Virus record (IMG/VR): IMGVR_UViG_3300047552_001845
Location: 1-44,678 of that record
DNA: 44,678 bases
DNA from: a virus
Reading direction: 5' to 3' (one strand)
Shown: positions 1 through 44,678 of the stretch, piece by piece
How positions within the stretch are numbered: position 1 is the first letter of the stretch
How the letters are laid out: every line of letters begins with the position of its first letter
Made by a program: the position numbers and the translations under genes
Notes under the pieces: model-generated
Databases searched by the model: none
Told to the model about the DNA's origin: nothing
Seen by the model: only the letters and a program-made list of their open reading frames with translations

Positions 1-210
1 TTCCCAACTAACAAAAGCACCGCGCCCAAGCTCTTTAGCCCGCGCCTGTGCCTCATCTAATTCGTCCTCTGGCCAAGTTTCAGCGTACTTGAGCCAACTA
101 GAGCCGCCAGTAACTGGGCGCCAGTGATCATAGGCCCAAAACATATAGCCTTCATCATAACACTCTCTCATGATTAGAAACACGATTAACTCCCTTCTAC
201 GCTTACTCAT
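1..210 (-). CDS. hypothetical protein, 3' end outside window
   Basis: An open frame of 70 codons runs from an ATG at 208-210 to the window edge without a stop. Its start overlaps the stop of the upstream gene in an ATGAGTAA junction, typical of translational coupling. The sequence begins MSKRRRELIVFLIMREC and continues with aromatic and acidic residues (YMFWAYDHW, WPEDELDEA). A GTG at codon 10, behind a GAAGGGAG Shine-Dalgarno-like stretch, is an alternative start. No family is recognised; the C-terminus is missing. Confidence 0.6.
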   Translation of the reverse strand, partial: MSKRRRELIVFLIMRECYDEGYMFWAYDHWRPVTGGSSWLKYAETWPEDELDEAQARAKELGRGAFVSWE

Positions 211-598
211 TATTAGTGGTATCAGGCGCCTCAATAACAATAAAACGTACTACTACAGGCGCGCGAATTGCTTCCGCATCGAAGTCTAAATCCGCATCAT
301 CAATTACGTGCCTTATGTAGCGGTATTGTTTCGCGGAGAACACGTCCAAAGCCCAGCCAAGAGTAGGCATCTGTTCCCACAATAGCTCGCATTCTTCAAC
401 TGTTAAGAAAGGAAAAGGATCTTCTTCCCAATCAACATTCCTATCCAAGATACAGGCAGCGTGAGCCTGCGTCTCTTCCCTAGCCCGCGATAATCGCTGA
501 GAAAACAAAGACGTAGTAATTTCTACTAAAATCCTTCTATAGACAAAAGGAGTGCCAGAGAGAAAGAAAGCCTCGCCGCTATCGATTAGGTCAGACAT
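203..598 (-). CDS. hypothetical protein
   Basis: This 131-residue protein starts at an ATG preceded by AGGAG at good spacing. It is acidic towards the C-terminus (DDADLDFDAEAI) and rich in aromatic residues, with no signal peptide or membrane segment. It lies in a run of same-strand genes and overlaps the next gene start by eight bases, so it is probably part of one operon with the genes upstream as far as about 4.0 kb. I do not recognise the family. Confidence 0.65.
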   Translation of the reverse strand: MSDLIDSGEAFFLSGTPFVYRRILVEITTSLFSQRLSRAREETQAHAACILDRNVDWEEDPFPFLTVEECELLWEQMPTLGWALDVFSAKQYRYIRHVIDDADLDFDAEAIRAPVVVRFIVIEAPDTTNNE

Positions 599-623
599 CC
601 TAAACTCCTATTAGGAACGTATT

Positions 624-1145
624 CTAAGTGTTCTTCACCACATACCACTTATCGCCATAAGCGTGTCCAGCGGGCGGGTCCACATCGCCATCCCACCTCT
701 GATACGTATCAGAGTCCACAAGCTTAACAATACCCTCTTTCTTATCAGTAGTTCGGCTTAAATAACCGTAACCACCTGGAATCTTAGTAATGATACCAAC
801 AGCAACAGCATAGCCATCTTTATCAGAAGATGCAACAACTAGCGTATTGGTAGAGAGATTCTCTTCGATAAACTTACGAGCATTACGGAGAGCAGTAACA
901 CATTCATTAGCTTTACGAGCTTTCTGAAGAGTTTCTTCTGCTGCCACAGCTTTAGAACGTAATCTATTGCGCTGATATGTAAGTTGTTCGATTTTTTCCT
1001 TTAATGCGCGCAGAGAATCGCTTAGTTGGTCTAAATCTTTCTGACAACTAACGTATTCAGCCTTACAAGGCTCTGCTAAATTATAAGCTTCGGTTAGCTG
1101 TTCAGCTACTGCTTCTTCAGAAAGAAAAATGGGGTTATTGAACAT
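624..1145 (-). CDS. coiled-coil protein, member of a three-gene paralog set
   Basis: The start is placed at the ATG giving MFNNPIF, because AAAGGAGAC lies just upstream; an upstream in-frame ATG has no such site. The 173-residue product has a helical, heptad-rich first half (about residues 15-95) and a beta-rich C-terminal half ending DKWYVVKNT. The two upstream genes share this plan: helices first, then a segment resembling VAVIG..TDIGIL and a final W-[IV]-V-[IV]. I infer tandem duplication and divergence. Function is unknown. Its start overlaps the end of the upstream gene by 11 bases. Confidence 0.65.
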   Translation of the reverse strand: MFNNPIFLSEEAVAEQLTEAYNLAEPCKAEYVSCQKDLDQLSDSLRALKEKIEQLTYQRNRLRSKAVAAEETLQKARKANECVTALRNARKFIEENLSTNTLVVASSDKDGYAVAVGIITKIPGGYGYLSRTTDKKEGIVKLVDSDTYQRWDGDVDPPAGHAYGDKWYVVKNT

Positions 1146-1629
1146 GAGAAGTCTCCTTTGTTTCACCATCTGTTTCAATAACAATCCACCGCTGCCAAGA
1201 ACTCATATCAGAACTATGGTTTGTGCGAACACGCCAAGTACCTTGATAGTGGTGCGCAGCATAGTGAGTGTTATCGATGAGATCCAACAGAATCCTGATA
1301 TTGGAACCAGTACCAGACAAAATACCAATACGAACAGCAAAATCCTCTTCCACTACAACGACTATGCGTTCATCGCTATTGAGAATAAGACAAGAGAAAA
1401 TCCGCGCCACTAAAAGCTTCTTTTCACACTTATCTTTCTCTTTGAGATAAGGCTTTCGCCGCAAAAGAAGATCATCAAGAGCCTCTCTAGCTTGATCTAA
1501 CTTGTCTTCTAGATCCTTTATAAGATCTTTAGTATTTTCTATCTTGCTTTCTATAGAGCTAATTGCCTCTTCATAATAGAAGCGATTTGCTTCAGCTAGC
1601 CCTAACGGTAGAATGTACGAATCAGACAC
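1135..1629 (-). CDS. coiled-coil protein, second paralog of the set
   Basis: I place the start at GTG (VSDSYILPLG) because TGAGGAGAC sits directly upstream and overlaps the end of the preceding gene; an ATG five codons earlier is possible. Residues about 20-80 form a charged coiled coil (SIESKIENTKDLIKDLEDKL). The C-terminal half is beta-rich and ends with QRWIVIETDGE, parallel to VVISFEE in its upstream neighbour. Overlapping starts and stops indicate translational coupling. No function can be assigned. Confidence 0.65.
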   Translation of the reverse strand: MSDSYILPLGLAEANRFYYEEAISSIESKIENTKDLIKDLEDKLDQAREALDDLLLRRKPYLKEKDKCEKKLLVARIFSCLILNSDERIVVVVEEDFAVRIGILSGTGSNIRILLDLIDNTHYAAHHYQGTWRVRTNHSSDMSSWQRWIVIETDGETKETSHVQ

Positions 1630-2122
1630 TGTCAGTCTCCTCAAAACTAATGACTACCCACTTAGTAGTGTCGGAGCCATCAGCTAACGCATACGATCCA
1701 TCTTCTTGGAGTCGCATAACCCAAGATCTCATGTCTTCGGGATCTTTGTAAGAAGTTATCCAAGCCGAATCATCCAGACACCCAGTCTTCTTATCTAAAA
1801 TACCAATGTCAGTAGCCTTACCATTCGCGCCAATAACAGCCACGTACTGCTGATCGTCTCTAATAGCGTCGAAAGCGCGCTCAAAGGCACAAGCACAGTA
1901 ATAGTCATTGTCAGCTTCTACTAAATCTTCAGCCCACATAGGAGCTGCTTGAAGCGCATTTCTTAGAAGATATCTGGCTTCTTCTAGCTGTTGTTCTAAG
2001 TAAGAAACTAATATTTTGCCGCTAACAATATCTGCTTCAGTTCGAGACACGTTAGCTTCTCCCTTAATCTTGCGCCGAAGCGCCCACGCTCTATCGACAA
2101 CAACATCTTTTACTTTGATCAT
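1622..2122 (-). CDS. coiled-coil protein, third paralog of the set
   Basis: The start is taken at MIKVKDVVVDRAW, preceded by AAGGAGAG; the longer frame upstream lacks a ribosome site and overlaps the neighbouring gene. The 166-residue protein has an N-terminal helical region (SYLEQQLEEARYLLRN) and a C-terminal beta domain with VAVIGANGKATDIGILDKK and a closing KWVVISFEE. Segment order matches the next two genes, so the three arose by duplication. No catalytic motif is visible. Confidence 0.65.
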   Translation of the reverse strand: MIKVKDVVVDRAWALRRKIKGEANVSRTEADIVSGKILVSYLEQQLEEARYLLRNALQAAPMWAEDLVEADNDYYCACAFERAFDAIRDDQQYVAVIGANGKATDIGILDKKTGCLDDSAWITSYKDPEDMRSWVMRLQEDGSYALADGSDTTKWVVISFEETDSV

Positions 2123-2123
2123 A

Positions 2124-2435
2124 CTATGAACTCTCCTTTTCGTTAACCCATAGACAGATTTGAGGTAGAATACAGTACACATCTTCCCCAGGTAAGATCC
2201 CGCAGCCTGGCGCAAGCATATTGAGCATAACTTGGCCACCATTTACTGGCCCAATAAGCGTACCTCGCCATGGCAGTAAATGAGGAATCTCCATAGCGTC
2301 AATTGCATCAAGTGGCTCAACTAGTATTCCCCAGCCACTAAGTTTAAGAGCTTCATTCTCGTAATAGCAACGAGTACCGAGAGGGGCCGGCCAAACCTTA
2401 TCAAGACGTGTCATATTATTAGTATTATTAATCAT
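2124..2435 (-). CDS. hypothetical protein
   Basis: A 103-residue protein starting MINNTNNMTRLDKVWPAP behind AAGGAG. It is rich in Gly, Pro and hydrophobics (LPWRGTLIGPVNGGQVML) and may be a small beta-barrel-like domain, but no family is recognised. It ends one base before the start of the downstream paralog gene, so the two are very probably co-transcribed. Confidence 0.6.
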   Translation of the reverse strand: MINNTNNMTRLDKVWPAPLGTRCYYENEALKLSGWGILVEPLDAIDAMEIPHLLPWRGTLIGPVNGGQVMLNMLAPGCGILPGEDVYCILPQICLWVNEKESS

Positions 2436-2447
2436 TATGATAACTCC

Positions 2448-2939
2448 TTAAACAACTACGTTAAGCAAATAGTCAGAAAGACGGTTGCGACGCTCGCGGA
2501 TTATTGAAATACACTGTTTCTCAAGTGATGGACGCTCGTCCGGGTCGATCTTAACATCCACAATCTCATCATGGATATCACCCAGATCATTACAATAGAT
2601 GATGATGTAGTTAGCATTAGCCTTGCACCAGTACTCAGTACCTTCCATACGAATATCAAAAGCGTTAGGATCGCCCCAATTCCCACAGCCACTAGTGACC
2701 CACCCCTCGTACTCGCGCTCCAGGAATTCCTTAGCTTCATCCCGAGAACGCGGAGCGTAGCGATACGAGGCAAGAATACGATTAAAAAGACCGTATACAT
2801 TAGGGAGATAGATAGAGCTGTTAAAGAAGACGCCTCGCTGCTCTACTACTAATAGGCGGTTACCGACGCGACACGAAGACCCGCCATCCGCATTGTCATG
2901 CCAATCAAAAGTAGTACGAGTAGAGCTGTTGTCGTTCAT
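2448..2939 (-). CDS. hypothetical protein
   Basis: A 163-residue protein starting MNDNSSTRTTFDWHDN. The ribosome site is weak. The central part is rich in Tyr and Trp (EGTEYWCKANANYIIIYCNDLGD) and the C-terminus is basic and helical. It lies in the same operon-like array as its neighbours. No known motif. Confidence 0.6.
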   Translation of the reverse strand: MNDNSSTRTTFDWHDNADGGSSCRVGNRLLVVEQRGVFFNSSIYLPNVYGLFNRILASYRYAPRSRDEAKEFLEREYEGWVTSGCGNWGDPNAFDIRMEGTEYWCKANANYIIIYCNDLGDIHDEIVDVKIDPDERPSLEKQCISIIRERRNRLSDYLLNVVV

Positions 2940-2953
2940 AATCGCGGCTCACT

Positions 2954-2986
2954 AGGGTTAGTTAGAAGAAAGGGTTAGTTAGAAGA
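2954..2986. repeat. 16-bp direct repeat
   Basis: The sequence AGGGTTAGTTAGAAGA occurs twice (2954-2969 and 2971-2986). The second copy covers the stop codon of the gene ending at 2979. It could reflect slippage or a recent small duplication. Confidence 0.8.
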
Positions 2987-4034
2987 TAATGGGATCTTTG
3001 ACACGGGAAGGCAAGCTGACGCCCTTCCGAACCAAAGAATGAAAATCGAACATAATAGTAACAAGGAAGAGAAAAACCTTGGAATGAAGAGGATTGAGTT
3101 TGCGCCGCCTAACCTTACGCTCTTCATTCGTAGAGCGGTTCTTCTCATAAGTAAAGAGAGTACTGGGGAGCGTCTTAGGTTCCACCTTATAACGCCGCCA
3201 AAGCTCACGCAACCAAAGCTCAATATGTTCGACAGTGTTATTATTATTAGCCTCTAACAAGAGAGGCCGCGCAATCTTAATCTTCTTAGTATAAGAGACC
3301 TGGCGATGCTCCATTACACGTTCCATAGTGGTTCGGTCAGTCACTTCTACAAGCTTGCTAATGTAACGAACCGGCGAATTCGATTTATTGATGGAGTCAG
3401 TCTCACGCTGCAGGTACTTGTTAACGTAGTAACTAACAGTAAACGTGCTCCAGCGACCATCATAGACGGAATCAGGACACGCCAACGGAAGCGCCATATT
3501 AAAGAAACGCGCCATAGAAACGAAATCAGGATCCTTAATGAACGCCTGTTGCTCCTGATAAGAAGAGACAAAACCAGATTGTGGATTAGAAGTATAGCGC
3601 GGGCGCCAATAATAACCATCAATCCCACTAATGTGTTGGACGGAGTGCCGACCAGCCAATCCTCCCTTAAGAATTCCTCTCATAAAGGCTAACCTGGACT
3701 CAATAGGAAGCTTAAAAGCATACTTATGAGTCTGAGCCCACCGGATCAAAGCAGAGCTATGATCGTAGTCGCGGCGATCACTAACAAACTGTCTGATCTT
3801 AATACGATAGTGGCGAGAATCACCAAGCTCCAACTCACAATCTTCACCACTAATAACGTATGAGTTGAGATTACGCCGCGCCTTAGCACGCTCATTAGAA
3901 TGAAGAGCGGCTCGATCCTTAGCGGCATTGCGAGCCTTGTTACGCTTCGCAGGAAGAATCGAACGACGAATCGAACGAATCTTCTCGGAGTAGGGGTCGC
4001 GGCGAAAACCAAAAACCTCGTCTTTACTAAGCAT
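2979..4034 (-). CDS. hypothetical basic protein, 351 residues
   Basis: The largest gene of the left block starts MLSKDEVFGF behind AGGAGC. The first 60 residues are strongly basic (RSIRRSILPAKRNKARNAAKDR), suggesting nucleic-acid contact, though I see no defined DNA-binding fold. The middle has an aromatic-rich stretch (GIDGYYWRPRY). The C-terminus is again basic, followed by a hydrophobic segment (SKVFLFLVTIMFDF). It is the first gene of a probable operon running left to position 1. Function unknown. Confidence 0.65.
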   Translation of the reverse strand: MLSKDEVFGFRRDPYSEKIRSIRRSILPAKRNKARNAAKDRAALHSNERAKARRNLNSYVISGEDCELELGDSRHYRIKIRQFVSDRRDYDHSSALIRWAQTHKYAFKLPIESRLAFMRGILKGGLAGRHSVQHISGIDGYYWRPRYTSNPQSGFVSSYQEQQAFIKDPDFVSMARFFNMALPLACPDSVYDGRWSTFTVSYYVNKYLQRETDSINKSNSPVRYISKLVEVTDRTTMERVMEHRQVSYTKKIKIARPLLLEANNNNTVEHIELWLRELWRRYKVEPKTLPSTLFTYEKNRSTNEERKVRRRKLNPLHSKVFLFLVTIMFDFHSLVRKGVSLPSRVKDPIIF

Positions 4035-4050
4035 AAGTAAATGCTCCTAA

Positions 4051-4080
4051 GAAAAAAGAAGGAGGACTTTCGCCCTCTAT
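4051..4080 (-). terminator. intrinsic terminator
   Basis: Read on the minus strand, AGGGC-GAAA-GTCCT forms a GNRA-capped hairpin followed by CTTCTTTTTT. It closes the unit encoding the 82-residue protein. Confidence 0.65.
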
Positions 4081-4107
4081 GTAGTGTACGTAGTGTACGT
4101 AGTGTAC

Positions 4108-4356
4108 CTAACAGAACCGCTTCGTCTGCCCGCCCTGAAGACGAATCCAGTTAGATGTTATATGCGGCATATCAGAGACAGGAATACCGACTTCCGCCAG
4201 TTGTTCTCCAACGTACTGGTACGTATTCCAGTTAGAATGATAAGCGAGCTGCCGCCACAGCCGGTTAGAAAGCCGAGGCAAGCGCTTCTGCTTGCTTGTG
4301 TTGATGCGAAAACCATAGCCGAAAGGTTGCGGACTCTCGTACGTAGAAAGCGACAT
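4108..4356 (-). CDS. hypothetical protein, 82 residues
   Basis: MSLSTYESPQPFGYGF begins 7 bases after the GGAGG of the first copy of the recurring promoter/RBS element. The protein is rich in Arg, Asn and Trp (RLPRLSNRLWRQLAYHSNWN) with no recognisable motif. It forms its own transcription unit, with a terminator at 4051-4080. Confidence 0.6.
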   Translation of the reverse strand: MSLSTYESPQPFGYGFRINTSKQKRLPRLSNRLWRQLAYHSNWNTYQYVGEQLAEVGIPVSDMPHITSNWIRLQGGQTKRFC

Positions 4357-4363
4357 TCTGACA

Positions 4364-4383
4364 CCTCCAATATCTATAATAAC
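4364..4383 (-). promoter_or_regulatory. recurring promoter/RBS element, copy 1
   Basis: Minus-strand core TATTATAGATATTGGAGG precedes the gene starting at 4356. Confidence 0.7.
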
Positions 4384-4392
4384 AATAATAAG

Positions 4393-4422
4393 AGAAAAAG
4401 AAGGGGGGGATAAAATCCCTCT
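4393..4422 (-). terminator. intrinsic terminator
   Basis: GGGATTTTATCCC hairpin followed by CCCCTTCTTTTTC, closing the zinc-ribbon gene unit. Confidence 0.55.
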
Positions 4423-4436
4423 TCAAAGTTACCCTC

Positions 4437-4637
4437 CTACCAGCCTTGATTTTCCTTCCAAAATCTATCAGAGATCGGTCCATGACGAAGAGAAGCCCAC
4501 TCGCTTATCAAAGAAGATTCTTCTAACTCCTCCTTTTCACGACGTTTCCGGGACACCAGTTCAGCTATCTCCTCGCAATTTTTACTGCAGAAGTTTTCTC
4601 CGGTCGGAAGGGAAAGACCACATCCAGGGCAACGCAT
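4437..4637 (-). CDS. zinc-ribbon-like microprotein
   Basis: MRCPGCGLSLPTGENFCSKNC: two Cys pairs, CPGC and CSKNC, in the first 20 residues form a plausible treble-clef or zinc-ribbon knuckle. They are followed by a charged helix (EEIAELVSRKRREKEELEE). The 66-residue start is set by the GGAGG of promoter copy 2; upstream in-frame codons overlap that element. Similar Cys-pair microproteins recur in later units (5333, 13082, 14863, 15979). Role unknown; binding to a protein or nucleic acid is possible. Confidence 0.65.
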   Translation of the reverse strand: MRCPGCGLSLPTGENFCSKNCEEIAELVSRKRREKEELEESSLISEWASLRHGPISDRFWKENQGW

Positions 4638-4642
4638 TCTTA

Positions 4643-4662
4643 CCTCCACTATCTAAAGTAAT
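4643..4662 (-). promoter_or_regulatory. recurring promoter/RBS element, copy 2
   Basis: Variant ATTACTTTAGATAGTGGAGG, upstream of the start at 4637. Confidence 0.6.
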
Positions 4663-4694
4663 AATAAGAGAGGGCGCGCTTCGGCGCGCCCACT
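4663..4694 (-). terminator. intrinsic terminator
   Basis: GGGCGCGC-CGAA-GCGCGCCC hairpin followed by TCTCTTATTATT; it directly abuts promoter copy 2. Confidence 0.8.
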
Positions 4695-4704
4695 CTAACT
4701 CTCC

Positions 4705-5271
4705 TTAACCCAGTAAAAGCTCCCGCACACGCTTATCGCCAAGTAAACATGCAGCACGATCAGTAGCCCAACTGACTTGCACAACCGTCCCACCAGCTGC
4801 AGAGGCCGCTACATTGGCTGCCATCCAAGTGACATAGCCAGAGTCCCTCCACGCCTCGTCTTTGGCATCAGCCGCAGCAATAGCCATTAGGGTGGTGATG
4901 GGCTTTCTGTGTTCCATAGCTATTGCTATCCCATAGATACGTGGATCAACCTTACCGCCTTCCTTTTCTACTTCCGCAAAGCACGCATTGAGGATGCGTA
5001 CTATGGCCATGCAGAGGCTCGGCTGATCGAAGTGGTACAAAGCCCAAGCGAGGTCAGACGTAGTAGCGCTGTACGTGTCGTCGTCATCTGCACGTAACAG
5101 TTCCGACCACTCGCGGAACGTTAGTCCGTCTTCAGATTGCGGAGAGCGCCCTAAATAGGCAGTCATGTCATCGAGGCGACGAGGAAGATCGGACGCCCGA
5201 GCCTTTTGTAGCATCTCAACAGTGATGAAGAGAAGGTCTACGCTTTGAGAATCTGTGTTTGTTTGTTGCAT
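4705..5271 (-). CDS. hypothetical protein, 188 residues
   Basis: Starts MQQTNTDSQSVDLLF nine bases after GGAGG of promoter copy 3. Mostly helical, Ala-rich and acidic (LLRADDDDTYSA; VAASAAGGTVVQVSW), with no Cys knuckle or clear membrane segment. A strong terminator follows at 4663-4694, so it is a single-gene unit. Family not recognised. Confidence 0.65.
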   Translation of the reverse strand: MQQTNTDSQSVDLLFITVEMLQKARASDLPRRLDDMTAYLGRSPQSEDGLTFREWSELLRADDDDTYSATTSDLAWALYHFDQPSLCMAIVRILNACFAEVEKEGGKVDPRIYGIAIAMEHRKPITTLMAIAAADAKDEAWRDSGYVTWMAANVAASAAGGTVVQVSWATDRAACLLGDKRVRELLLG

Positions 5272-5280
5272 ACGTATGTG

Positions 5281-5300
5281 CCTCCACTATCTAAAATAAA
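5281..5300 (-). promoter_or_regulatory. recurring promoter/RBS element, copy 3
   Basis: Variant TTTATTTTAGATAGTGGAGG; serves the gene starting at 5271. Confidence 0.7.
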
Positions 5301-5323
5301 AGATAGGGCGCCGAAGCGCCCCC
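5297..5323 (-). terminator. UUCG-loop intrinsic terminator
   Basis: GGGGCGC-TTCG-GCGCCC followed by TATCTTTTATTT. Its U-tract is also the T-rich start of promoter copy 3. Confidence 0.8.
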
Positions 5324-5332
5324 CATCCATAA

Positions 5333-5518
5333 CTAGGATTTCTCTTCTTCTGCCGCCGCTTCTTCAGTTGCAGGCTTGTTATTAGTAGCGGGCGCTCGTC
5401 GTTGATCGCAAGGGATACACATACCACAAAGGTGTGTGGTGACTTCCTTACAGTCTTCGCAGAGCGCTTCCCAGCTGTTGGAGTGGAGTTCGGGACGATA
5501 GACCCATGGCGTTTCCAT
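5333..5518 (-). CDS. zinc-ribbon-like microprotein
   Basis: Start METPWVYRPE is chosen from the GGAGG of promoter copy 4; the longer upstream frame crosses the promoter. Two Cys pairs (CEDC, CGMCIPC) at about residues 20-37 suggest one zinc site. The tail is acidic and Ala-rich (NNKPATEEAAAEEEKS). 61 residues, its own unit with terminator at 5297-5323. Role unknown. Confidence 0.65.
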   Translation of the reverse strand: METPWVYRPELHSNSWEALCEDCKEVTTHLCGMCIPCDQRRAPATNNKPATEEAAAEEEKS

Positions 5519-5528
5519 ACGTGATGTG

Positions 5529-5548
5529 CCTCCAATGTATAAGGTAAA
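5529..5548 (-). promoter_or_regulatory. recurring promoter/RBS element, copy 4 (divergent)
   Basis: TTTACCTTATACATTGGAGG, upstream of the start at 5518. Confidence 0.55.
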
Positions 5549-5652
5549 AAAACAAAGGTGCTTTCTTTGCCACCACCGTACTGGCCATTCCAGCAACAAA
5601 AAACCAAACCAAAAAACTAATAACCAAACTAACAAACTAAACTAATAAGAAA

Positions 5653-5686
5653 TAAAAAGGAGACCGCACGATAGCACGGTCTCCGT
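5653..5686 (-). terminator. strong intrinsic terminator
   Basis: GGAGACCG...CGGTCTCC hairpin followed by TTTTTATTTC. No gene precedes it, which implies that some minus-strand RNA arises in the geneless stretch to its right. Confidence 0.75.
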
Positions 5687-6058
5687 ATTAAGCAATTACT
5701 AAGAGAGTAATTAGGAACATCTTAAAAGCCAGTTAGGAACGGTTCTTAGAGCGAAGTGTTATATGTAGTAAGAGATTTTAGGGGGCGGGCGGCGCCAAAC
5801 TAAACCAAATACTACGTTTCTTAGAAGAAATCTATCTCCTCTACAATAACAGTAAAGGAAACAGACTAAGAGTTTAGAAAAGGTTTGGTAGCATGTTGTC
5901 AGTGCTAGCGTTTAGAAAAGGTGTCGGTATTTGGAAACGCATCGGTGCTTAGAACGGTGTTGTCGGTGCTTTGTCGGTGCTAGCAGTGCTTAGAAACGTG
6001 TTAGCGGTGCTAGCGGTGCTTTGGACCACGCACGACCCTCACACATTAACCTAATTAG

Positions 6059-6084
6059 AACCTTCTATTATTATAGGAGAAGGT
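6059..6084 (-). promoter_or_regulatory. hairpin with promoter-like core
   Basis: AACCTTCT...AGAAGGTT forms an 8-bp inverted repeat. On the minus strand its centre reads CCTATAATAATAGAAGG, resembling the recurring element. It could start the RNA ended by the terminator at 5653-5686. Confidence 0.35.
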
Positions 6085-7108
6085 TTAGTTTTAGGTTCCT
6101 TAGTTCGGGGTCAGTGGAAAGTTAGAGCAGCTCCTGAGCCGCTCAACAAACCTCTTTAACCATTCTGATAACGCTTTCTAAACATCAAATACTTTTATAG
6201 GTGTTTTTAGAACGAAATCAATAGTAATGATGATAAAAAAGCGCAACTCACTGAGGGTGAAAGGAAAAGGCAGCTTTAACCTAGTATTAGATTAGTATTA
6301 GATAAGTGGCGCCCATCTCCACCATCGTCAATGGGCTATCTCCGCGTACCACTAAATGCTGCGTAGGGGTAAAAACACATGAATTAAAATATAGGGCATC
6401 ACCTCCATGGGTGGCATTTCCATCTTAATGAGGTTTAGTACCAAAGAAACTACATTATCAAAGAAAAGGCAAAAAAAGGTATCTTAGTAAGGGTGGCGAA
6501 GCACAGACGGGCGCGGCACCTAATAAAATTCATAAATGGTTTCGTAGGCGTTTTTAGAACGAAATGTGGTTAGGCTTTCGATTCTTAGTAATGTCCCACT
6601 ACGCTCAGAGCTCGCCTAATGCGGCTCGCTCTTCGCTGCTCAGTACGTTACGCTGTTAGCTTTAGTACGAAAGGTTTCCATTATGGGGATTGTTAGGTTA
6701 TTAGGTGCCGCCGCGCTTCGCTACGTACGAGCTTAGTACGCAGTACGAGCTTAGCACGAGTGCGGTTCTTAGTACGGGGGTACGTTCTTAGTACGCTGTA
6801 CGAGCTTAGTACGAGTGATAGCTTCGGCGCCAAACCCTTATCTTCCCACTAACGGAAAAACAATTACCATCCACTACGTTCTCAGCTTCGCCGGATTACG
6901 GCTCGCTGTTCACTGCTAAAACGTTCGCGCCCCCACTTATTAGCGTAGATGCTACTAAGCGTACACGTACTGAAGTGCCGCTATTAGTATTTATCTGCTC
7001 CTACTATATAAGACGAGATTTTTTTCCCAGTGTGGTATATTTTCTGAAAATTTTTGAAAATAATTTCTGAGGCGCTGGACACCACAGATGCGCGCTATAG
7101 TACATAAT

Positions 7109-7150
7109 ACAAAAGGCCGGTCAGATCTCACCCTGACCAGCCCTTTTAAA
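7109..7150. terminator. possible bidirectional terminator
   Basis: AAAAGG..GGTCAG-loop-CTGACC..CCTTTT inverted repeat with A- and T-flanks, just upstream of the plus-strand sigma-like gene. It may instead be a leader structure of that gene. Confidence 0.5.
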
Positions 7151-7179
7151 CATGAACCCCTAACCGCTCTGAGGTTCCA

Positions 7180-7893
7180 ATGTCTGAACCGTATATTAGG
7201 CCCGCCCGCGCCATCAGTCAATACTACACGAAGAGAATTAAAGAATCGTCTCTAAAGCCTATTAGTAGGCCAAGGAACAAAAGAGAAGCTCTTATTCTAA
7301 AGTTATACGAGTACGTTGTAAGAGACTATTCGCTATTACTACGTGCTATTAGACCAATAACAATAAAAGCGGCTAATGCGATCGGCGCCATTCACAGGTC
7401 TTTAAAAAGAACTACTGCTGACGGACGTAGAGAGATAGTTGATCAATTCCTCTCTGATAGAGGAATAATGCTTTTAGATCAATACGCCCCCACGTACTCA
7501 GTACGTTTCTATTTCTTCTTAACGTGTTTTCTTAACTGGAAGAAAGACGCATACAGATACGCTACCACCAAGCAACAGCGCTTTGAAGAAGCAATCGTCT
7601 CAATGGGAAACGAGTTTAACGAAGTGGTGGCCGCATACGATAATAATAATATTTATGTTCACGAAGCTGAGCTAACTGCCGAGGTAAAGCTAATGTCTAC
7701 TACCGCCGCCTTTCACACGTATTGCCAAACCCTAAGAGAACTAGATCGTCTTCTACTAGAAGCTTCTTTACTTAAAGGTATGACTTCTGAACAGATAGCC
7801 GAGATTATAGATTGGGATCCGTCCTCTGTACGTCATCGAAAAGCAAAGCTAATGAAGGATTTCCGCGCTTCGCTAACCATGAGTGATTGTTAA
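7180..7893 (+). CDS. putative sigma-factor-like regulator
   Basis: A 237-residue basic protein, the only plus-strand gene in the left half. Residues about 187-232 (LDRLLLEASLLKGMTSEQIA, then IIDWDPSSVRHRKAKLMKDF) fit the helix-turn-helix of sigma70 region 4 in ECF or phage sigma factors: a helix, G-[MLS]-[TS]-x-x-x-I-A-E-I, a turn, and a recognition helix starting SSVRHRKAKLM. The N-terminal 180 residues are helical and basic but no region 2 signature is obvious. The gene stands alone between two geneless stretches. I infer that it may direct transcription from the 37 recurring elements or the late repeats. It could instead be an ordinary HTH regulator. Confidence 0.55.
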   Translation: MSEPYIRPARAISQYYTKRIKESSLKPISRPRNKREALILKLYEYVVRDYSLLLRAIRPITIKAANAIGAIHRSLKRTTADGRREIVDQFLSDRGIMLLDQYAPTYSVRFYFFLTCFLNWKKDAYRYATTKQQRFEEAIVSMGNEFNEVVAAYDNNNIYVHEAELTAEVKLMSTTAAFHTYCQTLRELDRLLLEASLLKGMTSEQIAEIIDWDPSSVRHRKAKLMKDFRASLTMSDC

Positions 7894-7937
7894 GAACCGT
7901 ACTTAGAACAAAGAACCGTACTTAAGAACCGTACTTA
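7892..7937. repeat. three copies of a 14-bp repeat
   Basis: AAGAACCGTACTTA occurs at 7892-7905, 7911-7924 and 7924-7937, immediately after the stop of the sigma-like gene. The unit contains the palindrome GTAC. It may be a protein-binding site. Confidence 0.8.
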
Positions 7938-8050
7938 ATTTCAGTCCCCTTAGTATGGCGTTTACGCACGCAGTACTGACAAAAAACCTAATAAAAAAAT
8001 AATAACTAATACTAATAAGAGAAGAAGAAAACAAACTAAGGAGTAATGGG

Positions 8051-8090
8051 TGGTGGGCGCTCGCTTCGCTCGCGCTGCGCGGCCCACTCT
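8051..8090 (-). terminator. hairpin at end of minus-strand unit
   Basis: GGGC...GCGAGCGAAGCGAGCGC...CCC stem just after the stop of the gene at 8093. The U-tract is poor, so termination is uncertain. Confidence 0.45.
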
Positions 8091-8092
8091 TA

Positions 8093-8377
8093 CTACTCCT
8101 CTACGAAGTCGTTCGGATCCCACGAGTAGGCATCCGCATCACAAACCTCATCAATATCCGTACCATGGAAGATGTGGCCTTCCGGGTAGCGGCGCCACGT
8201 GCCTGTCGGTACTTGCTCGGGCTTAGAGCGGAGCGCACCTCCCTGAACCGCCTTTAGCATCTCCTCAAAGGCTTCTGAGACGCGGCTGGGCGACTCATGT
8301 TCTCTGTTGTTCCAGATGGCGAGGTTCTTCAGCCACGCCACTTGAGCCCAGAAAATGCTACTCTGATCACCGCGCAT
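8093..8377 (-). CDS. hypothetical protein, 94 residues
   Basis: MRGDQSSIFWAQVAWLKNL; the start overlaps the end of the upstream gene by 11 bases (coupled translation). Rich in Trp and acidic residues, ending DAYSWDPNDFVEE. The N-terminal helix is amphipathic. No family is recognised. Probably transcribed with the upstream 56-residue gene from promoter copy 5. Confidence 0.6.
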   Translation of the reverse strand: MRGDQSSIFWAQVAWLKNLAIWNNREHESPSRVSEAFEEMLKAVQGGALRSKPEQVPTGTWRRYPEGHIFHGTDIDEVCDADAYSWDPNDFVEE

Positions 8378-8537
8378 TGGCGATGTCCCCCTTGAGATCG
8401 AGCCGCAAACCCCGGAGAGCCGCCTCTCGGTCGGTCTTAGAGGACATGCCTGCGATGTCAGCCAATGTATCGCTGTAGTTGTGGCGCAGCGTGTCGCTCT
8501 TGATTTTCTTTATCATGACGAGCAGATTCTTGTACAT
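8367..8537 (-). CDS. hypothetical microprotein, 56 residues
   Basis: The start MYKNLLVMIKKIK follows GGAGG of promoter copy 5 by nine bases; longer in-frame versions include the promoter itself. Basic and helical (RGLRLDLKGDIANAR). First gene of a two-gene unit. Function unknown. Confidence 0.6.
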   Translation of the reverse strand: MYKNLLVMIKKIKSDTLRHNYSDTLADIAGMSSKTDREAALRGLRLDLKGDIANAR

Positions 8538-8546
8538 TGTTTCGTA

Positions 8547-8566
8547 CCTCCAACATCTAAGATAAA
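8547..8566 (-). promoter_or_regulatory. recurring promoter/RBS element, copy 5
   Basis: TTTATCTTAGATGTTGGAGG, serving genes 8367 and 8093. Confidence 0.75.
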
Positions 8567-8613
8567 AAGTAAGGCCAACTGAGTACGCCTCACGACGCAC
8601 TCAATCAGCCTTA
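8563..8613 (-). terminator. intrinsic terminator
   Basis: AGTAAGGC...GCCTTACT with an inner GAGT...ACTC stem, then TTTTTATC that merges into promoter copy 5. It starts six bases after the stop of the coiled-coil membrane protein gene. Confidence 0.75.
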
Positions 8614-8618
8614 CTATG

Positions 8619-9248
8619 TCACACGCTGGTGCCAGCGGCGCCAGGGGCAGCCCGCTCCTTAGCGACCTCCACCGCCTTCTCCACCTTCTTACCCTGCAGG
8701 GCGTTTAGCTTAGCCAGCAGATCCGTGTTCTGCTTGGCATAGTCTACGGTGAAGCGTCGTGCCTCTGCCAGCTGCGCCTCGATGAGGGCCTTGGAGGCCG
8801 CAGCCTGATCTGCCCTCTTCTTGGCGTCTTCCAGCGCCGCAACTGCTTCCTGTGCCAGCTTAGAGGCATCCTCTGCCGCCTTAGCTGCCAGAGCAGCGGC
8901 CTGTGCCGCCTCACCGCGCTCCTTAGTAAGGACGACGTTAGAGGAACTCAACTCGGTGATGGCCTTAGCCTGCGCGCCCATCTTGACCTGGGCGGCCACC
9001 AGCGCGTCCTTGAACTCGCTGATGCTGATGCCAAACGAGTTCCAGTTGACGGCGAAGCCAGCCAACGTGGCGACGACGGCGATCGTCCCCATCACAGCGA
9101 GGCTGATGCTCGCCTTGGTGTACGCGATATACCCGATGGCGCCAATGACGCCAAGAATACCGACGACGCCACACGCCTGCACGATGTACGTGCTGAGGGG
9201 CTTACCCTCGTTGGCGGCCTTCACCAACTCATCAAAACTTTTGCTCAC
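8619..9248 (-). CDS. membrane-anchored coiled-coil protein
   Basis: GTG start (MSKSFDELVKAANEGK). Two hydrophobic segments, about residues 23-43 and 48-68, are followed by a long Ala-rich coiled coil (about 80-190, e.g. AAEDASKLAQEAVAALEDAK) and a short basic/Gly tail. The layout suggests an inner-membrane anchor with a rod on one face, as in spanin-like or membrane-scaffold proteins; this is inference from topology only. It is preceded by a 60-base leader from promoter copy 6, whose own GG is not followed by a start codon. 209 residues. Confidence 0.65.
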   Translation of the reverse strand: MSKSFDELVKAANEGKPLSTYIVQACGVVGILGVIGAIGYIAYTKASISLAVMGTIAVVATLAGFAVNWNSFGISISEFKDALVAAQVKMGAQAKAITELSSSNVVLTKERGEAAQAAALAAKAAEDASKLAQEAVAALEDAKKRADQAAASKALIEAQLAEARRFTVDYAKQNTDLLAKLNALQGKKVEKAVEVAKERAAPGAAGTSV

Positions 9249-9307
9249 ACACTTCTCTGGCTACATATGACTTCATCGAGTACCCCGTGCACTCGTGAGC
9301 CATAGCG

Positions 9308-9327
9308 ATGCCAACTTCTATGATAAA
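9308..9327 (-). promoter_or_regulatory. recurring element, copy 6 (GAAGTTGG type)
   Basis: TTTATCATAGAAGTTGGCAT; the RBS half is lost and the next gene starts 60 bases on, with its own weak site. Confidence 0.65.
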
Positions 9328-9351
9328 AGAAGAGGTTTACTTTACTATGTT

Positions 9352-9500
9352 AGGGAAAAAGGTACGGCGGCTTGCACAACTCTTAGTGCTAAGCCAGCCG
9401 CTATCGGGGAATCGTCTGATAGGGATTGGTTTGCCGCCCGAGACTACCAATATATCCCTAACACCGTACCTTCAGAGCACCTTCCGGGGTGTTGTGCTCC
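9352..9500 (-). ncRNA. structured small RNA
   Basis: A unit of about 150 nt started by promoter copy 7. A long-range helix GGTACGG (9474-9480) with CCGTACC (9361-9367) closes the molecule and is followed at once by TTTTT. Inside are a stem TAGGGAT..TTGG / CCAA..TCCCTA and a stem-loop around GCGGCTTG-type sequence. No start codon is placed behind the element. Class unknown. Confidence 0.6.
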
Positions 9501-9515
9501 AACATCTACAATAAA
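9496..9515 (-). promoter_or_regulatory. recurring element, copy 7
   Basis: TTTATTGTAGATGTTGGAGC ahead of the structured RNA at 9352-9500. Confidence 0.65.
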
Positions 9516-9554
9516 ATAGAAATGTTTTTGAGTTGAAACGTTTGAGCCGAAGGC

Positions 9555-9868
9555 GAAAAAATAGGGAGAGGAGTTGATCAAGCTCCACGTTGACTCCGCA
9601 GTACGTCGCGCGAGCCTCCCTACTTTTCTGCAGTTACTTATTGGCGACCGACTGCAGAAGGTCGTTCTTTATACGCATTGTTGCCTCTTTTCACTCTTGA
9701 GAGGGAGCACCATTACTCCCTCTTGGAATCCAGCATCAGCACATGTTAGTAGCGCGTAGTCTCGCTACCGCATGACACACCTTCCTTTCTGCGTTTGAGG
9801 TTGAAGATCGTACTCTACTGCGTGAGGTATTTGCCACTCGGGTCACTCACGCATACGAAATACATTAT
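9555..9868 (-). ncRNA. multi-hairpin RNA downstream of tRNA-Leu
   Basis: No credible gene. On the minus strand: GCGTGAG..CTCACGC; GTAGCG..CGCTAC; GGGAG..CTCCC; a perfect 9-bp stem TTCTGCAGT / ACTGCAGAA (about 9628-9661); and a closing helix TAGGGAG / CTCCCTA followed by TTTTTT at about 9556-9561. It probably forms one transcript with the tRNA upstream, starting at promoter copy 8. Function unknown. Confidence 0.5.
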
Positions 9869-9952
9869 TGGGACAGGTGGGACTTGAACCCACACGCTCT
9901 TACGAGCAGCCACTTTTGAGGCGGCTTCGTCTACCAGTTCCATCACTATCCC
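9869..9952 (-). tRNA. tRNA-Leu (anticodon CAA)
   Basis: The 84-nt cloverleaf has acceptor GGGATAG/CTGTCCC with discriminator A, a D-arm with CTGGTAGACG, and an anticodon stem GCCGC/GTGGC with loop CTCAAAA (anticodon CAA, reads UUG). It also has a long class II variable arm (CTCGTAAGAG) and a canonical T-arm GTGGGTTCAAGTCCCAC. CCA is not encoded. It is the only fully canonical tRNA in the window. Confidence 0.92.
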
Positions 9953-9953
9953 A

Positions 9954-10068
9954 TTAGTGGGGGACGCAAGGATTCGAACCCTGTACGTGCGCACGTGCTT
10001 GCTGACAGCTGCTAAACCAGACGTGCACATCTGGCGCTCCAAGCAAGCGTGGCTCCCAGACCACTACA
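9954..10068 (-). ncRNA. tRNA-like element with canonical T-arm
   Basis: TAGTGG (10063-10068) can pair with CCACTA (9954-9959). The 3' side has a canonical T-arm (CAGGG TTCGAAT CCTTG), but the rest does not fold as a normal cloverleaf. A long arm pairs CTTGCT with AGCAAG and encloses CCAGA..TCTGG, and a possible variable arm is ACGT GCGC ACGT. No anticodon arm is clear. It may be a degenerate class II tRNA or a tRNA-like RNA. Confidence 0.5.
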
Positions 10069-10070
10069 TC

Positions 10071-10090
10071 TCTCCAACTTCTATAATAAA
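10071..10090 (-). promoter_or_regulatory. recurring element, copy 8 (GAAGTTGG type)
   Basis: TTTATTATAGAAGTTGGAGA, directly ahead of the tRNA-like element and tRNA-Leu. Confidence 0.8.
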
Positions 10091-10091
10091 G

Positions 10092-10127
10092 GAAAGAAAG
10101 AGCAGCAGCCGGCACCACCGCCCTGCT
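10092..10127 (-). terminator. intrinsic terminator
   Basis: AGCAG..CTGCT stem followed by CTTTCTTTCC, ending the unit with the tRNA-like elements at 10145 and 10252. Confidence 0.55.
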
Positions 10128-10144
10128 ACTACTCCTTCTGTTTC

Positions 10145-10217
10145 GCGTAAGGCGGGGAACGATCCCGCAACCAAGAAGCTCTCGCCTCTCGCATTTTACC
10201 CATTAAACTACTTACCC
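10145..10217 (-). ncRNA. tRNA-like element without normal anticodon loop
   Basis: 73 nt. The acceptor pairs GGGTAAG with CTTACGC (one mismatch). The D-arm GTTT..AAAT contains GGG as in tRNA-Gly, and the T-stem GCGGG/CCCGC is perfect, but its loop is ATCGTTC rather than TTCRANY. The anticodon position folds best as a 7-bp stem with loop CGAGAG and has no U33. It looks like a tRNA fold without decoding function. Confidence 0.5.
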
Positions 10218-10251
10218 TACTCGGACGACTGGTTCTGCGTTAGCAGATTAC

Positions 10252-10320
10252 GGCACCGCCTGGAATCGAACCAGATTCTCCACCCTTACGGCTGGCGTTC
10301 TCCCGTTTAACTACAGTGCC
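10252..10320 (-). ncRNA. tRNA-like element without normal anticodon loop
   Basis: 69 nt. The acceptor GGCACTG/CGGTGCC pairs over seven positions. A D-arm GTT..AAC contains GGG, and the T-arm TCTGG TTCGATT CCAGG is canonical. The anticodon arm is 16 nt, CCAGCC-GTAA-GGGTGG, most simply a stem with one mismatch capped by a GUAA tetraloop; no loop with U33 and a readable anticodon can be drawn. tRNA-like; isotype undetermined. Confidence 0.55.
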
Positions 10321-10445
10321 AAAGTGACACCCAGGTTATGGGCGCCACCATGAATAATTTTCTCACTTATAAGAGCGTAAGCTCCAGTAGGTAGTAAGCA
10401 CCTCGCGATTTCGGCCTTCGTGTGATGGTGTGCCGAGGACGCGAC

Positions 10446-10465
10446 CCTCCAACTTCTATAATAAA
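10446..10465 (-). promoter_or_regulatory. recurring element, copy 9 (GAAGTTGG type)
   Basis: TTTATTATAGAAGTTGGAGG. No start codon follows the GGAGG. About 125 nt downstream, after a domain with TCGCG/CGCGA and CGGC/GCCG stems (10321-10445), come two tRNA-like elements. Confidence 0.75.
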
Positions 10466-10590
10466 GAAAAAAACAGAACCGTCTTTTGCGAGGCGATTCT
10501 ATTTCGGACTTGATGTAAAAAGTCCTTGGGATGCTATTTCAGCTAAACGTTCCCATAACGCCAAAGAGGGAAAAATCCGTATTGCTACAG
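10466..10590 (-). ncRNA. small RNA, family with shared AGCATCCCRAGG core (member 1)
   Basis: Started by promoter copy 10. The 3' half reads AGCATCCCAAGG, then a GGACTT..AAGTCC hairpin, GAAATAGAATCG, and a terminator AGAATCG..CGGTTCT-TTTTTTT. The same order occurs in the next unit upstream (10618-10770), so these are paralogous RNAs. No reading frame of note. Confidence 0.6.
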
Positions 10591-10610
10591 CCTCCCACTA
10601 TCTATAATAA
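10591..10610 (-). promoter_or_regulatory. recurring element, copy 10
   Basis: TTATTATAGATAGTGGGAGG ahead of RNA family member 1. Confidence 0.65.
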
Positions 10611-10617
10611 GAAGAAG

Positions 10618-10770
10618 AAGAAGAAAAACAGAACCGCTCCATGGAAAGCGATTCTGTCTCGGACTGAGCAGTCCTCGGGATGCTTAGCGTACGTGTGCTG
10701 TACAGTTCACACGCAGGCGAACAGCCACAACGCTCCCTCGCGCCAAACGGGACTGACTCCAGCCAGCCCG
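10618..10770 (-). ncRNA. small RNA, family with shared AGCATCCCRAGG core (member 2)
   Basis: Started by promoter copy 11. After a variable 5' part come AGCATCCCGAGG (10673-10684), a GGACT..AGTCC hairpin, GAGACAGAATCGC, and a terminator AGAATCGC..GCGGTTCT-GTTTTT. Conservation with 10466-10590 is confined to the 3' half, which suggests a common protein-binding or terminator domain with a variable 5' targeting part. Confidence 0.6.
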
Positions 10771-10790
10771 TGCCCAACTTCTATAATAAA
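10771..10790 (-). promoter_or_regulatory. recurring element, copy 11 (GAAGTTGG type)
   Basis: TTTATTATAGAAGTTGGGCA; no RBS half; precedes RNA family member 2. Confidence 0.75.
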
Positions 10791-10816
10791 AAGGATGGCG
10801 CTCTTCCGAGACGCCA
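10788..10816 (-). terminator. intrinsic terminator
   Basis: GGCG(T)CTC-GGAA-GAGCGCC then ATCCTTTTT, 14 bases past the stop of the membrane protein gene at 10830. Confidence 0.75.
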
Positions 10817-10829
10817 AACGTAGCCCGTG

Positions 10830-11297
10830 CTACACGAGCCCCACTGAGGCCCGTATCTCCTGCATCTGCTTGTCGAGACACGCCTGGTTGTGTCTCGTCT
10901 TCAGTATCACCATCCACCCGTTAGCCATCTCCATGATGGCAAAGGCGACGATCACACTAACCATGACACCCAGGACGACGTTGACGGCGAAGCTACCGCC
11001 AGCGAGAACTCCAAGGACAAAACACCAGATGAAGAAGTCCCGCTGCTCCGCCGCATCCCAGTAGTCGAGGATCTGTTTGTTGAACGTATCCTCCCAGAGC
11101 GGACGGATGATACCCATGGCGACACCGAAGACACCGCTCACGAACATGTAGATGAGCGCCGCCACGAAGCCCAACACCAGGAAGATCGCGCTGATGATGA
11201 GCTTGGTGGTGATCAGGGCCGCCACCAGCGGCGTGCACACGAGAATGGTGGAAAGCGCCAGACACCGGATGAAGAAGCTGTCATAGTGATCGTGCAT
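10830..11297 (-). CDS. multi-pass membrane protein
   Basis: The start MHDHYDSFFIRC is fixed by GGAGG of promoter copy 12; a longer frame upstream crosses the promoter. 155 residues with about four hydrophobic spans: roughly 12-30 (CLALSTILVCTPLVAALI), 33-58, 88-108 (FIWCFVLGVLAGGSFAV) and 108-130. A short acidic hydrophilic loop (WEDTFNKQILDYWDAAEQRD) separates the two pairs, and the C-terminus is charged. No holin or transporter signature is recognised; a small phage inner-membrane protein is the safest description. Confidence 0.65.
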   Translation of the reverse strand: MHDHYDSFFIRCLALSTILVCTPLVAALITTKLIISAIFLVLGFVAALIYMFVSGVFGVAMGIIRPLWEDTFNKQILDYWDAAEQRDFFIWCFVLGVLAGGSFAVNVVLGVMVSVIVAFAIMEMANGWMVILKTRHNQACLDKQMQEIRASVGLV

Positions 11298-11307
11298 TTT
11301 GTACGTA

Positions 11308-11327
11308 CCTCCAACATCTAAAGTAAA
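11308..11327 (-). promoter_or_regulatory. recurring promoter/RBS element, copy 12
   Basis: TTTACTTTAGATGTTGGAGG for the membrane protein gene. Confidence 0.7.
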
Positions 11328-11359
11328 AGAAGCAGCACCGCCCGTTAGAGCGATGCTGG
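11325..11359 (-). terminator. intrinsic terminator
   Basis: CAGCA..CGC-loop-GCG..TGCTG then CTTCTTTTAC, following the stop at 11368. Confidence 0.6.
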
Positions 11360-11367
11360 TCCTCCTC

Positions 11368-12030
11368 TTAGAACGGGTTCTCCTCGTTCTCACGTGCCTC
11401 ACGCGCCTCGCGCTCGGCCTTCTCCTTCGCCTCCTGCTCGGCCTTAGCCCGGGCTAAACGGGCAGCGGCCCCGGTGGGCAGAGCAGCCGGACGCCCGTTA
11501 GTGGACGCGGCCTGGGCGGTCGGCTTGGGCTCGGAGGCAACTTGCTTCTCCAGCTTCTCAAGCTTCTCCTTGAGGAGCCGCACCTCCTCCGCTCGCTCCT
11601 TGAGCTTCTCCTCCGCGATCTGAGCCGGCGTCTTCGGCTCCGTCTTCGGCTCGACCATCCGATAGTCGACACCCTTATCGGCGTAGATCGTGTAGCCCAC
11701 GTTGGGGAACTTCCGATCCTTCACATTGGGGTTACCGTTGCCGCACCGGCTATTGAGGATCCCCGTCATCGTCCGGAGTTTCCCATCTTCCCCCGTGTGG
11801 AGGAATACACCGGTGACCGTCCATCGTCCCTCGACGCCCATCTTACCCCGGATCTCCCACATGTCGAGGGGGATGCCCGGGATGTCCTTGTTACCTTCGA
11901 CGATGAACTTCCAGATAGGGCGGCCCTGGTCGTCGTTGCCCCACATTTCGGTCATGGCCTTCTGCCAGCCCCCGTGGGGCTCGCCGGAACCCTCACCCGC
12001 CCCAACACCCGTTCTCACTTCCGTCTTCAT
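11368..12030 (-). CDS. two-domain protein with coiled coil and SSB-like acidic tip
   Basis: The start MKTEVRTGVGAG is preceded by AAAGGAGC. Residues about 20-125 form a folded, Trp/Gly-rich domain (GRPIWKFIVEGNKD; GRWTVTGVFLHTGEDGKL). Residues about 130-165 are a charged coiled coil. A Pro/Ala linker and a second Ala/Glu/Lys/Arg helix lead to the terminal residues ENEENPF. Ending in an acidic stretch plus Pro-Phe resembles the C-terminal tip of single-strand DNA-binding proteins (DDDIPF), which recruits partners. I do not recognise an OB fold with confidence. It lies 40 bases downstream of promoter copy 13 with a separate RBS. Confidence 0.6.
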   Translation of the reverse strand: MKTEVRTGVGAGEGSGEPHGGWQKAMTEMWGNDDQGRPIWKFIVEGNKDIPGIPLDMWEIRGKMGVEGRWTVTGVFLHTGEDGKLRTMTGILNSRCGNGNPNVKDRKFPNVGYTIYADKGVDYRMVEPKTEPKTPAQIAEEKLKERAEEVRLLKEKLEKLEKQVASEPKPTAQAASTNGRPAALPTGAAARLARAKAEQEAKEKAEREAREARENEENPF

Positions 12031-12070
12031 AGTTGCTCCTTTGGCTTGGCTATAACTGGCTGAATGCCAG

Positions 12071-12090
12071 CTTCCAACATCTAAGATAAA
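12071..12090 (-). promoter_or_regulatory. recurring element, copy 13
   Basis: TTTATCTTAGATGTTGGAAG; the gene downstream uses a separate AAAGGAG site 30 bases on. Confidence 0.7.
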
Positions 12091-12121
12091 AAGCAAGGGC
12101 GCCACCTCCTCACTCCCACTC

Positions 12122-12358
12122 CTACCAAGGCTGTGAGTTTAGTACTCCGTCAGCCCGGCACTGAGCGAGCGCCTTCTGGAGACGGGGCGAGAGCTTATCT
12201 TCACTCAACCACTCCCACTCAATCTCTTGCTCGTACTTGGAACGGCACCAGTCGAGCAATAACCAGCCCCTCAAGTAGTTAGGGTTTACGTTCAGAATGT
12301 TGAGGCGCCCGCTAACCAGTCGGCACCGCCCCCTACCAAAAGACTTGAAAGAACGCAT
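12122..12358 (-). CDS. hypothetical protein, 78 residues
   Basis: MRSFKSFGRGRCRLVSGR begins five bases after GGAGG of promoter copy 14. Basic at the N-terminus, Trp-rich in the middle (YLRGWLLLDWCRSKYEQEIEW). Possibly nucleic-acid binding given the basic start; no family recognised. A 30-base gap separates it from the next promoter. Confidence 0.6.
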   Translation of the reverse strand: MRSFKSFGRGRCRLVSGRLNILNVNPNYLRGWLLLDWCRSKYEQEIEWEWLSEDKLSPRLQKALAQCRADGVLNSQPW

Positions 12359-12363
12359 ATGTA

Positions 12364-12383
12364 CCTCCACTTCCTATTATAAA
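12364..12383 (-). promoter_or_regulatory. recurring promoter/RBS element, copy 14
   Basis: TTTATAATAGGAAGTGGAGG for the gene starting at 12358. Confidence 0.7.
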
Positions 12384-12401
12384 AGAGAACGTATTCGGAA
12401 C

Positions 12402-12425
12402 GGAAAAGAGTGGGCCGAAGCCCCG
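12402..12425 (-). terminator. UUCG-loop terminator
   Basis: GGGGC-TTCG-GCCC then ACTCTTTTCC, after the stop at 12431. Confidence 0.75.
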
Positions 12426-12430
12426 AATCT

Positions 12431-12766
12431 CTAATAGTCGTCTTCTTCATCAAAAGACGTAAGAGCCTCCAACATGTCCTGCCAGTCACCAAGAGCATCG
12501 TAAAAGGCACGACTGGCGGCTTCAGCTTCAGCCTTACTGGCGGCAAGAGCCTCACCCTCAACGCCCTCTTCTTCCGCATAACGCAGCATTTCGCTGGCGT
12601 CACGATGCCAGCCGTCAGCGATGTTCATGTTCTGCTCCAGCCGCGTGAGGCTGGTACCAATCAGCCGCCAGTCGCCAACGGCTGAAGCTTCTTTCCTTGT
12701 ATCGAAGAAGAGCCGATGCACCGGCCCCTCCCCTTCGTGTGGCGAATCCACATACCAGATTGGCAT
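12431..12766 (-). CDS. hypothetical acidic helical protein
   Basis: The start MPIWYVDSPHEGEG follows GGAGG of promoter copy 15 by nine bases. 111 residues: an N-terminal beta-like part (VHRLFFDTRKEASAVGDWRL) and a long Ala/Glu-rich helix (EGEALAASKAEAEAASRAFY), ending FDEEDDY. Strongly acidic. No known motif. Single-gene unit with a UUCG terminator. Confidence 0.65.
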   Translation of the reverse strand: MPIWYVDSPHEGEGPVHRLFFDTRKEASAVGDWRLIGTSLTRLEQNMNIADGWHRDASEMLRYAEEEGVEGEALAASKAEAEAASRAFYDALGDWQDMLEALTSFDEEDDY

Positions 12767-12775
12767 GGTTTTTAT

Positions 12776-12795
12776 CCTCCGCTTTCTATTATAAG
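12776..12795 (-). promoter_or_regulatory. recurring promoter/RBS element, copy 15
   Basis: CTTATAATAGAAAGCGGAGG for the gene starting at 12766. Confidence 0.65.
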
Positions 12796-12799
12796 GGAA

Positions 12800-12823
12800 A
12801 TAAAAATGGCGGGCCGAAGCCCG
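12800..12823 (-). terminator. UUCG-loop terminator
   Basis: GGGC-TTCG-GCCC then GCCATTTTTATTTCC, about 30 bases past the stop at 12854. Confidence 0.75.
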
Positions 12824-12853
12824 TGCCACCAGCTGACGGGGCGTAAGCCCGAG

Positions 12854-13024
12854 TCAGAACGGGAGCCGAAGCTCGCCATTCTGGCACTCCATGAGGGCCT
12901 TCATACCCTCGATGGCCTTGGCGGGATCGCGCTCGGGCGGGGTTAGCTGTCCCACTTTCTCATACGTCTTCCACACCGGGTTCCACCGCCACACTGTGCC
13001 ATTGCTATCAACGATCTGATGCAT
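12854..13024 (-). CDS. hypothetical microprotein, 56 residues
   Basis: A short frame, ATG to TGA, starting MHQIVDSNGTVWRWNPVW nine bases after the GGAGG of promoter copy 16. It contains a beta-like N-terminus and a helix (RDPAKAIEGMKALMECQ), ending GELRLPF. Its position between a perfect promoter/RBS element and a terminator makes it credible despite its length. Confidence 0.65.
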   Translation of the reverse strand: MHQIVDSNGTVWRWNPVWKTYEKVGQLTPPERDPAKAIEGMKALMECQNGELRLPF

Positions 13025-13033
13025 AGTTTCGTA

Positions 13034-13053
13034 CCTCCAACATCTATAATAAA
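13034..13053 (-). promoter_or_regulatory. recurring promoter/RBS element, copy 16 (matches consensus)
   Basis: TTTATTATAGATGTTGGAGG for the 56-residue protein. Confidence 0.8.
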
Positions 13054-13076
13054 AGAGAGGGCCGTACCGTAGCCCA
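13050..13076 (-). terminator. intrinsic terminator
   Basis: GGGC-TACGGTACG-GCCC then TCTCTTTTATT, overlapping promoter copy 16. Confidence 0.65.
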
Positions 13077-13081
13077 GCTTC

Positions 13082-13246
13082 TTACTCGTTCTCAAACAGC
13101 GGCACGTGTTCCACCGCCCTCCTTTCTATCTCTGCCTCTGCCTCAAACCAGTCGTAGCACGACCAACAGAGGGTAAAGATGTTGTTAGTGGCGGGCCGAA
13201 GCCCGCAGTGGCAGCAGGGGGTCTCATAGGTCTCGTCGTTTTCCAT
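13082..13246 (-). CDS. zinc-ribbon-like microprotein, 54 residues
   Basis: MENDETYETPCCHCGLRPAT, then LCWSCYDWFEAEAEIERR. The pairs CCHC and CWSC, 16 residues apart, make a plausible zinc site, followed by an acidic helix. The start is set by GGAGG of promoter copy 17. The GGGCTTCGGCCC palindrome inside the gene encodes residues GLRPA, so the same hairpin sequence used as terminator elsewhere occurs here in coding sequence. Confidence 0.7.
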   Translation of the reverse strand: MENDETYETPCCHCGLRPATNNIFTLCWSCYDWFEAEAEIERRAVEHVPLFENE

Positions 13247-13254
13247 GCGTATGT

Positions 13255-13274
13255 CCTCCACTGTCTATAATAAA
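13255..13274 (-). promoter_or_regulatory. recurring promoter/RBS element, copy 17
   Basis: TTTATTATAGACAGTGGAGG for the 54-residue protein. Confidence 0.75.
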
Positions 13275-13290
13275 AAGGGCATTACGCCCG
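13271..13290 (-). terminator. short intrinsic terminator
   Basis: GGGC-GTAAT-GCCC followed by TTTTTATTATAG; the U-tract is the beginning of promoter copy 17. Confidence 0.75.
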
Positions 13291-13298
13291 CAACCTTA

Positions 13299-13502
13299 CT
13301 AGTAATAGTCCTCTGGGTCGACCACCTCATTGACTACATAGCTAGAGTCGAAGACCCTAGGGTCGTAGGTAGAGATATGGTGCTGCTTACACTTAGAGCA
13401 GACGCGCCGAAGCGCGATGCCCTTAGCGTCGTACAACCAGTACGAGTCAGTGCTCGTACGGTAGCCGTTGACACACTTATGTGTGCGCTCTCTTTCAGGC
13501 AT
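13299..13502 (-). CDS. putative metal-binding microprotein, 67 residues
   Basis: The start MPERERTHKCVNGYRT is placed by GGAGG of promoter copy 18; the longer upstream frame runs through the promoter. HxC near the N-terminus and CSKCKQHH at about residues 35-42 could ligate a metal. The rest is Tyr-rich and acidic, ending VVDPEDYY. Own unit with a terminator at 13271. Confidence 0.65.
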   Translation of the reverse strand: MPERERTHKCVNGYRTSTDSYWLYDAKGIALRRVCSKCKQHHISTYDPRVFDSSYVVNEVVDPEDYY

Positions 13503-13508
13503 TAGACA

Positions 13509-13528
13509 CCTCCAATATTTATAATAAA
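13509..13528 (-). promoter_or_regulatory. recurring promoter/RBS element, copy 18
   Basis: TTTATTATAAATATTGGAGG for the 67-residue protein. Confidence 0.7.
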
Positions 13529-13558
13529 CGGGCATTAGAGAAGGCGGCACCTAATAAA

Positions 13559-13682
13559 GAAAAAATGCGCCACTTAGGAGGGCCGCACTTCTTTTCTCCT
13601 CAAGCTACATTCCCGTGTACGGTTTTCACCGCCTCTCGCGTAGCCGAGGAGACACTGTCGCTGAAGTCACCTCCGAGTTAGG
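13559..13682 (-). ncRNA. structured small RNA
   Basis: A unit of about 120 nt after promoter copy 19, with no start codon at RBS distance. It contains GTAGCTTGAG, also found in the RNA at 17610-17727, and ends with a TGCG..CGCA hairpin followed by TTTTTTC. Function unknown. Confidence 0.5.
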
Positions 13683-13702
13683 TTTCCAACATATAAGATA
13701 AA
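13683..13702 (-). promoter_or_regulatory. recurring element, copy 19 (divergent)
   Basis: TTTATCTTATATGTTGGAAA ahead of the RNA at 13559. Confidence 0.6.
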
Positions 13703-13792
13703 AAAAGAGGCCCTATGATTCATGGTCTCTATAGTCCGCACACGGGCAAGCGGAGACCTCCACGTAAGTCGTGGCCCTGGAGTAGCGCTACT
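13703..13792 (-). ncRNA. structured small RNA, about 90 nt
   Basis: After promoter copy 20 come a self-complementary AGTAGCGCTACT, a CCACG-ACTTA-CGTGG hairpin, and a terminator AGAGACC..GGGCCTCT followed by TTTTTTT. Too short for a gene and no ATG or GTG at RBS distance. Confidence 0.6.
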
Positions 13793-13812
13793 TCTCCAAC
13801 TTCTATGATAAA
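13793..13812 (-). promoter_or_regulatory. recurring element, copy 20 (GAAGTTGG type)
   Basis: TTTATCATAGAAGTTGGAGA ahead of the 90-nt RNA. Confidence 0.75.
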
Positions 13813-13830
13813 AAAGCATTTCTCCAATGG

Positions 13831-13855
13831 CAAAGAGTGGGGGGCCGAAGCCCCC
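13831..13855 (-). terminator. UUCG-loop terminator
   Basis: GGGGGC-TTCG-GCCCCCC then ACTCTTTGCC, six bases past the stop at 13861. Confidence 0.75.
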
Positions 13856-13860
13856 AGTAC

Positions 13861-14034
13861 CTATCCTTGAACCGGAGCACCATTCCCGTTGACTTGGAAG
13901 ATGGCCACTCGCCCGTGGCTGGAGATGTTATTAAACTGAGACACCAACGCCCGACACTCCTCGAGCGACCCACGGAACACTACGACTCCATCCTGCGAAC
14001 AGAACGACTCCATCACTACAACTTCGTGAAGCAT
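13861..14034 (-). CDS. hypothetical microprotein, 57 residues
   Basis: The start MLHEVVVMESFCSQDG follows GGAGG of promoter copy 21; an in-frame ATG upstream overlaps that element. A beta-alpha-beta pattern is plausible (VVVFRG, SLEECRALVSQF, RVAIFQVNG). No known family. Confidence 0.6.
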   Translation of the reverse strand: MLHEVVVMESFCSQDGVVVFRGSLEECRALVSQFNNISSHGRVAIFQVNGNGAPVQG

Positions 14035-14039
14035 GGGAA

Positions 14040-14059
14040 CCTCCAATATTTATTATAAA
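14040..14059 (-). promoter_or_regulatory. recurring promoter/RBS element, copy 21
   Basis: TTTATAATAAATATTGGAGG for the 57-residue protein. Confidence 0.65.
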
Positions 14060-14083
14060 GGGAAGGGCTCACGCCCCGTACTC

Positions 14084-14323
14084 TCAATCGTAGCCAACGG
14101 GCGGCGTCCACCCAGCGGGCAGCGCCTCCCTCATCGCCTGTTCCGCCCTCTTTAGCTCCTGCTCCCACATCACCACGTCCTCGCGGCGATACTGGAGGGT
14201 TTTGGTGGGGCCGCCGTAGAGCCGCACATCGCGCTCTACGTTAGTGACCGCCTCACGAGCGAGCGCAAGCTGGTGCCTACACTCTGCAGCATCAGCTGCC
14301 GCCTTGATAAACTTAGCGAACAT
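14084..14323 (-). CDS. hypothetical helical protein, 79 residues
   Basis: The start MFAKFIKAAADAAECR follows promoter copy 22 at RBS distance; the longer frame includes the promoter. Almost entirely alpha-helical and charged (HQLALAREAVTNVERDV, VMWEQELKRAEQAMREAL), probably a coiled coil, ending PAGWTPPVGYD. No membrane segment after trimming. Function unknown. Confidence 0.6.
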   Translation of the reverse strand: MFAKFIKAAADAAECRHQLALAREAVTNVERDVRLYGGPTKTLQYRREDVVMWEQELKRAEQAMREALPAGWTPPVGYD

Positions 14324-14334
14324 ACTTAGTAACA

Positions 14335-14354
14335 CCTCCAGCTTATAAAGTAAA
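14335..14354 (-). promoter_or_regulatory. recurring promoter/RBS element, copy 22 (divergent)
   Basis: TTTACTTTATAAGCTGGAGG for the 79-residue protein. Confidence 0.55.
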
Positions 14355-14365
14355 AGGAGAAGGGC

Positions 14366-14432
14366 GCGCGAAAAAAGAACACGCACTCCAGCCAGTCAGA
14401 GAGACAAACAAGAGATAACTTAGAGAGCGTGT
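14366..14432 (-). ncRNA. short RNA closed by a terminal helix
   Basis: Starts right after promoter copy 23: ACACGC (14427-14432) pairs with GCGTGT (14379-14384), then TTCTTTTTT. The interior is pyrimidine-rich (TCTCTAAG, TGTCTCTCTGAC). About 60 nt; no gene. Confidence 0.5.
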
Positions 14433-14452
14433 CCTCCACTTACTATAATAAA
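14433..14452 (-). promoter_or_regulatory. recurring element, copy 23
   Basis: TTTATTATAGTAAGTGGAGG ahead of the short RNA. Confidence 0.65.
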
Positions 14453-14497
14453 TAAGAGGATAAAGGAAAGGCATTTCTGCCCCGCCCCCCGTGCTGC

Positions 14498-14803
14498 TCA
14501 CTCGTCGTCGAGTTCGCAGTCGATGTCGTTGTCGACCATGTACTCGCCAAAGAAGTCCTCGCGCCACTCGGTGAGATCGTCGCACCTATTGCTGCACCCC
14601 TCGACACCAGGGGGCGAGCCCGTAACGCCTGTGCTGCGCCCCTCCAGGGCGTCCCGCACCGCGAGATCCCTGAGGTGGACAAGGCCGCTCGCGCGGCCAA
14701 TCCAGCCCAAATCTCTGAAGTGGGGCTCCAGTAGCTGCTCAACCTCCCGCCGCAGAGACCAGTCTGGGGCGGGGCAGATTTCAGGACAGACATTGTCCAT
14801 CAT
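14498..14803 (-). CDS. hypothetical acidic protein, 101 residues
   Basis: The start MMDNVCPEICPAPDW follows GGAGG of promoter copy 24. Acidic, ending VDNDIDCELDDE. CPEIC at the N-terminus is the only Cys pair. Helical middle (SLRREVEQLLEPHF, GLVHLRDLAVRDAL). Family not recognised. Confidence 0.6.
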   Translation of the reverse strand: MMDNVCPEICPAPDWSLRREVEQLLEPHFRDLGWIGRASGLVHLRDLAVRDALEGRSTGVTGSPPGVEGCSNRCDDLTEWREDFFGEYMVDNDIDCELDDE

Positions 14804-14809
14804 TAGACA

Positions 14810-14829
14810 CCTCCAACTTATAAAATAAA
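14810..14829 (-). promoter_or_regulatory. recurring promoter/RBS element, copy 24
   Basis: TTTATTTTATAAGTTGGAGG for the 101-residue protein. Confidence 0.65.
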
Positions 14830-14834
14830 AAGGG

Positions 14835-14858
14835 AATAAGAATGGGCCTAGGCCCCAC
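14835..14858 (-). terminator. intrinsic terminator
   Basis: GGGGCC-TA-GGCCC then ATTCTTATTCCC, closing the unit at 14863. Confidence 0.55.
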
Positions 14859-14862
14859 ACGC

Positions 14863-15006
14863 TTATTCTCTGAAACCGCAAATGGGGCAGATCTCCCCGT
14901 CTCCTTCCTCGGTATCGGTTCTGAGACACTCTGGGCACACGTACCCCTCAAACAACAAATCGAACTCGATCTGCTGGCGAGGGTTTAGCGTAGAAGTTTC
15001 TTCCAC
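14863..15006 (-). CDS. zinc-ribbon microprotein, 47 residues
   Basis: GTG start placed seven bases after the GGAGG of promoter copy 25. Sequence MEETSTLNPRQQIEF, then YVCPECLRTDTEEGDGEICP and ICGFRE. Two CPxC knuckles 15 residues apart are the classic zinc-ribbon arrangement. Probably a DNA-, RNA- or polymerase-binding adaptor, by analogy only. Confidence 0.7.
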   Translation of the reverse strand: MEETSTLNPRQQIEFDLLFEGYVCPECLRTDTEEGDGEICPICGFRE

Positions 15007-15011
15007 GTTCA

Positions 15012-15031
15012 CCTCCAACACCTATTATAAA
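15012..15031 (-). promoter_or_regulatory. recurring promoter/RBS element, copy 25
   Basis: TTTATAATAGGTGTTGGAGG for the 47-residue protein. Confidence 0.7.
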
Positions 15032-15095
15032 GCAGCGCATCTCTCTGGTGCGGAGATGGTGCGCGGCAATAATAATGCATTTACCTCATAGAGGC

Positions 15096-15276
15096 TAAAA
15101 AAGAGACGGGCCTCAACCCGTTTGTGCGTCAATCATCTGGTAATGAGACGTTCACAAATACACGCTTGGATTATTAGTACCAAGTCGTTTACTCTTTTGC
15201 ACCGTTTTCCGTCCGTGCTCGACCACCCTTTGCAACACCGTGGAGGTGTCGGTGTTGCGGGCTTCGACCAGTAAGC
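15096..15276 (-). ncRNA. structured small RNA, about 180 nt
   Basis: After promoter copy 26: GGGCTT-loop-AAGCCC; a 9-bp stem GCAACACCG / CGGTGTTGC; further weak stems; then a terminator ACGGG-TTGAGG-CCCGT with CTCTTTTTT at 15096-15123. No start codon follows the GGAGG. The segment 15032-15095, downstream of the terminator, holds GGTGCGGAG and TGCATTTAC, shared with 16.65-16.73 kb. Confidence 0.55.
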
Positions 15277-15296
15277 CCTCCAACTTCTATAATAAA
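15277..15296 (-). promoter_or_regulatory. recurring element, copy 26 (GAAGTTGG type)
   Basis: TTTATTATAGAAGTTGGAGG ahead of the RNA at 15096-15276. Confidence 0.75.
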
Positions 15297-15327
15297 GGAT
15301 AGCAGAGCATTCATTTTGAGCCGAAGG

Positions 15328-15436
15328 CGAAAAAGAGAAGCGTTCATGACCGCTCTCTTCGCCTCGGGATGCTTCCCTTGACTTGAAGACCTTGCCACAA
15401 TGCCCAGCATCTCTGCTGAGACTGATATGTGTGTGT
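15328..15436 (-). ncRNA. small RNA, family with AGCATCCCRAGG core (member 3)
   Basis: After promoter copy 27, a unit of about 110 nt contains AGCATCCCGAGG at 15362-15373, shared with 10466-10590 and 10618-10770. It ends with AGAGAGCG..CGCTTCTCT followed by TTTTT. A UUCG hairpin (GCC-TTCG-GGC type) lies just past it at 15317-15328. Confidence 0.55.
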
Positions 15437-15456
15437 CTTCCAACATCTATAATAAA
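15437..15456 (-). promoter_or_regulatory. recurring element, copy 27
   Basis: TTTATTATAGATGTTGGAAG ahead of RNA family member 3. Confidence 0.7.
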
Positions 15457-15712
15457 AATAACAGAGCGCCGTTCGCAGCGCTCTTTTGTAGTGGCCGTCC
15501 ACTATTTCACGCCTGTTACGTGGCGTCCTTGTCTGTCCAGCAAGCTTCTTCAGCGTCGGGGACTCGCGTTGACCACATCCTCTCTTCGAAGATGCTCGCG
15601 TATTTCAACGCAAAACACTATATGCCGCTCAGACTCGGCAAGTGTTACTCCAGATCCGCCACGACGACAAGGTATCGTTGGGCCTCTTCACTGGAGCCAG
15701 TTCTGGACTGAG
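15453..15712 (-). ncRNA. structured small RNA, about 250 nt
   Basis: Follows promoter copy 28 directly. No frame of note starts at RBS distance. It ends with a perfect AGAGCGC-TGCGAACG-GCGCTCT hairpin and GTTATTTTT, whose U-tract is the start of promoter copy 27. Internal stems include CTTGCCGAGTC-type and GGACGCC/GGCGT pairings. Function unknown. Confidence 0.5.
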
Positions 15713-15732
15713 TTTCCAACTTCTATAATAAA
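15713..15732 (-). promoter_or_regulatory. recurring element, copy 28 (GAAGTTGG type)
   Basis: TTTATTATAGAAGTTGGAAA ahead of the 250-nt RNA. Confidence 0.75.
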
Positions 15733-15752
15733 GAAGTGGGCCGAAGCCCCCA
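15729..15752 (-). terminator. UUCG-loop terminator
   Basis: GGGGC-TTCG-GCCC then ACTTCTTTATT, after the stop at 15758. Confidence 0.75.
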
Positions 15753-15757
15753 AACAT

Positions 15758-15904
15758 CTACATGATAGAAGCCGTCCCTCTTCTGCCGTATGGAGACGAG
15801 GGGCGCTCTACCCATCCCGCCTCCTTCTTCAGCCTGATGTCTCTAGCTCCCCAGAGAGCATAGAGAAGGGCGGCGATCATCATGAATCCGAAACATGGAT
15901 CCAC
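15758..15904 (-). CDS. small membrane protein, 48 residues
   Basis: GTG start six bases after GGAGG of promoter copy 29. Sequence MDPCFGFMMIAALLYALWG, then ARDIRLKKEAGWVERP and a basic, Ser-rich tail. One hydrophobic segment (residues about 5-19) followed by positive charges suggests an N-out/C-in single-span membrane peptide. The competing ATG frame in this unit stops after 17 codons. Role unknown. Confidence 0.6.
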   Translation of the reverse strand: MDPCFGFMMIAALLYALWGARDIRLKKEAGWVERPSSPYGRRGTASIM

Positions 15905-15909
15905 AAACA

Positions 15910-15929
15910 CCTCCAGTTAGTAGGATAAG
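15910..15929 (-). promoter_or_regulatory. recurring promoter/RBS element, copy 29 (most divergent)
   Basis: CTTATCCTACTAACTGGAGG; the GGAGG and upstream TTAT are kept. Confidence 0.5.
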
Positions 15930-15949
15930 AAATATAGGAATGCATTGAA

Positions 15950-15973
15950 AGAAAGAGTGGCGCCGAAGCGCCT
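15950..15973 (-). terminator. UUCG-loop terminator
   Basis: GAGGCGC-TTCG-GCGCC then ACTCTTTC, after the stop at 15979. Confidence 0.75.
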
Positions 15974-15978
15974 CGAAA

Positions 15979-16137
15979 CTACGCCCCAACCCCCCGGCCC
16001 GGCAGTTCCTGTACGGGTTCGGGTTCGGGAGCGGGCTCAACATGCGGAAGATCAGTCCCCGCCCCACAGTGGGGGCAGGGGTCGGTCGCCGTGCTACGAC
16101 GACCGCAGTTACAATCAGTCCAGGGCACTTCGCCCAT
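15979..16137 (-). CDS. zinc-binding microprotein, 52 residues
   Basis: MGEVPWTDCNCGRRSTATDP then CPHCGAGTDLPHVEPAPEPE. CxC and CPHC form a compact zinc knuckle; the tail is Pro/Glu-rich. Start from the GGAGG of promoter copy 30. One of five Cys-pair microproteins in this region. Confidence 0.65.
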   Translation of the reverse strand: MGEVPWTDCNCGRRSTATDPCPHCGAGTDLPHVEPAPEPEPVQELPGRGVGA

Positions 16138-16143
16138 TAGACA

Positions 16144-16163
16144 CCTCCAACATCTATAATAAG
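16144..16163 (-). promoter_or_regulatory. recurring promoter/RBS element, copy 30
   Basis: CTTATTATAGATGTTGGAGG for the 52-residue protein. Confidence 0.8.
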
Positions 16164-16200
16164 AAACATTACTACTTAGAAATACATTACATTGAAGGGA

Positions 16201-16232
16201 AAAGAAAGAGCGCGCCCCCTTGGGCTACGCTC
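16201..16232 (-). terminator. intrinsic terminator
   Basis: AGCGTAGCCC-AAGG-GGGCGCGCT then CTTTCTTTT. The GCCCAAGGGGGC centre is shared with the terminator at 23783. Confidence 0.7.
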
Positions 16233-16239
16233 AAACTGC

Positions 16240-16557
16240 CTACCAGTTCGTGATGAACCGCCGGCAGGAGACCACTTGTCCTTGAGAACGGGTGGCGTCC
16301 TGGCCGCTGTCGGGCGTGATCAGGTCGCGGCGAGAGGGCAGGGCCGCCCTCACCAAGCTGCTGACGATCAGGAGGGTACCCTCCTCGGCCTCGGGGACTT
16401 CCACCCCGACCACCGGGGCGCTACCCCGGAACACGACACCGTTGATGACCTGCTCCGGCACCTGGCCGAAGAGGACTACCGCCCGCACCCCGTCCGGCGG
16501 GATCGGGTCGTGCCCGTCCACCGTAACTTCGTGCGGAGTTAGGTTGCGTAAACGCAT
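16240..16557 (-). CDS. phage protein of the NLTPH family
   Basis: The start MRLRNLTPHEVTVDG is preceded by TTAGGAGAAG. The N-terminal NLTPH, a central Pro/Gly-rich part (VFRGSAPVVGVEVPEAEEGT), then LLIVSSLVRAALPSRRDLIT and a C-terminal RRFITNW match, by my recollection, a widespread family of short phage and prophage proteins of unknown function. 105 residues, full length for that family. It sits 57 bases after promoter copy 31, with its own RBS, unlike most units, where the element itself supplies the RBS. Confidence 0.7.
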   Translation of the reverse strand: MRLRNLTPHEVTVDGHDPIPPDGVRAVVLFGQVPEQVINGVVFRGSAPVVGVEVPEAEEGTLLIVSSLVRAALPSRRDLITPDSGQDATRSQGQVVSCRRFITNW

Positions 16558-16613
16558 CGCTTCTCCTAAGACTATCTCGCGCAACTGACCTCCATTGGCA
16601 GTTACGGAGTATG

Positions 16614-16633
16614 TCTCCAACTTCTATTATAAA
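16614..16633 (-). promoter_or_regulatory. recurring element, copy 31 (GAAGTTGG type)
   Basis: TTTATAATAGAAGTTGGAGA with a 57-nt leader before the NLTPH gene. Confidence 0.7.
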
Positions 16634-16740
16634 GAAAGCACCTGTCTTTGGTGCGGAGCACGTCGTAGCCTAACGCGGCATAACAGGGGTGCGCGGCAAA
16701 TAAATCTTATTATCTGCATTTACGTTCGTTGAACGGTAGA

Positions 16741-16960
16741 AAAAGATTGGGCCCGTTGCACGCTTATATCAGCATAAAAATAGATTGGGCCCGTTTCATT
16801 TAACGGTTTCCGTAAACGTCCGTTACACTAACGGTTCGGGTAAGTATCAGCTTTGGTAGGGCGAGCTATGCTGACGACGCCACTTGCTTTACCCTCTGTC
16901 TTGCGACAGAGCCGTTTCCCTGCAAGCCTGGTAGGAGAGTGGCCGTATGGGTCAGCTTAG
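16741..16960 (-). ncRNA. structured small RNA, about 200 nt, with repeated TAACGG arms
   Basis: After promoter copy 32: a 7-bp stem CTCTGTC/GACAGAG capped by GCAA (a GNRA loop); CCGTTA-GTG-TAACGG; further AACGG/CCGTT pairs; then two copies of AACGGGCCCAATCT, each followed by a T-tract (about 16742-16759 and 16781-16798). The two ends suggest alternative or tandem terminators. No gene. Confidence 0.55.
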
Positions 16961-16980
16961 TCTCCAACTTCTATAATAAA
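16961..16980 (-). promoter_or_regulatory. recurring element, copy 32 (GAAGTTGG type)
   Basis: TTTATTATAGAAGTTGGAGA ahead of the TAACGG-rich RNA. Confidence 0.75.
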
Positions 16981-17072
16981 AACCAACATTAGTATTTAGA
17001 AACAGTCTCACGCTCTTAGTTAGGTGGGGAGCTTCGGCGCCAAAACTACTATCTGCATTTATCCATAATGGA

Positions 17073-17198
17073 AAAAAGAAGAGCGAACTCTGGCCAGTCC
17101 GTTCTCTTTTAGCAATGTGATGCCGTAGTTGTTCTCCCCATGCCACGGGAGCTACGCAGCTGGCTTTACCTCACAGCAGTACTTGGGGAAGCTTGGCT
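17073..17198 (-). ncRNA. structured small RNA, about 125 nt
   Basis: After promoter copy 33, no start at RBS distance. Ends with AGAG..CGGACT-loop-AGTTCG..CTCT followed by TCTTTTTTCC. The segment 16985-17072 beyond it holds CTGCATTTAT, also seen near 15.08 and 16.72 kb, and no gene. Confidence 0.5.
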
Positions 17199-17218
17199 CT
17201 TCCAACATCTATAATAAA
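17199..17218 (-). promoter_or_regulatory. recurring element, copy 33
   Basis: TTTATTATAGATGTTGGAAG ahead of the RNA at 17073. Confidence 0.7.
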
Positions 17219-17219
17219 A

Positions 17220-17537
17220 AAACACTCAAAAAAACAATCTCATCAGTGGGGCCAGCCACTAGAGGGATTGTTTGCTACATGCGACGATGCCGATCCGCCG
17301 CTTTCTATAACCTCCTGTAGCTGAGGTGGCATCTTGACGTACTCCCCACACCGTGCCAGGTATGGGCGTCTCCTCTTTTTCGGGTGTCGGATCCCCGCCA
17401 CCAGTGGCAAGCACTCCGGTTTTATCCGGCGCTCCCAAACGGCCCTGGTGGTGGCCATAGCTGCAGGATTAACCCGTGCAGCGGTTCCAGTTTTGCGATG
17501 CCCCTGGATGGGCCCCGGAGCACCCTTGCGAGTGTTC
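17220..17537 (-). ncRNA. long unit, noncoding RNA or weak gene
   Basis: Follows promoter copy 34 and ends with AACAATC..GATTGTT closing a hairpin (with TAGTGG/CCCACT inside), followed by TTTTTTT at about 17223-17273. One open frame crosses it (see 17243-17458) but lacks an RBS, so the product may be RNA. Confidence 0.4.
17243..17458 (-). CDS. doubtful short gene
   Basis: 71 codons from an ATG (MATTRAVWERRIKPECLPLV) to a TGA inside the terminator hairpin. The middle is basic (IRHPKKRRRPYLARCG) and the later part looks protein-like (YVKMPPQLQEVIESGG). There is no Shine-Dalgarno sequence before the ATG. Could be real or a chance frame in a structured RNA. Confidence 0.25.
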   Translation of the reverse strand: MATTRAVWERRIKPECLPLVAGIRHPKKRRRPYLARCGEYVKMPPQLQEVIESGGSASSHVANNPSSGWPH

Positions 17538-17557
17538 TCTCCAACTTCTATAATAAA
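17538..17557 (-). promoter_or_regulatory. recurring element, copy 34 (GAAGTTGG type)
   Basis: TTTATTATAGAAGTTGGAGA ahead of the 17220-17537 unit. Confidence 0.75.
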
Positions 17558-17609
17558 CAAAAACATTAGTTTTAGCAGCACGGTGCGCCGTAGCCACAAA
17601 ACTCAAATC

Positions 17610-17727
17610 AAAAAAAGAGTCGAACCCTTGCCGGGGCTCTTCTCTTTACATAACTGCACGTTCAACCGTGCAGCGAACGCTCAAGCTACCGAGAGCCTGA
17701 ACGGGGAGGGGTCGACTTAGCGCCTTC
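17610..17727 (-). ncRNA. structured small RNA, about 115 nt
   Basis: After promoter copy 35: GGTAGCTTGAGCG (shares GTAGCTTGAG with 13559-13682); a 7-bp stem CTGCACG/CGTGCAG; then a terminator AGAG..GACTCT with TTTTTTT. No frame at RBS distance. Confidence 0.55.
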
Positions 17728-17747
17728 TCTCCAACTTCTATAATAAT
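17728..17747 (-). promoter_or_regulatory. recurring element, copy 35 (GAAGTTGG type)
   Basis: ATTATTATAGAAGTTGGAGA ahead of the 115-nt RNA. Confidence 0.75.
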
Positions 17748-17779
17748 AATATCATAGCTACTTAGAAGCGTCATTAGGG

Positions 17780-17810
17780 CGAAAAAAGGTGGGGCCATGG
17801 GCGCCCCAAC
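17780..17810 (-). terminator. intrinsic terminator
   Basis: TGGGG-loop-CCCCA then CCTTTTTTC, after the stop at 17816. Confidence 0.75.
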
Positions 17811-17815
17811 CACCA

Positions 17816-18118
17816 CTACCAACGGCCCTCGCGCACTGCGGCGCGGAAGTCGTCGTCGGTACGCCGCGCGTCGTCGCAGGAGCAGCGGCCTACCCCGCAC
17901 TCCTCGCACTCCGTGTAGCCACGAAGCGCAATGGTACGGGAGCTGGGCGTCCCGTACCATACGAGGTACAAGTCAAACCACCCCTCGGTGGGGGGCCGGC
18001 GACAAAACACTACCCGCCTCACGGGGCGGCGGCGCGCGGGAGAGCGGAGCAGGGATCTCTCCCCGCTCCGGAAGGGGGCCTCAAGCGGCCCCCCGACTTT
18101 TTCTCTTGTGTACTTCAT
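17816..18118 (-). CDS. hypothetical basic protein with Cys cluster, 100 residues
   Basis: The start MKYTREKVGGPLEAPF is given by GGAGG of promoter copy 36. Arg-rich (SLLRSPARRRPVRRVVFCRR) with a Cys cluster CEECGVGRCSC near the C-terminus that may bind metal, ending DDDFRAAVREGRW. Probably nucleic-acid binding on charge alone; family unknown. Confidence 0.6.
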   Translation of the reverse strand: MKYTREKVGGPLEAPFRSGERSLLRSPARRRPVRRVVFCRRPPTEGWFDLYLVWYGTPSSRTIALRGYTECEECGVGRCSCDDARRTDDDFRAAVREGRW

Positions 18119-18123
18119 GAGCA

Positions 18124-18143
18124 CCTCCATCATCTATTATAAT
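18124..18143 (-). promoter_or_regulatory. recurring promoter/RBS element, copy 36
   Basis: ATTATAATAGATGATGGAGG for the 100-residue protein. Confidence 0.65.
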
Positions 18144-18154
18144 GGTGCGGAGGC

Positions 18155-18246
18155 AGAAATAAAAAATGAGCGCCCAAAGGCACCGCATTTTCCCAACAGC
18201 ACGGCCAGCTTGCTTCAGGAGCCTGTTGGTACCCCAGAGGCCAAAG
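18155..18246 (-). ncRNA. structured small RNA, about 90 nt
   Basis: After promoter copy 37: GAGGC-TTTG-GCCTC; CCAACAG..CTGTTGG; and GGTGCC-TTTG-GGCGCT followed by CATTTTTTATTT. No gene. Confidence 0.55.
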
Positions 18247-18266
18247 CCTCCAACTTCTATGATAAA
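18247..18266 (-). promoter_or_regulatory. recurring element, copy 37 (GAAGTTGG type)
   Basis: TTTATCATAGAAGTTGGAGG ahead of the 90-nt RNA. It is the rightmost copy. Confidence 0.7.
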
Positions 18267-18440
18267 ATGCCGGAGGTAATCTGTACACGCGGTGCTTTTG
18301 GCGTAGGTACGGACTCCGCGAAATCGACCTATAACGAAGCCATCAGTCGACGAGCAAAGCGAGGAGACTCAACTGGTGCGGAGGTACAGTGACACTTTCT
18401 TTTGTTATTATTAGGTATTGTTAAAGGAAAGAAACTTATA
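18267..18440. other. geneless stretch
   Basis: No convincing gene. Holds another copy of GGTGCGGAG (18376), also at 15050, 16653 and 18142. A minus-strand RNA could begin in the AT-rich part at about 18400-18450, but no copy of the recurring element is present. Confidence 0.4.
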
Positions 18441-18449
18441 AAGGAAAAG

Positions 18450-18560
18450 TAGGGAAAAATAAAAGGGACATGCATTGCTGCACGCCCCTAATGCCGGTGT
18501 TTAGACACCTTACCCGGCTAGGTGTTAGGGCCTTACGGCCTAGAACGGGCTAACAGCCCA
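18450..18560 (-). ncRNA. structured 3' element after the polymerase gene
   Basis: Directly past the stop at 18568, AGGGAC pairs with GTCCC across about 95 nt and is followed by TTTTATTTTTCCC. Inside lie GGGCTGTTAGCCC, TAGGCCGTAAGGCCCTA and ACACC..GGTGT stems. It is larger than a plain terminator, so it may be a 3' UTR-derived RNA or a stabilising structure. Confidence 0.6.
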
Positions 18561-18567
18561 GCGGTCC

Positions 18568-21500
18568 CTACTTGGTCGGGGTCCCAGGAGGGAGCGCAGA
18601 AAGACGGCCCTCACTACCACTACCACTATCCTTTTCAGGAGTTGCGGTCTTGACCTTGGTGTTACTCAAGGTCATGTAATAGTTGCTGTACTCCGACACG
18701 TCGGTACCGCTCAGCTTTTCAAGGCTTTGCGGGTTGCGACCGATAGCTAGCCGGAGCCCAGCGGCGCTGATCGCCTGCTGCACCACCTCCACTGGCACTT
18801 GGAAGGGGACATCGCGCCCTTTCTCGTACGTCACGCCGTACACGTTGGGCGTCGAGAACTCTCCCTGCTTCCGCCACGCATCCAGAGTGTCCCTCAATCG
18901 CTTGAAGGGCTCGGGGTCGTTAGCAGCCTCAGAGACAGCCATCTTGACCTTCAGTGCACAAACGCGGCAGTTGACGAGCGGATAACCAGTTGCCTCCTTG
19001 TGCCAGTCGCTGATCCAGGGCAATAGCCACTCATCCAAGTAAGCTGCGTTTTTCAACGCGCCCTTGTGAGTCTCCGGCACTCGCGTCTGGATATCCTTGG
19101 CAGCCTCGCTCTCTTCAGCCATTATGCTCAAATATTTCCAGGCACTTGAGACCATCCGAGTGACCTTGAAGCCAAGGCTTGCCTTGCACTGGGACGCGAC
19201 CCCCAGTGCAGCCATAAGCGGTGACCCGTCGAAGACGAGGTTGTAAGCATGGGAGACCCGCGACTTGAGGGCCGCATCAGTGTTGAAGCCGGGTTGTTTC
19301 CGGATATCTTCACTGATGATATAGCCTTTCTCGTGCGAATAGCCCAACCTGACACACTCAAGCGCCGTAAGCGGCCTGCGCTCCCTGGTGTCGTCTCTCT
19401 CGAAGTCACCGATAACCCAAGTCCGGAACGCGGACAGGGCAGCAGCCAGCGCCTTGCCGCCATCATCGTCGCCACCAAGCGCCTTGTTAGACGCGGCAGC
19501 AGACCTAATGGCATTCAGGAGCTTACCCAACTGCTTCTCAAATTCGACCTCCAAGTACGTAAGGTCGCCATTCGCATTGGCCATGCGAAGGGGAGCTGCG
19601 CTCACTCCCTTCTTGAAAGATCCCGATCCAAAGCGCGCGTCATACGCCTTGGCAAAGGTGCTACCGAACTCCTGGTAAAGGAGCTGGCTTTCGGGATCGA
19701 TCATCGCCAGGGAGTTCCAAACCCCAGCGGCGGCATCGTGGGCCGCATGGATCGGGGACGCGAGGGTCACACCGTTCGCACGCAGCCAGTGAGTGTAGAG
19801 GCCGTCCTTCTCCCTACACAAGAGCCAGCGGGCCGGATTTACCCGACCCTTATCCTGATCTGGCCCATGCCACTTCCACGCCACGGGGTCGAGCTGGTAG
19901 TCGCTCTTGGAGTTCCCCTTGACGCACTCTTTCACCGCAGCCCAGATGTTGCTGCTGGCTCCAACCCGAATTTCGGAGTCCTTTTCAGAACCCACTGGAG
20001 CGGGAGGAGGCGTGGTAACCCCCTTCTCCATTTGCCGTGCCCTCTGAATGGCAGAGAGGGCCGACGATCCCTTATTACTATTGGTATCCGCCGCCTTTGC
20101 AGGAGCAGGCGCCTCAGGGATCTTACCAGCCGGTACGAATCCCGGCATATTGGGGAGCTTCTCGATTTGCTCGAACTCCCCAGAGAGAACCTTACGGAGC
20201 AGGCGCCCCATAAGCTCGCTTGCGTCAGCGAGAGCCATCGACTTTTCATCGGCCTTCAGGAGAGGCGCGTTGACAGTCTCGAAGCCGTTCTCGGTGGTGC
20301 GGGACCATTCCGCCTGCGCTAACAGCCGAGCCAACTGGGGAACAACAACCTCCTTCTTGAGTTGGTCGATCGCTCCCTGCGTCAGAACACTGTAAGCCAG
20401 CGGCAGTCCCTCTAGGTCGAAGCTGTACGGGGTTTCCTTACCATCCTCCTTGAGAGTGACAGTAATCGACCCACCAGCCCGCGCAACACCAAGCGCAACC
20501 ATCATCTGGTTACACATGATGCCGACCGCACCCTGATCCTGCATGAGCAACTCACGGTAGTAGCCCACACGATCAGTATTGAAATCTGCACCCTTCGCCG
20601 CAGATGATGGCTCGAACTTGTACAGGGCGTTGCCATAGTAGGCCCTGTGGTTCTTGACAAGCTCTACCAGCCGCTTGTCATAGCTAATGGCCACCATGTC
20701 GCCATCGTCGTCCCCATTAATCTTCGCGACATCATGCGGGTGCATGTAGATCGCGTGCTTACAGTAGACCGGGGTTAAAGTCTCTGAAGCTGCTTCGGTT
20801 TCGGTTTTCTGGGTTCCTTCCTCCTCAGGGGCCTCGTTGGCCCCGCTTTCCTTGTAGTAGATGACGTGACGCTCAGAGGGCGCGACTGATACCAACGCCA
20901 AATTACCCTGGTGATGCTGATGCGGGCTACGCCAGATGACGGCGTAAGAGCCTACCTCCTTTTCAGGATCGGCGCCCACGATGACACACGTGCCAGGTTG
21001 CACGGCATCATCCATCAGTAGGACCTTGATGTGTCCATCGATCCCCAGACCGGCGAAGGCTTGGAAGAGGAGCTTGGAGAGCTTAGCCTCGACCTTCGCC
21101 CGCACGTTCGGGAAACCGATCGGATCCAGGTCATAGTGGCTAGACAGCTGAGGCCGCCCGCACTTAGACACCTTCTCCTTAGACACGAGTCCATCGACCT
21201 TACACCACTCCTTAGAAGGCTTAGCGCAAGCGCCATCCTTAGAGGAGCCGAGGGTCTCAGGGGCAGGTACCTCACAATCAGCGCTGAAGACGGGATCCGT
21301 CTCTTTGCACCGACCGAGGTTATACTGCGTTGCCCGAGCTTCCCTCATCGTACGGTTCATCTGATCGCAGAGATCAACCGCCGCTCTGATGTCGTTATCC
21401 GCTTTAGCGACGGCATTGATCAGCCGCTTGCGGAAGTTAGCCGGGGTCAGAGTCTTCCCAGCTCGATCGCTAGTCAGGGCCTTAATGGCATCGCGCGCCA

Positions 21501-22905
21501 TAGCCTCTGCCAGCTCGACATTCTCGGGGGTAGGGGCGAGGTGCGCCACCCACTGATACCCGAGCTGCTGCGTCCCTACCTTGCTGAGAATCTTGTGGAT
21601 CCCCAACACGGAGTGGTTGGTGGTCGTATCACCAGGCAGGACGCGGTTTTTACCCGCGCCCTTAACGCAGTTAACATTGATCCGGACAGCTGGACCATCA
21701 AATCCCAACTTAACCGGATGCAGCAGCCCCTTACTAAACGCGATATAGGGTTTGCCCTCCGCGTCGTTCCGGGGATCAACGCACGCATACTGGAGACAGC
21801 TTTCGCCATGCTCAGCAAGCAGCGTAGCCCACTGCGGGTGGTCAATGTTCCACCCGTAAGAGGCACCATCGGCACCAGTGATCTGCACGTCATCACCACC
21901 GTAGTAGTGGATGTCGAGCCCCTTGATCGCCGGCACCTTTAGGAAGGCGTTAAACTTCGACGCGTAGCCAGCAGGTGCAGCTCCGGTCTTGAACGCCCTC
22001 ACAAGCAGCCTAAGGTAGCTGCCTCCCTTGGGATCCTCGCTATTGATGAGCGGCCTCTCCATCGCCCACTTAGCTCCCCCTCCTTGGCCACCGAAGAGTG
22101 CGTATCCATTTCGGAACAACATCTTCAGATTCGGTGACGACGTGCGCTGGGCGGGAGACCCAATCCCCACGTCTAAGATCAATTTCCCTCCGTCTAAATC
22201 CGTCGGCATCATCCGGTTACCGCTGAGACGGATCAGCTGGGCCGGAGTCATCGCCGGAAAGATTGTGTCCAGCAGGGTAGACTGAGCATTGAAGGATCCC
22301 AAGACGAAGTGTTCGCCCGTGACCATCGTGCTCCGCGTCCCACTGATCGCGTCGAGGACCTTCTTCATCCGCCTTTCGACCTTGGTATCCGGAGCGGGTT
22401 TCCCCTTCTCCATCTCCAGAGCCTTCTTGACGAACGAACGGACGGCGTCCAGCACCTTACCCGCTACGTCATCCTTCTTAGAGAGATAGATTGTGCGCTG
22501 CTCGGCAACCGGCTTAGCCGTTCCATGAGGGTCCTTGAGTCCTTCCAGCAAATCAACCGCCTCTTTGCAGAGACGGCTAATGCCGTACGCTTGCTTAATG
22601 GCAAGCTCATCTTCCTCTGACAGAGCGGCGTCGGTCGTAACCTCAGCCCCCTTGCCAAACGGTATGTCATCGTCAGAGTAGAGCGGGGCATCATCCCGAT
22701 AGTCTCCACAACCGACGGCATCAGGATCGAAGCCGGGATCATCACCGGTATTGTCCTGGCTAGTCTCCTTTACCCGAGGCGCACTGATAGCGGGCAATGG
22801 CCCCGCCTCATTGATGTGCACCTCGCCCGACAGCGAACGGATAGAACCGTCGTCAGTCGAGGGAGTGGTTCCGTACGTAGCCATTTCGGCAACCTTGTTA
22901 GACAT
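18568..22905 (-). CDS. putative single-chain two-barrel RNA polymerase
   Basis: A 1445-residue protein. Residues 730-741 read NGDDDGDMVAIS, matching the metal-binding loop of RNA polymerase beta-prime (NADFDGDQMAVH) and the DxDGD loop of QDE-1-type and phage YonO/crAss-like polymerases; catalytic Asp would be 732, 734 and 736. Upstream, AIYMHPHDVAKI mirrors the conserved LHP segment, and RSPHQHHQGN (R659) mirrors RAPTLHRLG, as expected in the second double-psi barrel. A candidate first-barrel region has DGASYG (D346) and FSKGLL (K392). The N-terminal 100 residues are acidic and probably disordered. I infer DNA-dependent transcription of phage genes. The remainder matches nothing I can name, so a divergent RdRP-like enzyme remains possible. 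Start preceded by AAGGAAG. Noticeably more GC-rich than the late genes; co-transcribed with 22955. Confidence 0.65.
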   Translation of the reverse strand: MSNKVAEMATYGTTPSTDDGSIRSLSGEVHINEAGPLPAISAPRVKETSQDNTGDDPGFDPDAVGCGDYRDDAPLYSDDDIPFGKGAEVTTDAALSEEDELAIKQAYGISRLCKEAVDLLEGLKDPHGTAKPVAEQRTIYLSKKDDVAGKVLDAVRSFVKKALEMEKGKPAPDTKVERRMKKVLDAISGTRSTMVTGEHFVLGSFNAQSTLLDTIFPAMTPAQLIRLSGNRMMPTDLDGGKLILDVGIGSPAQRTSSPNLKMLFRNGYALFGGQGGGAKWAMERPLINSEDPKGGSYLRLLVRAFKTGAAPAGYASKFNAFLKVPAIKGLDIHYYGGDDVQITGADGASYGWNIDHPQWATLLAEHGESCLQYACVDPRNDAEGKPYIAFSKGLLHPVKLGFDGPAVRINVNCVKGAGKNRVLPGDTTTNHSVLGIHKILSKVGTQQLGYQWVAHLAPTPENVELAEAMARDAIKALTSDRAGKTLTPANFRKRLINAVAKADNDIRAAVDLCDQMNRTMREARATQYNLGRCKETDPVFSADCEVPAPETLGSSKDGACAKPSKEWCKVDGLVSKEKVSKCGRPQLSSHYDLDPIGFPNVRAKVEAKLSKLLFQAFAGLGIDGHIKVLLMDDAVQPGTCVIVGADPEKEVGSYAVIWRSPHQHHQGNLALVSVAPSERHVIYYKESGANEAPEEEGTQKTETEAASETLTPVYCKHAIYMHPHDVAKINGDDDGDMVAISYDKRLVELVKNHRAYYGNALYKFEPSSAAKGADFNTDRVGYYRELLMQDQGAVGIMCNQMMVALGVARAGGSITVTLKEDGKETPYSFDLEGLPLAYSVLTQGAIDQLKKEVVVPQLARLLAQAEWSRTTENGFETVNAPLLKADEKSMALADASELMGRLLRKVLSGEFEQIEKLPNMPGFVPAGKIPEAPAPAKAADTNSNKGSSALSAIQRARQMEKGVTTPPPAPVGSEKDSEIRVGASSNIWAAVKECVKGNSKSDYQLDPVAWKWHGPDQDKGRVNPARWLLCREKDGLYTHWLRANGVTLASPIHAAHDAAAGVWNSLAMIDPESQLLYQEFGSTFAKAYDARFGSGSFKKGVSAAPLRMANANGDLTYLEVEFEKQLGKLLNAIRSAAASNKALGGDDDGGKALAAALSAFRTWVIGDFERDDTRERRPLTALECVRLGYSHEKGYIISEDIRKQPGFNTDAALKSRVSHAYNLVFDGSPLMAALGVASQCKASLGFKVTRMVSSAWKYLSIMAEESEAAKDIQTRVPETHKGALKNAAYLDEWLLPWISDWHKEATGYPLVNCRVCALKVKMAVSEAANDPEPFKRLRDTLDAWRKQGEFSTPNVYGVTYEKGRDVPFQVPVEVVQQAISAAGLRLAIGRNPQSLEKLSGTDVSEYSNYYMTLSNTKVKTATPEKDSGSGSEGRLSALPPGTPTK

Positions 22906-22954
22906 TATTTCAGTCTTCCTTAGGTAAGAGCTTCTTGCTCTATTTTAGCGGTAC

Positions 22955-23611
22955 TTAGACCGCAACTGCCATGAGCGCCCGACGGCGAATCTCGCCACCG
23001 GACTCGGAGCACAAGCGCCGAAGCGCCCGCTCCTTCTTCTCCTCCTTCACCTTCTCCTTCCGACGGACCTCGGTCCGGTTGGACCAGCCAGCCTCCTTCT
23101 CGGCCTTGAGGATGGTCAGGGAGGGCCCCGGAAGGGCCGCCAGCTTGGGGACGGCCCGAGAGGGCCGGCGGGGGGTGGCCCCCTTCTTCGTGCGATCGGC
23201 CCGCTTCACGCGGGCGACGGGGCCCCGAGGAGCCGTGTTGGAGGAGAACCACTGCACCGGCCCGTAGACCGGCGCAGAGCAGGCGAACCCGCAGTTGCTG
23301 AAGGGCACGTAGCCCTTCAGGGTCGGATCCGGCTTGACGGTCTTCCGGACCGACACGGGGCGGCGGGCCTGCGCCCTCCGCTGGATCTGAGCCACCTGCT
23401 CCTCGCGCTTCTCCAGCGCCCGCTCGTACGCCCCCTTGTTGGTGAAGAGGCGCGGCTCGAACCACACCCCCTCAACGTTGACGCCCTCGAGCACGTAGAT
23501 CTCACCCTTCCGGGGCGAGACGGTGCCCTTGCGGGCGGGGCTGACGGTCTTCCGGACCGACACGGGGCGGCGGGCCTCAGCCCAAGCCGCCACTACCTGA
23601 TCGTTCGTCAT
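22955..23611 (-). CDS. basic repeat protein upstream of the polymerase
   Basis: The start MTNDQVVAAWAEARRP follows AGGAGG. The 218-residue protein carries ARRPVSVRKTV twice (about residues 13-23 and 83-93) and is strongly basic throughout (RVKRADRTKKGATPRRPSRA; KEKVKEEKKERALRR). A central segment has CGFAC. The charge and its place one gene ahead of the polymerase suggest a nucleic-acid-binding partner; this is inference. Not a known family. It lies 49 bases upstream of the polymerase start, with no terminator between. Confidence 0.6.
   Translation of the reverse strand: MTNDQVVAAWAEARRPVSVRKTVSPARKGTVSPRKGEIYVLEGVNVEGVWFEPRLFTNKGAYERALEKREEQVAQIQRRAQARRPVSVRKTVKPDPTLKGYVPFSNCGFACSAPVYGPVQWFSSNTAPRGPVARVKRADRTKKGATPRRPSRAVPKLAALPGPSLTILKAEKEAGWSNRTEVRRKEKVKEEKKERALRRLCSESGGEIRRRALMAVAV
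23335..23577. repeat. 36-bp perfect direct repeat
   Basis: Identical 36-bp copies at 23335-23370 and 23542-23577 (starting TGACGGTCTTCCGGACC), inside the basic repeat protein gene. Identity at the DNA level, third positions included, points to recent duplication or gene conversion. Confidence 0.85.
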
Positions 23612-23642
23612 CTTTACCTCCTGATGACGTGTTAGTAACTCA

Positions 23643-23652
23643 CCACTAAAGG
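23643..23652 (-). promoter_or_regulatory. second recurring motif, copy A
   Basis: CCTTTAGTGG, 32 bases upstream of the start at 23611. Similar motifs stand at 23706, 24184, 25438 and 25727. Confidence 0.4.
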
Positions 23653-23705
23653 AACCCACGGGATTGTGGTGCCATTAAGGGTGAATTAGGGCCTCTGAGA
23701 GCGCC

Positions 23706-23716
23706 CCACTAAAAGG
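23706..23716 (-). promoter_or_regulatory. second recurring motif, copy B
   Basis: CCTTTTAGTGG inside an inverted GCGCCCC/GGGGCGC context; about 95 bases upstream of the 23611 start. Confidence 0.4.
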
Positions 23717-23782
23717 GCGTAACATAATCAGGAGGAAATTAAAAAGGTTTTAGAAGTTATAAGGAGATTAATGAGAGAAAAG

Positions 23783-23812
23783 AAAAAAGCGCCGCCCCCT
23801 TGGGCTAGCGCT
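23783..23812 (-). terminator. intrinsic terminator
   Basis: AGCGC..GCCC-AAGG-GGGC..GCGCT then TTTTTTCTTTTC, after the stop at 23821. Confidence 0.75.
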
Positions 23813-23820
23813 TGGTCAAA

Positions 23821-24057
23821 CTAGATCATGTCGCCGTAGACGCTCTCCCAGTCGTCCTGGGCCTGCAAGATGTCGGGGCTCACGCAGCCCATCTGGGCCC
23901 AGAGGATCCACTCGACGCGGGAGATCCGCTTCTTCAGCTCGTAGATCTCCTCGTCAAGCTCCCAGAGGAGACCCTCCCCACGAGCAAACTCGTCGTCGAG
24001 GGCGTACCAGCGCTCGAGCTCCAACTTCTCGAGCTTCCCGTACAGGTAGTTGAGCAT
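23821..24057 (-). CDS. coiled-coil protein, 78 residues
   Basis: MLNYLYGKLEKLELERWYAL, continuing through a heptad-like helix (LLWELDEEIYELKKRI) to an acidic C-terminus (QAQDDWESVYGDMI). Start behind TTGGAG. No family recognised. Transcribed from a 125-nt structured leader. Confidence 0.65.
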   Translation of the reverse strand: MLNYLYGKLEKLELERWYALDDEFARGEGLLWELDEEIYELKKRISRVEWILWAQMGCVSPDILQAQDDWESVYGDMI

Positions 24058-24183
24058 CTCTCACTCCAACGTGCGATTACTGTCGCACACAGTTCGGACT
24101 CAAGTCCTAGCGCATTCGCAAGCTCACGCCTGCTTCCTTGACATGTATTAAATTGCCTAGTTTTAATACACGGGAGACCATCT
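24058..24183 (-). other. structured leader of the 78-residue gene
   Basis: Contains GGAGA-TGG-TCTCC, an 8-bp stem GTATTAAA/TTTAATAC and GTGCGA-CAGTAA-TCGCAC before the RBS. The leader is long for this genome and might regulate translation. Confidence 0.45.
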
Positions 24184-24194
24184 CCACTAAAAGG
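24184..24194 (-). promoter_or_regulatory. second recurring motif, copy C
   Basis: CCTTTTAGTGG followed by AGATGG; opens the leader of the 78-residue gene. A TAATAT box lies about 10 bases upstream. Confidence 0.45.
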
Positions 24195-24213
24195 AACAAT
24201 ATTAGATAAGATG

Positions 24214-25437
24214 GAAAAAGAAAAAGGAGACGCGGCCAGAGCCGGTTCCTAATTCTTGCGGGCTCATCTCCCGCCAAAGCGCAGTTACCTGCACGTTTTA
24301 AGCCCGATCCTTCGGGCCGCTAAACAGTCATAATGCACCTCCTTTGTTAGTTGTTATTGAGTGGGGCGTTTGATGCCCAGCTGTTACAGAACGCTTTTCA
24401 CCAGCTTACAGCAATGCTGGCGGCTCGGGGATCGGCATCCTCCTAACCTTTTTGGGCCGCAGCCCGGAAGTACTACTTCCTAACACGCGGTTTTAAGGCC
24501 GCTAGATAATTAGTCGTTAGATAGGCTGTCAATGCAACCGAAACTCCAACTAACTAATTACCACACGTGCGTAGTTAACGCACGCATCACTATGCCGGCT
24601 CACGCCTCGCACCGCTTTCACAAGCGATACTATTGTGCCTATCCAGACTCAAGGCCAGCCAAGGCTGCAACCGAATCTTTCAAGTAGGGTACTTTTTCAA
24701 GTCCCATGACATAATGGCTATTTAGTGGGTGGAAACATATCAGCGGACGAGCCGCCTCTACACGTGCAGTCCTTACTGCTACGTATGAAATTTCCACACA
24801 CCTGGTTAGCTTCCCACGCACCTAGTTTACTCGCATAGTGACCGAAGCCAGCTAGTAGTTCTTTGATGCGTCGTGCTGACACACGAGCTCTTTTGTATTC
24901 CGATTTCTGGGTCGCTCTCGCGCCTTCCAACCGGCCCAATCACTAGACGGACTCAGGGATTGCTCCCTTCGTACGGTGTCGTGTGGCTTAACCGACAACA
25001 AGTGTGGACAAGCGTTGCTGCGCTTTCCCCAATGCTATATTGCCTAGAAGATACCTTTTGACCATAGCCCATGACAGGCGCTCCAATAACGATGATTTCC
25101 TCAAGATCGTTTTGGATTTCTGGTAGCGGCGCCCCTCACAGGGTCACCTCGTTTCCATTCAAGGACAGGCAAGACGTTAGTCGTACCTGGTATCACTCGC
25201 TCCCACTCCACTATTTACTCTATTGGCTATTAACCTTCCAGAGCTTTCGTTAGCTAGCAGGCACTAACAGCTAGATCTCTCACCAATAACTACAGCAGAT
25301 GCGCGTCTCACGACGCGCATTTACCTATTAGTTACCAGGATCCCATCCCAAAGCCGCTATTCTGTTACGTGATTAACAGAGTGCGCACTTCGTAGTCTTG
25401 TTAGTGATATGAAATTCTTATGGGCACACGCCCGACT
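24214..25437 (-). ncRNA. candidate large structured noncoding RNA, about 1.2 kb
   Basis: No credible gene on either strand across 1.2 kb, unusual in such a packed genome. It begins at a second-motif copy (25438) and ends in GTCTCC followed by TTTTTCTTTTTCC. Minus-strand hairpins are plentiful: a 9-bp ATGCGCGTC-GTGA-GACGCGCAT with a GNRA loop (25299-25320); GGAAGT..ACTTCC (24467-24481); GTGCGT..ACGCAC; GGGC-TGCG-GCCC; CCAGC..GCTGG; GGGC..GCCC; GCCCGA-AGGA-TCGGGC; and GCGGG..CCCGC with a 7-nt loop. The size and phage setting recall large ornate RNAs such as GOLLD or ROOL, but I see no sequence match I can vouch for. Near the 3' end lies a perfect ribosome site with a three-codon frame. Confidence 0.55.
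24320..24331 (-). other. three-codon mini-ORF with perfect Shine-Dalgarno
   Basis: AAAGGAGGTGCATT is followed by ATG ACT GTT TAG. AAAGGAGGTG fully matches the usual 16S anti-Shine-Dalgarno complement. It sits inside the large noncoding RNA, just before a stable GCCCGA-AGGA-TCGGGC hairpin. It may be a ribosome-binding decoy or a leader peptide. Confidence 0.5.
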
Positions 25438-25447
25438 CCACTAAAAG
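25438..25447 (-). promoter_or_regulatory. second recurring motif, copy D
   Basis: CTTTTAGTGG followed by AGTCGGGC; marks the probable 5' end of the large RNA. Confidence 0.45.
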
Positions 25448-25465
25448 AAAGGACGATTAAGAAAA

Positions 25466-25506
25466 AGAAAAAAAGCAATAAGTACGTATTTCTACGTACC
25501 TATTGC
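25466..25506 (-). terminator. strong intrinsic terminator
   Basis: GCAATA..GTACGTA-GAAA-TACGTAC..TATTGC, about 14 bp, then TTTTTTTCTTTTTC. Ends the 52-residue gene unit. Confidence 0.85.
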
Positions 25507-25516
25507 CTCCCTTGCA

Positions 25517-25675
25517 CTAGCTGATGATCAGCCAGCCCTCCCCGGGGAGGGGGACGGGCAGGGGGAGCTCGCACTCCTCCCCGAGCTCCACCACCAACTC
25601 GGACTCCTCCTGCTCCAGCTGGGCAGGGAAGGGCAATTCGGACTGGTCGACGACCGCTACATTGACAGACAACAT
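25517..25675 (-). CDS. acidic microprotein, 52 residues
   Basis: MLSVNVAVVDQSELPFPAQL, then an acidic/Pro-Leu part (LEQEESELVVELGEECEL; PLPVPLPGEGWLIIS). Start behind GAAGGAGGAC at good spacing and followed by a strong terminator, so it is credible despite its length. Strongly acidic and possibly a DNA-mimic or inhibitor; this rests on charge only. Confidence 0.6.
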   Translation of the reverse strand: MLSVNVAVVDQSELPFPAQLEQEESELVVELGEECELPLPVPLPGEGWLIIS

Positions 25676-25726
25676 GTGTCCTCCTTCTTGTGAACCGGAG
25701 CGCCGGTACGGGAAGGCGCCAGCCTT

Positions 25727-25738
25727 CCACTAAGAAGG
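25727..25738 (-). promoter_or_regulatory. second recurring motif, copy E
   Basis: CCTTCTTAGTGG, 50 bases upstream of the acidic microprotein start. Confidence 0.35.
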
Positions 25739-25863
25739 TAGAAAAAGAAAAGGACAAGATGACGAGCTGTGAGTACATGCTAAGACAGAAGCACGTACCG
25801 CTCTTACGTACAGCTTTCATTTGACCCCGGTGGGCTCAAAACGGCACTACCAACGACATTACT

Positions 25864-26082
25864 ATACCTATAACCAGGTACCAAACGCCCTTTTTATTAC
25901 ATAAGTATAATTCCTTCTAACTAACAGGTACAAAACGCCCTCATTATAATTTTTATTATTATCATTATTATGTCTAAAAGCAACAAACGCCATATACGTA
26001 TAATTACTTTTAGTCATCCAGTACAAAACGCCCGATTTTAAATTTACCTATAATTCCTTTTAGCTAACAGGTAAAAAGCCCC
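25864..26082 (+). promoter_or_regulatory. late control region with four repeats
   Basis: Four similar units at 25864-25890, 25905-25940, 25998-26033 and 26048-26082. The fuller form is TATAATTCCTTTTAG followed by CTAACAGGTACAAAACGCCC; a fifth fragment CAACAAACGCC lies at 25981. TATAAT suggests a -10 box and AGGTACAAAACGCCC a binding or start site. They stand between divergent gene blocks, directly ahead of the late genes. Confidence 0.65.
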
Positions 26083-26129
26083 TTTCTAATTTTAAATTTT
26101 AAAAATTTTAAACAACCCCTAATAGCACC

Positions 26130-26654
26130 ATGACGCAAAACCAAAACCAGCAACAGCAAGACCACCCCGTTCCGCCCGTACCTCACCTAATCCGCAACCA
26201 TCTCTTCATCTACAAGGTTGGTTCCATTATCAGTGTGATGCACGAGTTCCTTCGTCTCACCAACAACAACGAATTCCTTTCCTCCTGCTACTACTACTAT
26301 AATGTTGTTAGGAGTTCAGATCGCGGTCACCAGTGCCCTCATGCACAGGCTGCCCATCGTTCCCTAATAAGTACGTATCAGGAATTGGGACCGGAGGCTC
26401 ATGCCATTATCAGTGATCTAGAAGATTTTGAGGGTTTTTTGCCGCCCGAGCTAGCCACTAACAAGCCCCAGCTTAGTACTAATGCGCCCGAGCTAACTAC
26501 TAATAAGGCAGCGACAGCAGCACTATCACCACTATCACGTCGCACCGCCCGCTCTCTAACTAGTCATAAAGAGCTACTGGACGGCATACGTAGCCTTAAG
26601 ACTACGCTGAAGATCCTAAGTCTTATGCCAGCGGCACTAAAGCGTTTCACATAG
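26130..26654 (+). CDS. hypothetical protein, first late gene
   Basis: A 174-residue protein starting MTQNQNQQQQDHPVPPVPHL. No Shine-Dalgarno precedes the ATG, so the start is uncertain or the message may be leaderless. The N-terminus is low-complexity Gln/Asn/Pro. An imperfect tandem PELATNKPQLSTNAPELTTN lies at about residues 112-131, and a basic helical C-terminus follows (TLKILSLMPAALKRFT). Function unknown. Confidence 0.55.
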   Translation: MTQNQNQQQQDHPVPPVPHLIRNHLFIYKVGSIISVMHEFLRLTNNNEFLSSCYYYYNVVRSSDRGHQCPHAQAAHRSLISTYQELGPEAHAIISDLEDFEGFLPPELATNKPQLSTNAPELTTNKAATAALSPLSRRTARSLTSHKELLDGIRSLKTTLKILSLMPAALKRFT

Positions 26655-26713
26655 CGTTTCGCTACGCTTCACGACGCTTAGCTACCTTTCCCTTCTTATT
26701 GGAGTAATAACTT

Positions 26714-27610
26714 ATGACGACAAAATCAACCTCCCTAACAACTACCAAAGAGACTTCCACTTCTCCCCTATCTCCATCATCGAGCCTAAGCGGCGCCCTT
26801 CTTAACCAGCGCTCCCTAACAGCACCAGCAGCTTTGGCTGCGCGTCGTGCCTCCCTCTTAGACAACATTAGCTCATCCTCTGACTATGATGAAATCTATG
26901 AGAAGCTATCAGTGGTGAAGCGTAACCGTCTCCATCGCAAGCTCGATACGTTACAGTTTAATGGCGCCGCCTCATCCGCCCTCATTTGTCTCGGCCCCTC
27001 TAAATGTCCCTTCTTTCACTCATGCCCACTAGGTGACGGCATAGACAGCACTGGCCGCCCCCTCTACGATACCGAAGCCGTCTTTCCCCTCTCCAAGCCC
27101 TGCATAGTGGAAAACACATTCATTGAGCAACGTCTCTACCATTATATGGAAGAATTTAACGTAGATCCCAATCACCTTAGCGAAGTCGCTCTCCTTAATG
27201 ACCTCATCACTTGCGACAACTACAAGAATAGAGCACTTATGATATTGGCTATTGGAGATCGACAGAACCAGGGGCGCGAACTATCAACCATCCACGATAT
27301 CTTCTCTGATAAAGGTACTGTTAGTGATCCAGTTAGTTCTGAGATGCGCGATCATCCCTTATTAGCTCGTATCGATAAACTAGATCAGAAACGTATTGTT
27401 ATTCTTGAACAACTCAATGCAACAAGAAAGGCAAAGCTAGCTGTTGCTAAGGTCATTAGTGAAGAGAAAGTTACTAATGCTATGTTGGATCAACTACAGA
27501 AGGTTAAAGAGATTTTGGCGCGCGACGTTAGTGATAATAATGCCGATTCCACTACCACTAGTGGTGGCTCTTCCTCTAAGAGTCCAGTCACTATGATCGA
27601 GCTAGACTAA
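26714..27610 (+). CDS. hypothetical Cys-containing protein, possibly terminase-associated
   Basis: A 298-residue protein behind GGAGTAA. The first 50 residues are Ser/Thr-rich. The centre holds CLGPSKCPFFHSCPLG and SKPCIVEN, a four- to five-Cys set that could bind zinc or an iron-sulfur cluster. The second half is a long charged coiled coil (DKLDQKRIVILEQLNATRKA). It precedes the nuclease and terL genes, where a small terminase subunit is often encoded, but no DNA-binding motif is evident. That assignment is speculative. Confidence 0.55.
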   Translation: MTTKSTSLTTTKETSTSPLSPSSSLSGALLNQRSLTAPAALAARRASLLDNISSSSDYDEIYEKLSVVKRNRLHRKLDTLQFNGAASSALICLGPSKCPFFHSCPLGDGIDSTGRPLYDTEAVFPLSKPCIVENTFIEQRLYHYMEEFNVDPNHLSEVALLNDLITCDNYKNRALMILAIGDRQNQGRELSTIHDIFSDKGTVSDPVSSEMRDHPLLARIDKLDQKRIVILEQLNATRKAKLAVAKVISEEKVTNAMLDQLQKVKEILARDVSDNNADSTTTSGGSSSKSPVTMIELD

Positions 27611-27666
27611 GGCGGATCTAAGACACTCCTCCCTTTTTCCCTTTTTCCCCTAACCGGAGCATAACC

Positions 27667-30600
27667 GTGTCAATCTATAACGACCGTATAAGGAAACAGA
27701 GAGAACAGCGGCGTCAGCTATTAGCCTACTACTGGCACGGTTCGCACTATTGGAAAGGCCACGACCCATCTAAGGGCAAGTCTCTCTTCAGTACTGAACT
27801 GCCCCTCCCGGAGCCTTCTCTCAAATTAGCAGAACGTATGTTTGGGAAAGATCCAGATATCTTCCCAATCACTAACTTTCTATCGCCTCACCAAAGTAAG
27901 GCTAGTGCCGCCAAAGCGACCTCCCTACTAAAGGCGTCGGGCTTTCTAGATATTGAGACAACAGCACTGGAACGTCTTGCTCCCATCCACCAAGTAGCAG
28001 CTCTATTCCCTGGCGCCAAATCCGTTCCCTACTACGAAGCCGTTCCCATTCCCTTTACCAGCTCACAATTTTCAAAGTATCCAGGTAGATCTCTAGCGCC
28101 ACCACCTTCCCTAAGCCGCGATACGGATCTTGGCTCAGTGAGAATATTCGGATCATGGAATCAAGCCTTCGAGGGCTCCGATAGAGCATTTCACTCTAAA
28201 GGAATCAAGGCAACAAGACTTAAACAACGTAAGTTCGAGTTTAGAGACGAGTACATAACCGATCTCTCCAACGCCCCCACCATTAATAGAATCAGAGACA
28301 CAACTCCATTAGGCGCCCTCAATGACATATTTGCCATAATGGAAAAAGAAGACCGCCCTATTATGTGGATCGCCAACGCTCAGTTCGAAGCGGGCCAGTT
28401 CAACGCACAGCTTCGTCTCAATTATCAGGCCGTAGCTAGAGAGATGCGAAGGCTAATGGAAGAAGACAATAAGTTCTTAGCAAAGAATCCGCACGCTCGC
28501 CCTCCTAACGAAGCCCACATTAACCGACTAGCAATCATCCTGGGGCAAGAATCGTACGGTGAAAAGCTTCCAACTCTTATGGGACATCAAGGCCACTACA
28601 GTGCTAAAGGCAGCGGGCGCATTAACGACTTCCTATATGTAAATCATCCAGAAGTTCTTAGGGCGCGCAACGTCGCTCAATTCACCAACGACTGGTCACC
28701 AGTTCTAAAAGCCATAGAAGAAATAGACGTAGAGAAGCTACGAGCTACTGGTGGAAAGATCATCCTAGATCCGTTCGACATTATTAAAGGCGTAACATCT
28801 AAAGCCTCTAATATTTTGGCGGCCAACGCTTATGATACGGAAGCTCTACGTGCCGTCACTAGAGGTATCAGCTTAGACTTCTTGGCATCTTCTCTCTTTA
28901 ACACATCAGAGACTCACTTTGGTTTGGAAGACAACTATCTGACTGCTAAAATCGTACCTGAATTTCTGTCCATGAGTGAGGAGCTAGACTCAGTACAAGA
29001 GAAGCTAAAAGCGGCCTCTGCTGGCAGAAGTACTCCAGCACGCATTTCCGATATTAGTCTTTCAGACGGGGAAAGAAGAGCCATTGAGAACGTACTCAAA
29101 ATGGGCGAGATCAAGAAACTCACTAACCCAGAATACGTTAAAGGAGCCATAGATTCAGTTCTATCATCAGAACTAAAGGCCCGCATTGAGGGGCGTACGT
29201 TTGCCCACTATGGTAGAGGTCCCTTTCGTACGGAGTGGTCTGTCAAAGAACTCTACGATCCCTCCTATAATAAAGGAGATAAACTACGTCCTGAGAGGCG
29301 GATGGTTCCCGTAGTCGCTTCTGATTCAATCATCTATAGGGAAAAAGAAGAAGCTATCAAAGCCATACGTAATATACCTGGGAACGAGCAAGTAACAGAA
29401 GAACAGCTATTTAAGATGTACGAAGAAAGAAAAAGGGATATTAGTGATCGGCGCGACACTATCCCTGCAACCTATCAGAAGAATAGTGGCTTCGATACGG
29501 TAACCAGGACAGAAGAAGAGCGGATGTTAATTCTTCTAGAAAGGGAGAGGGAACAGAAAGGCATCGAAAGACGCAATCTAGTAAAAGACAACATACAGGC
29601 TATTAATGAAGCCGCCTCCATAGACAAGTTGAAGCAGCTTGAGAGGCCGCACCCAGTACCAGTGCCGCCATTTCCTCAACCTAAACTCAGTTCCGGCCCT
29701 GATAGAATTACTCAGTTCTTTGATGACAATCCTTCACTTAAGAGACCAGACCCCGCGCTACTCCAACAGTACCGTGATTGGCTGGTTAACGAACACGAAC
29801 CAAAAGCTCGCTCTCTCTGGAAACCTTTAGAGGAACCTGAGGGACCTCCCACCTATAGAGATGCAATAGTTAAAGCGGCGCAAGCCGCACAAGCTCCTCC
29901 TCCCAAAGTACAATCGGATCTATTTGAGAGGGCGGCTACAGTAGCTAAAGGCTCTAAATGGGCACAAGCAAAGGGAAAAGGCATTATGGCTTTGATGGGC
30001 GCCTCCATATTTGTGAAAGGAATGGCCGCCCTTAACGACATGGCTAATGAAAAGCCATACGACCCGCGCTTCAATTACGATACGTTGGGACTAAGCCAAG
30101 AACGTCTCGATGAACAGGAGACAGAAGCACTCAACGTAGAGGAAAATCAGCTAGAGATGGGAGTCCCTGACGGTATGGACGAAAAAGGTATCGGCGCGAC
30201 TAGTAGAAAGGCCGTCACCGACTTCGGTTCTCCATACCGTATAGAGGAAAAACAGGAAGATCTGCCCTCCTTTAAAACAATCGCACTCACTTATAAGGAA
30301 AAAGTGAAGCAGGGAATGATAGAGTATGTGGCTAACTTTGAAAGAGCCACTGGCGCTCAGCCTGTTTTCTTTGAAGGAATGCGCGTTGACCAGCGAATTG
30401 TTGATTTCCAGTACTCGATGCTCAACACTCCTTTCAAAAAACAGCAAATAGCAGCTCTTATGAGTGCAGAAACAGAGCAGTCTTTGGCAGCAACCTACTT
30501 TATGGAGAAGGACCAAGTAGAAACCGTAGAGCCGGGAGCCCTATCAGGACAAGGTATATCATTTAATAGAAGCCTTTACTCGTACAAAGTACAGTCTAAG

Positions 30601-31593
30601 AGAGAAATAGAGATAGAAGACGCAGATACTGTCTTAATACGTAATGGACCCAACAATCAGGCGGCATCTTTCCGTCTTTCTGGCATCGATGCACCTGAAA
30701 TTGGACACAAAGGCGAAGCTATTAGTTCATTACGCTTTGAACAGAACCAGCCTTTTGGAGAAGAGGGCCGCCAGCGCCTCCAACAAATAGTTAGAGAAGC
30801 AAGCGACGTACGAATTGTCTACGATCCTCGCCAAGAAACTTATGGACGTGCACTTGGTGTCCTTATGGCGGATGGAGTTAACGTAAACCAGCAGCTAGTC
30901 AAAGAAGGCTGGGTAAAAGCACTACCATTCGGTGAAAAAGAAGACGAACTCATTGATAGAGAGTCTATAGCGGCTGCAGAAAATACTGCCTATGCAAGAC
31001 AAATAGGTATGTGGCAGTCTGATTTCTGGCGCACAGAGAAGCAATTATCGAGCGCTTCTTACCGTATGACCAATAACACGCTTACTCGTCTCGACAAGCT
31101 AGCTCCCTCTAACACATTAGGAGCGGCTTTTACTCTTATGCAAGCAAGAGAGACCGATAGCAACGCTTATCAAGAAGCCTATAATCCTTTAAAGAGAAGA
31201 TTAGCAGCCATGGGAGTTAAGAAGCCGCCATTTAAAGAGAGAGTTTGGCGCCCCTCCTATTATGGTGATGGCGAATTCAGTAGCAGTATTAGGGATAAGC
31301 CGCCCCCAGAATCCACCCCCTCTTATGGCCTTACTAACGCCAATAGACTACAAGGAAGCAAAAGTACATCACTCATACAAAGCTCGCTAATAGACTCAAG
31401 CACGTACTCAAACTCTATCTATTCCTATAGGAAACAAAATATCCTTAGTAGATTTGAGCCGCGTCCGCCACCACGCAATCAGCAGCCGCAATCCTACAAT
31501 CACGAAAAGCAGCGTGACTTTCACCGTGCTGGGCAGCAAACATCTCTAAATGTCACACAATTTCAAAATAGCCATCTGATGATGGGCGGCTAA
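27667..31593 (+). CDS. dual-nuclease protein: DEDDh exonuclease-like plus SNase-like domains
   Basis: 1308 residues, GTG start behind CCGGAGC. N-terminal domain: GFLDIETTAL (D95, E97) fits motif ExoI of DnaQ/RNase T exonucleases. WIANAQFEAGQF (N237, F240, E241) resembles ExoII, with Glu in place of the usual Asp, and THFGLEDNYLTAKI (H417, D422) fits ExoIII. C-terminal domain, about residues 975-1125: staphylococcal-nuclease fold with DADT (D987), RLSGIDAPE (R1003, D1008, E1011) and YGRALG (R1061), that is, the full catalytic set equivalent to D21, R35, D40, E43 and R87. Between them lie long charged helices and a short hydrophobic stretch near residue 780. The gene sits in the late module just before terL, so a virion-injected or packaging-linked nuclease is likely (inference). 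Confidence 0.7.
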   Translation: MSIYNDRIRKQREQRRQLLAYYWHGSHYWKGHDPSKGKSLFSTELPLPEPSLKLAERMFGKDPDIFPITNFLSPHQSKASAAKATSLLKASGFLDIETTALERLAPIHQVAALFPGAKSVPYYEAVPIPFTSSQFSKYPGRSLAPPPSLSRDTDLGSVRIFGSWNQAFEGSDRAFHSKGIKATRLKQRKFEFRDEYITDLSNAPTINRIRDTTPLGALNDIFAIMEKEDRPIMWIANAQFEAGQFNAQLRLNYQAVAREMRRLMEEDNKFLAKNPHARPPNEAHINRLAIILGQESYGEKLPTLMGHQGHYSAKGSGRINDFLYVNHPEVLRARNVAQFTNDWSPVLKAIEEIDVEKLRATGGKIILDPFDIIKGVTSKASNILAANAYDTEALRAVTRGISLDFLASSLFNTSETHFGLEDNYLTAKIVPEFLSMSEELDSVQEKLKAASAGRSTPARISDISLSDGERRAIENVLKMGEIKKLTNPEYVKGAIDSVLSSELKARIEGRTFAHYGRGPFRTEWSVKELYDPSYNKGDKLRPERRMVPVVASDSIIYREKEEAIKAIRNIPGNEQVTEEQLFKMYEERKRDISDRRDTIPATYQKNSGFDTVTRTEEERMLILLEREREQKGIERRNLVKDNIQAINEAASIDKLKQLERPHPVPVPPFPQPKLSSGPDRITQFFDDNPSLKRPDPALLQQYRDWLVNEHEPKARSLWKPLEEPEGPPTYRDAIVKAAQAAQAPPPKVQSDLFERAATVAKGSKWAQAKGKGIMALMGASIFVKGMAALNDMANEKPYDPRFNYDTLGLSQERLDEQETEALNVEENQLEMGVPDGMDEKGIGATSRKAVTDFGSPYRIEEKQEDLPSFKTIALTYKEKVKQGMIEYVANFERATGAQPVFFEGMRVDQRIVDFQYSMLNTPFKKQQIAALMSAETEQSLAATYFMEKDQVETVEPGALSGQGISFNRSLYSYKVQSKREIEIEDADTVLIRNGPNNQAASFRLSGIDAPEIGHKGEAISSLRFEQNQPFGEEGRQRLQQIVREASDVRIVYDPRQETYGRALGVLMADGVNVNQQLVKEGWVKALPFGEKEDELIDRESIAAAENTAYARQIGMWQSDFWRTEKQLSSASYRMTNNTLTRLDKLAPSNTLGAAFTLMQARETDSNAYQEAYNPLKRRLAAMGVKKPPFKERVWRPSYYGDGEFSSSIRDKPPPESTPSYGLTNANRLQGSKSTSLIQSSLIDSSTYSNSIYSYRKQNILSRFEPRPPPRNQQPQSYNHEKQRDFHRAGQQTSLNVTQFQNSHLMMGG

Positions 31594-31614
31594 TATAGAG
31601 GCAAAAGTAATATA

Positions 31615-32544
31615 ATGGATATTAATTCAAGCCAATTTGAAGCAAAAATCTTAGATTTCGGTTGGGACTCAATTCCTAAATTCTTCAACGAAAGCGGCGC
31701 AACCTCTTACTTCGGTAAAGGTATAGGAGAGTCCTTCGGTATTAATGCCCTACACGGAGAACCGAACATATATACGGGTTGGGGAAGACGTTACGACTTT
31801 ACAGAAGCTCTCTCCCATACGAAAGTAACAACTACTCATTTAGGTAGTGGTAGCGCCGCCAGGTGGTCATACGGTACTTCTGCTCTTCAGGGCGGTAGTA
31901 CGTTGTTCTTCCTATACCAAGGACTAGCAAACGAAGGTTTACTTGGATTAGGAAAAGCCGCCCTGAGTGAACTCGTTTCTAGCTCCGCACAAGCTCACGT
32001 AGGTGGGTTATTGGCTGAGAAAGCAGCAGCAACCGCAGCCTTAAGAGGAGCTGTAAGTGGCGCCACTAAAGGAGCTTCAGCTGCCAATCCACTAGTATGG
32101 GCGGGTTCAATACTTGGAGGTTTTGCTGGAGAAACGGTAGGAGGTATTATTGGTTTGCCGCAAGCTGGATGGACAGTGGGTACGGTTCTAGGCACTTACG
32201 GTGCTTACGGACTAGCAATGAATCCGGAACTATATCCAATAGCTGCTGGCGTAGCGGCTGTAGCCGGTACAGGCTACGCAGCATACAAGGGGGCAGAATT
32301 TGCCTTTAATGCATCATACGGTATTATGAAGAGAGGGCTAGAGCATCGCCGTCAAAAACTAACATCAATAGAGACTGCTGGCTCTACCGCCGCCTTCTTA
32401 AATAAAGGAGCCTTTACAATGCGCTCTAGAGCCGTGCAAGCAATAAACAAACACCAACTTAACGCAAGAAGCGCCCTTGGCCAAGAAGCAAACCTAAGTC
32501 ACTTTAATGCCTATAGACGCTATTCTTACAATCCAAATTATTAA
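31615..32544 (+). CDS. Gly/Ala-rich hydrophobic virion-type protein
   Basis: A 309-residue protein starting MDINSSQFEAKILDFG. From about residue 95 to 255 it is Ala/Gly-rich and hydrophobic, with glycine-zipper-like runs (GGFAGETVGGIIGLPQAGWT; AAGVAAVAGTGYAAYKGAEF). This looks membrane-active, as in injected internal virion proteins. The C-terminus is basic. It lies between the dual nuclease and terL. Function inferred from composition only. Confidence 0.55.
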   Translation: MDINSSQFEAKILDFGWDSIPKFFNESGATSYFGKGIGESFGINALHGEPNIYTGWGRRYDFTEALSHTKVTTTHLGSGSAARWSYGTSALQGGSTLFFLYQGLANEGLLGLGKAALSELVSSSAQAHVGGLLAEKAAATAALRGAVSGATKGASAANPLVWAGSILGGFAGETVGGIIGLPQAGWTVGTVLGTYGAYGLAMNPELYPIAAGVAAVAGTGYAAYKGAEFAFNASYGIMKRGLEHRRQKLTSIETAGSTAAFLNKGAFTMRSRAVQAINKHQLNARSALGQEANLSHFNAYRRYSYNPNY

Positions 32545-32562
32545 TAAGTAGGAAACAGTACC

Positions 32563-34917
32563 ATGGATAATAACTCATCTGTAGAGAGTCTCTACGAAAC
32601 TAATAAGTTCGGGGCCAAGTACGTCCGCTACGACAGGCGTCCGTCTCAAGAACTAATAGACCGCTACAAAGACAAGTACGGTATCAACACAGACTGTCAT
32701 AACATTTGCAAAGTCTGCCAAATAACCCATATCGACAAGTACAAGGAAACACTTGAACTAGAGAACGCTAAATTAGAGGCAGAAAACGGTAAAGGGCTGT
32801 CTAAATGGTTTAAGCCGAACTGCTCTTTCATCAAGGCGGGGCTCCCCAGCACCATTATTCAGCCGCGTCTAGACCAGTTGATAAAAGAAGGGATACCAGC
32901 GAAGCGCGCCAAAAGAATGATCTATCAAGCCATAGATCCAGTAAACTGGCTAGAGCTACTTATGGGTTTTGATGACGATACTCAACTCATAGAAGACATA
33001 GAGCGTCATTGGTACTTAAGGTGGTATCAGAAGGCCGCGATACGTTGTACGGCCAAAAGACAAGTTCTTAGAGCAGGCAGACGTACGGGCAAGTCCACTA
33101 CAGCAGCACTAAAAATTATAGATTGGGTTTTCAATCACAAAGTATTCGCCGCACGAGATGCTGACGGCGTTGAGAAGTTTACCGGCCCAAAGATCCTTAT
33201 CATCACGCCATTCCAAAGCCAAGTTACCACTATCTTCAGTGAAATAGAACGTCTTCTCTTAATCAACGAAACTCTAGTAAAAGAAGTAATTCAGACGGGC
33301 TCTAAGCTATTCAAACAGTCGCCGCCCCTAACAATGATTTTCCAAAACGGAGCCATTATAGAAGGTCACGTTACTGGAGCTAACGACAAAGAAGACGGTT
33401 CAGGAGGTGGTTCTATCCGAGGAAACTATGCTCACTTCATCTACATAGATGAACAAGACATGGTTCCCGAATACATTATGAAGAATGTTATTAAGCCGCT
33501 TCTCATGAGCCGCCCAACAACAGGTATGTTATGCTCTTCTACCCCTATAGGTAAAAAGGGTTCTTTCTACACAGAGTGCTTAGAAGATCCGAACTGGAAG
33601 GAATTCTATTTCCCAGGAACAGTCTTACCTCACTGGGATCTACAAGAGGAAGAAATCCTTCAAGAAGGTACTCAGGATAGCTTTAAAGCAGAGTACATGG
33701 CTCAGTTCAACGTAGATAGCTATGGAGCCTTTAAGAATAAAGACATTGTTGCCGCCCGCTCTAACTACAGGTATGAAGAAACTAATGATCCTGCTTGGTG
33801 GAATAAGGGAACGCCTTTCCGTACCAACTTCCATGCGTTCTCTGTCTGTATAGGCATTGACTGGAACAAGAACGTAGGAACAGAACTATCTGTTACTGGT
33901 TTTGATCCAAGAACTGGAGTCATCTACGTACTAGAGAACTACCTAATCGAACCTTCCGAGTACAGTGGAGAATCGTACAAAGACGCCGTCAGACAACTTA
34001 ATTATAAGTGGAAACCAAAGTACATCTATTGCGACGAAGGCTACGGCCACACGTTATTTGAAGATCTTCAATTAGATTCCATAGCAGCAGCAGCTAAAGG
34101 AAACTTCAAGTCGGACTTTGAAAAGAGCGTAGCAGAGTTAGGGCCGCGCCTAAGAAAAATCAACTTCTCTTCCAATATAGAGATATTCAATCCAGCTACT
34201 GGTACCTACGAGAAGAAGTACGCAAAGAACTTCCTAGTAGAGAACGCCATCTCTATATTCGAGCGCCGCAAAATACTATTCAGTGAAGAAGACAAGGTGC
34301 TCATCAAACAGTTGCAGAACTACGTACAGGTTTCCAAACACGATAATGGTAAAATCGTCTACGGTATGATTAACGAGCGTATCGGAGACCACCGACTAGA
34401 CGCGCTTATGCTATCGCTGGGAGGACTTGTACTAGAAGAAGGAGTGTTCTCATACAGCTCCTACAACAGAGGCTTTGAAGCGCAGCACGTACCCATGCAA
34501 AGCGAAGTAGATCCAGACCTCAATGCCTCCGATAATCTCATTATAGATGGAAAAGGACAGTTGGTGGGCTTTAAAAACCAAAACAACGTCTCTATTAAGG
34601 AAGGGCCTGACGGAAGCGCCTCTTTCCAATCAATCGTATTTGGTAAAGGGAAACGCTACAACCACGACGCGCCTAATAGCCGTCGTGAAATCAGTGGAAA
34701 GTCTTTATTTGGCCGCCGGTCAGAACTGCATGGAACCACACAAGAACCTTCTATATTTGAGAAGCTTGGTTTTGTGCACGTAGAGAACCATTCGAACCGC
34801 GACGACGTAGGAGAAGACCCATTGCCTGGATTCAGACCAGCTGTCTTTAGTCCTAATTCACCAGTTAAGGGCGCGAACCGACGCTCTTCACCAGATAAAG
34901 TAAGGAGAGGATTCTAA
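32563..34917 (+). CDS. terL: terminase large subunit
   Basis: 784 residues. Packaging ATPase domain: Walker A GRRTGKS (172-178) and Walker B YIDEQD (D296, E297). C-terminal RNase H-like nuclease domain: GIDWNKN (D433), YCDEGYGH (D491) and GDHRLDALML (D609, D613) supply the acidic triad. This motor cuts and pumps genomic DNA into the prohead through the portal. A long N-terminal part (about 1-165) with CHNICKVC could bind zinc and is unusual; the C-terminal 140 residues after the nuclease also extend past common TerL proteins. The start follows TAGGAAA. Confidence 0.93.
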   Translation: MDNNSSVESLYETNKFGAKYVRYDRRPSQELIDRYKDKYGINTDCHNICKVCQITHIDKYKETLELENAKLEAENGKGLSKWFKPNCSFIKAGLPSTIIQPRLDQLIKEGIPAKRAKRMIYQAIDPVNWLELLMGFDDDTQLIEDIERHWYLRWYQKAAIRCTAKRQVLRAGRRTGKSTTAALKIIDWVFNHKVFAARDADGVEKFTGPKILIITPFQSQVTTIFSEIERLLLINETLVKEVIQTGSKLFKQSPPLTMIFQNGAIIEGHVTGANDKEDGSGGGSIRGNYAHFIYIDEQDMVPEYIMKNVIKPLLMSRPTTGMLCSSTPIGKKGSFYTECLEDPNWKEFYFPGTVLPHWDLQEEEILQEGTQDSFKAEYMAQFNVDSYGAFKNKDIVAARSNYRYEETNDPAWWNKGTPFRTNFHAFSVCIGIDWNKNVGTELSVTGFDPRTGVIYVLENYLIEPSEYSGESYKDAVRQLNYKWKPKYIYCDEGYGHTLFEDLQLDSIAAAAKGNFKSDFEKSVAELGPRLRKINFSSNIEIFNPATGTYEKKYAKNFLVENAISIFERRKILFSEEDKVLIKQLQNYVQVSKHDNGKIVYGMINERIGDHRLDALMLSLGGLVLEEGVFSYSSYNRGFEAQHVPMQSEVDPDLNASDNLIIDGKGQLVGFKNQNNVSIKEGPDGSASFQSIVFGKGKRYNHDAPNSRREISGKSLFGRRSELHGTTQEPSIFEKLGFVHVENHSNRDDVGEDPLPGFRPAVFSPNSPVKGANRRSSPDKVRRGF

Positions 34918-34919
34918 CT

Positions 34920-36731
34920 ATGTCATCTGATTTCATAGATAAACTATTCGTCCCTGGTTTCGGCAATCCTAAGACAGAAGGCCCTGGTCCTCACTTAACT
35001 CTAGAAGAAAGAAACAAATACTTAACTCTAGAAGAAAGAAACAAATTGCCGTTTGTTGGGGGAATAAATTCAACGTCCAGAAGGACCTTGTTCTACGATT
35101 CAGCACCTACAAGAATTGTAGAACCGATAGCGACGCCAAAAGAACCGTCGCCCATCGAACATATCAACCGCATTAAAGAAGAACAAAAAATAGAAGAGTG
35201 GAAAAAGAAAAATCCGGGCCAAGACGTTCCTCTAGACGATATCAGAGAAGAGCTAAGAGCTGGCAAAGGACGAGATCCAATTATTAATATAAGAGACAAA
35301 GCTCGAAAGCTAATGGAGCAAGAAGGTATTTCAAGAGATGAAGCACTAGACCGAATCCTTTTAGATCCTAGAGACAGAAATTTCAAACCTAGTTCTTTAG
35401 ACGATTTAGTTGTTAGTCGTTTCGACGAAGTACAAAACTTAGCAAAGAAAGAAAATATTACTAGGGGAGAGGCACTTAATCGTGTAGAAACTAAAAGAAA
35501 CAAAGCGCCCAAAAAAGGAAAGCTTCCAAAGATAGAATCACTACCAGACGAAGCGATAAGTCCGCTATTTTCTGTAGACTACCCAAAGCGTCCAACAATA
35601 GACGCAAAGCAAATGGGAAGATTTAAAGGAGTCAGGAAATACAACCACTACAATGAGAACGTAGATTGGGGCCGTGGCGCAGATACTAGCGCACCAAACA
35701 TAAAAAGTGCTAAGTACGGCCCTCCTACATTAGACGAAATTATAGAGAGAAGAAATCTATTAAGAGACTCAAAGGAAAGCGATCCCAAGCAATTTAGAAA
35801 CCAAGACGCTAATAAAATACAGATCACGCCCGACAGAACCACCAAAGAGACTTCCTCATTTATGAGTAAAGGTAAGAAGGTCTCACAAGTAGAGAAGCTC
35901 TCCTTTGACGAACGCGTAGCCAGAAACAAACGCAACACGTGGAAGAAGTCATTCTCAGGTGGCGGTAGTCGCCTTCTTGCGGGTGCTATCGGGGGTGCTA
36001 TTGTCTCCTCATACATGTCAGACGGTAACAATGAGACAGGAAGGAAACCGGTTCTAGGAATAGGAGCTATGGCTGGTATAGGAGGAGCTGCGATCGGGAT
36101 GGCCTATTACGACCACGAGATCTACAACATCAATAAAGGATATAAGAACTACGCCATTGGCGTAGGTGAAACTGCGCAAGAGCAAGTTAAACTATCAAGA
36201 GTAAAAGAGGTTAAGAAGCCGACCACACTGGCCCCAGGATTTGAGCATGGACCTGCGGAGTGGTCTGATTACAACTACACTCCAGACAGACTGACAAACC
36301 CGCCGCCACATACGCGTCACAAAACCTCATCTTTAAACGATATGAAAGGCTTCCCGACTACAGAAGAGATGCGAGCGAATCCTCAAATATCTCAACCTAG
36401 AAAAGTAGACTCTGCTCTCGACATCGATCTCTATTCAATTAGGAATCCTAATGAAACTCTTGTTGGCGCAGCAAAAGCTGCAAAGTTACCACCACGAGGG
36501 GACCCAGCACATAATGTAAAAGTAGGAGCAGACTACAATGCCAACATCACAGCACGCGCTGCTCATACGCAAGCTAGAGCACACTTCAAGGAAGCTAGAG
36601 GTAAAGCTGCTATGGCTGCGACAGCACTAGGGGCGGCATCTACATTCATGATGGCTGGAGCTGTAGGTCTTTCTTTTAATGGCAATGACAAAAGCAGTGG
36701 TTACAACACGCACCGAGGCACGAGGATATAA
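34920..36731 (+). CDS. hypothetical virion-type protein, 603 residues
   Basis: Starts two bases after the terL stop behind AAGGAGAGG. The N-terminal half is charged and helical, with repeats of the kind RDKARKLMEQEGISRDEALD and KENITRGEALNRV. The C-terminal half has two Gly/Ala-rich hydrophobic stretches (LLAGAIGGAIVSSYM; IGAMAGIGGAAIGMAYY at about 350-395) and another near the end (AAMAATALGAASTFMM). The composition resembles the protein at 31615. Possibly an internal or injected virion component. A tandem 9-residue repeat lies near residue 25. Confidence 0.55.
   Translation: MSSDFIDKLFVPGFGNPKTEGPGPHLTLEERNKYLTLEERNKLPFVGGINSTSRRTLFYDSAPTRIVEPIATPKEPSPIEHINRIKEEQKIEEWKKKNPGQDVPLDDIREELRAGKGRDPIINIRDKARKLMEQEGISRDEALDRILLDPRDRNFKPSSLDDLVVSRFDEVQNLAKKENITRGEALNRVETKRNKAPKKGKLPKIESLPDEAISPLFSVDYPKRPTIDAKQMGRFKGVRKYNHYNENVDWGRGADTSAPNIKSAKYGPPTLDEIIERRNLLRDSKESDPKQFRNQDANKIQITPDRTTKETSSFMSKGKKVSQVEKLSFDERVARNKRNTWKKSFSGGGSRLLAGAIGGAIVSSYMSDGNNETGRKPVLGIGAMAGIGGAAIGMAYYDHEIYNINKGYKNYAIGVGETAQEQVKLSRVKEVKKPTTLAPGFEHGPAEWSDYNYTPDRLTNPPPHTRHKTSSLNDMKGFPTTEEMRANPQISQPRKVDSALDIDLYSIRNPNETLVGAAKAAKLPPRGDPAHNVKVGADYNANITARAAHTQARAHFKEARGKAAMAATALGAASTFMMAGAVGLSFNGNDKSSGYNTHRGTRI
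34993..35046. repeat. tandem 27-bp duplication
   Basis: Two identical adjacent copies (34993-35019, 35020-35046) encode YLTLEERNK-like units in frame. DNA identity suggests a recent slippage event. Confidence 0.85.
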
Positions 36732-36736
36732 TAATA

Positions 36737-37150
36737 ATGGCAATCAAACTATACGATGAAAACCTTAACGAGATTACCTCTATTAGAATAGTAGCTGATG
36801 GCGGCTTTGGAGACATACGTACAAAGCAAGTCTTTCTACGTAACGATTCAGCACTCCACTACTATACGGATATAGTGGCTAGCTTTGATAATGCCGCCTA
36901 CAGTAGCGGATTTATGAGAGACGGCTACAGCATTAAAATAGTGGCTATGGAAAGCCAACCAACTATGGAGCAGTGGGATTTGATTGGGCCCGGCGAACCT
37001 ACTCCCATACCTGATATTGGTGAACTAGGTGCGGCAGATACTGCCAATTACACGTCAGTATACGTACTTTTCGGAGTACCTGCTGGGCAACCAGTTAGTC
37101 TTATTACAGACGTATCACTGGTTCTTAGCTACATAGAGAGGCTAGCGTAA
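36737..37150 (+). CDS. hypothetical virion structural protein, 137 residues
   Basis: MAIKLYDENLNEITSIRIVA, beta-rich throughout (VFLRNDSALHYYTDIVASF; VYVLFGVPAGQPVSLITDV). It looks like a small beta-sandwich typical of head-decoration or connector proteins. Position between terL and portal supports a virion role. RBS GAGG, close to the start. Confidence 0.55.
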   Translation: MAIKLYDENLNEITSIRIVADGGFGDIRTKQVFLRNDSALHYYTDIVASFDNAAYSSGFMRDGYSIKIVAMESQPTMEQWDLIGPGEPTPIPDIGELGAADTANYTSVYVLFGVPAGQPVSLITDVSLVLSYIERLA

Positions 37151-37585
37151 ATGCCACTTATCGTACCAGCACCCGTACAGGAGCCAGATCGCGACAAAGT
37201 CATAAAAGAAGGGAAGCCGCGCCGCACTAAGAAAATCAAGAGGGCCGCGCCTGAACCTAACAGCGCCATATCACAACCAACTTCTCTACTGACGGAGGAA
37301 CAAGCCAATTCTTTAGCAGAGAGAAAACAGCAGCACGCAGATCTAGTGGCTCGAATAGAGCCTATTAAGCAAATGCTATCTAGCGCACTAGAGAGCGTGA
37401 AAGGAGCTAAGATGGCGCCCTTCACTCTCGACATATCTGATAATCCAGTGCTTATGAAGATCGCTAAGAAAGTATTTAAAAGAAGAAAAACATCGATCGA
37501 TCTAGCTGAGTATTTGCAACTAGTAGAGATGCTAAAAGCAAAGCAGCTCTCAGAAATCGAAACCTATAAAGGGAATACGATTTAA
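37151..37585 (+). CDS. hypothetical protein, 144 residues
   Basis: Begins at the base after the preceding stop, behind GAGAGG. The N-terminus is Pro-rich then basic (KPRRTKKIKRAAPEPN), followed by helices (LTEEQANSLAERKQQHADLV; FKRRKTSIDLAEYLQLVEML). No family recognised. Operon position suggests a late structural or assembly role. Confidence 0.55.
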   Translation: MPLIVPAPVQEPDRDKVIKEGKPRRTKKIKRAAPEPNSAISQPTSLLTEEQANSLAERKQQHADLVARIEPIKQMLSSALESVKGAKMAPFTLDISDNPVLMKIAKKVFKRRKTSIDLAEYLQLVEMLKAKQLSEIETYKGNTI

Positions 37586-37603
37586 TAATAATAAGAGGTA
37601 CCT

Positions 37604-37849
37604 ATGGCCAATATGAAGGAAGCTCAAAAACAAGCGATAGCAGAACTCTATGTGAAGCTACTCCCTTATCTAATGAAAGACTTCTACTACAAGGCTGATG
37701 TAGATGCTGTTTTGCGCGACCACAACATAGAGTCTGATACCGTTGATTTCTATGCGAAGCAACGCCTGGCCGCCCTTCAAACCTCTCTAGATAATGGAGA
37801 AGAAGCTTACGACCTGATAGAGCCTCTAGTGGCTTTAGATTTAGACTAA
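37604..37849 (+). CDS. hypothetical helical protein, 81 residues
   Basis: MANMKEAQKQAIAELYVKLL, all helical and acidic at the end (DLIEPLVALDLD). Start behind AAGAGGT. Small partner-type protein of the late operon; function unknown. Confidence 0.55.
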   Translation: MANMKEAQKQAIAELYVKLLPYLMKDFYYKADVDAVLRDHNIESDTVDFYAKQRLAALQTSLDNGEEAYDLIEPLVALDLD

Positions 37850-37863
37850 GGGGCTCATCTACT

Positions 37864-39345
37864 ATGGCAACCAGTACCACCATTATTACACTAGAGGAGC
37901 TAGAAGCTCTCACACAAGCATACGAAGCAGCTTACGTAGAACAGATAAGAGATACGGCGCCACTATTAGTTAGGAGTGTAAACGATCTATCTGTTGTTGT
38001 GGATGGAGTAGAAAAGACACTAAGTCTCTACAGCTCCACCAATAGCAGCCAACCACAACAAATGACTGGAGAGGCCGGGCCGTTCTCTTCTACATCTACT
38101 CTTATTGGTAAAGGAAAGAATGCCCACTATAAGGTTGTTGCCGGCGTCACTATCCCAGAAACAGCCTTCTCTAAGTACGTAGAGAAGTGTCTTAGTTGTG
38201 ATGGAAGATTCCTATTCGAATTCGAGATGCTGCCAGACGGAGCGTTCTTCCTTCAGCTAGGTAATATTCTTGATGAAATAGAGGGAGCGATCGGCGCCCT
38301 TAATAAAGCATTTTCTCCAAACACTAAGCTAATAGAACAGCTATGCGCCTTTCTTAACATGCTAGGCTCTATAGCATGTCCCCAAGATCTAATAGCTCTA
38401 GCAATGGCTATTCAGCTAATGATCAATAGGAAGATGACTTATGCTCTTCAGATCAAACTCAACTGGTGGGGTCTATTTGGATTCGCCATTAAGTGGTTCA
38501 TAGAGACTCTGTCTTCCCTAATAGATCAACTAGCTCAAATGCTAGAGGCTCCATTGAAATGCTTATTAGCCGCGCTCACAGCTGGTCTAGAAACAGTGAG
38601 AGCTTTTGATGCGGCATTCACTACCGCCTCCAATACGCCCAATAAGGCGGCGCTAGCCATCGACCCTAAGACGCAGCGAGTAACGTTCTCTCTTAGCGGA
38701 GACAGTATATTTGATACCAAGTATGAGGAAGTAGCTGTAGCTCCACCTAACGTACCTACTGAACTCGTAACGGGTTTAGAAAGAGGAACTTCTATAGCTG
38801 CTATTAGCGCGGGCGGTATAAGAACAGTTCCGGATTCAGCTGCCGCGTTTGACGCAATTCAAAACGTAGCAATGGCCGCCATACCTAACATCTACGATCT
38901 ATCATTACCGGAACAACTAGTTCTTCTAAACAAAACAGCTATAGAAGAAATAGAAGCTCTACGTCTCAAAATACAAGAGGCGCTTGGTTCGGTGAAGCGC
39001 CTCGTCTCTAATAATAAAATACTAGAGATACGCCTTATGCTAGATATCAAATTCCTAATGGGTATTGCCGGCCTCCTTGTTTACTTAGGATCGCTAGACA
39101 GTCTCTCCGATCTATGTAGGCCAGAGAACGCGCCCAACCTAACCAAAATCATAGAAGACATGACTGGTGCAGAAGACGTACAGCTAGTACGATCCTCTAC
39201 TACTAATAGCAAATTTGATGTCTCTTACTCTCTTAATGGTAAGACCAATCAAACATCTATTGCTTCATGTCTTGCTGCGCGAGAAGAAGCTGAATCTGCA
39301 GCCAAGAATCTGGATGCGCTACTAAGAGAATTATCTAATGGATAG
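37864..39345 (+). CDS. hypothetical late protein with hydrophobic helices, 493 residues
   Basis: MATSTTIITLEELEALTQAY behind AAGGGG. Long helical protein with hydrophobic stretches around residues 203-225 (WWGLFGFAIKWFIETLSSLI) and about 400 (FLMGIAGLLVYLGSL). Cys pairs are few. It ends overlapping the portal start by eight bases, so expression is coupled. Possibly a virion or portal-associated protein; no motif recognised. Confidence 0.55.
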   Translation: MATSTTIITLEELEALTQAYEAAYVEQIRDTAPLLVRSVNDLSVVVDGVEKTLSLYSSTNSSQPQQMTGEAGPFSSTSTLIGKGKNAHYKVVAGVTIPETAFSKYVEKCLSCDGRFLFEFEMLPDGAFFLQLGNILDEIEGAIGALNKAFSPNTKLIEQLCAFLNMLGSIACPQDLIALAMAIQLMINRKMTYALQIKLNWWGLFGFAIKWFIETLSSLIDQLAQMLEAPLKCLLAALTAGLETVRAFDAAFTTASNTPNKAALAIDPKTQRVTFSLSGDSIFDTKYEEVAVAPPNVPTELVTGLERGTSIAAISAGGIRTVPDSAAAFDAIQNVAMAAIPNIYDLSLPEQLVLLNKTAIEEIEALRLKIQEALGSVKRLVSNNKILEIRLMLDIKFLMGIAGLLVYLGSLDSLSDLCRPENAPNLTKIIEDMTGAEDVQLVRSSTTNSKFDVSYSLNGKTNQTSIASCLAAREEAESAAKNLDALLRELSNG

Positions 39346-41023
39346 AAAACTAATGGAATTGATTGGTTTGGATCCCGCCGGCTCTTCTACCTCTACTAAA
39401 GACGCTACCTCTGCGGTAATGCGTACGAAAGTCGTTAAGTCACCAATCAAAGAATACGGCGGGCGCCATAGAGAATACTTCTACAAACCAGAATACGACT
39501 TCGCAGACATAGAGCGAGCACAAGATGCAGACTCCTACATTGCTCAGTCTATTAAGAAAAAGAGTCAGAAGTTTCTATTAGCGGGCTACGAGTTTATTGG
39601 AGAGAACCAAAAAACAGTAGAGTACATTGTTAAGAGAATAGCCCAGCTAGAGATCGCTCAACAGAAGCCATTTCCCATTCTACTGCTTCAAACTGTAGCT
39701 GACGTAGAAAGGTTTCAGAATGCTCTATGGGTTATTAAGAGAGATGCAGAGAACTCGGGCGGCAAGCCTTACAGAATCAACGGTACAGAAATAGATCCAA
39801 TAGCAGGTATTTTCATCCCGCCCTTTGCTTCGCTCCAGTGGAAGCACAACAAGAGCGGCAAACTTACTAAAATCAAACAAGTAATAGAAGGTGTTGAGAA
39901 GCCACCTGAGTGGAAAGCAGAAGACTGCATTCACTTCTATATGAATAGAAGACCAGGCTACACGGTAGGAAGCCCCACTCTGTTCCCTGCCATCGACGAT
40001 GTTAAGCTATTACGGAAGATTGAAGAGAATGTAGAAGACCTAATCAGTTCTAATCTCTTCCCCCTATACCACTATCAGATTGGTAATGAGAAGTATCCGG
40101 CGGCCCGTAACATAGGAAGCGGTCTAAGTGAAGAAGAGCAAGTAGCCGCTCAGCTTGAGTACATGCCTGCAAGCGGCGTCTATATCTCTGACTATCGTCA
40201 CAAGATAGAAGTTTTAGGTTCTGAAGGCAAAGCTCTCCGTATCGACTACTACCTGACTTACTTCAAGAACCGCGTATTCAGTGCTCTAGGGATGAGCGCC
40301 ACTGACTTTGGCGAGTCCGACTCCAACAATAAATCAACTGCTGGTGTTCAGAGTAAAGCCCTAACAGAGAGCGTAGAGTCGATGCAGCAACTAATGAAGT
40401 GCTTTATCGACACGTACCTAATACGTCCTCTCTTATTGGAATCAGACTTTAAATTCGATGTAATGGCGCCCGAGAACATCGTTGAAATTCAGTTCGGCAA
40501 GATCGATATCAACGAGCAGAGCGTCAAACACAACGAAATCAACCAACTCTATCAGTCTAATATGCTTACGCACGAAGAAGCGCGTAAGATGATTGGCAAG
40601 CGCCCAATCAAAAATGAAGAGTCTCTCAACTACAACAAGTTCCCCAATAGAGGAGAACTAGCTAGAGAGGCCGCAGCAAAAGCAGGGGCAGCGGGCTCCA
40701 ACAACACCTCCAACCAACACGGCTCATCTAGAAGGAAGTCATCTAAAGATGAAGCTCTAGATAAGATTAGATCCGTCCGTTCTCTGTCGGAACTGCACGA
40801 TCTTCTAAAAGAAGAACTTATTATTAGGAGATTGGTCGCGGCGACATCACACCAATGGTCTCATATTAGCGATATTTTAGATAAAGTAGAAAACGATCTC
40901 GACAATCTCTTAGAGCCTATTGCTATTTATAGGGAACACGAAATCGAACTACCTATCGAAGATACGATCTTCCTGCTAGAAGATGCAATCTTAGACTTAA
41001 TGCAATTACAAGAAGAAAACTAA
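39338..41023 (+). CDS. portal protein
   Basis: 561 residues. The head-to-tail connector signature is seen in order: YDFADIERAQDADSYIAQSI (clip-side start), IPPFASLQWKHN, then HFYMNRRPGYTVGSPTLFPA with PTLFPAIDDV leading to a long helix, and AlaLeuGlyMet-type VFSALGMSATDFGE ahead of the crown/stem region with Gln- and Glu-rich helices. Length suits a portal. It lies between terL and the protease/capsid genes, the usual order. The C-terminal 100 residues form an extra coiled coil (LSELHDLLKEELIIRRLVAA). Confidence 0.85.
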   Translation: MDRKLMELIGLDPAGSSTSTKDATSAVMRTKVVKSPIKEYGGRHREYFYKPEYDFADIERAQDADSYIAQSIKKKSQKFLLAGYEFIGENQKTVEYIVKRIAQLEIAQQKPFPILLLQTVADVERFQNALWVIKRDAENSGGKPYRINGTEIDPIAGIFIPPFASLQWKHNKSGKLTKIKQVIEGVEKPPEWKAEDCIHFYMNRRPGYTVGSPTLFPAIDDVKLLRKIEENVEDLISSNLFPLYHYQIGNEKYPAARNIGSGLSEEEQVAAQLEYMPASGVYISDYRHKIEVLGSEGKALRIDYYLTYFKNRVFSALGMSATDFGESDSNNKSTAGVQSKALTESVESMQQLMKCFIDTYLIRPLLLESDFKFDVMAPENIVEIQFGKIDINEQSVKHNEINQLYQSNMLTHEEARKMIGKRPIKNEESLNYNKFPNRGELAREAAAKAGAAGSNNTSNQHGSSRRKSSKDEALDKIRSVRSLSELHDLLKEELIIRRLVAATSHQWSHISDILDKVENDLDNLLEPIAIYREHEIELPIEDTIFLLEDAILDLMQLQEEN

Positions 41024-41067
41024 TAGCTCACTAACCCGTAATTATCTACCGAGGACAAAGTACCACC

Positions 41068-42630
41068 ATGGCAGCAGATACCACTAAGCCAGATATTGAT
41101 ATTGGCTTTATCAGAATCAAAGGCGACGAGTTTAAAGACACGGCCTCCATCGACAGCATCCTTACCAGCGGAAGAAAGCTACAGATTGACTTCGACTTCT
41201 CTCATGGCGGGAAGCTTATCAATCGCCGCATCTACTCCACTAAGGGACAGAAGCGCGTCGCACAAACTCTAACTGATAAACCCCTTAACATCGATCACTC
41301 AGATTCGGCTAATTCAATCATTGGTCGCCTAACCAAAGCAAATGTAGTCAGCCTCGCAGCAGAGGCCAAAGCATTCGCTGCTAAAGCTCGCATCAGCGAA
41401 GACAAGATCAACGATCTCATCTACGGAATGGAGAATCTAGACTACGAGAAGATCGCCACCATTCTTACCAAAGAGAAACTTCTACGTCTTAGTGGATGGA
41501 AAGGCGTCTCTAAGATTACAGCCAGCGCTGTTGTTAGTGACGAAGAAGCAATCAAGCGTTTCCTAGATAGGCGCTTCCTTAACTTCTCTGCAGAACAGCT
41601 ACCAGCAGCACGCGTCTGTAGCATCTGTCTGAAAGATTCTATTAATGGAGAAGGTTGCGAACACTGGCCTGGAGAAACCTACGATGGTAAGCTATGCTTC
41701 ACTATTGCTGGTGAAATGAAAGGCATCGGGGCCGCCGTAGTAATGCATCCAGGCGACACAGATAGTATTTTGACAGCAATGTCATTCGTTGATAATGATT
41801 CTAGCGAATACACGCAGCCGCTAATTGTGGATGCACAGATCAAGGTTATTACTGGAGATAGTATGGAAGATACAGACACTAATAATAAGAAGGTTTTCCC
41901 GCTCGGTGACGGAACTGAAGAGACTCCCGCTTCGACTGATGCGATTCTAGGAGAACTTGATAAGATGAAAGAGACGCCAGTAGAAGGTGAAGGTGAGAAC
42001 AAGCCAGAGCCAGTAGATACGGCTACTGACGTACCTAGTACTAATGATGCCGCTCGTCGTGTTAGCGAGCTTACTAAAGACCTAGAAACTCTCAAAGAAG
42101 AGCTAGCTGCTAAAGATAAGCTAATCAGTGAAAGAGACGCCCAGCTCGCAGAGAAGGACTCTCTTATCGCTACCAAGGACACGGAGCTAGCAAACACTAT
42201 CAAGAAAACCGAAGATTCTATTAAGGTTTTCCGCGACAACCATGGACGCGTAGTTAAGCTAGGAGAAATGCTGAAAACCAAGGAACAAAATATTCTTGAC
42301 CAGATGAAACCAGTCCTCGCATCTTTGAATGCAGAACTCGCCAGCGACTCTCTTGAAGGGGTTCTGGCCGCGCTTAAAACCATAGATCTTAAGAAGATCA
42401 AGAATTTCATGGATTCGGGCCTACAGCGTGAGAACGTTAAACCAGTAGAGAGTCCAGTTATCGATCACAACGATAACAGCCCCAAGACCCCTGTTTACAC
42501 TGATTACGAAGCTAAGCAAGTAGCTATCTACAAAGATAAGCTAGCAAAGGAAGGAAAAGCATCTGCTGATGCGTTTCTAAGAAACGTAAAGAAGAATGGC
42601 TGGCTTCCAAAGAACTTCACAATCATCTAA
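41068..42630 (+). CDS. prohead protease fused to scaffold-like coiled coil
   Basis: 520 residues. N-terminal part: KPLNIDHSDS (candidate catalytic H77) followed by IIGRL, and later VCSICL, CEHWPGETYDGKLCF and KGIGAAVVMHPGD, an arrangement typical of phage capsid-maturation proteases, where a CxxC..CxHWPG knuckle follows the active fold. The catalytic Ser is not certain. From about residue 310 to 445 a long Glu/Lys coiled coil (SELTKDLETLKEELAAKDKL) looks like a scaffolding rod. Position after portal and before capsid supports this. Confidence 0.65.
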   Translation: MAADTTKPDIDIGFIRIKGDEFKDTASIDSILTSGRKLQIDFDFSHGGKLINRRIYSTKGQKRVAQTLTDKPLNIDHSDSANSIIGRLTKANVVSLAAEAKAFAAKARISEDKINDLIYGMENLDYEKIATILTKEKLLRLSGWKGVSKITASAVVSDEEAIKRFLDRRFLNFSAEQLPAARVCSICLKDSINGEGCEHWPGETYDGKLCFTIAGEMKGIGAAVVMHPGDTDSILTAMSFVDNDSSEYTQPLIVDAQIKVITGDSMEDTDTNNKKVFPLGDGTEETPASTDAILGELDKMKETPVEGEGENKPEPVDTATDVPSTNDAARRVSELTKDLETLKEELAAKDKLISERDAQLAEKDSLIATKDTELANTIKKTEDSIKVFRDNHGRVVKLGEMLKTKEQNILDQMKPVLASLNAELASDSLEGVLAALKTIDLKKIKNFMDSGLQRENVKPVESPVIDHNDNSPKTPVYTDYEAKQVAIYKDKLAKEGKASADAFLRNVKKNGWLPKNFTII

Positions 42631-42661
42631 TAATTCACCTATCATTTAGAGGAACCTCACA

Positions 42662-43981
42662 ATGGCTATCAGACAGATTGCAACTAACTTCAACACTCGT
42701 GCCGATATGGGGACTGAGATCCACCCTCACGTCTTCGAGTCCGGCGATGTTTACCGTCCCAAGGGCTCTAACCGCGCAGACAAGGATGGCGGTTCGTCTC
42801 ACCAGTTTGCTCCCTTCATGCCAGTAGTTTGGCAAGATACCCGTACTGGAGGCGCCCGCGATTGGTTCTGCCTCATGATGGGTAAGATTGTCGGCCTTAC
42901 CGCTGACGGCTGGGTTTATCCAGCTGGTCTACGCCTTGAGATCGAGGCTGCTGCTGGCGGTGACACAATCTTCACCTACACGGCAGATGACGTAGATCAG
43001 AAGGTAATGGATATCGTAACAGGCAGCTATGTTACCGCTGCTGGTGTTCGCACTAAGACTGCTGTTCAGGCGGCACTACTTGAGCGTGGTTTAATTGCTG
43101 CGGGCGAAACCATTCTCGACTACTTCAAGAAGCCTGTAGGTTCCATTCTACAGGTATGCTACTCGCCGTTCTCAATTGATGACGCAACTGATCCAACCAA
43201 GCTAAAGTACACCAACTACCTGAAGCAGAAGGGTATTCAGTACACCACCAAGACCCAGATGCATCTTCCAATGGTGCCTTTCCAGACTGCAGCATCTGAT
43301 ACGATTCCTGCCGCTCTAGCCGGCGCCGCTGCTGCATTTGGTACTCTTGGAGTGCACGTGCCTGCAGAAGTAGTAGCTCTTACCCGTTACGAGCTAATTG
43401 ATGCAACCGATTACGTTGCTCTATTCCTAGATGAAGTTAACGTTGCTAAGAACACCGAGCGTTCTCCCATCGAGTGCTCCAACAGCGCCGTACTAGTTCG
43501 TGAGATCAAGCTAGACTACAGCGCTGGTCTAACTGGCAAGGAACGTATTGCTAATGCAGTAGCTCGTCTCCGTAGAACTGGTGACTTCTTCGTTGATGAA
43601 GAAGTAGGTGTTATCTTTATGTACGAGAGCGGCGGAAACGCAGTAGTCGGTGCAGGAGCAACCGTCTCTTATTACATCTATGATGGTGCCTTCACCGCAA
43701 GTGACGTAACCAAGTATATGTGCGTAGAGGGTCTCGTTAAGCCTGGCGATTACGTCAAGTTGACCGAGCGCTCGAACCTAACCAAGTGGATTTCTGGCAC
43801 TGATGACGAGAGTCTAAAGCTAGGCCGTGTCCACGGTGTCGTACGCGAACCCAATGGTCTCGTAGATCAAGTTCGTACTACCTCTGGTCTTCCAGGCTCT
43901 GCTACTGCCGGCTACAGCGCGAACGTAGTTGCTACTAACGCTGCAAACCTAATTGCCAAGATCGTGCTAGACGTACGCTAA
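42662..43981 (+). CDS. virion structural protein, 439 residues
   Basis: MAIRQIATNFNTRADMGTEI behind AGAGGAA. Beta-rich, Gly/Ala/Thr-rich (AAAGGDTIFTYTADDVD; GAGATVSYYIYDGAFTASDV) and ending LIAKIVLDVR. Located between the protease and the capsid gene, where head-decoration or minor capsid proteins are often found. A strong terminator-like structure follows, so it may be expressed more than downstream genes. It could alternatively be a second capsid protein. Confidence 0.65.
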   Translation: MAIRQIATNFNTRADMGTEIHPHVFESGDVYRPKGSNRADKDGGSSHQFAPFMPVVWQDTRTGGARDWFCLMMGKIVGLTADGWVYPAGLRLEIEAAAGGDTIFTYTADDVDQKVMDIVTGSYVTAAGVRTKTAVQAALLERGLIAAGETILDYFKKPVGSILQVCYSPFSIDDATDPTKLKYTNYLKQKGIQYTTKTQMHLPMVPFQTAASDTIPAALAGAAAAFGTLGVHVPAEVVALTRYELIDATDYVALFLDEVNVAKNTERSPIECSNSAVLVREIKLDYSAGLTGKERIANAVARLRRTGDFFVDEEVGVIFMYESGGNAVVGAGATVSYYIYDGAFTASDVTKYMCVEGLVKPGDYVKLTERSNLTKWISGTDDESLKLGRVHGVVREPNGLVDQVRTTSGLPGSATAGYSANVVATNAANLIAKIVLDVR

Positions 43982-43984
43982 AAC

Positions 43985-44055
43985 GTACGTAAGTGAAGTG
44001 AGGCCGTTAGTTCGGCCTGAGCTTAGCTCGCGGCCCACTTCATTCTCTTTTTTCA
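43985..44055 (+). terminator. terminator or attenuator before the capsid gene
   Basis: AAGTG..GGCCG..CGGCC..CACTT with an inner AGTTCGGCCTGAGC loop, followed by ATTCTCTTTTTTC. It lies 40-100 bases ahead of the capsid start, so it may tune capsid expression. Confidence 0.65.
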
Positions 44056-44093
44056 AATCTAACTCTAACTCTCATTTCGAGGAACTAACAATA

Positions 44094-44678
44094 ATGGCTT
44101 CTACAACTTTTAAGGATTTTCGTAAGGTCGGGAATGGCGATACCATTGAGATGGTAGACTATTCTCTAGAGCTACCTGGTGAGCTAACCGCAGACACCAG
44201 CAGCGCAGACTTTCGCAAGAACGCATCTCTAGTAGCTGATGCATGGCGTCGTGGTGGTCGGGCTTCCGATGACACCTACGTCCCCTGGGCAGGCTTCTTC
44301 GATGCTCTTGTTAAGGAGCGCGACGCAAAGCGCAATGGCGTAGCTCGTGACAACGCCTCCGTAACCACTGGTAACTTCATCAACATGCTAGAAGTTGCCA
44401 CCTCCACCGTAGTGCGCGAGCAGATCGAGCCGATTCTCGCAATCACTGGTCTATTCCAGACTGTTAGACAGAAGCACCTTATGACCCAGATGATTACTGG
44501 TGTTGTTGGTGGTGCAGTGGCTGCAGGCGAGTACGACGAAGGCGGTAACCCACCTGAGGTTTCGTTCTCAATGAACACTGGCTATCAGGTAGCCACCGTA
44601 GGCAAGTCCGGTATTATGGCTTCCTTCACCGACGAGGCTCTACGTTATGCTTCGTGGGATCTAATGGGAATCTATATG
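44094..44678 (+). CDS. major capsid protein (probable), 3' end outside window
   Basis: 195 codons, no stop before the window edge. Start ATG behind CGAGGAAC. The sequence begins MASTTFKDFRKVGNGDTIEM, then continues with NMLEVATSTVVREQIEPIL, GVVGGAVAAGEYDEGGNPPE and YQVATVGKSGIMASFTDEAL. Strand-turn-strand E-loop-like segments, an N-arm followed by a VREQIEPIL helix, and the place after protease suggest an HK97-fold capsid protein. The C-terminal P-domain and A-domain are not seen. Confidence 0.7.
   Translation, partial: MASTTFKDFRKVGNGDTIEMVDYSLELPGELTADTSSADFRKNASLVADAWRRGGRASDDTYVPWAGFFDALVKERDAKRNGVARDNASVTTGNFINMLEVATSTVVREQIEPILAITGLFQTVRQKHLMTQMITGVVGGAVAAGEYDEGGNPPEVSFSMNTGYQVATVGKSGIMASFTDEALRYASWDLMGIYM

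Follow-up and report, generated by a model that had tools for sequence, protein, structure and literature searches.

The giant RNAs of phages count among the largest in bacteria for which no function is known. GOLLD (RF02032), phage-encoded and highly structured, exceeds 800 nt in many of its members, lies near tRNAs or structural genes and has conserved GAAA-type loops, and ROOL is a large ornate RNA of phages and prophages with no known protein partner. GOLLD has been described as a 14-mer RNA cage and ROOL as an RNA-only multimeric cage (PMC12286853). Large RNAs located in ORF-less gaps have precedent: the most abundant transcript of phage ICP1 is an RNA of ~800 nt from such a gap (PMC7567579), and lnc002 of phage K (37679-38832) is an intergenic RNA of ~1.15 kb on the minus strand (PMC9241854).

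The locus described here belongs to an IMG/VR virus record of 44,678 bases, the whole of which was analysed (the window); its features are collected in Table 1. The nearest portals among annotated phages are those of Moorella phage MTATph1, Bacillus phage KLEB27-3 and Acinetobacter phage ME3, with 28-34% identity, and portals 40-45% identical to that of the window are found in numerous uncultivated phages, whose records reach ~160 kb. The RNA stretch sits in a divergent region, with rightward structural genes (from 26130) on one side and the leftward polymerase gene on the other, and tRNAs are present on the same strand as the stretch, at 9869-10320.

Table 1. Positions of the candidate RNA, its predicted parts and neighboring features, in window coordinates unless a contig is named.
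Feature	Position	Strand	Remarks
Candidate large structured non-coding RNA, ~1.23 kb	24214..25443	minus	No coding frame, no protein family, tetraloop-capped stems, fold energy
Start motif CTTTTAGTGGAG, putative promoter or start-site element	25436..25447	minus	Recurring TTTTAGTGG
Closing helix P1, 5' strand (predicted)	25421..25438	minus	Pairs with 24359-24379, probability 0.91-0.99
Closing helix P1, 3' strand (predicted)	24359..24379	minus	Partner of 25421-25438
9-bp stem, GUGA cap, AUGCGCGUC-GUGA-GACGCGCAU	25299..25320	minus	Pair probability 0.99
5-bp stem, GCAA cap	24955..24968	minus	Pair probability 0.99
Domain closed by 19-bp helix	24836..24945	minus	Pair probability 0.94-1.00
9-bp stem, GUGA cap	24609..24630	minus	Pair probability 0.99
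Partly open linker after P1, with Shine-Dalgarno AAGGAGGUG and mini-ORF AUG-ACU-GUU-UAG	24322..24358	minus	Last base of mini-ORF 24321
6-bp stem, GUAA cap, within 3' hairpin string	24279..24294	minus	Pair probability 0.89
T tract TTTTTCTTTTTCC, presumed transcription end	24214..24226	minus	Sole T runs of at least 4 in the unit
Next start-motif copy	24184..24193	minus	Precedes 78-aa gene, shortly beyond T tract
78-aa gene	23821-24057		In unit opened by next start-motif copy, directly downstream of RNA unit
52-aa gene unit	25675-25517	leftward	Ends in strong intrinsic terminator 25513-25468, before RNA start motif
1445-aa protein, QDE-1-type single-chain RNA polymerase family	18568-22905	minus	Assigned by GDDDGD and homologue model
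Tailed-phage terminase	32563-34917	plus	
Portal	39338-41023	plus	
ORF-less unit starts (near)	18253, 17734, 17544, 17205, 16967, 15719, 15443, 15283	minus	
ORF-less unit starts (near)	14439, 13799, 13689, 10777, 10598, 10452, 10077, 9502	minus	
GAGCCCACCGGGGT in relatives	L189:15139, L194:14280, L187:13521		

Across 24.1-25.45 kb the codon scores of all six frames resemble those of other non-coding DNA and no frame has coding character, and the ORFs inside the stretch (51-73 aa) have no PHROG match; nor was any open frame found in it whose codon usage is that of the phage or which matches a family, either of which would point to a coding or decayed gene. This is in accordance with the initial annotation, which had seen no gene here; a conserved coding frame, which it had named as evidence against an RNA, was found neither by codon scores nor by PHROG. 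That this is the longest gene-free stretch of the genome, as was also claimed, is not clearly so, since 5636-6993 is equally long (1358 against 1364 nt when no ORF of 75 aa is allowed). The minus strand of this second long gene-free stretch, taken as 5636-7150, folds with z -9.8, partly due to terminators, and tetraloop enrichment is absent from it. Alternative genetic codes were tried to open frames in the RNA region and gave nothing indicating a gene. An Rfam search returned nothing for the stretch at gathering level and, at E<=10, chance-level hits only, all outside it.

The structure signal is found on one strand. On the minus strand there are five GNRA-capped stems against a mean of 0.55 in shuffles, with none of 500 dinucleotide-preserving shuffles reaching five, and two UNCG-capped stems against 0.2 (p 0.01), while the plus strand of the stretch has no stem capped by either. 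Fold energy gave z -7.9 on the minus and -3.5 on the plus strand (24 shuffles) and, for a slightly different interval, -6.4 and -4.8 (12 shuffles). Without its 3' end the minus strand has z -5.4, an excess stability of 15.5% over shuffles (0 of 60 as stable), and the excess in nine coding windows of equal length, from -2 to 10%, is in every case lower. Energy alone is moderate evidence, because coding controls of equal length reach z -5.1 (range from +0.6; minus-strand coding windows -4.3 to -5.1). The stretch has the strand-specific structure beyond chance that marks a large structured phage RNA. The dense structure reported in the initial annotation is therefore real, with two corrections: the signal is specific to the minus strand, and the number of perfect hairpins of at least 6 bp is ordinary (23 against 17.5 in shuffles, p 0.14). 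An orphan sequence in a divergent region, with direct repeats nearby (25878-26101), could also be attributed to a decayed coding sequence or to a DNA element that sits between divergent operons, for example an origin or control region. However, neither predicts strand-specific structure, no residual protein match is present, the cumulative GC skew has no turning point at the stretch and the repeats read as promoter copies TATAATTNCTTYTAG, and we regard it as very unlikely that this is not an RNA gene. That the stretch is a large functional structured RNA is, in our estimation, highly probable.

In the predicted fold the RNA's 5' end is joined in a 17-bp helix, P1, to a site 1.06 kb downstream, and a partner as good is found in 2 of 300 shuffles. 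Several confident domains lie inside P1, including the one closed by the 19-bp helix, and 3' of the linker a string of hairpins is followed by the T tract. The minimum-energy fold holds four of the five GNRA stems (probability 0.89-0.99), and for the fifth, near 25139, a longer helix is a competing alternative. The 9-bp GNRA-capped stem that had been pointed out earlier exists and is the one at 25320-25299. Neither a complete 11-nt tetraloop receptor nor a complete T-loop was found by scanning. The RNA would fold into a compact domain of ~1.08 kb, closed by P1 and probably held by GNRA tertiary contacts.

The RNA unit begins just past a recurring motif, TTTTAGTGGAG, at 25446-25436. The window has four copies of TTTTAGTGG where 0.4 would be expected, and three of them are minus-strand copies at 23.7-25.45 kb. 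A related form, TATAATTNCTTYTAG, with six matches in all against 0.7 expected, precedes the structural genes on the plus strand (25906, 25999 and 26049) and has a minus-strand copy at 24201-24187; the copy before the RNA (25447) retains the CTTTTAG part only. The start motif may be a phage promoter and, judging from these copies, the RNA and the structural operon may use the same promoter class. Tracts like TTTTTCTTTTTCC end other units of this phage, and no textbook terminator hairpin precedes the one at the end of the RNA. Transcription would run leftward from the RNA's own phage-type promoter at ~25445 to this tract and would produce one transcript. Motif and T tract had both been seen in the initial annotation with their orientation reversed, the motif being the high-coordinate start and the tract the low end. 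Other units of the phage are short (70-400 nt) and the 78-aa gene lies directly downstream, which would also suit a set of short RNAs, or a long leader for this gene, instead of one RNA. On the other hand, the inside of the unit has neither a class-1 promoter motif (TTTATTATAGAnGTTGGAGG) nor a T run of at least 4 that would suggest several short transcripts, which were once named as evidence against a single RNA; between the stretch and the 78-aa gene lie the T tract and the next start motif; and the predicted closing helix spans 1.06 kb. Short RNAs or a leader are, in our view, quite unlikely.

The linker has a mean unpaired probability of 0.65, compared with 0.35 overall, and its AAGGAGGUG is a 9-nt perfect Shine-Dalgarno sequence; a match of such length at start-codon spacing is found in 16 of 2000 shuffles. 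The mini-ORF, which was noticed after the fact, would offer a concrete contact with the ribosome. The lambda bar minigenes are comparable to a ribosome-binding minigene whose effect would be ribosome recruitment or drop-off of short peptidyl-tRNA. If the mini-ORF were such a minigene and the active part of the RNA, the large fold would be its stabilising 5' leader, and the proper spacing of the Shine-Dalgarno sequence and the location in the partly open linker directly past P1 are in accordance with this. However, a 1.08-kb fold with tetraloop-capped stems far exceeds the needs of a leader, no homologue was found that would show conservation of the mini-ORF, and its late recognition also counts against it, which makes an active minigene unlikely.

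The window phage appears to hold an unusually large number of other candidate RNA genes. The promoter-like TTTATTATAGAnGTTGGAGG is present in 37 copies on the minus strand between 4383 and 18266 and in none on the plus strand (0-2 in shuffles). These copies split the region into tiny transcription units, approximately half of which have a Shine-Dalgarno sequence and a small gene directly after the motif, while ~16, of ~70-520 nt, lack an ORF and resemble RNA genes, several of them ending in T tracts. Rfam matched none of the ~16 ORF-less units except for tRNAs in those starting near 10452 and 10077. Two adjacent ORF-less units, 10790-10611 and 10611-10465 (minus), share a 51-nt repeat at 73% identity and have similar 3' ends, and look like paralogous RNAs. 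The 1445-aa protein itself has no Pfam or PHROG match. Its GDDDGD is invariant in five homologues from relatives, two of which are weakly matched by Pfam RdRP (best E 0.0024), and a model of one of the homologues, of moderate confidence (mean pLDDT 58), matches QDE-1 (E ~1e-10) and phage RNA polymerases (E ~1e-5). It would be possible to combine all of this into a new giant phage RNA family with RNA-only assembly and with ribosome capture by the exposed Shine-Dalgarno mini-ORF, in a phage whose RNA-gene-rich strand is read by its own QDE-1-type polymerase, but so complete a picture is improbable.

In collections from which near relatives of the window's record may be missing, no homologue of the RNA stretch was found by blastn against annotated phages, by DNA searches of 69 whole records of related phages, by nhmmer against 202 loci or when viral contigs were scanned twice for exact patterns; hits of 14-30 nt were at chance level. 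Relatives were obtained with portal alignments, polymerase or terminase alone being unsuccessful as bait. The class-1 motif is absent from the relatives tested, and a search of the collection gave four single matches, approximately the chance number. The same divergent region is marked in several relatives by a conserved element, GAGCCCACCGGGGT (~25820-25841 on the minus strand of the window), which may serve as a promoter or hairpin signal; structured patches were seen in this region of relatives, and no equivalent RNA was recognised. A more distant relative, L049, has a GOLLD RNA (L049:1992-2436, 205.9 bits) ~7.5 kb upstream of its portal gene and on the portal strand. Other RNAs observed in this material are tmRNA genes in contigs of related phages (L086:15307-15657 and L192:19571-19921, the latter contig coming from a bacterial bin and yet having a phage portal) and a type II hammerhead ribozyme match of 56 bits in a relative phage (L097:807-875, minus).

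From all these results we consider it probable that the stretch encodes one large leftward structured RNA of ~1.2 kb, which may act as a GOLLD/ROOL-like scaffold or container. Absence of coding, structure confined to the minus strand and boundary motifs at both ends are seen in the sequence itself. In favor of this explanation are the strand-specific capped stems, the 15.5% fold excess, P1, the lack of a frame or family and the boundary motifs, together with the other same-strand ORF-less units, the GOLLD of L049 and the RNAs of ICP1 and phage K. Against it are the lack of a homologue, the good folding of minus-strand coding windows, the lack of a textbook terminator hairpin and of an equivalent RNA in the same region of relatives. 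The RNA would accumulate during infection and serve as a scaffold or container, probably touching ribosomes, as proposed for GOLLD and ROOL; for a large functional structured RNA at this locus, such action has slightly less than an even chance. If the explanation is true, the presence of an unrelated giant RNA here and of GOLLD in a distant relative would suggest that such RNAs have evolved repeatedly in large phages, and a common role of giant phage RNAs would become testable by comparison.

Comparison with the known large RNAs gives both likeness and difference. The initial annotation had proposed a check with the GOLLD, ROOL, HEARO and OLE models and had held that a sequence match to them was not evident, and indeed the stretch matches none. 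At E<=10 and with permissive filters there is no match to the GOLLD model, which describes the conserved 3' domain (gathering score 150 bits) and which, as a positive control with the same library, finds the RNA of L049; ROOL, OLE and HEARO are not matched even at E<=10, and group I and group II intron models have no match in the stretch. The resemblance to GOLLD and ROOL that had been suggested persists in size, structure and setting, and membership by Rfam models does not. A strongly diverged GOLLD or ROOL member would be in accordance with size, structure and phage setting (~1.23 kb, with terminase and portal in the window) and with the GOLLD upstream of the portal gene in L049. Yet besides the lack of model matches, the window RNA lies on the strand opposite the structural genes, unlike the GOLLD of L049, and its nearest tRNAs are ~14 kb away, and we find such a member highly unlikely. 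ROOL is similar as a large ornate RNA, but the window RNA has twice the typical ROOL length. With the ICP1 RNA it shares large size, an ORF-less gap, a large tailed phage and the lack of an Rfam family, and with lnc002 of phage K its length, intergenic location and minus strand; neither has DNA similarity to the window RNA in the phage collection searched, and lnc002 adjoins tRNA genes. In the relative L196 an unannotated ORF-free stretch of ~1.2 kb (L196:7692-8888), near the polymerase gene and on its strand, has a fold of z -9.4 against -2.9 on the other strand, but it has no sequence similarity to the window RNA, lies downstream of the polymerase gene and, from an internal T tract, is probably two RNAs. 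Kinship with GOLLD and ROOL would be one of size, structure and setting only, and the stretch is best read as a candidate new large phage RNA, a member of neither, for which a GOLLD/ROOL-like action, though unproven, is reasonable.
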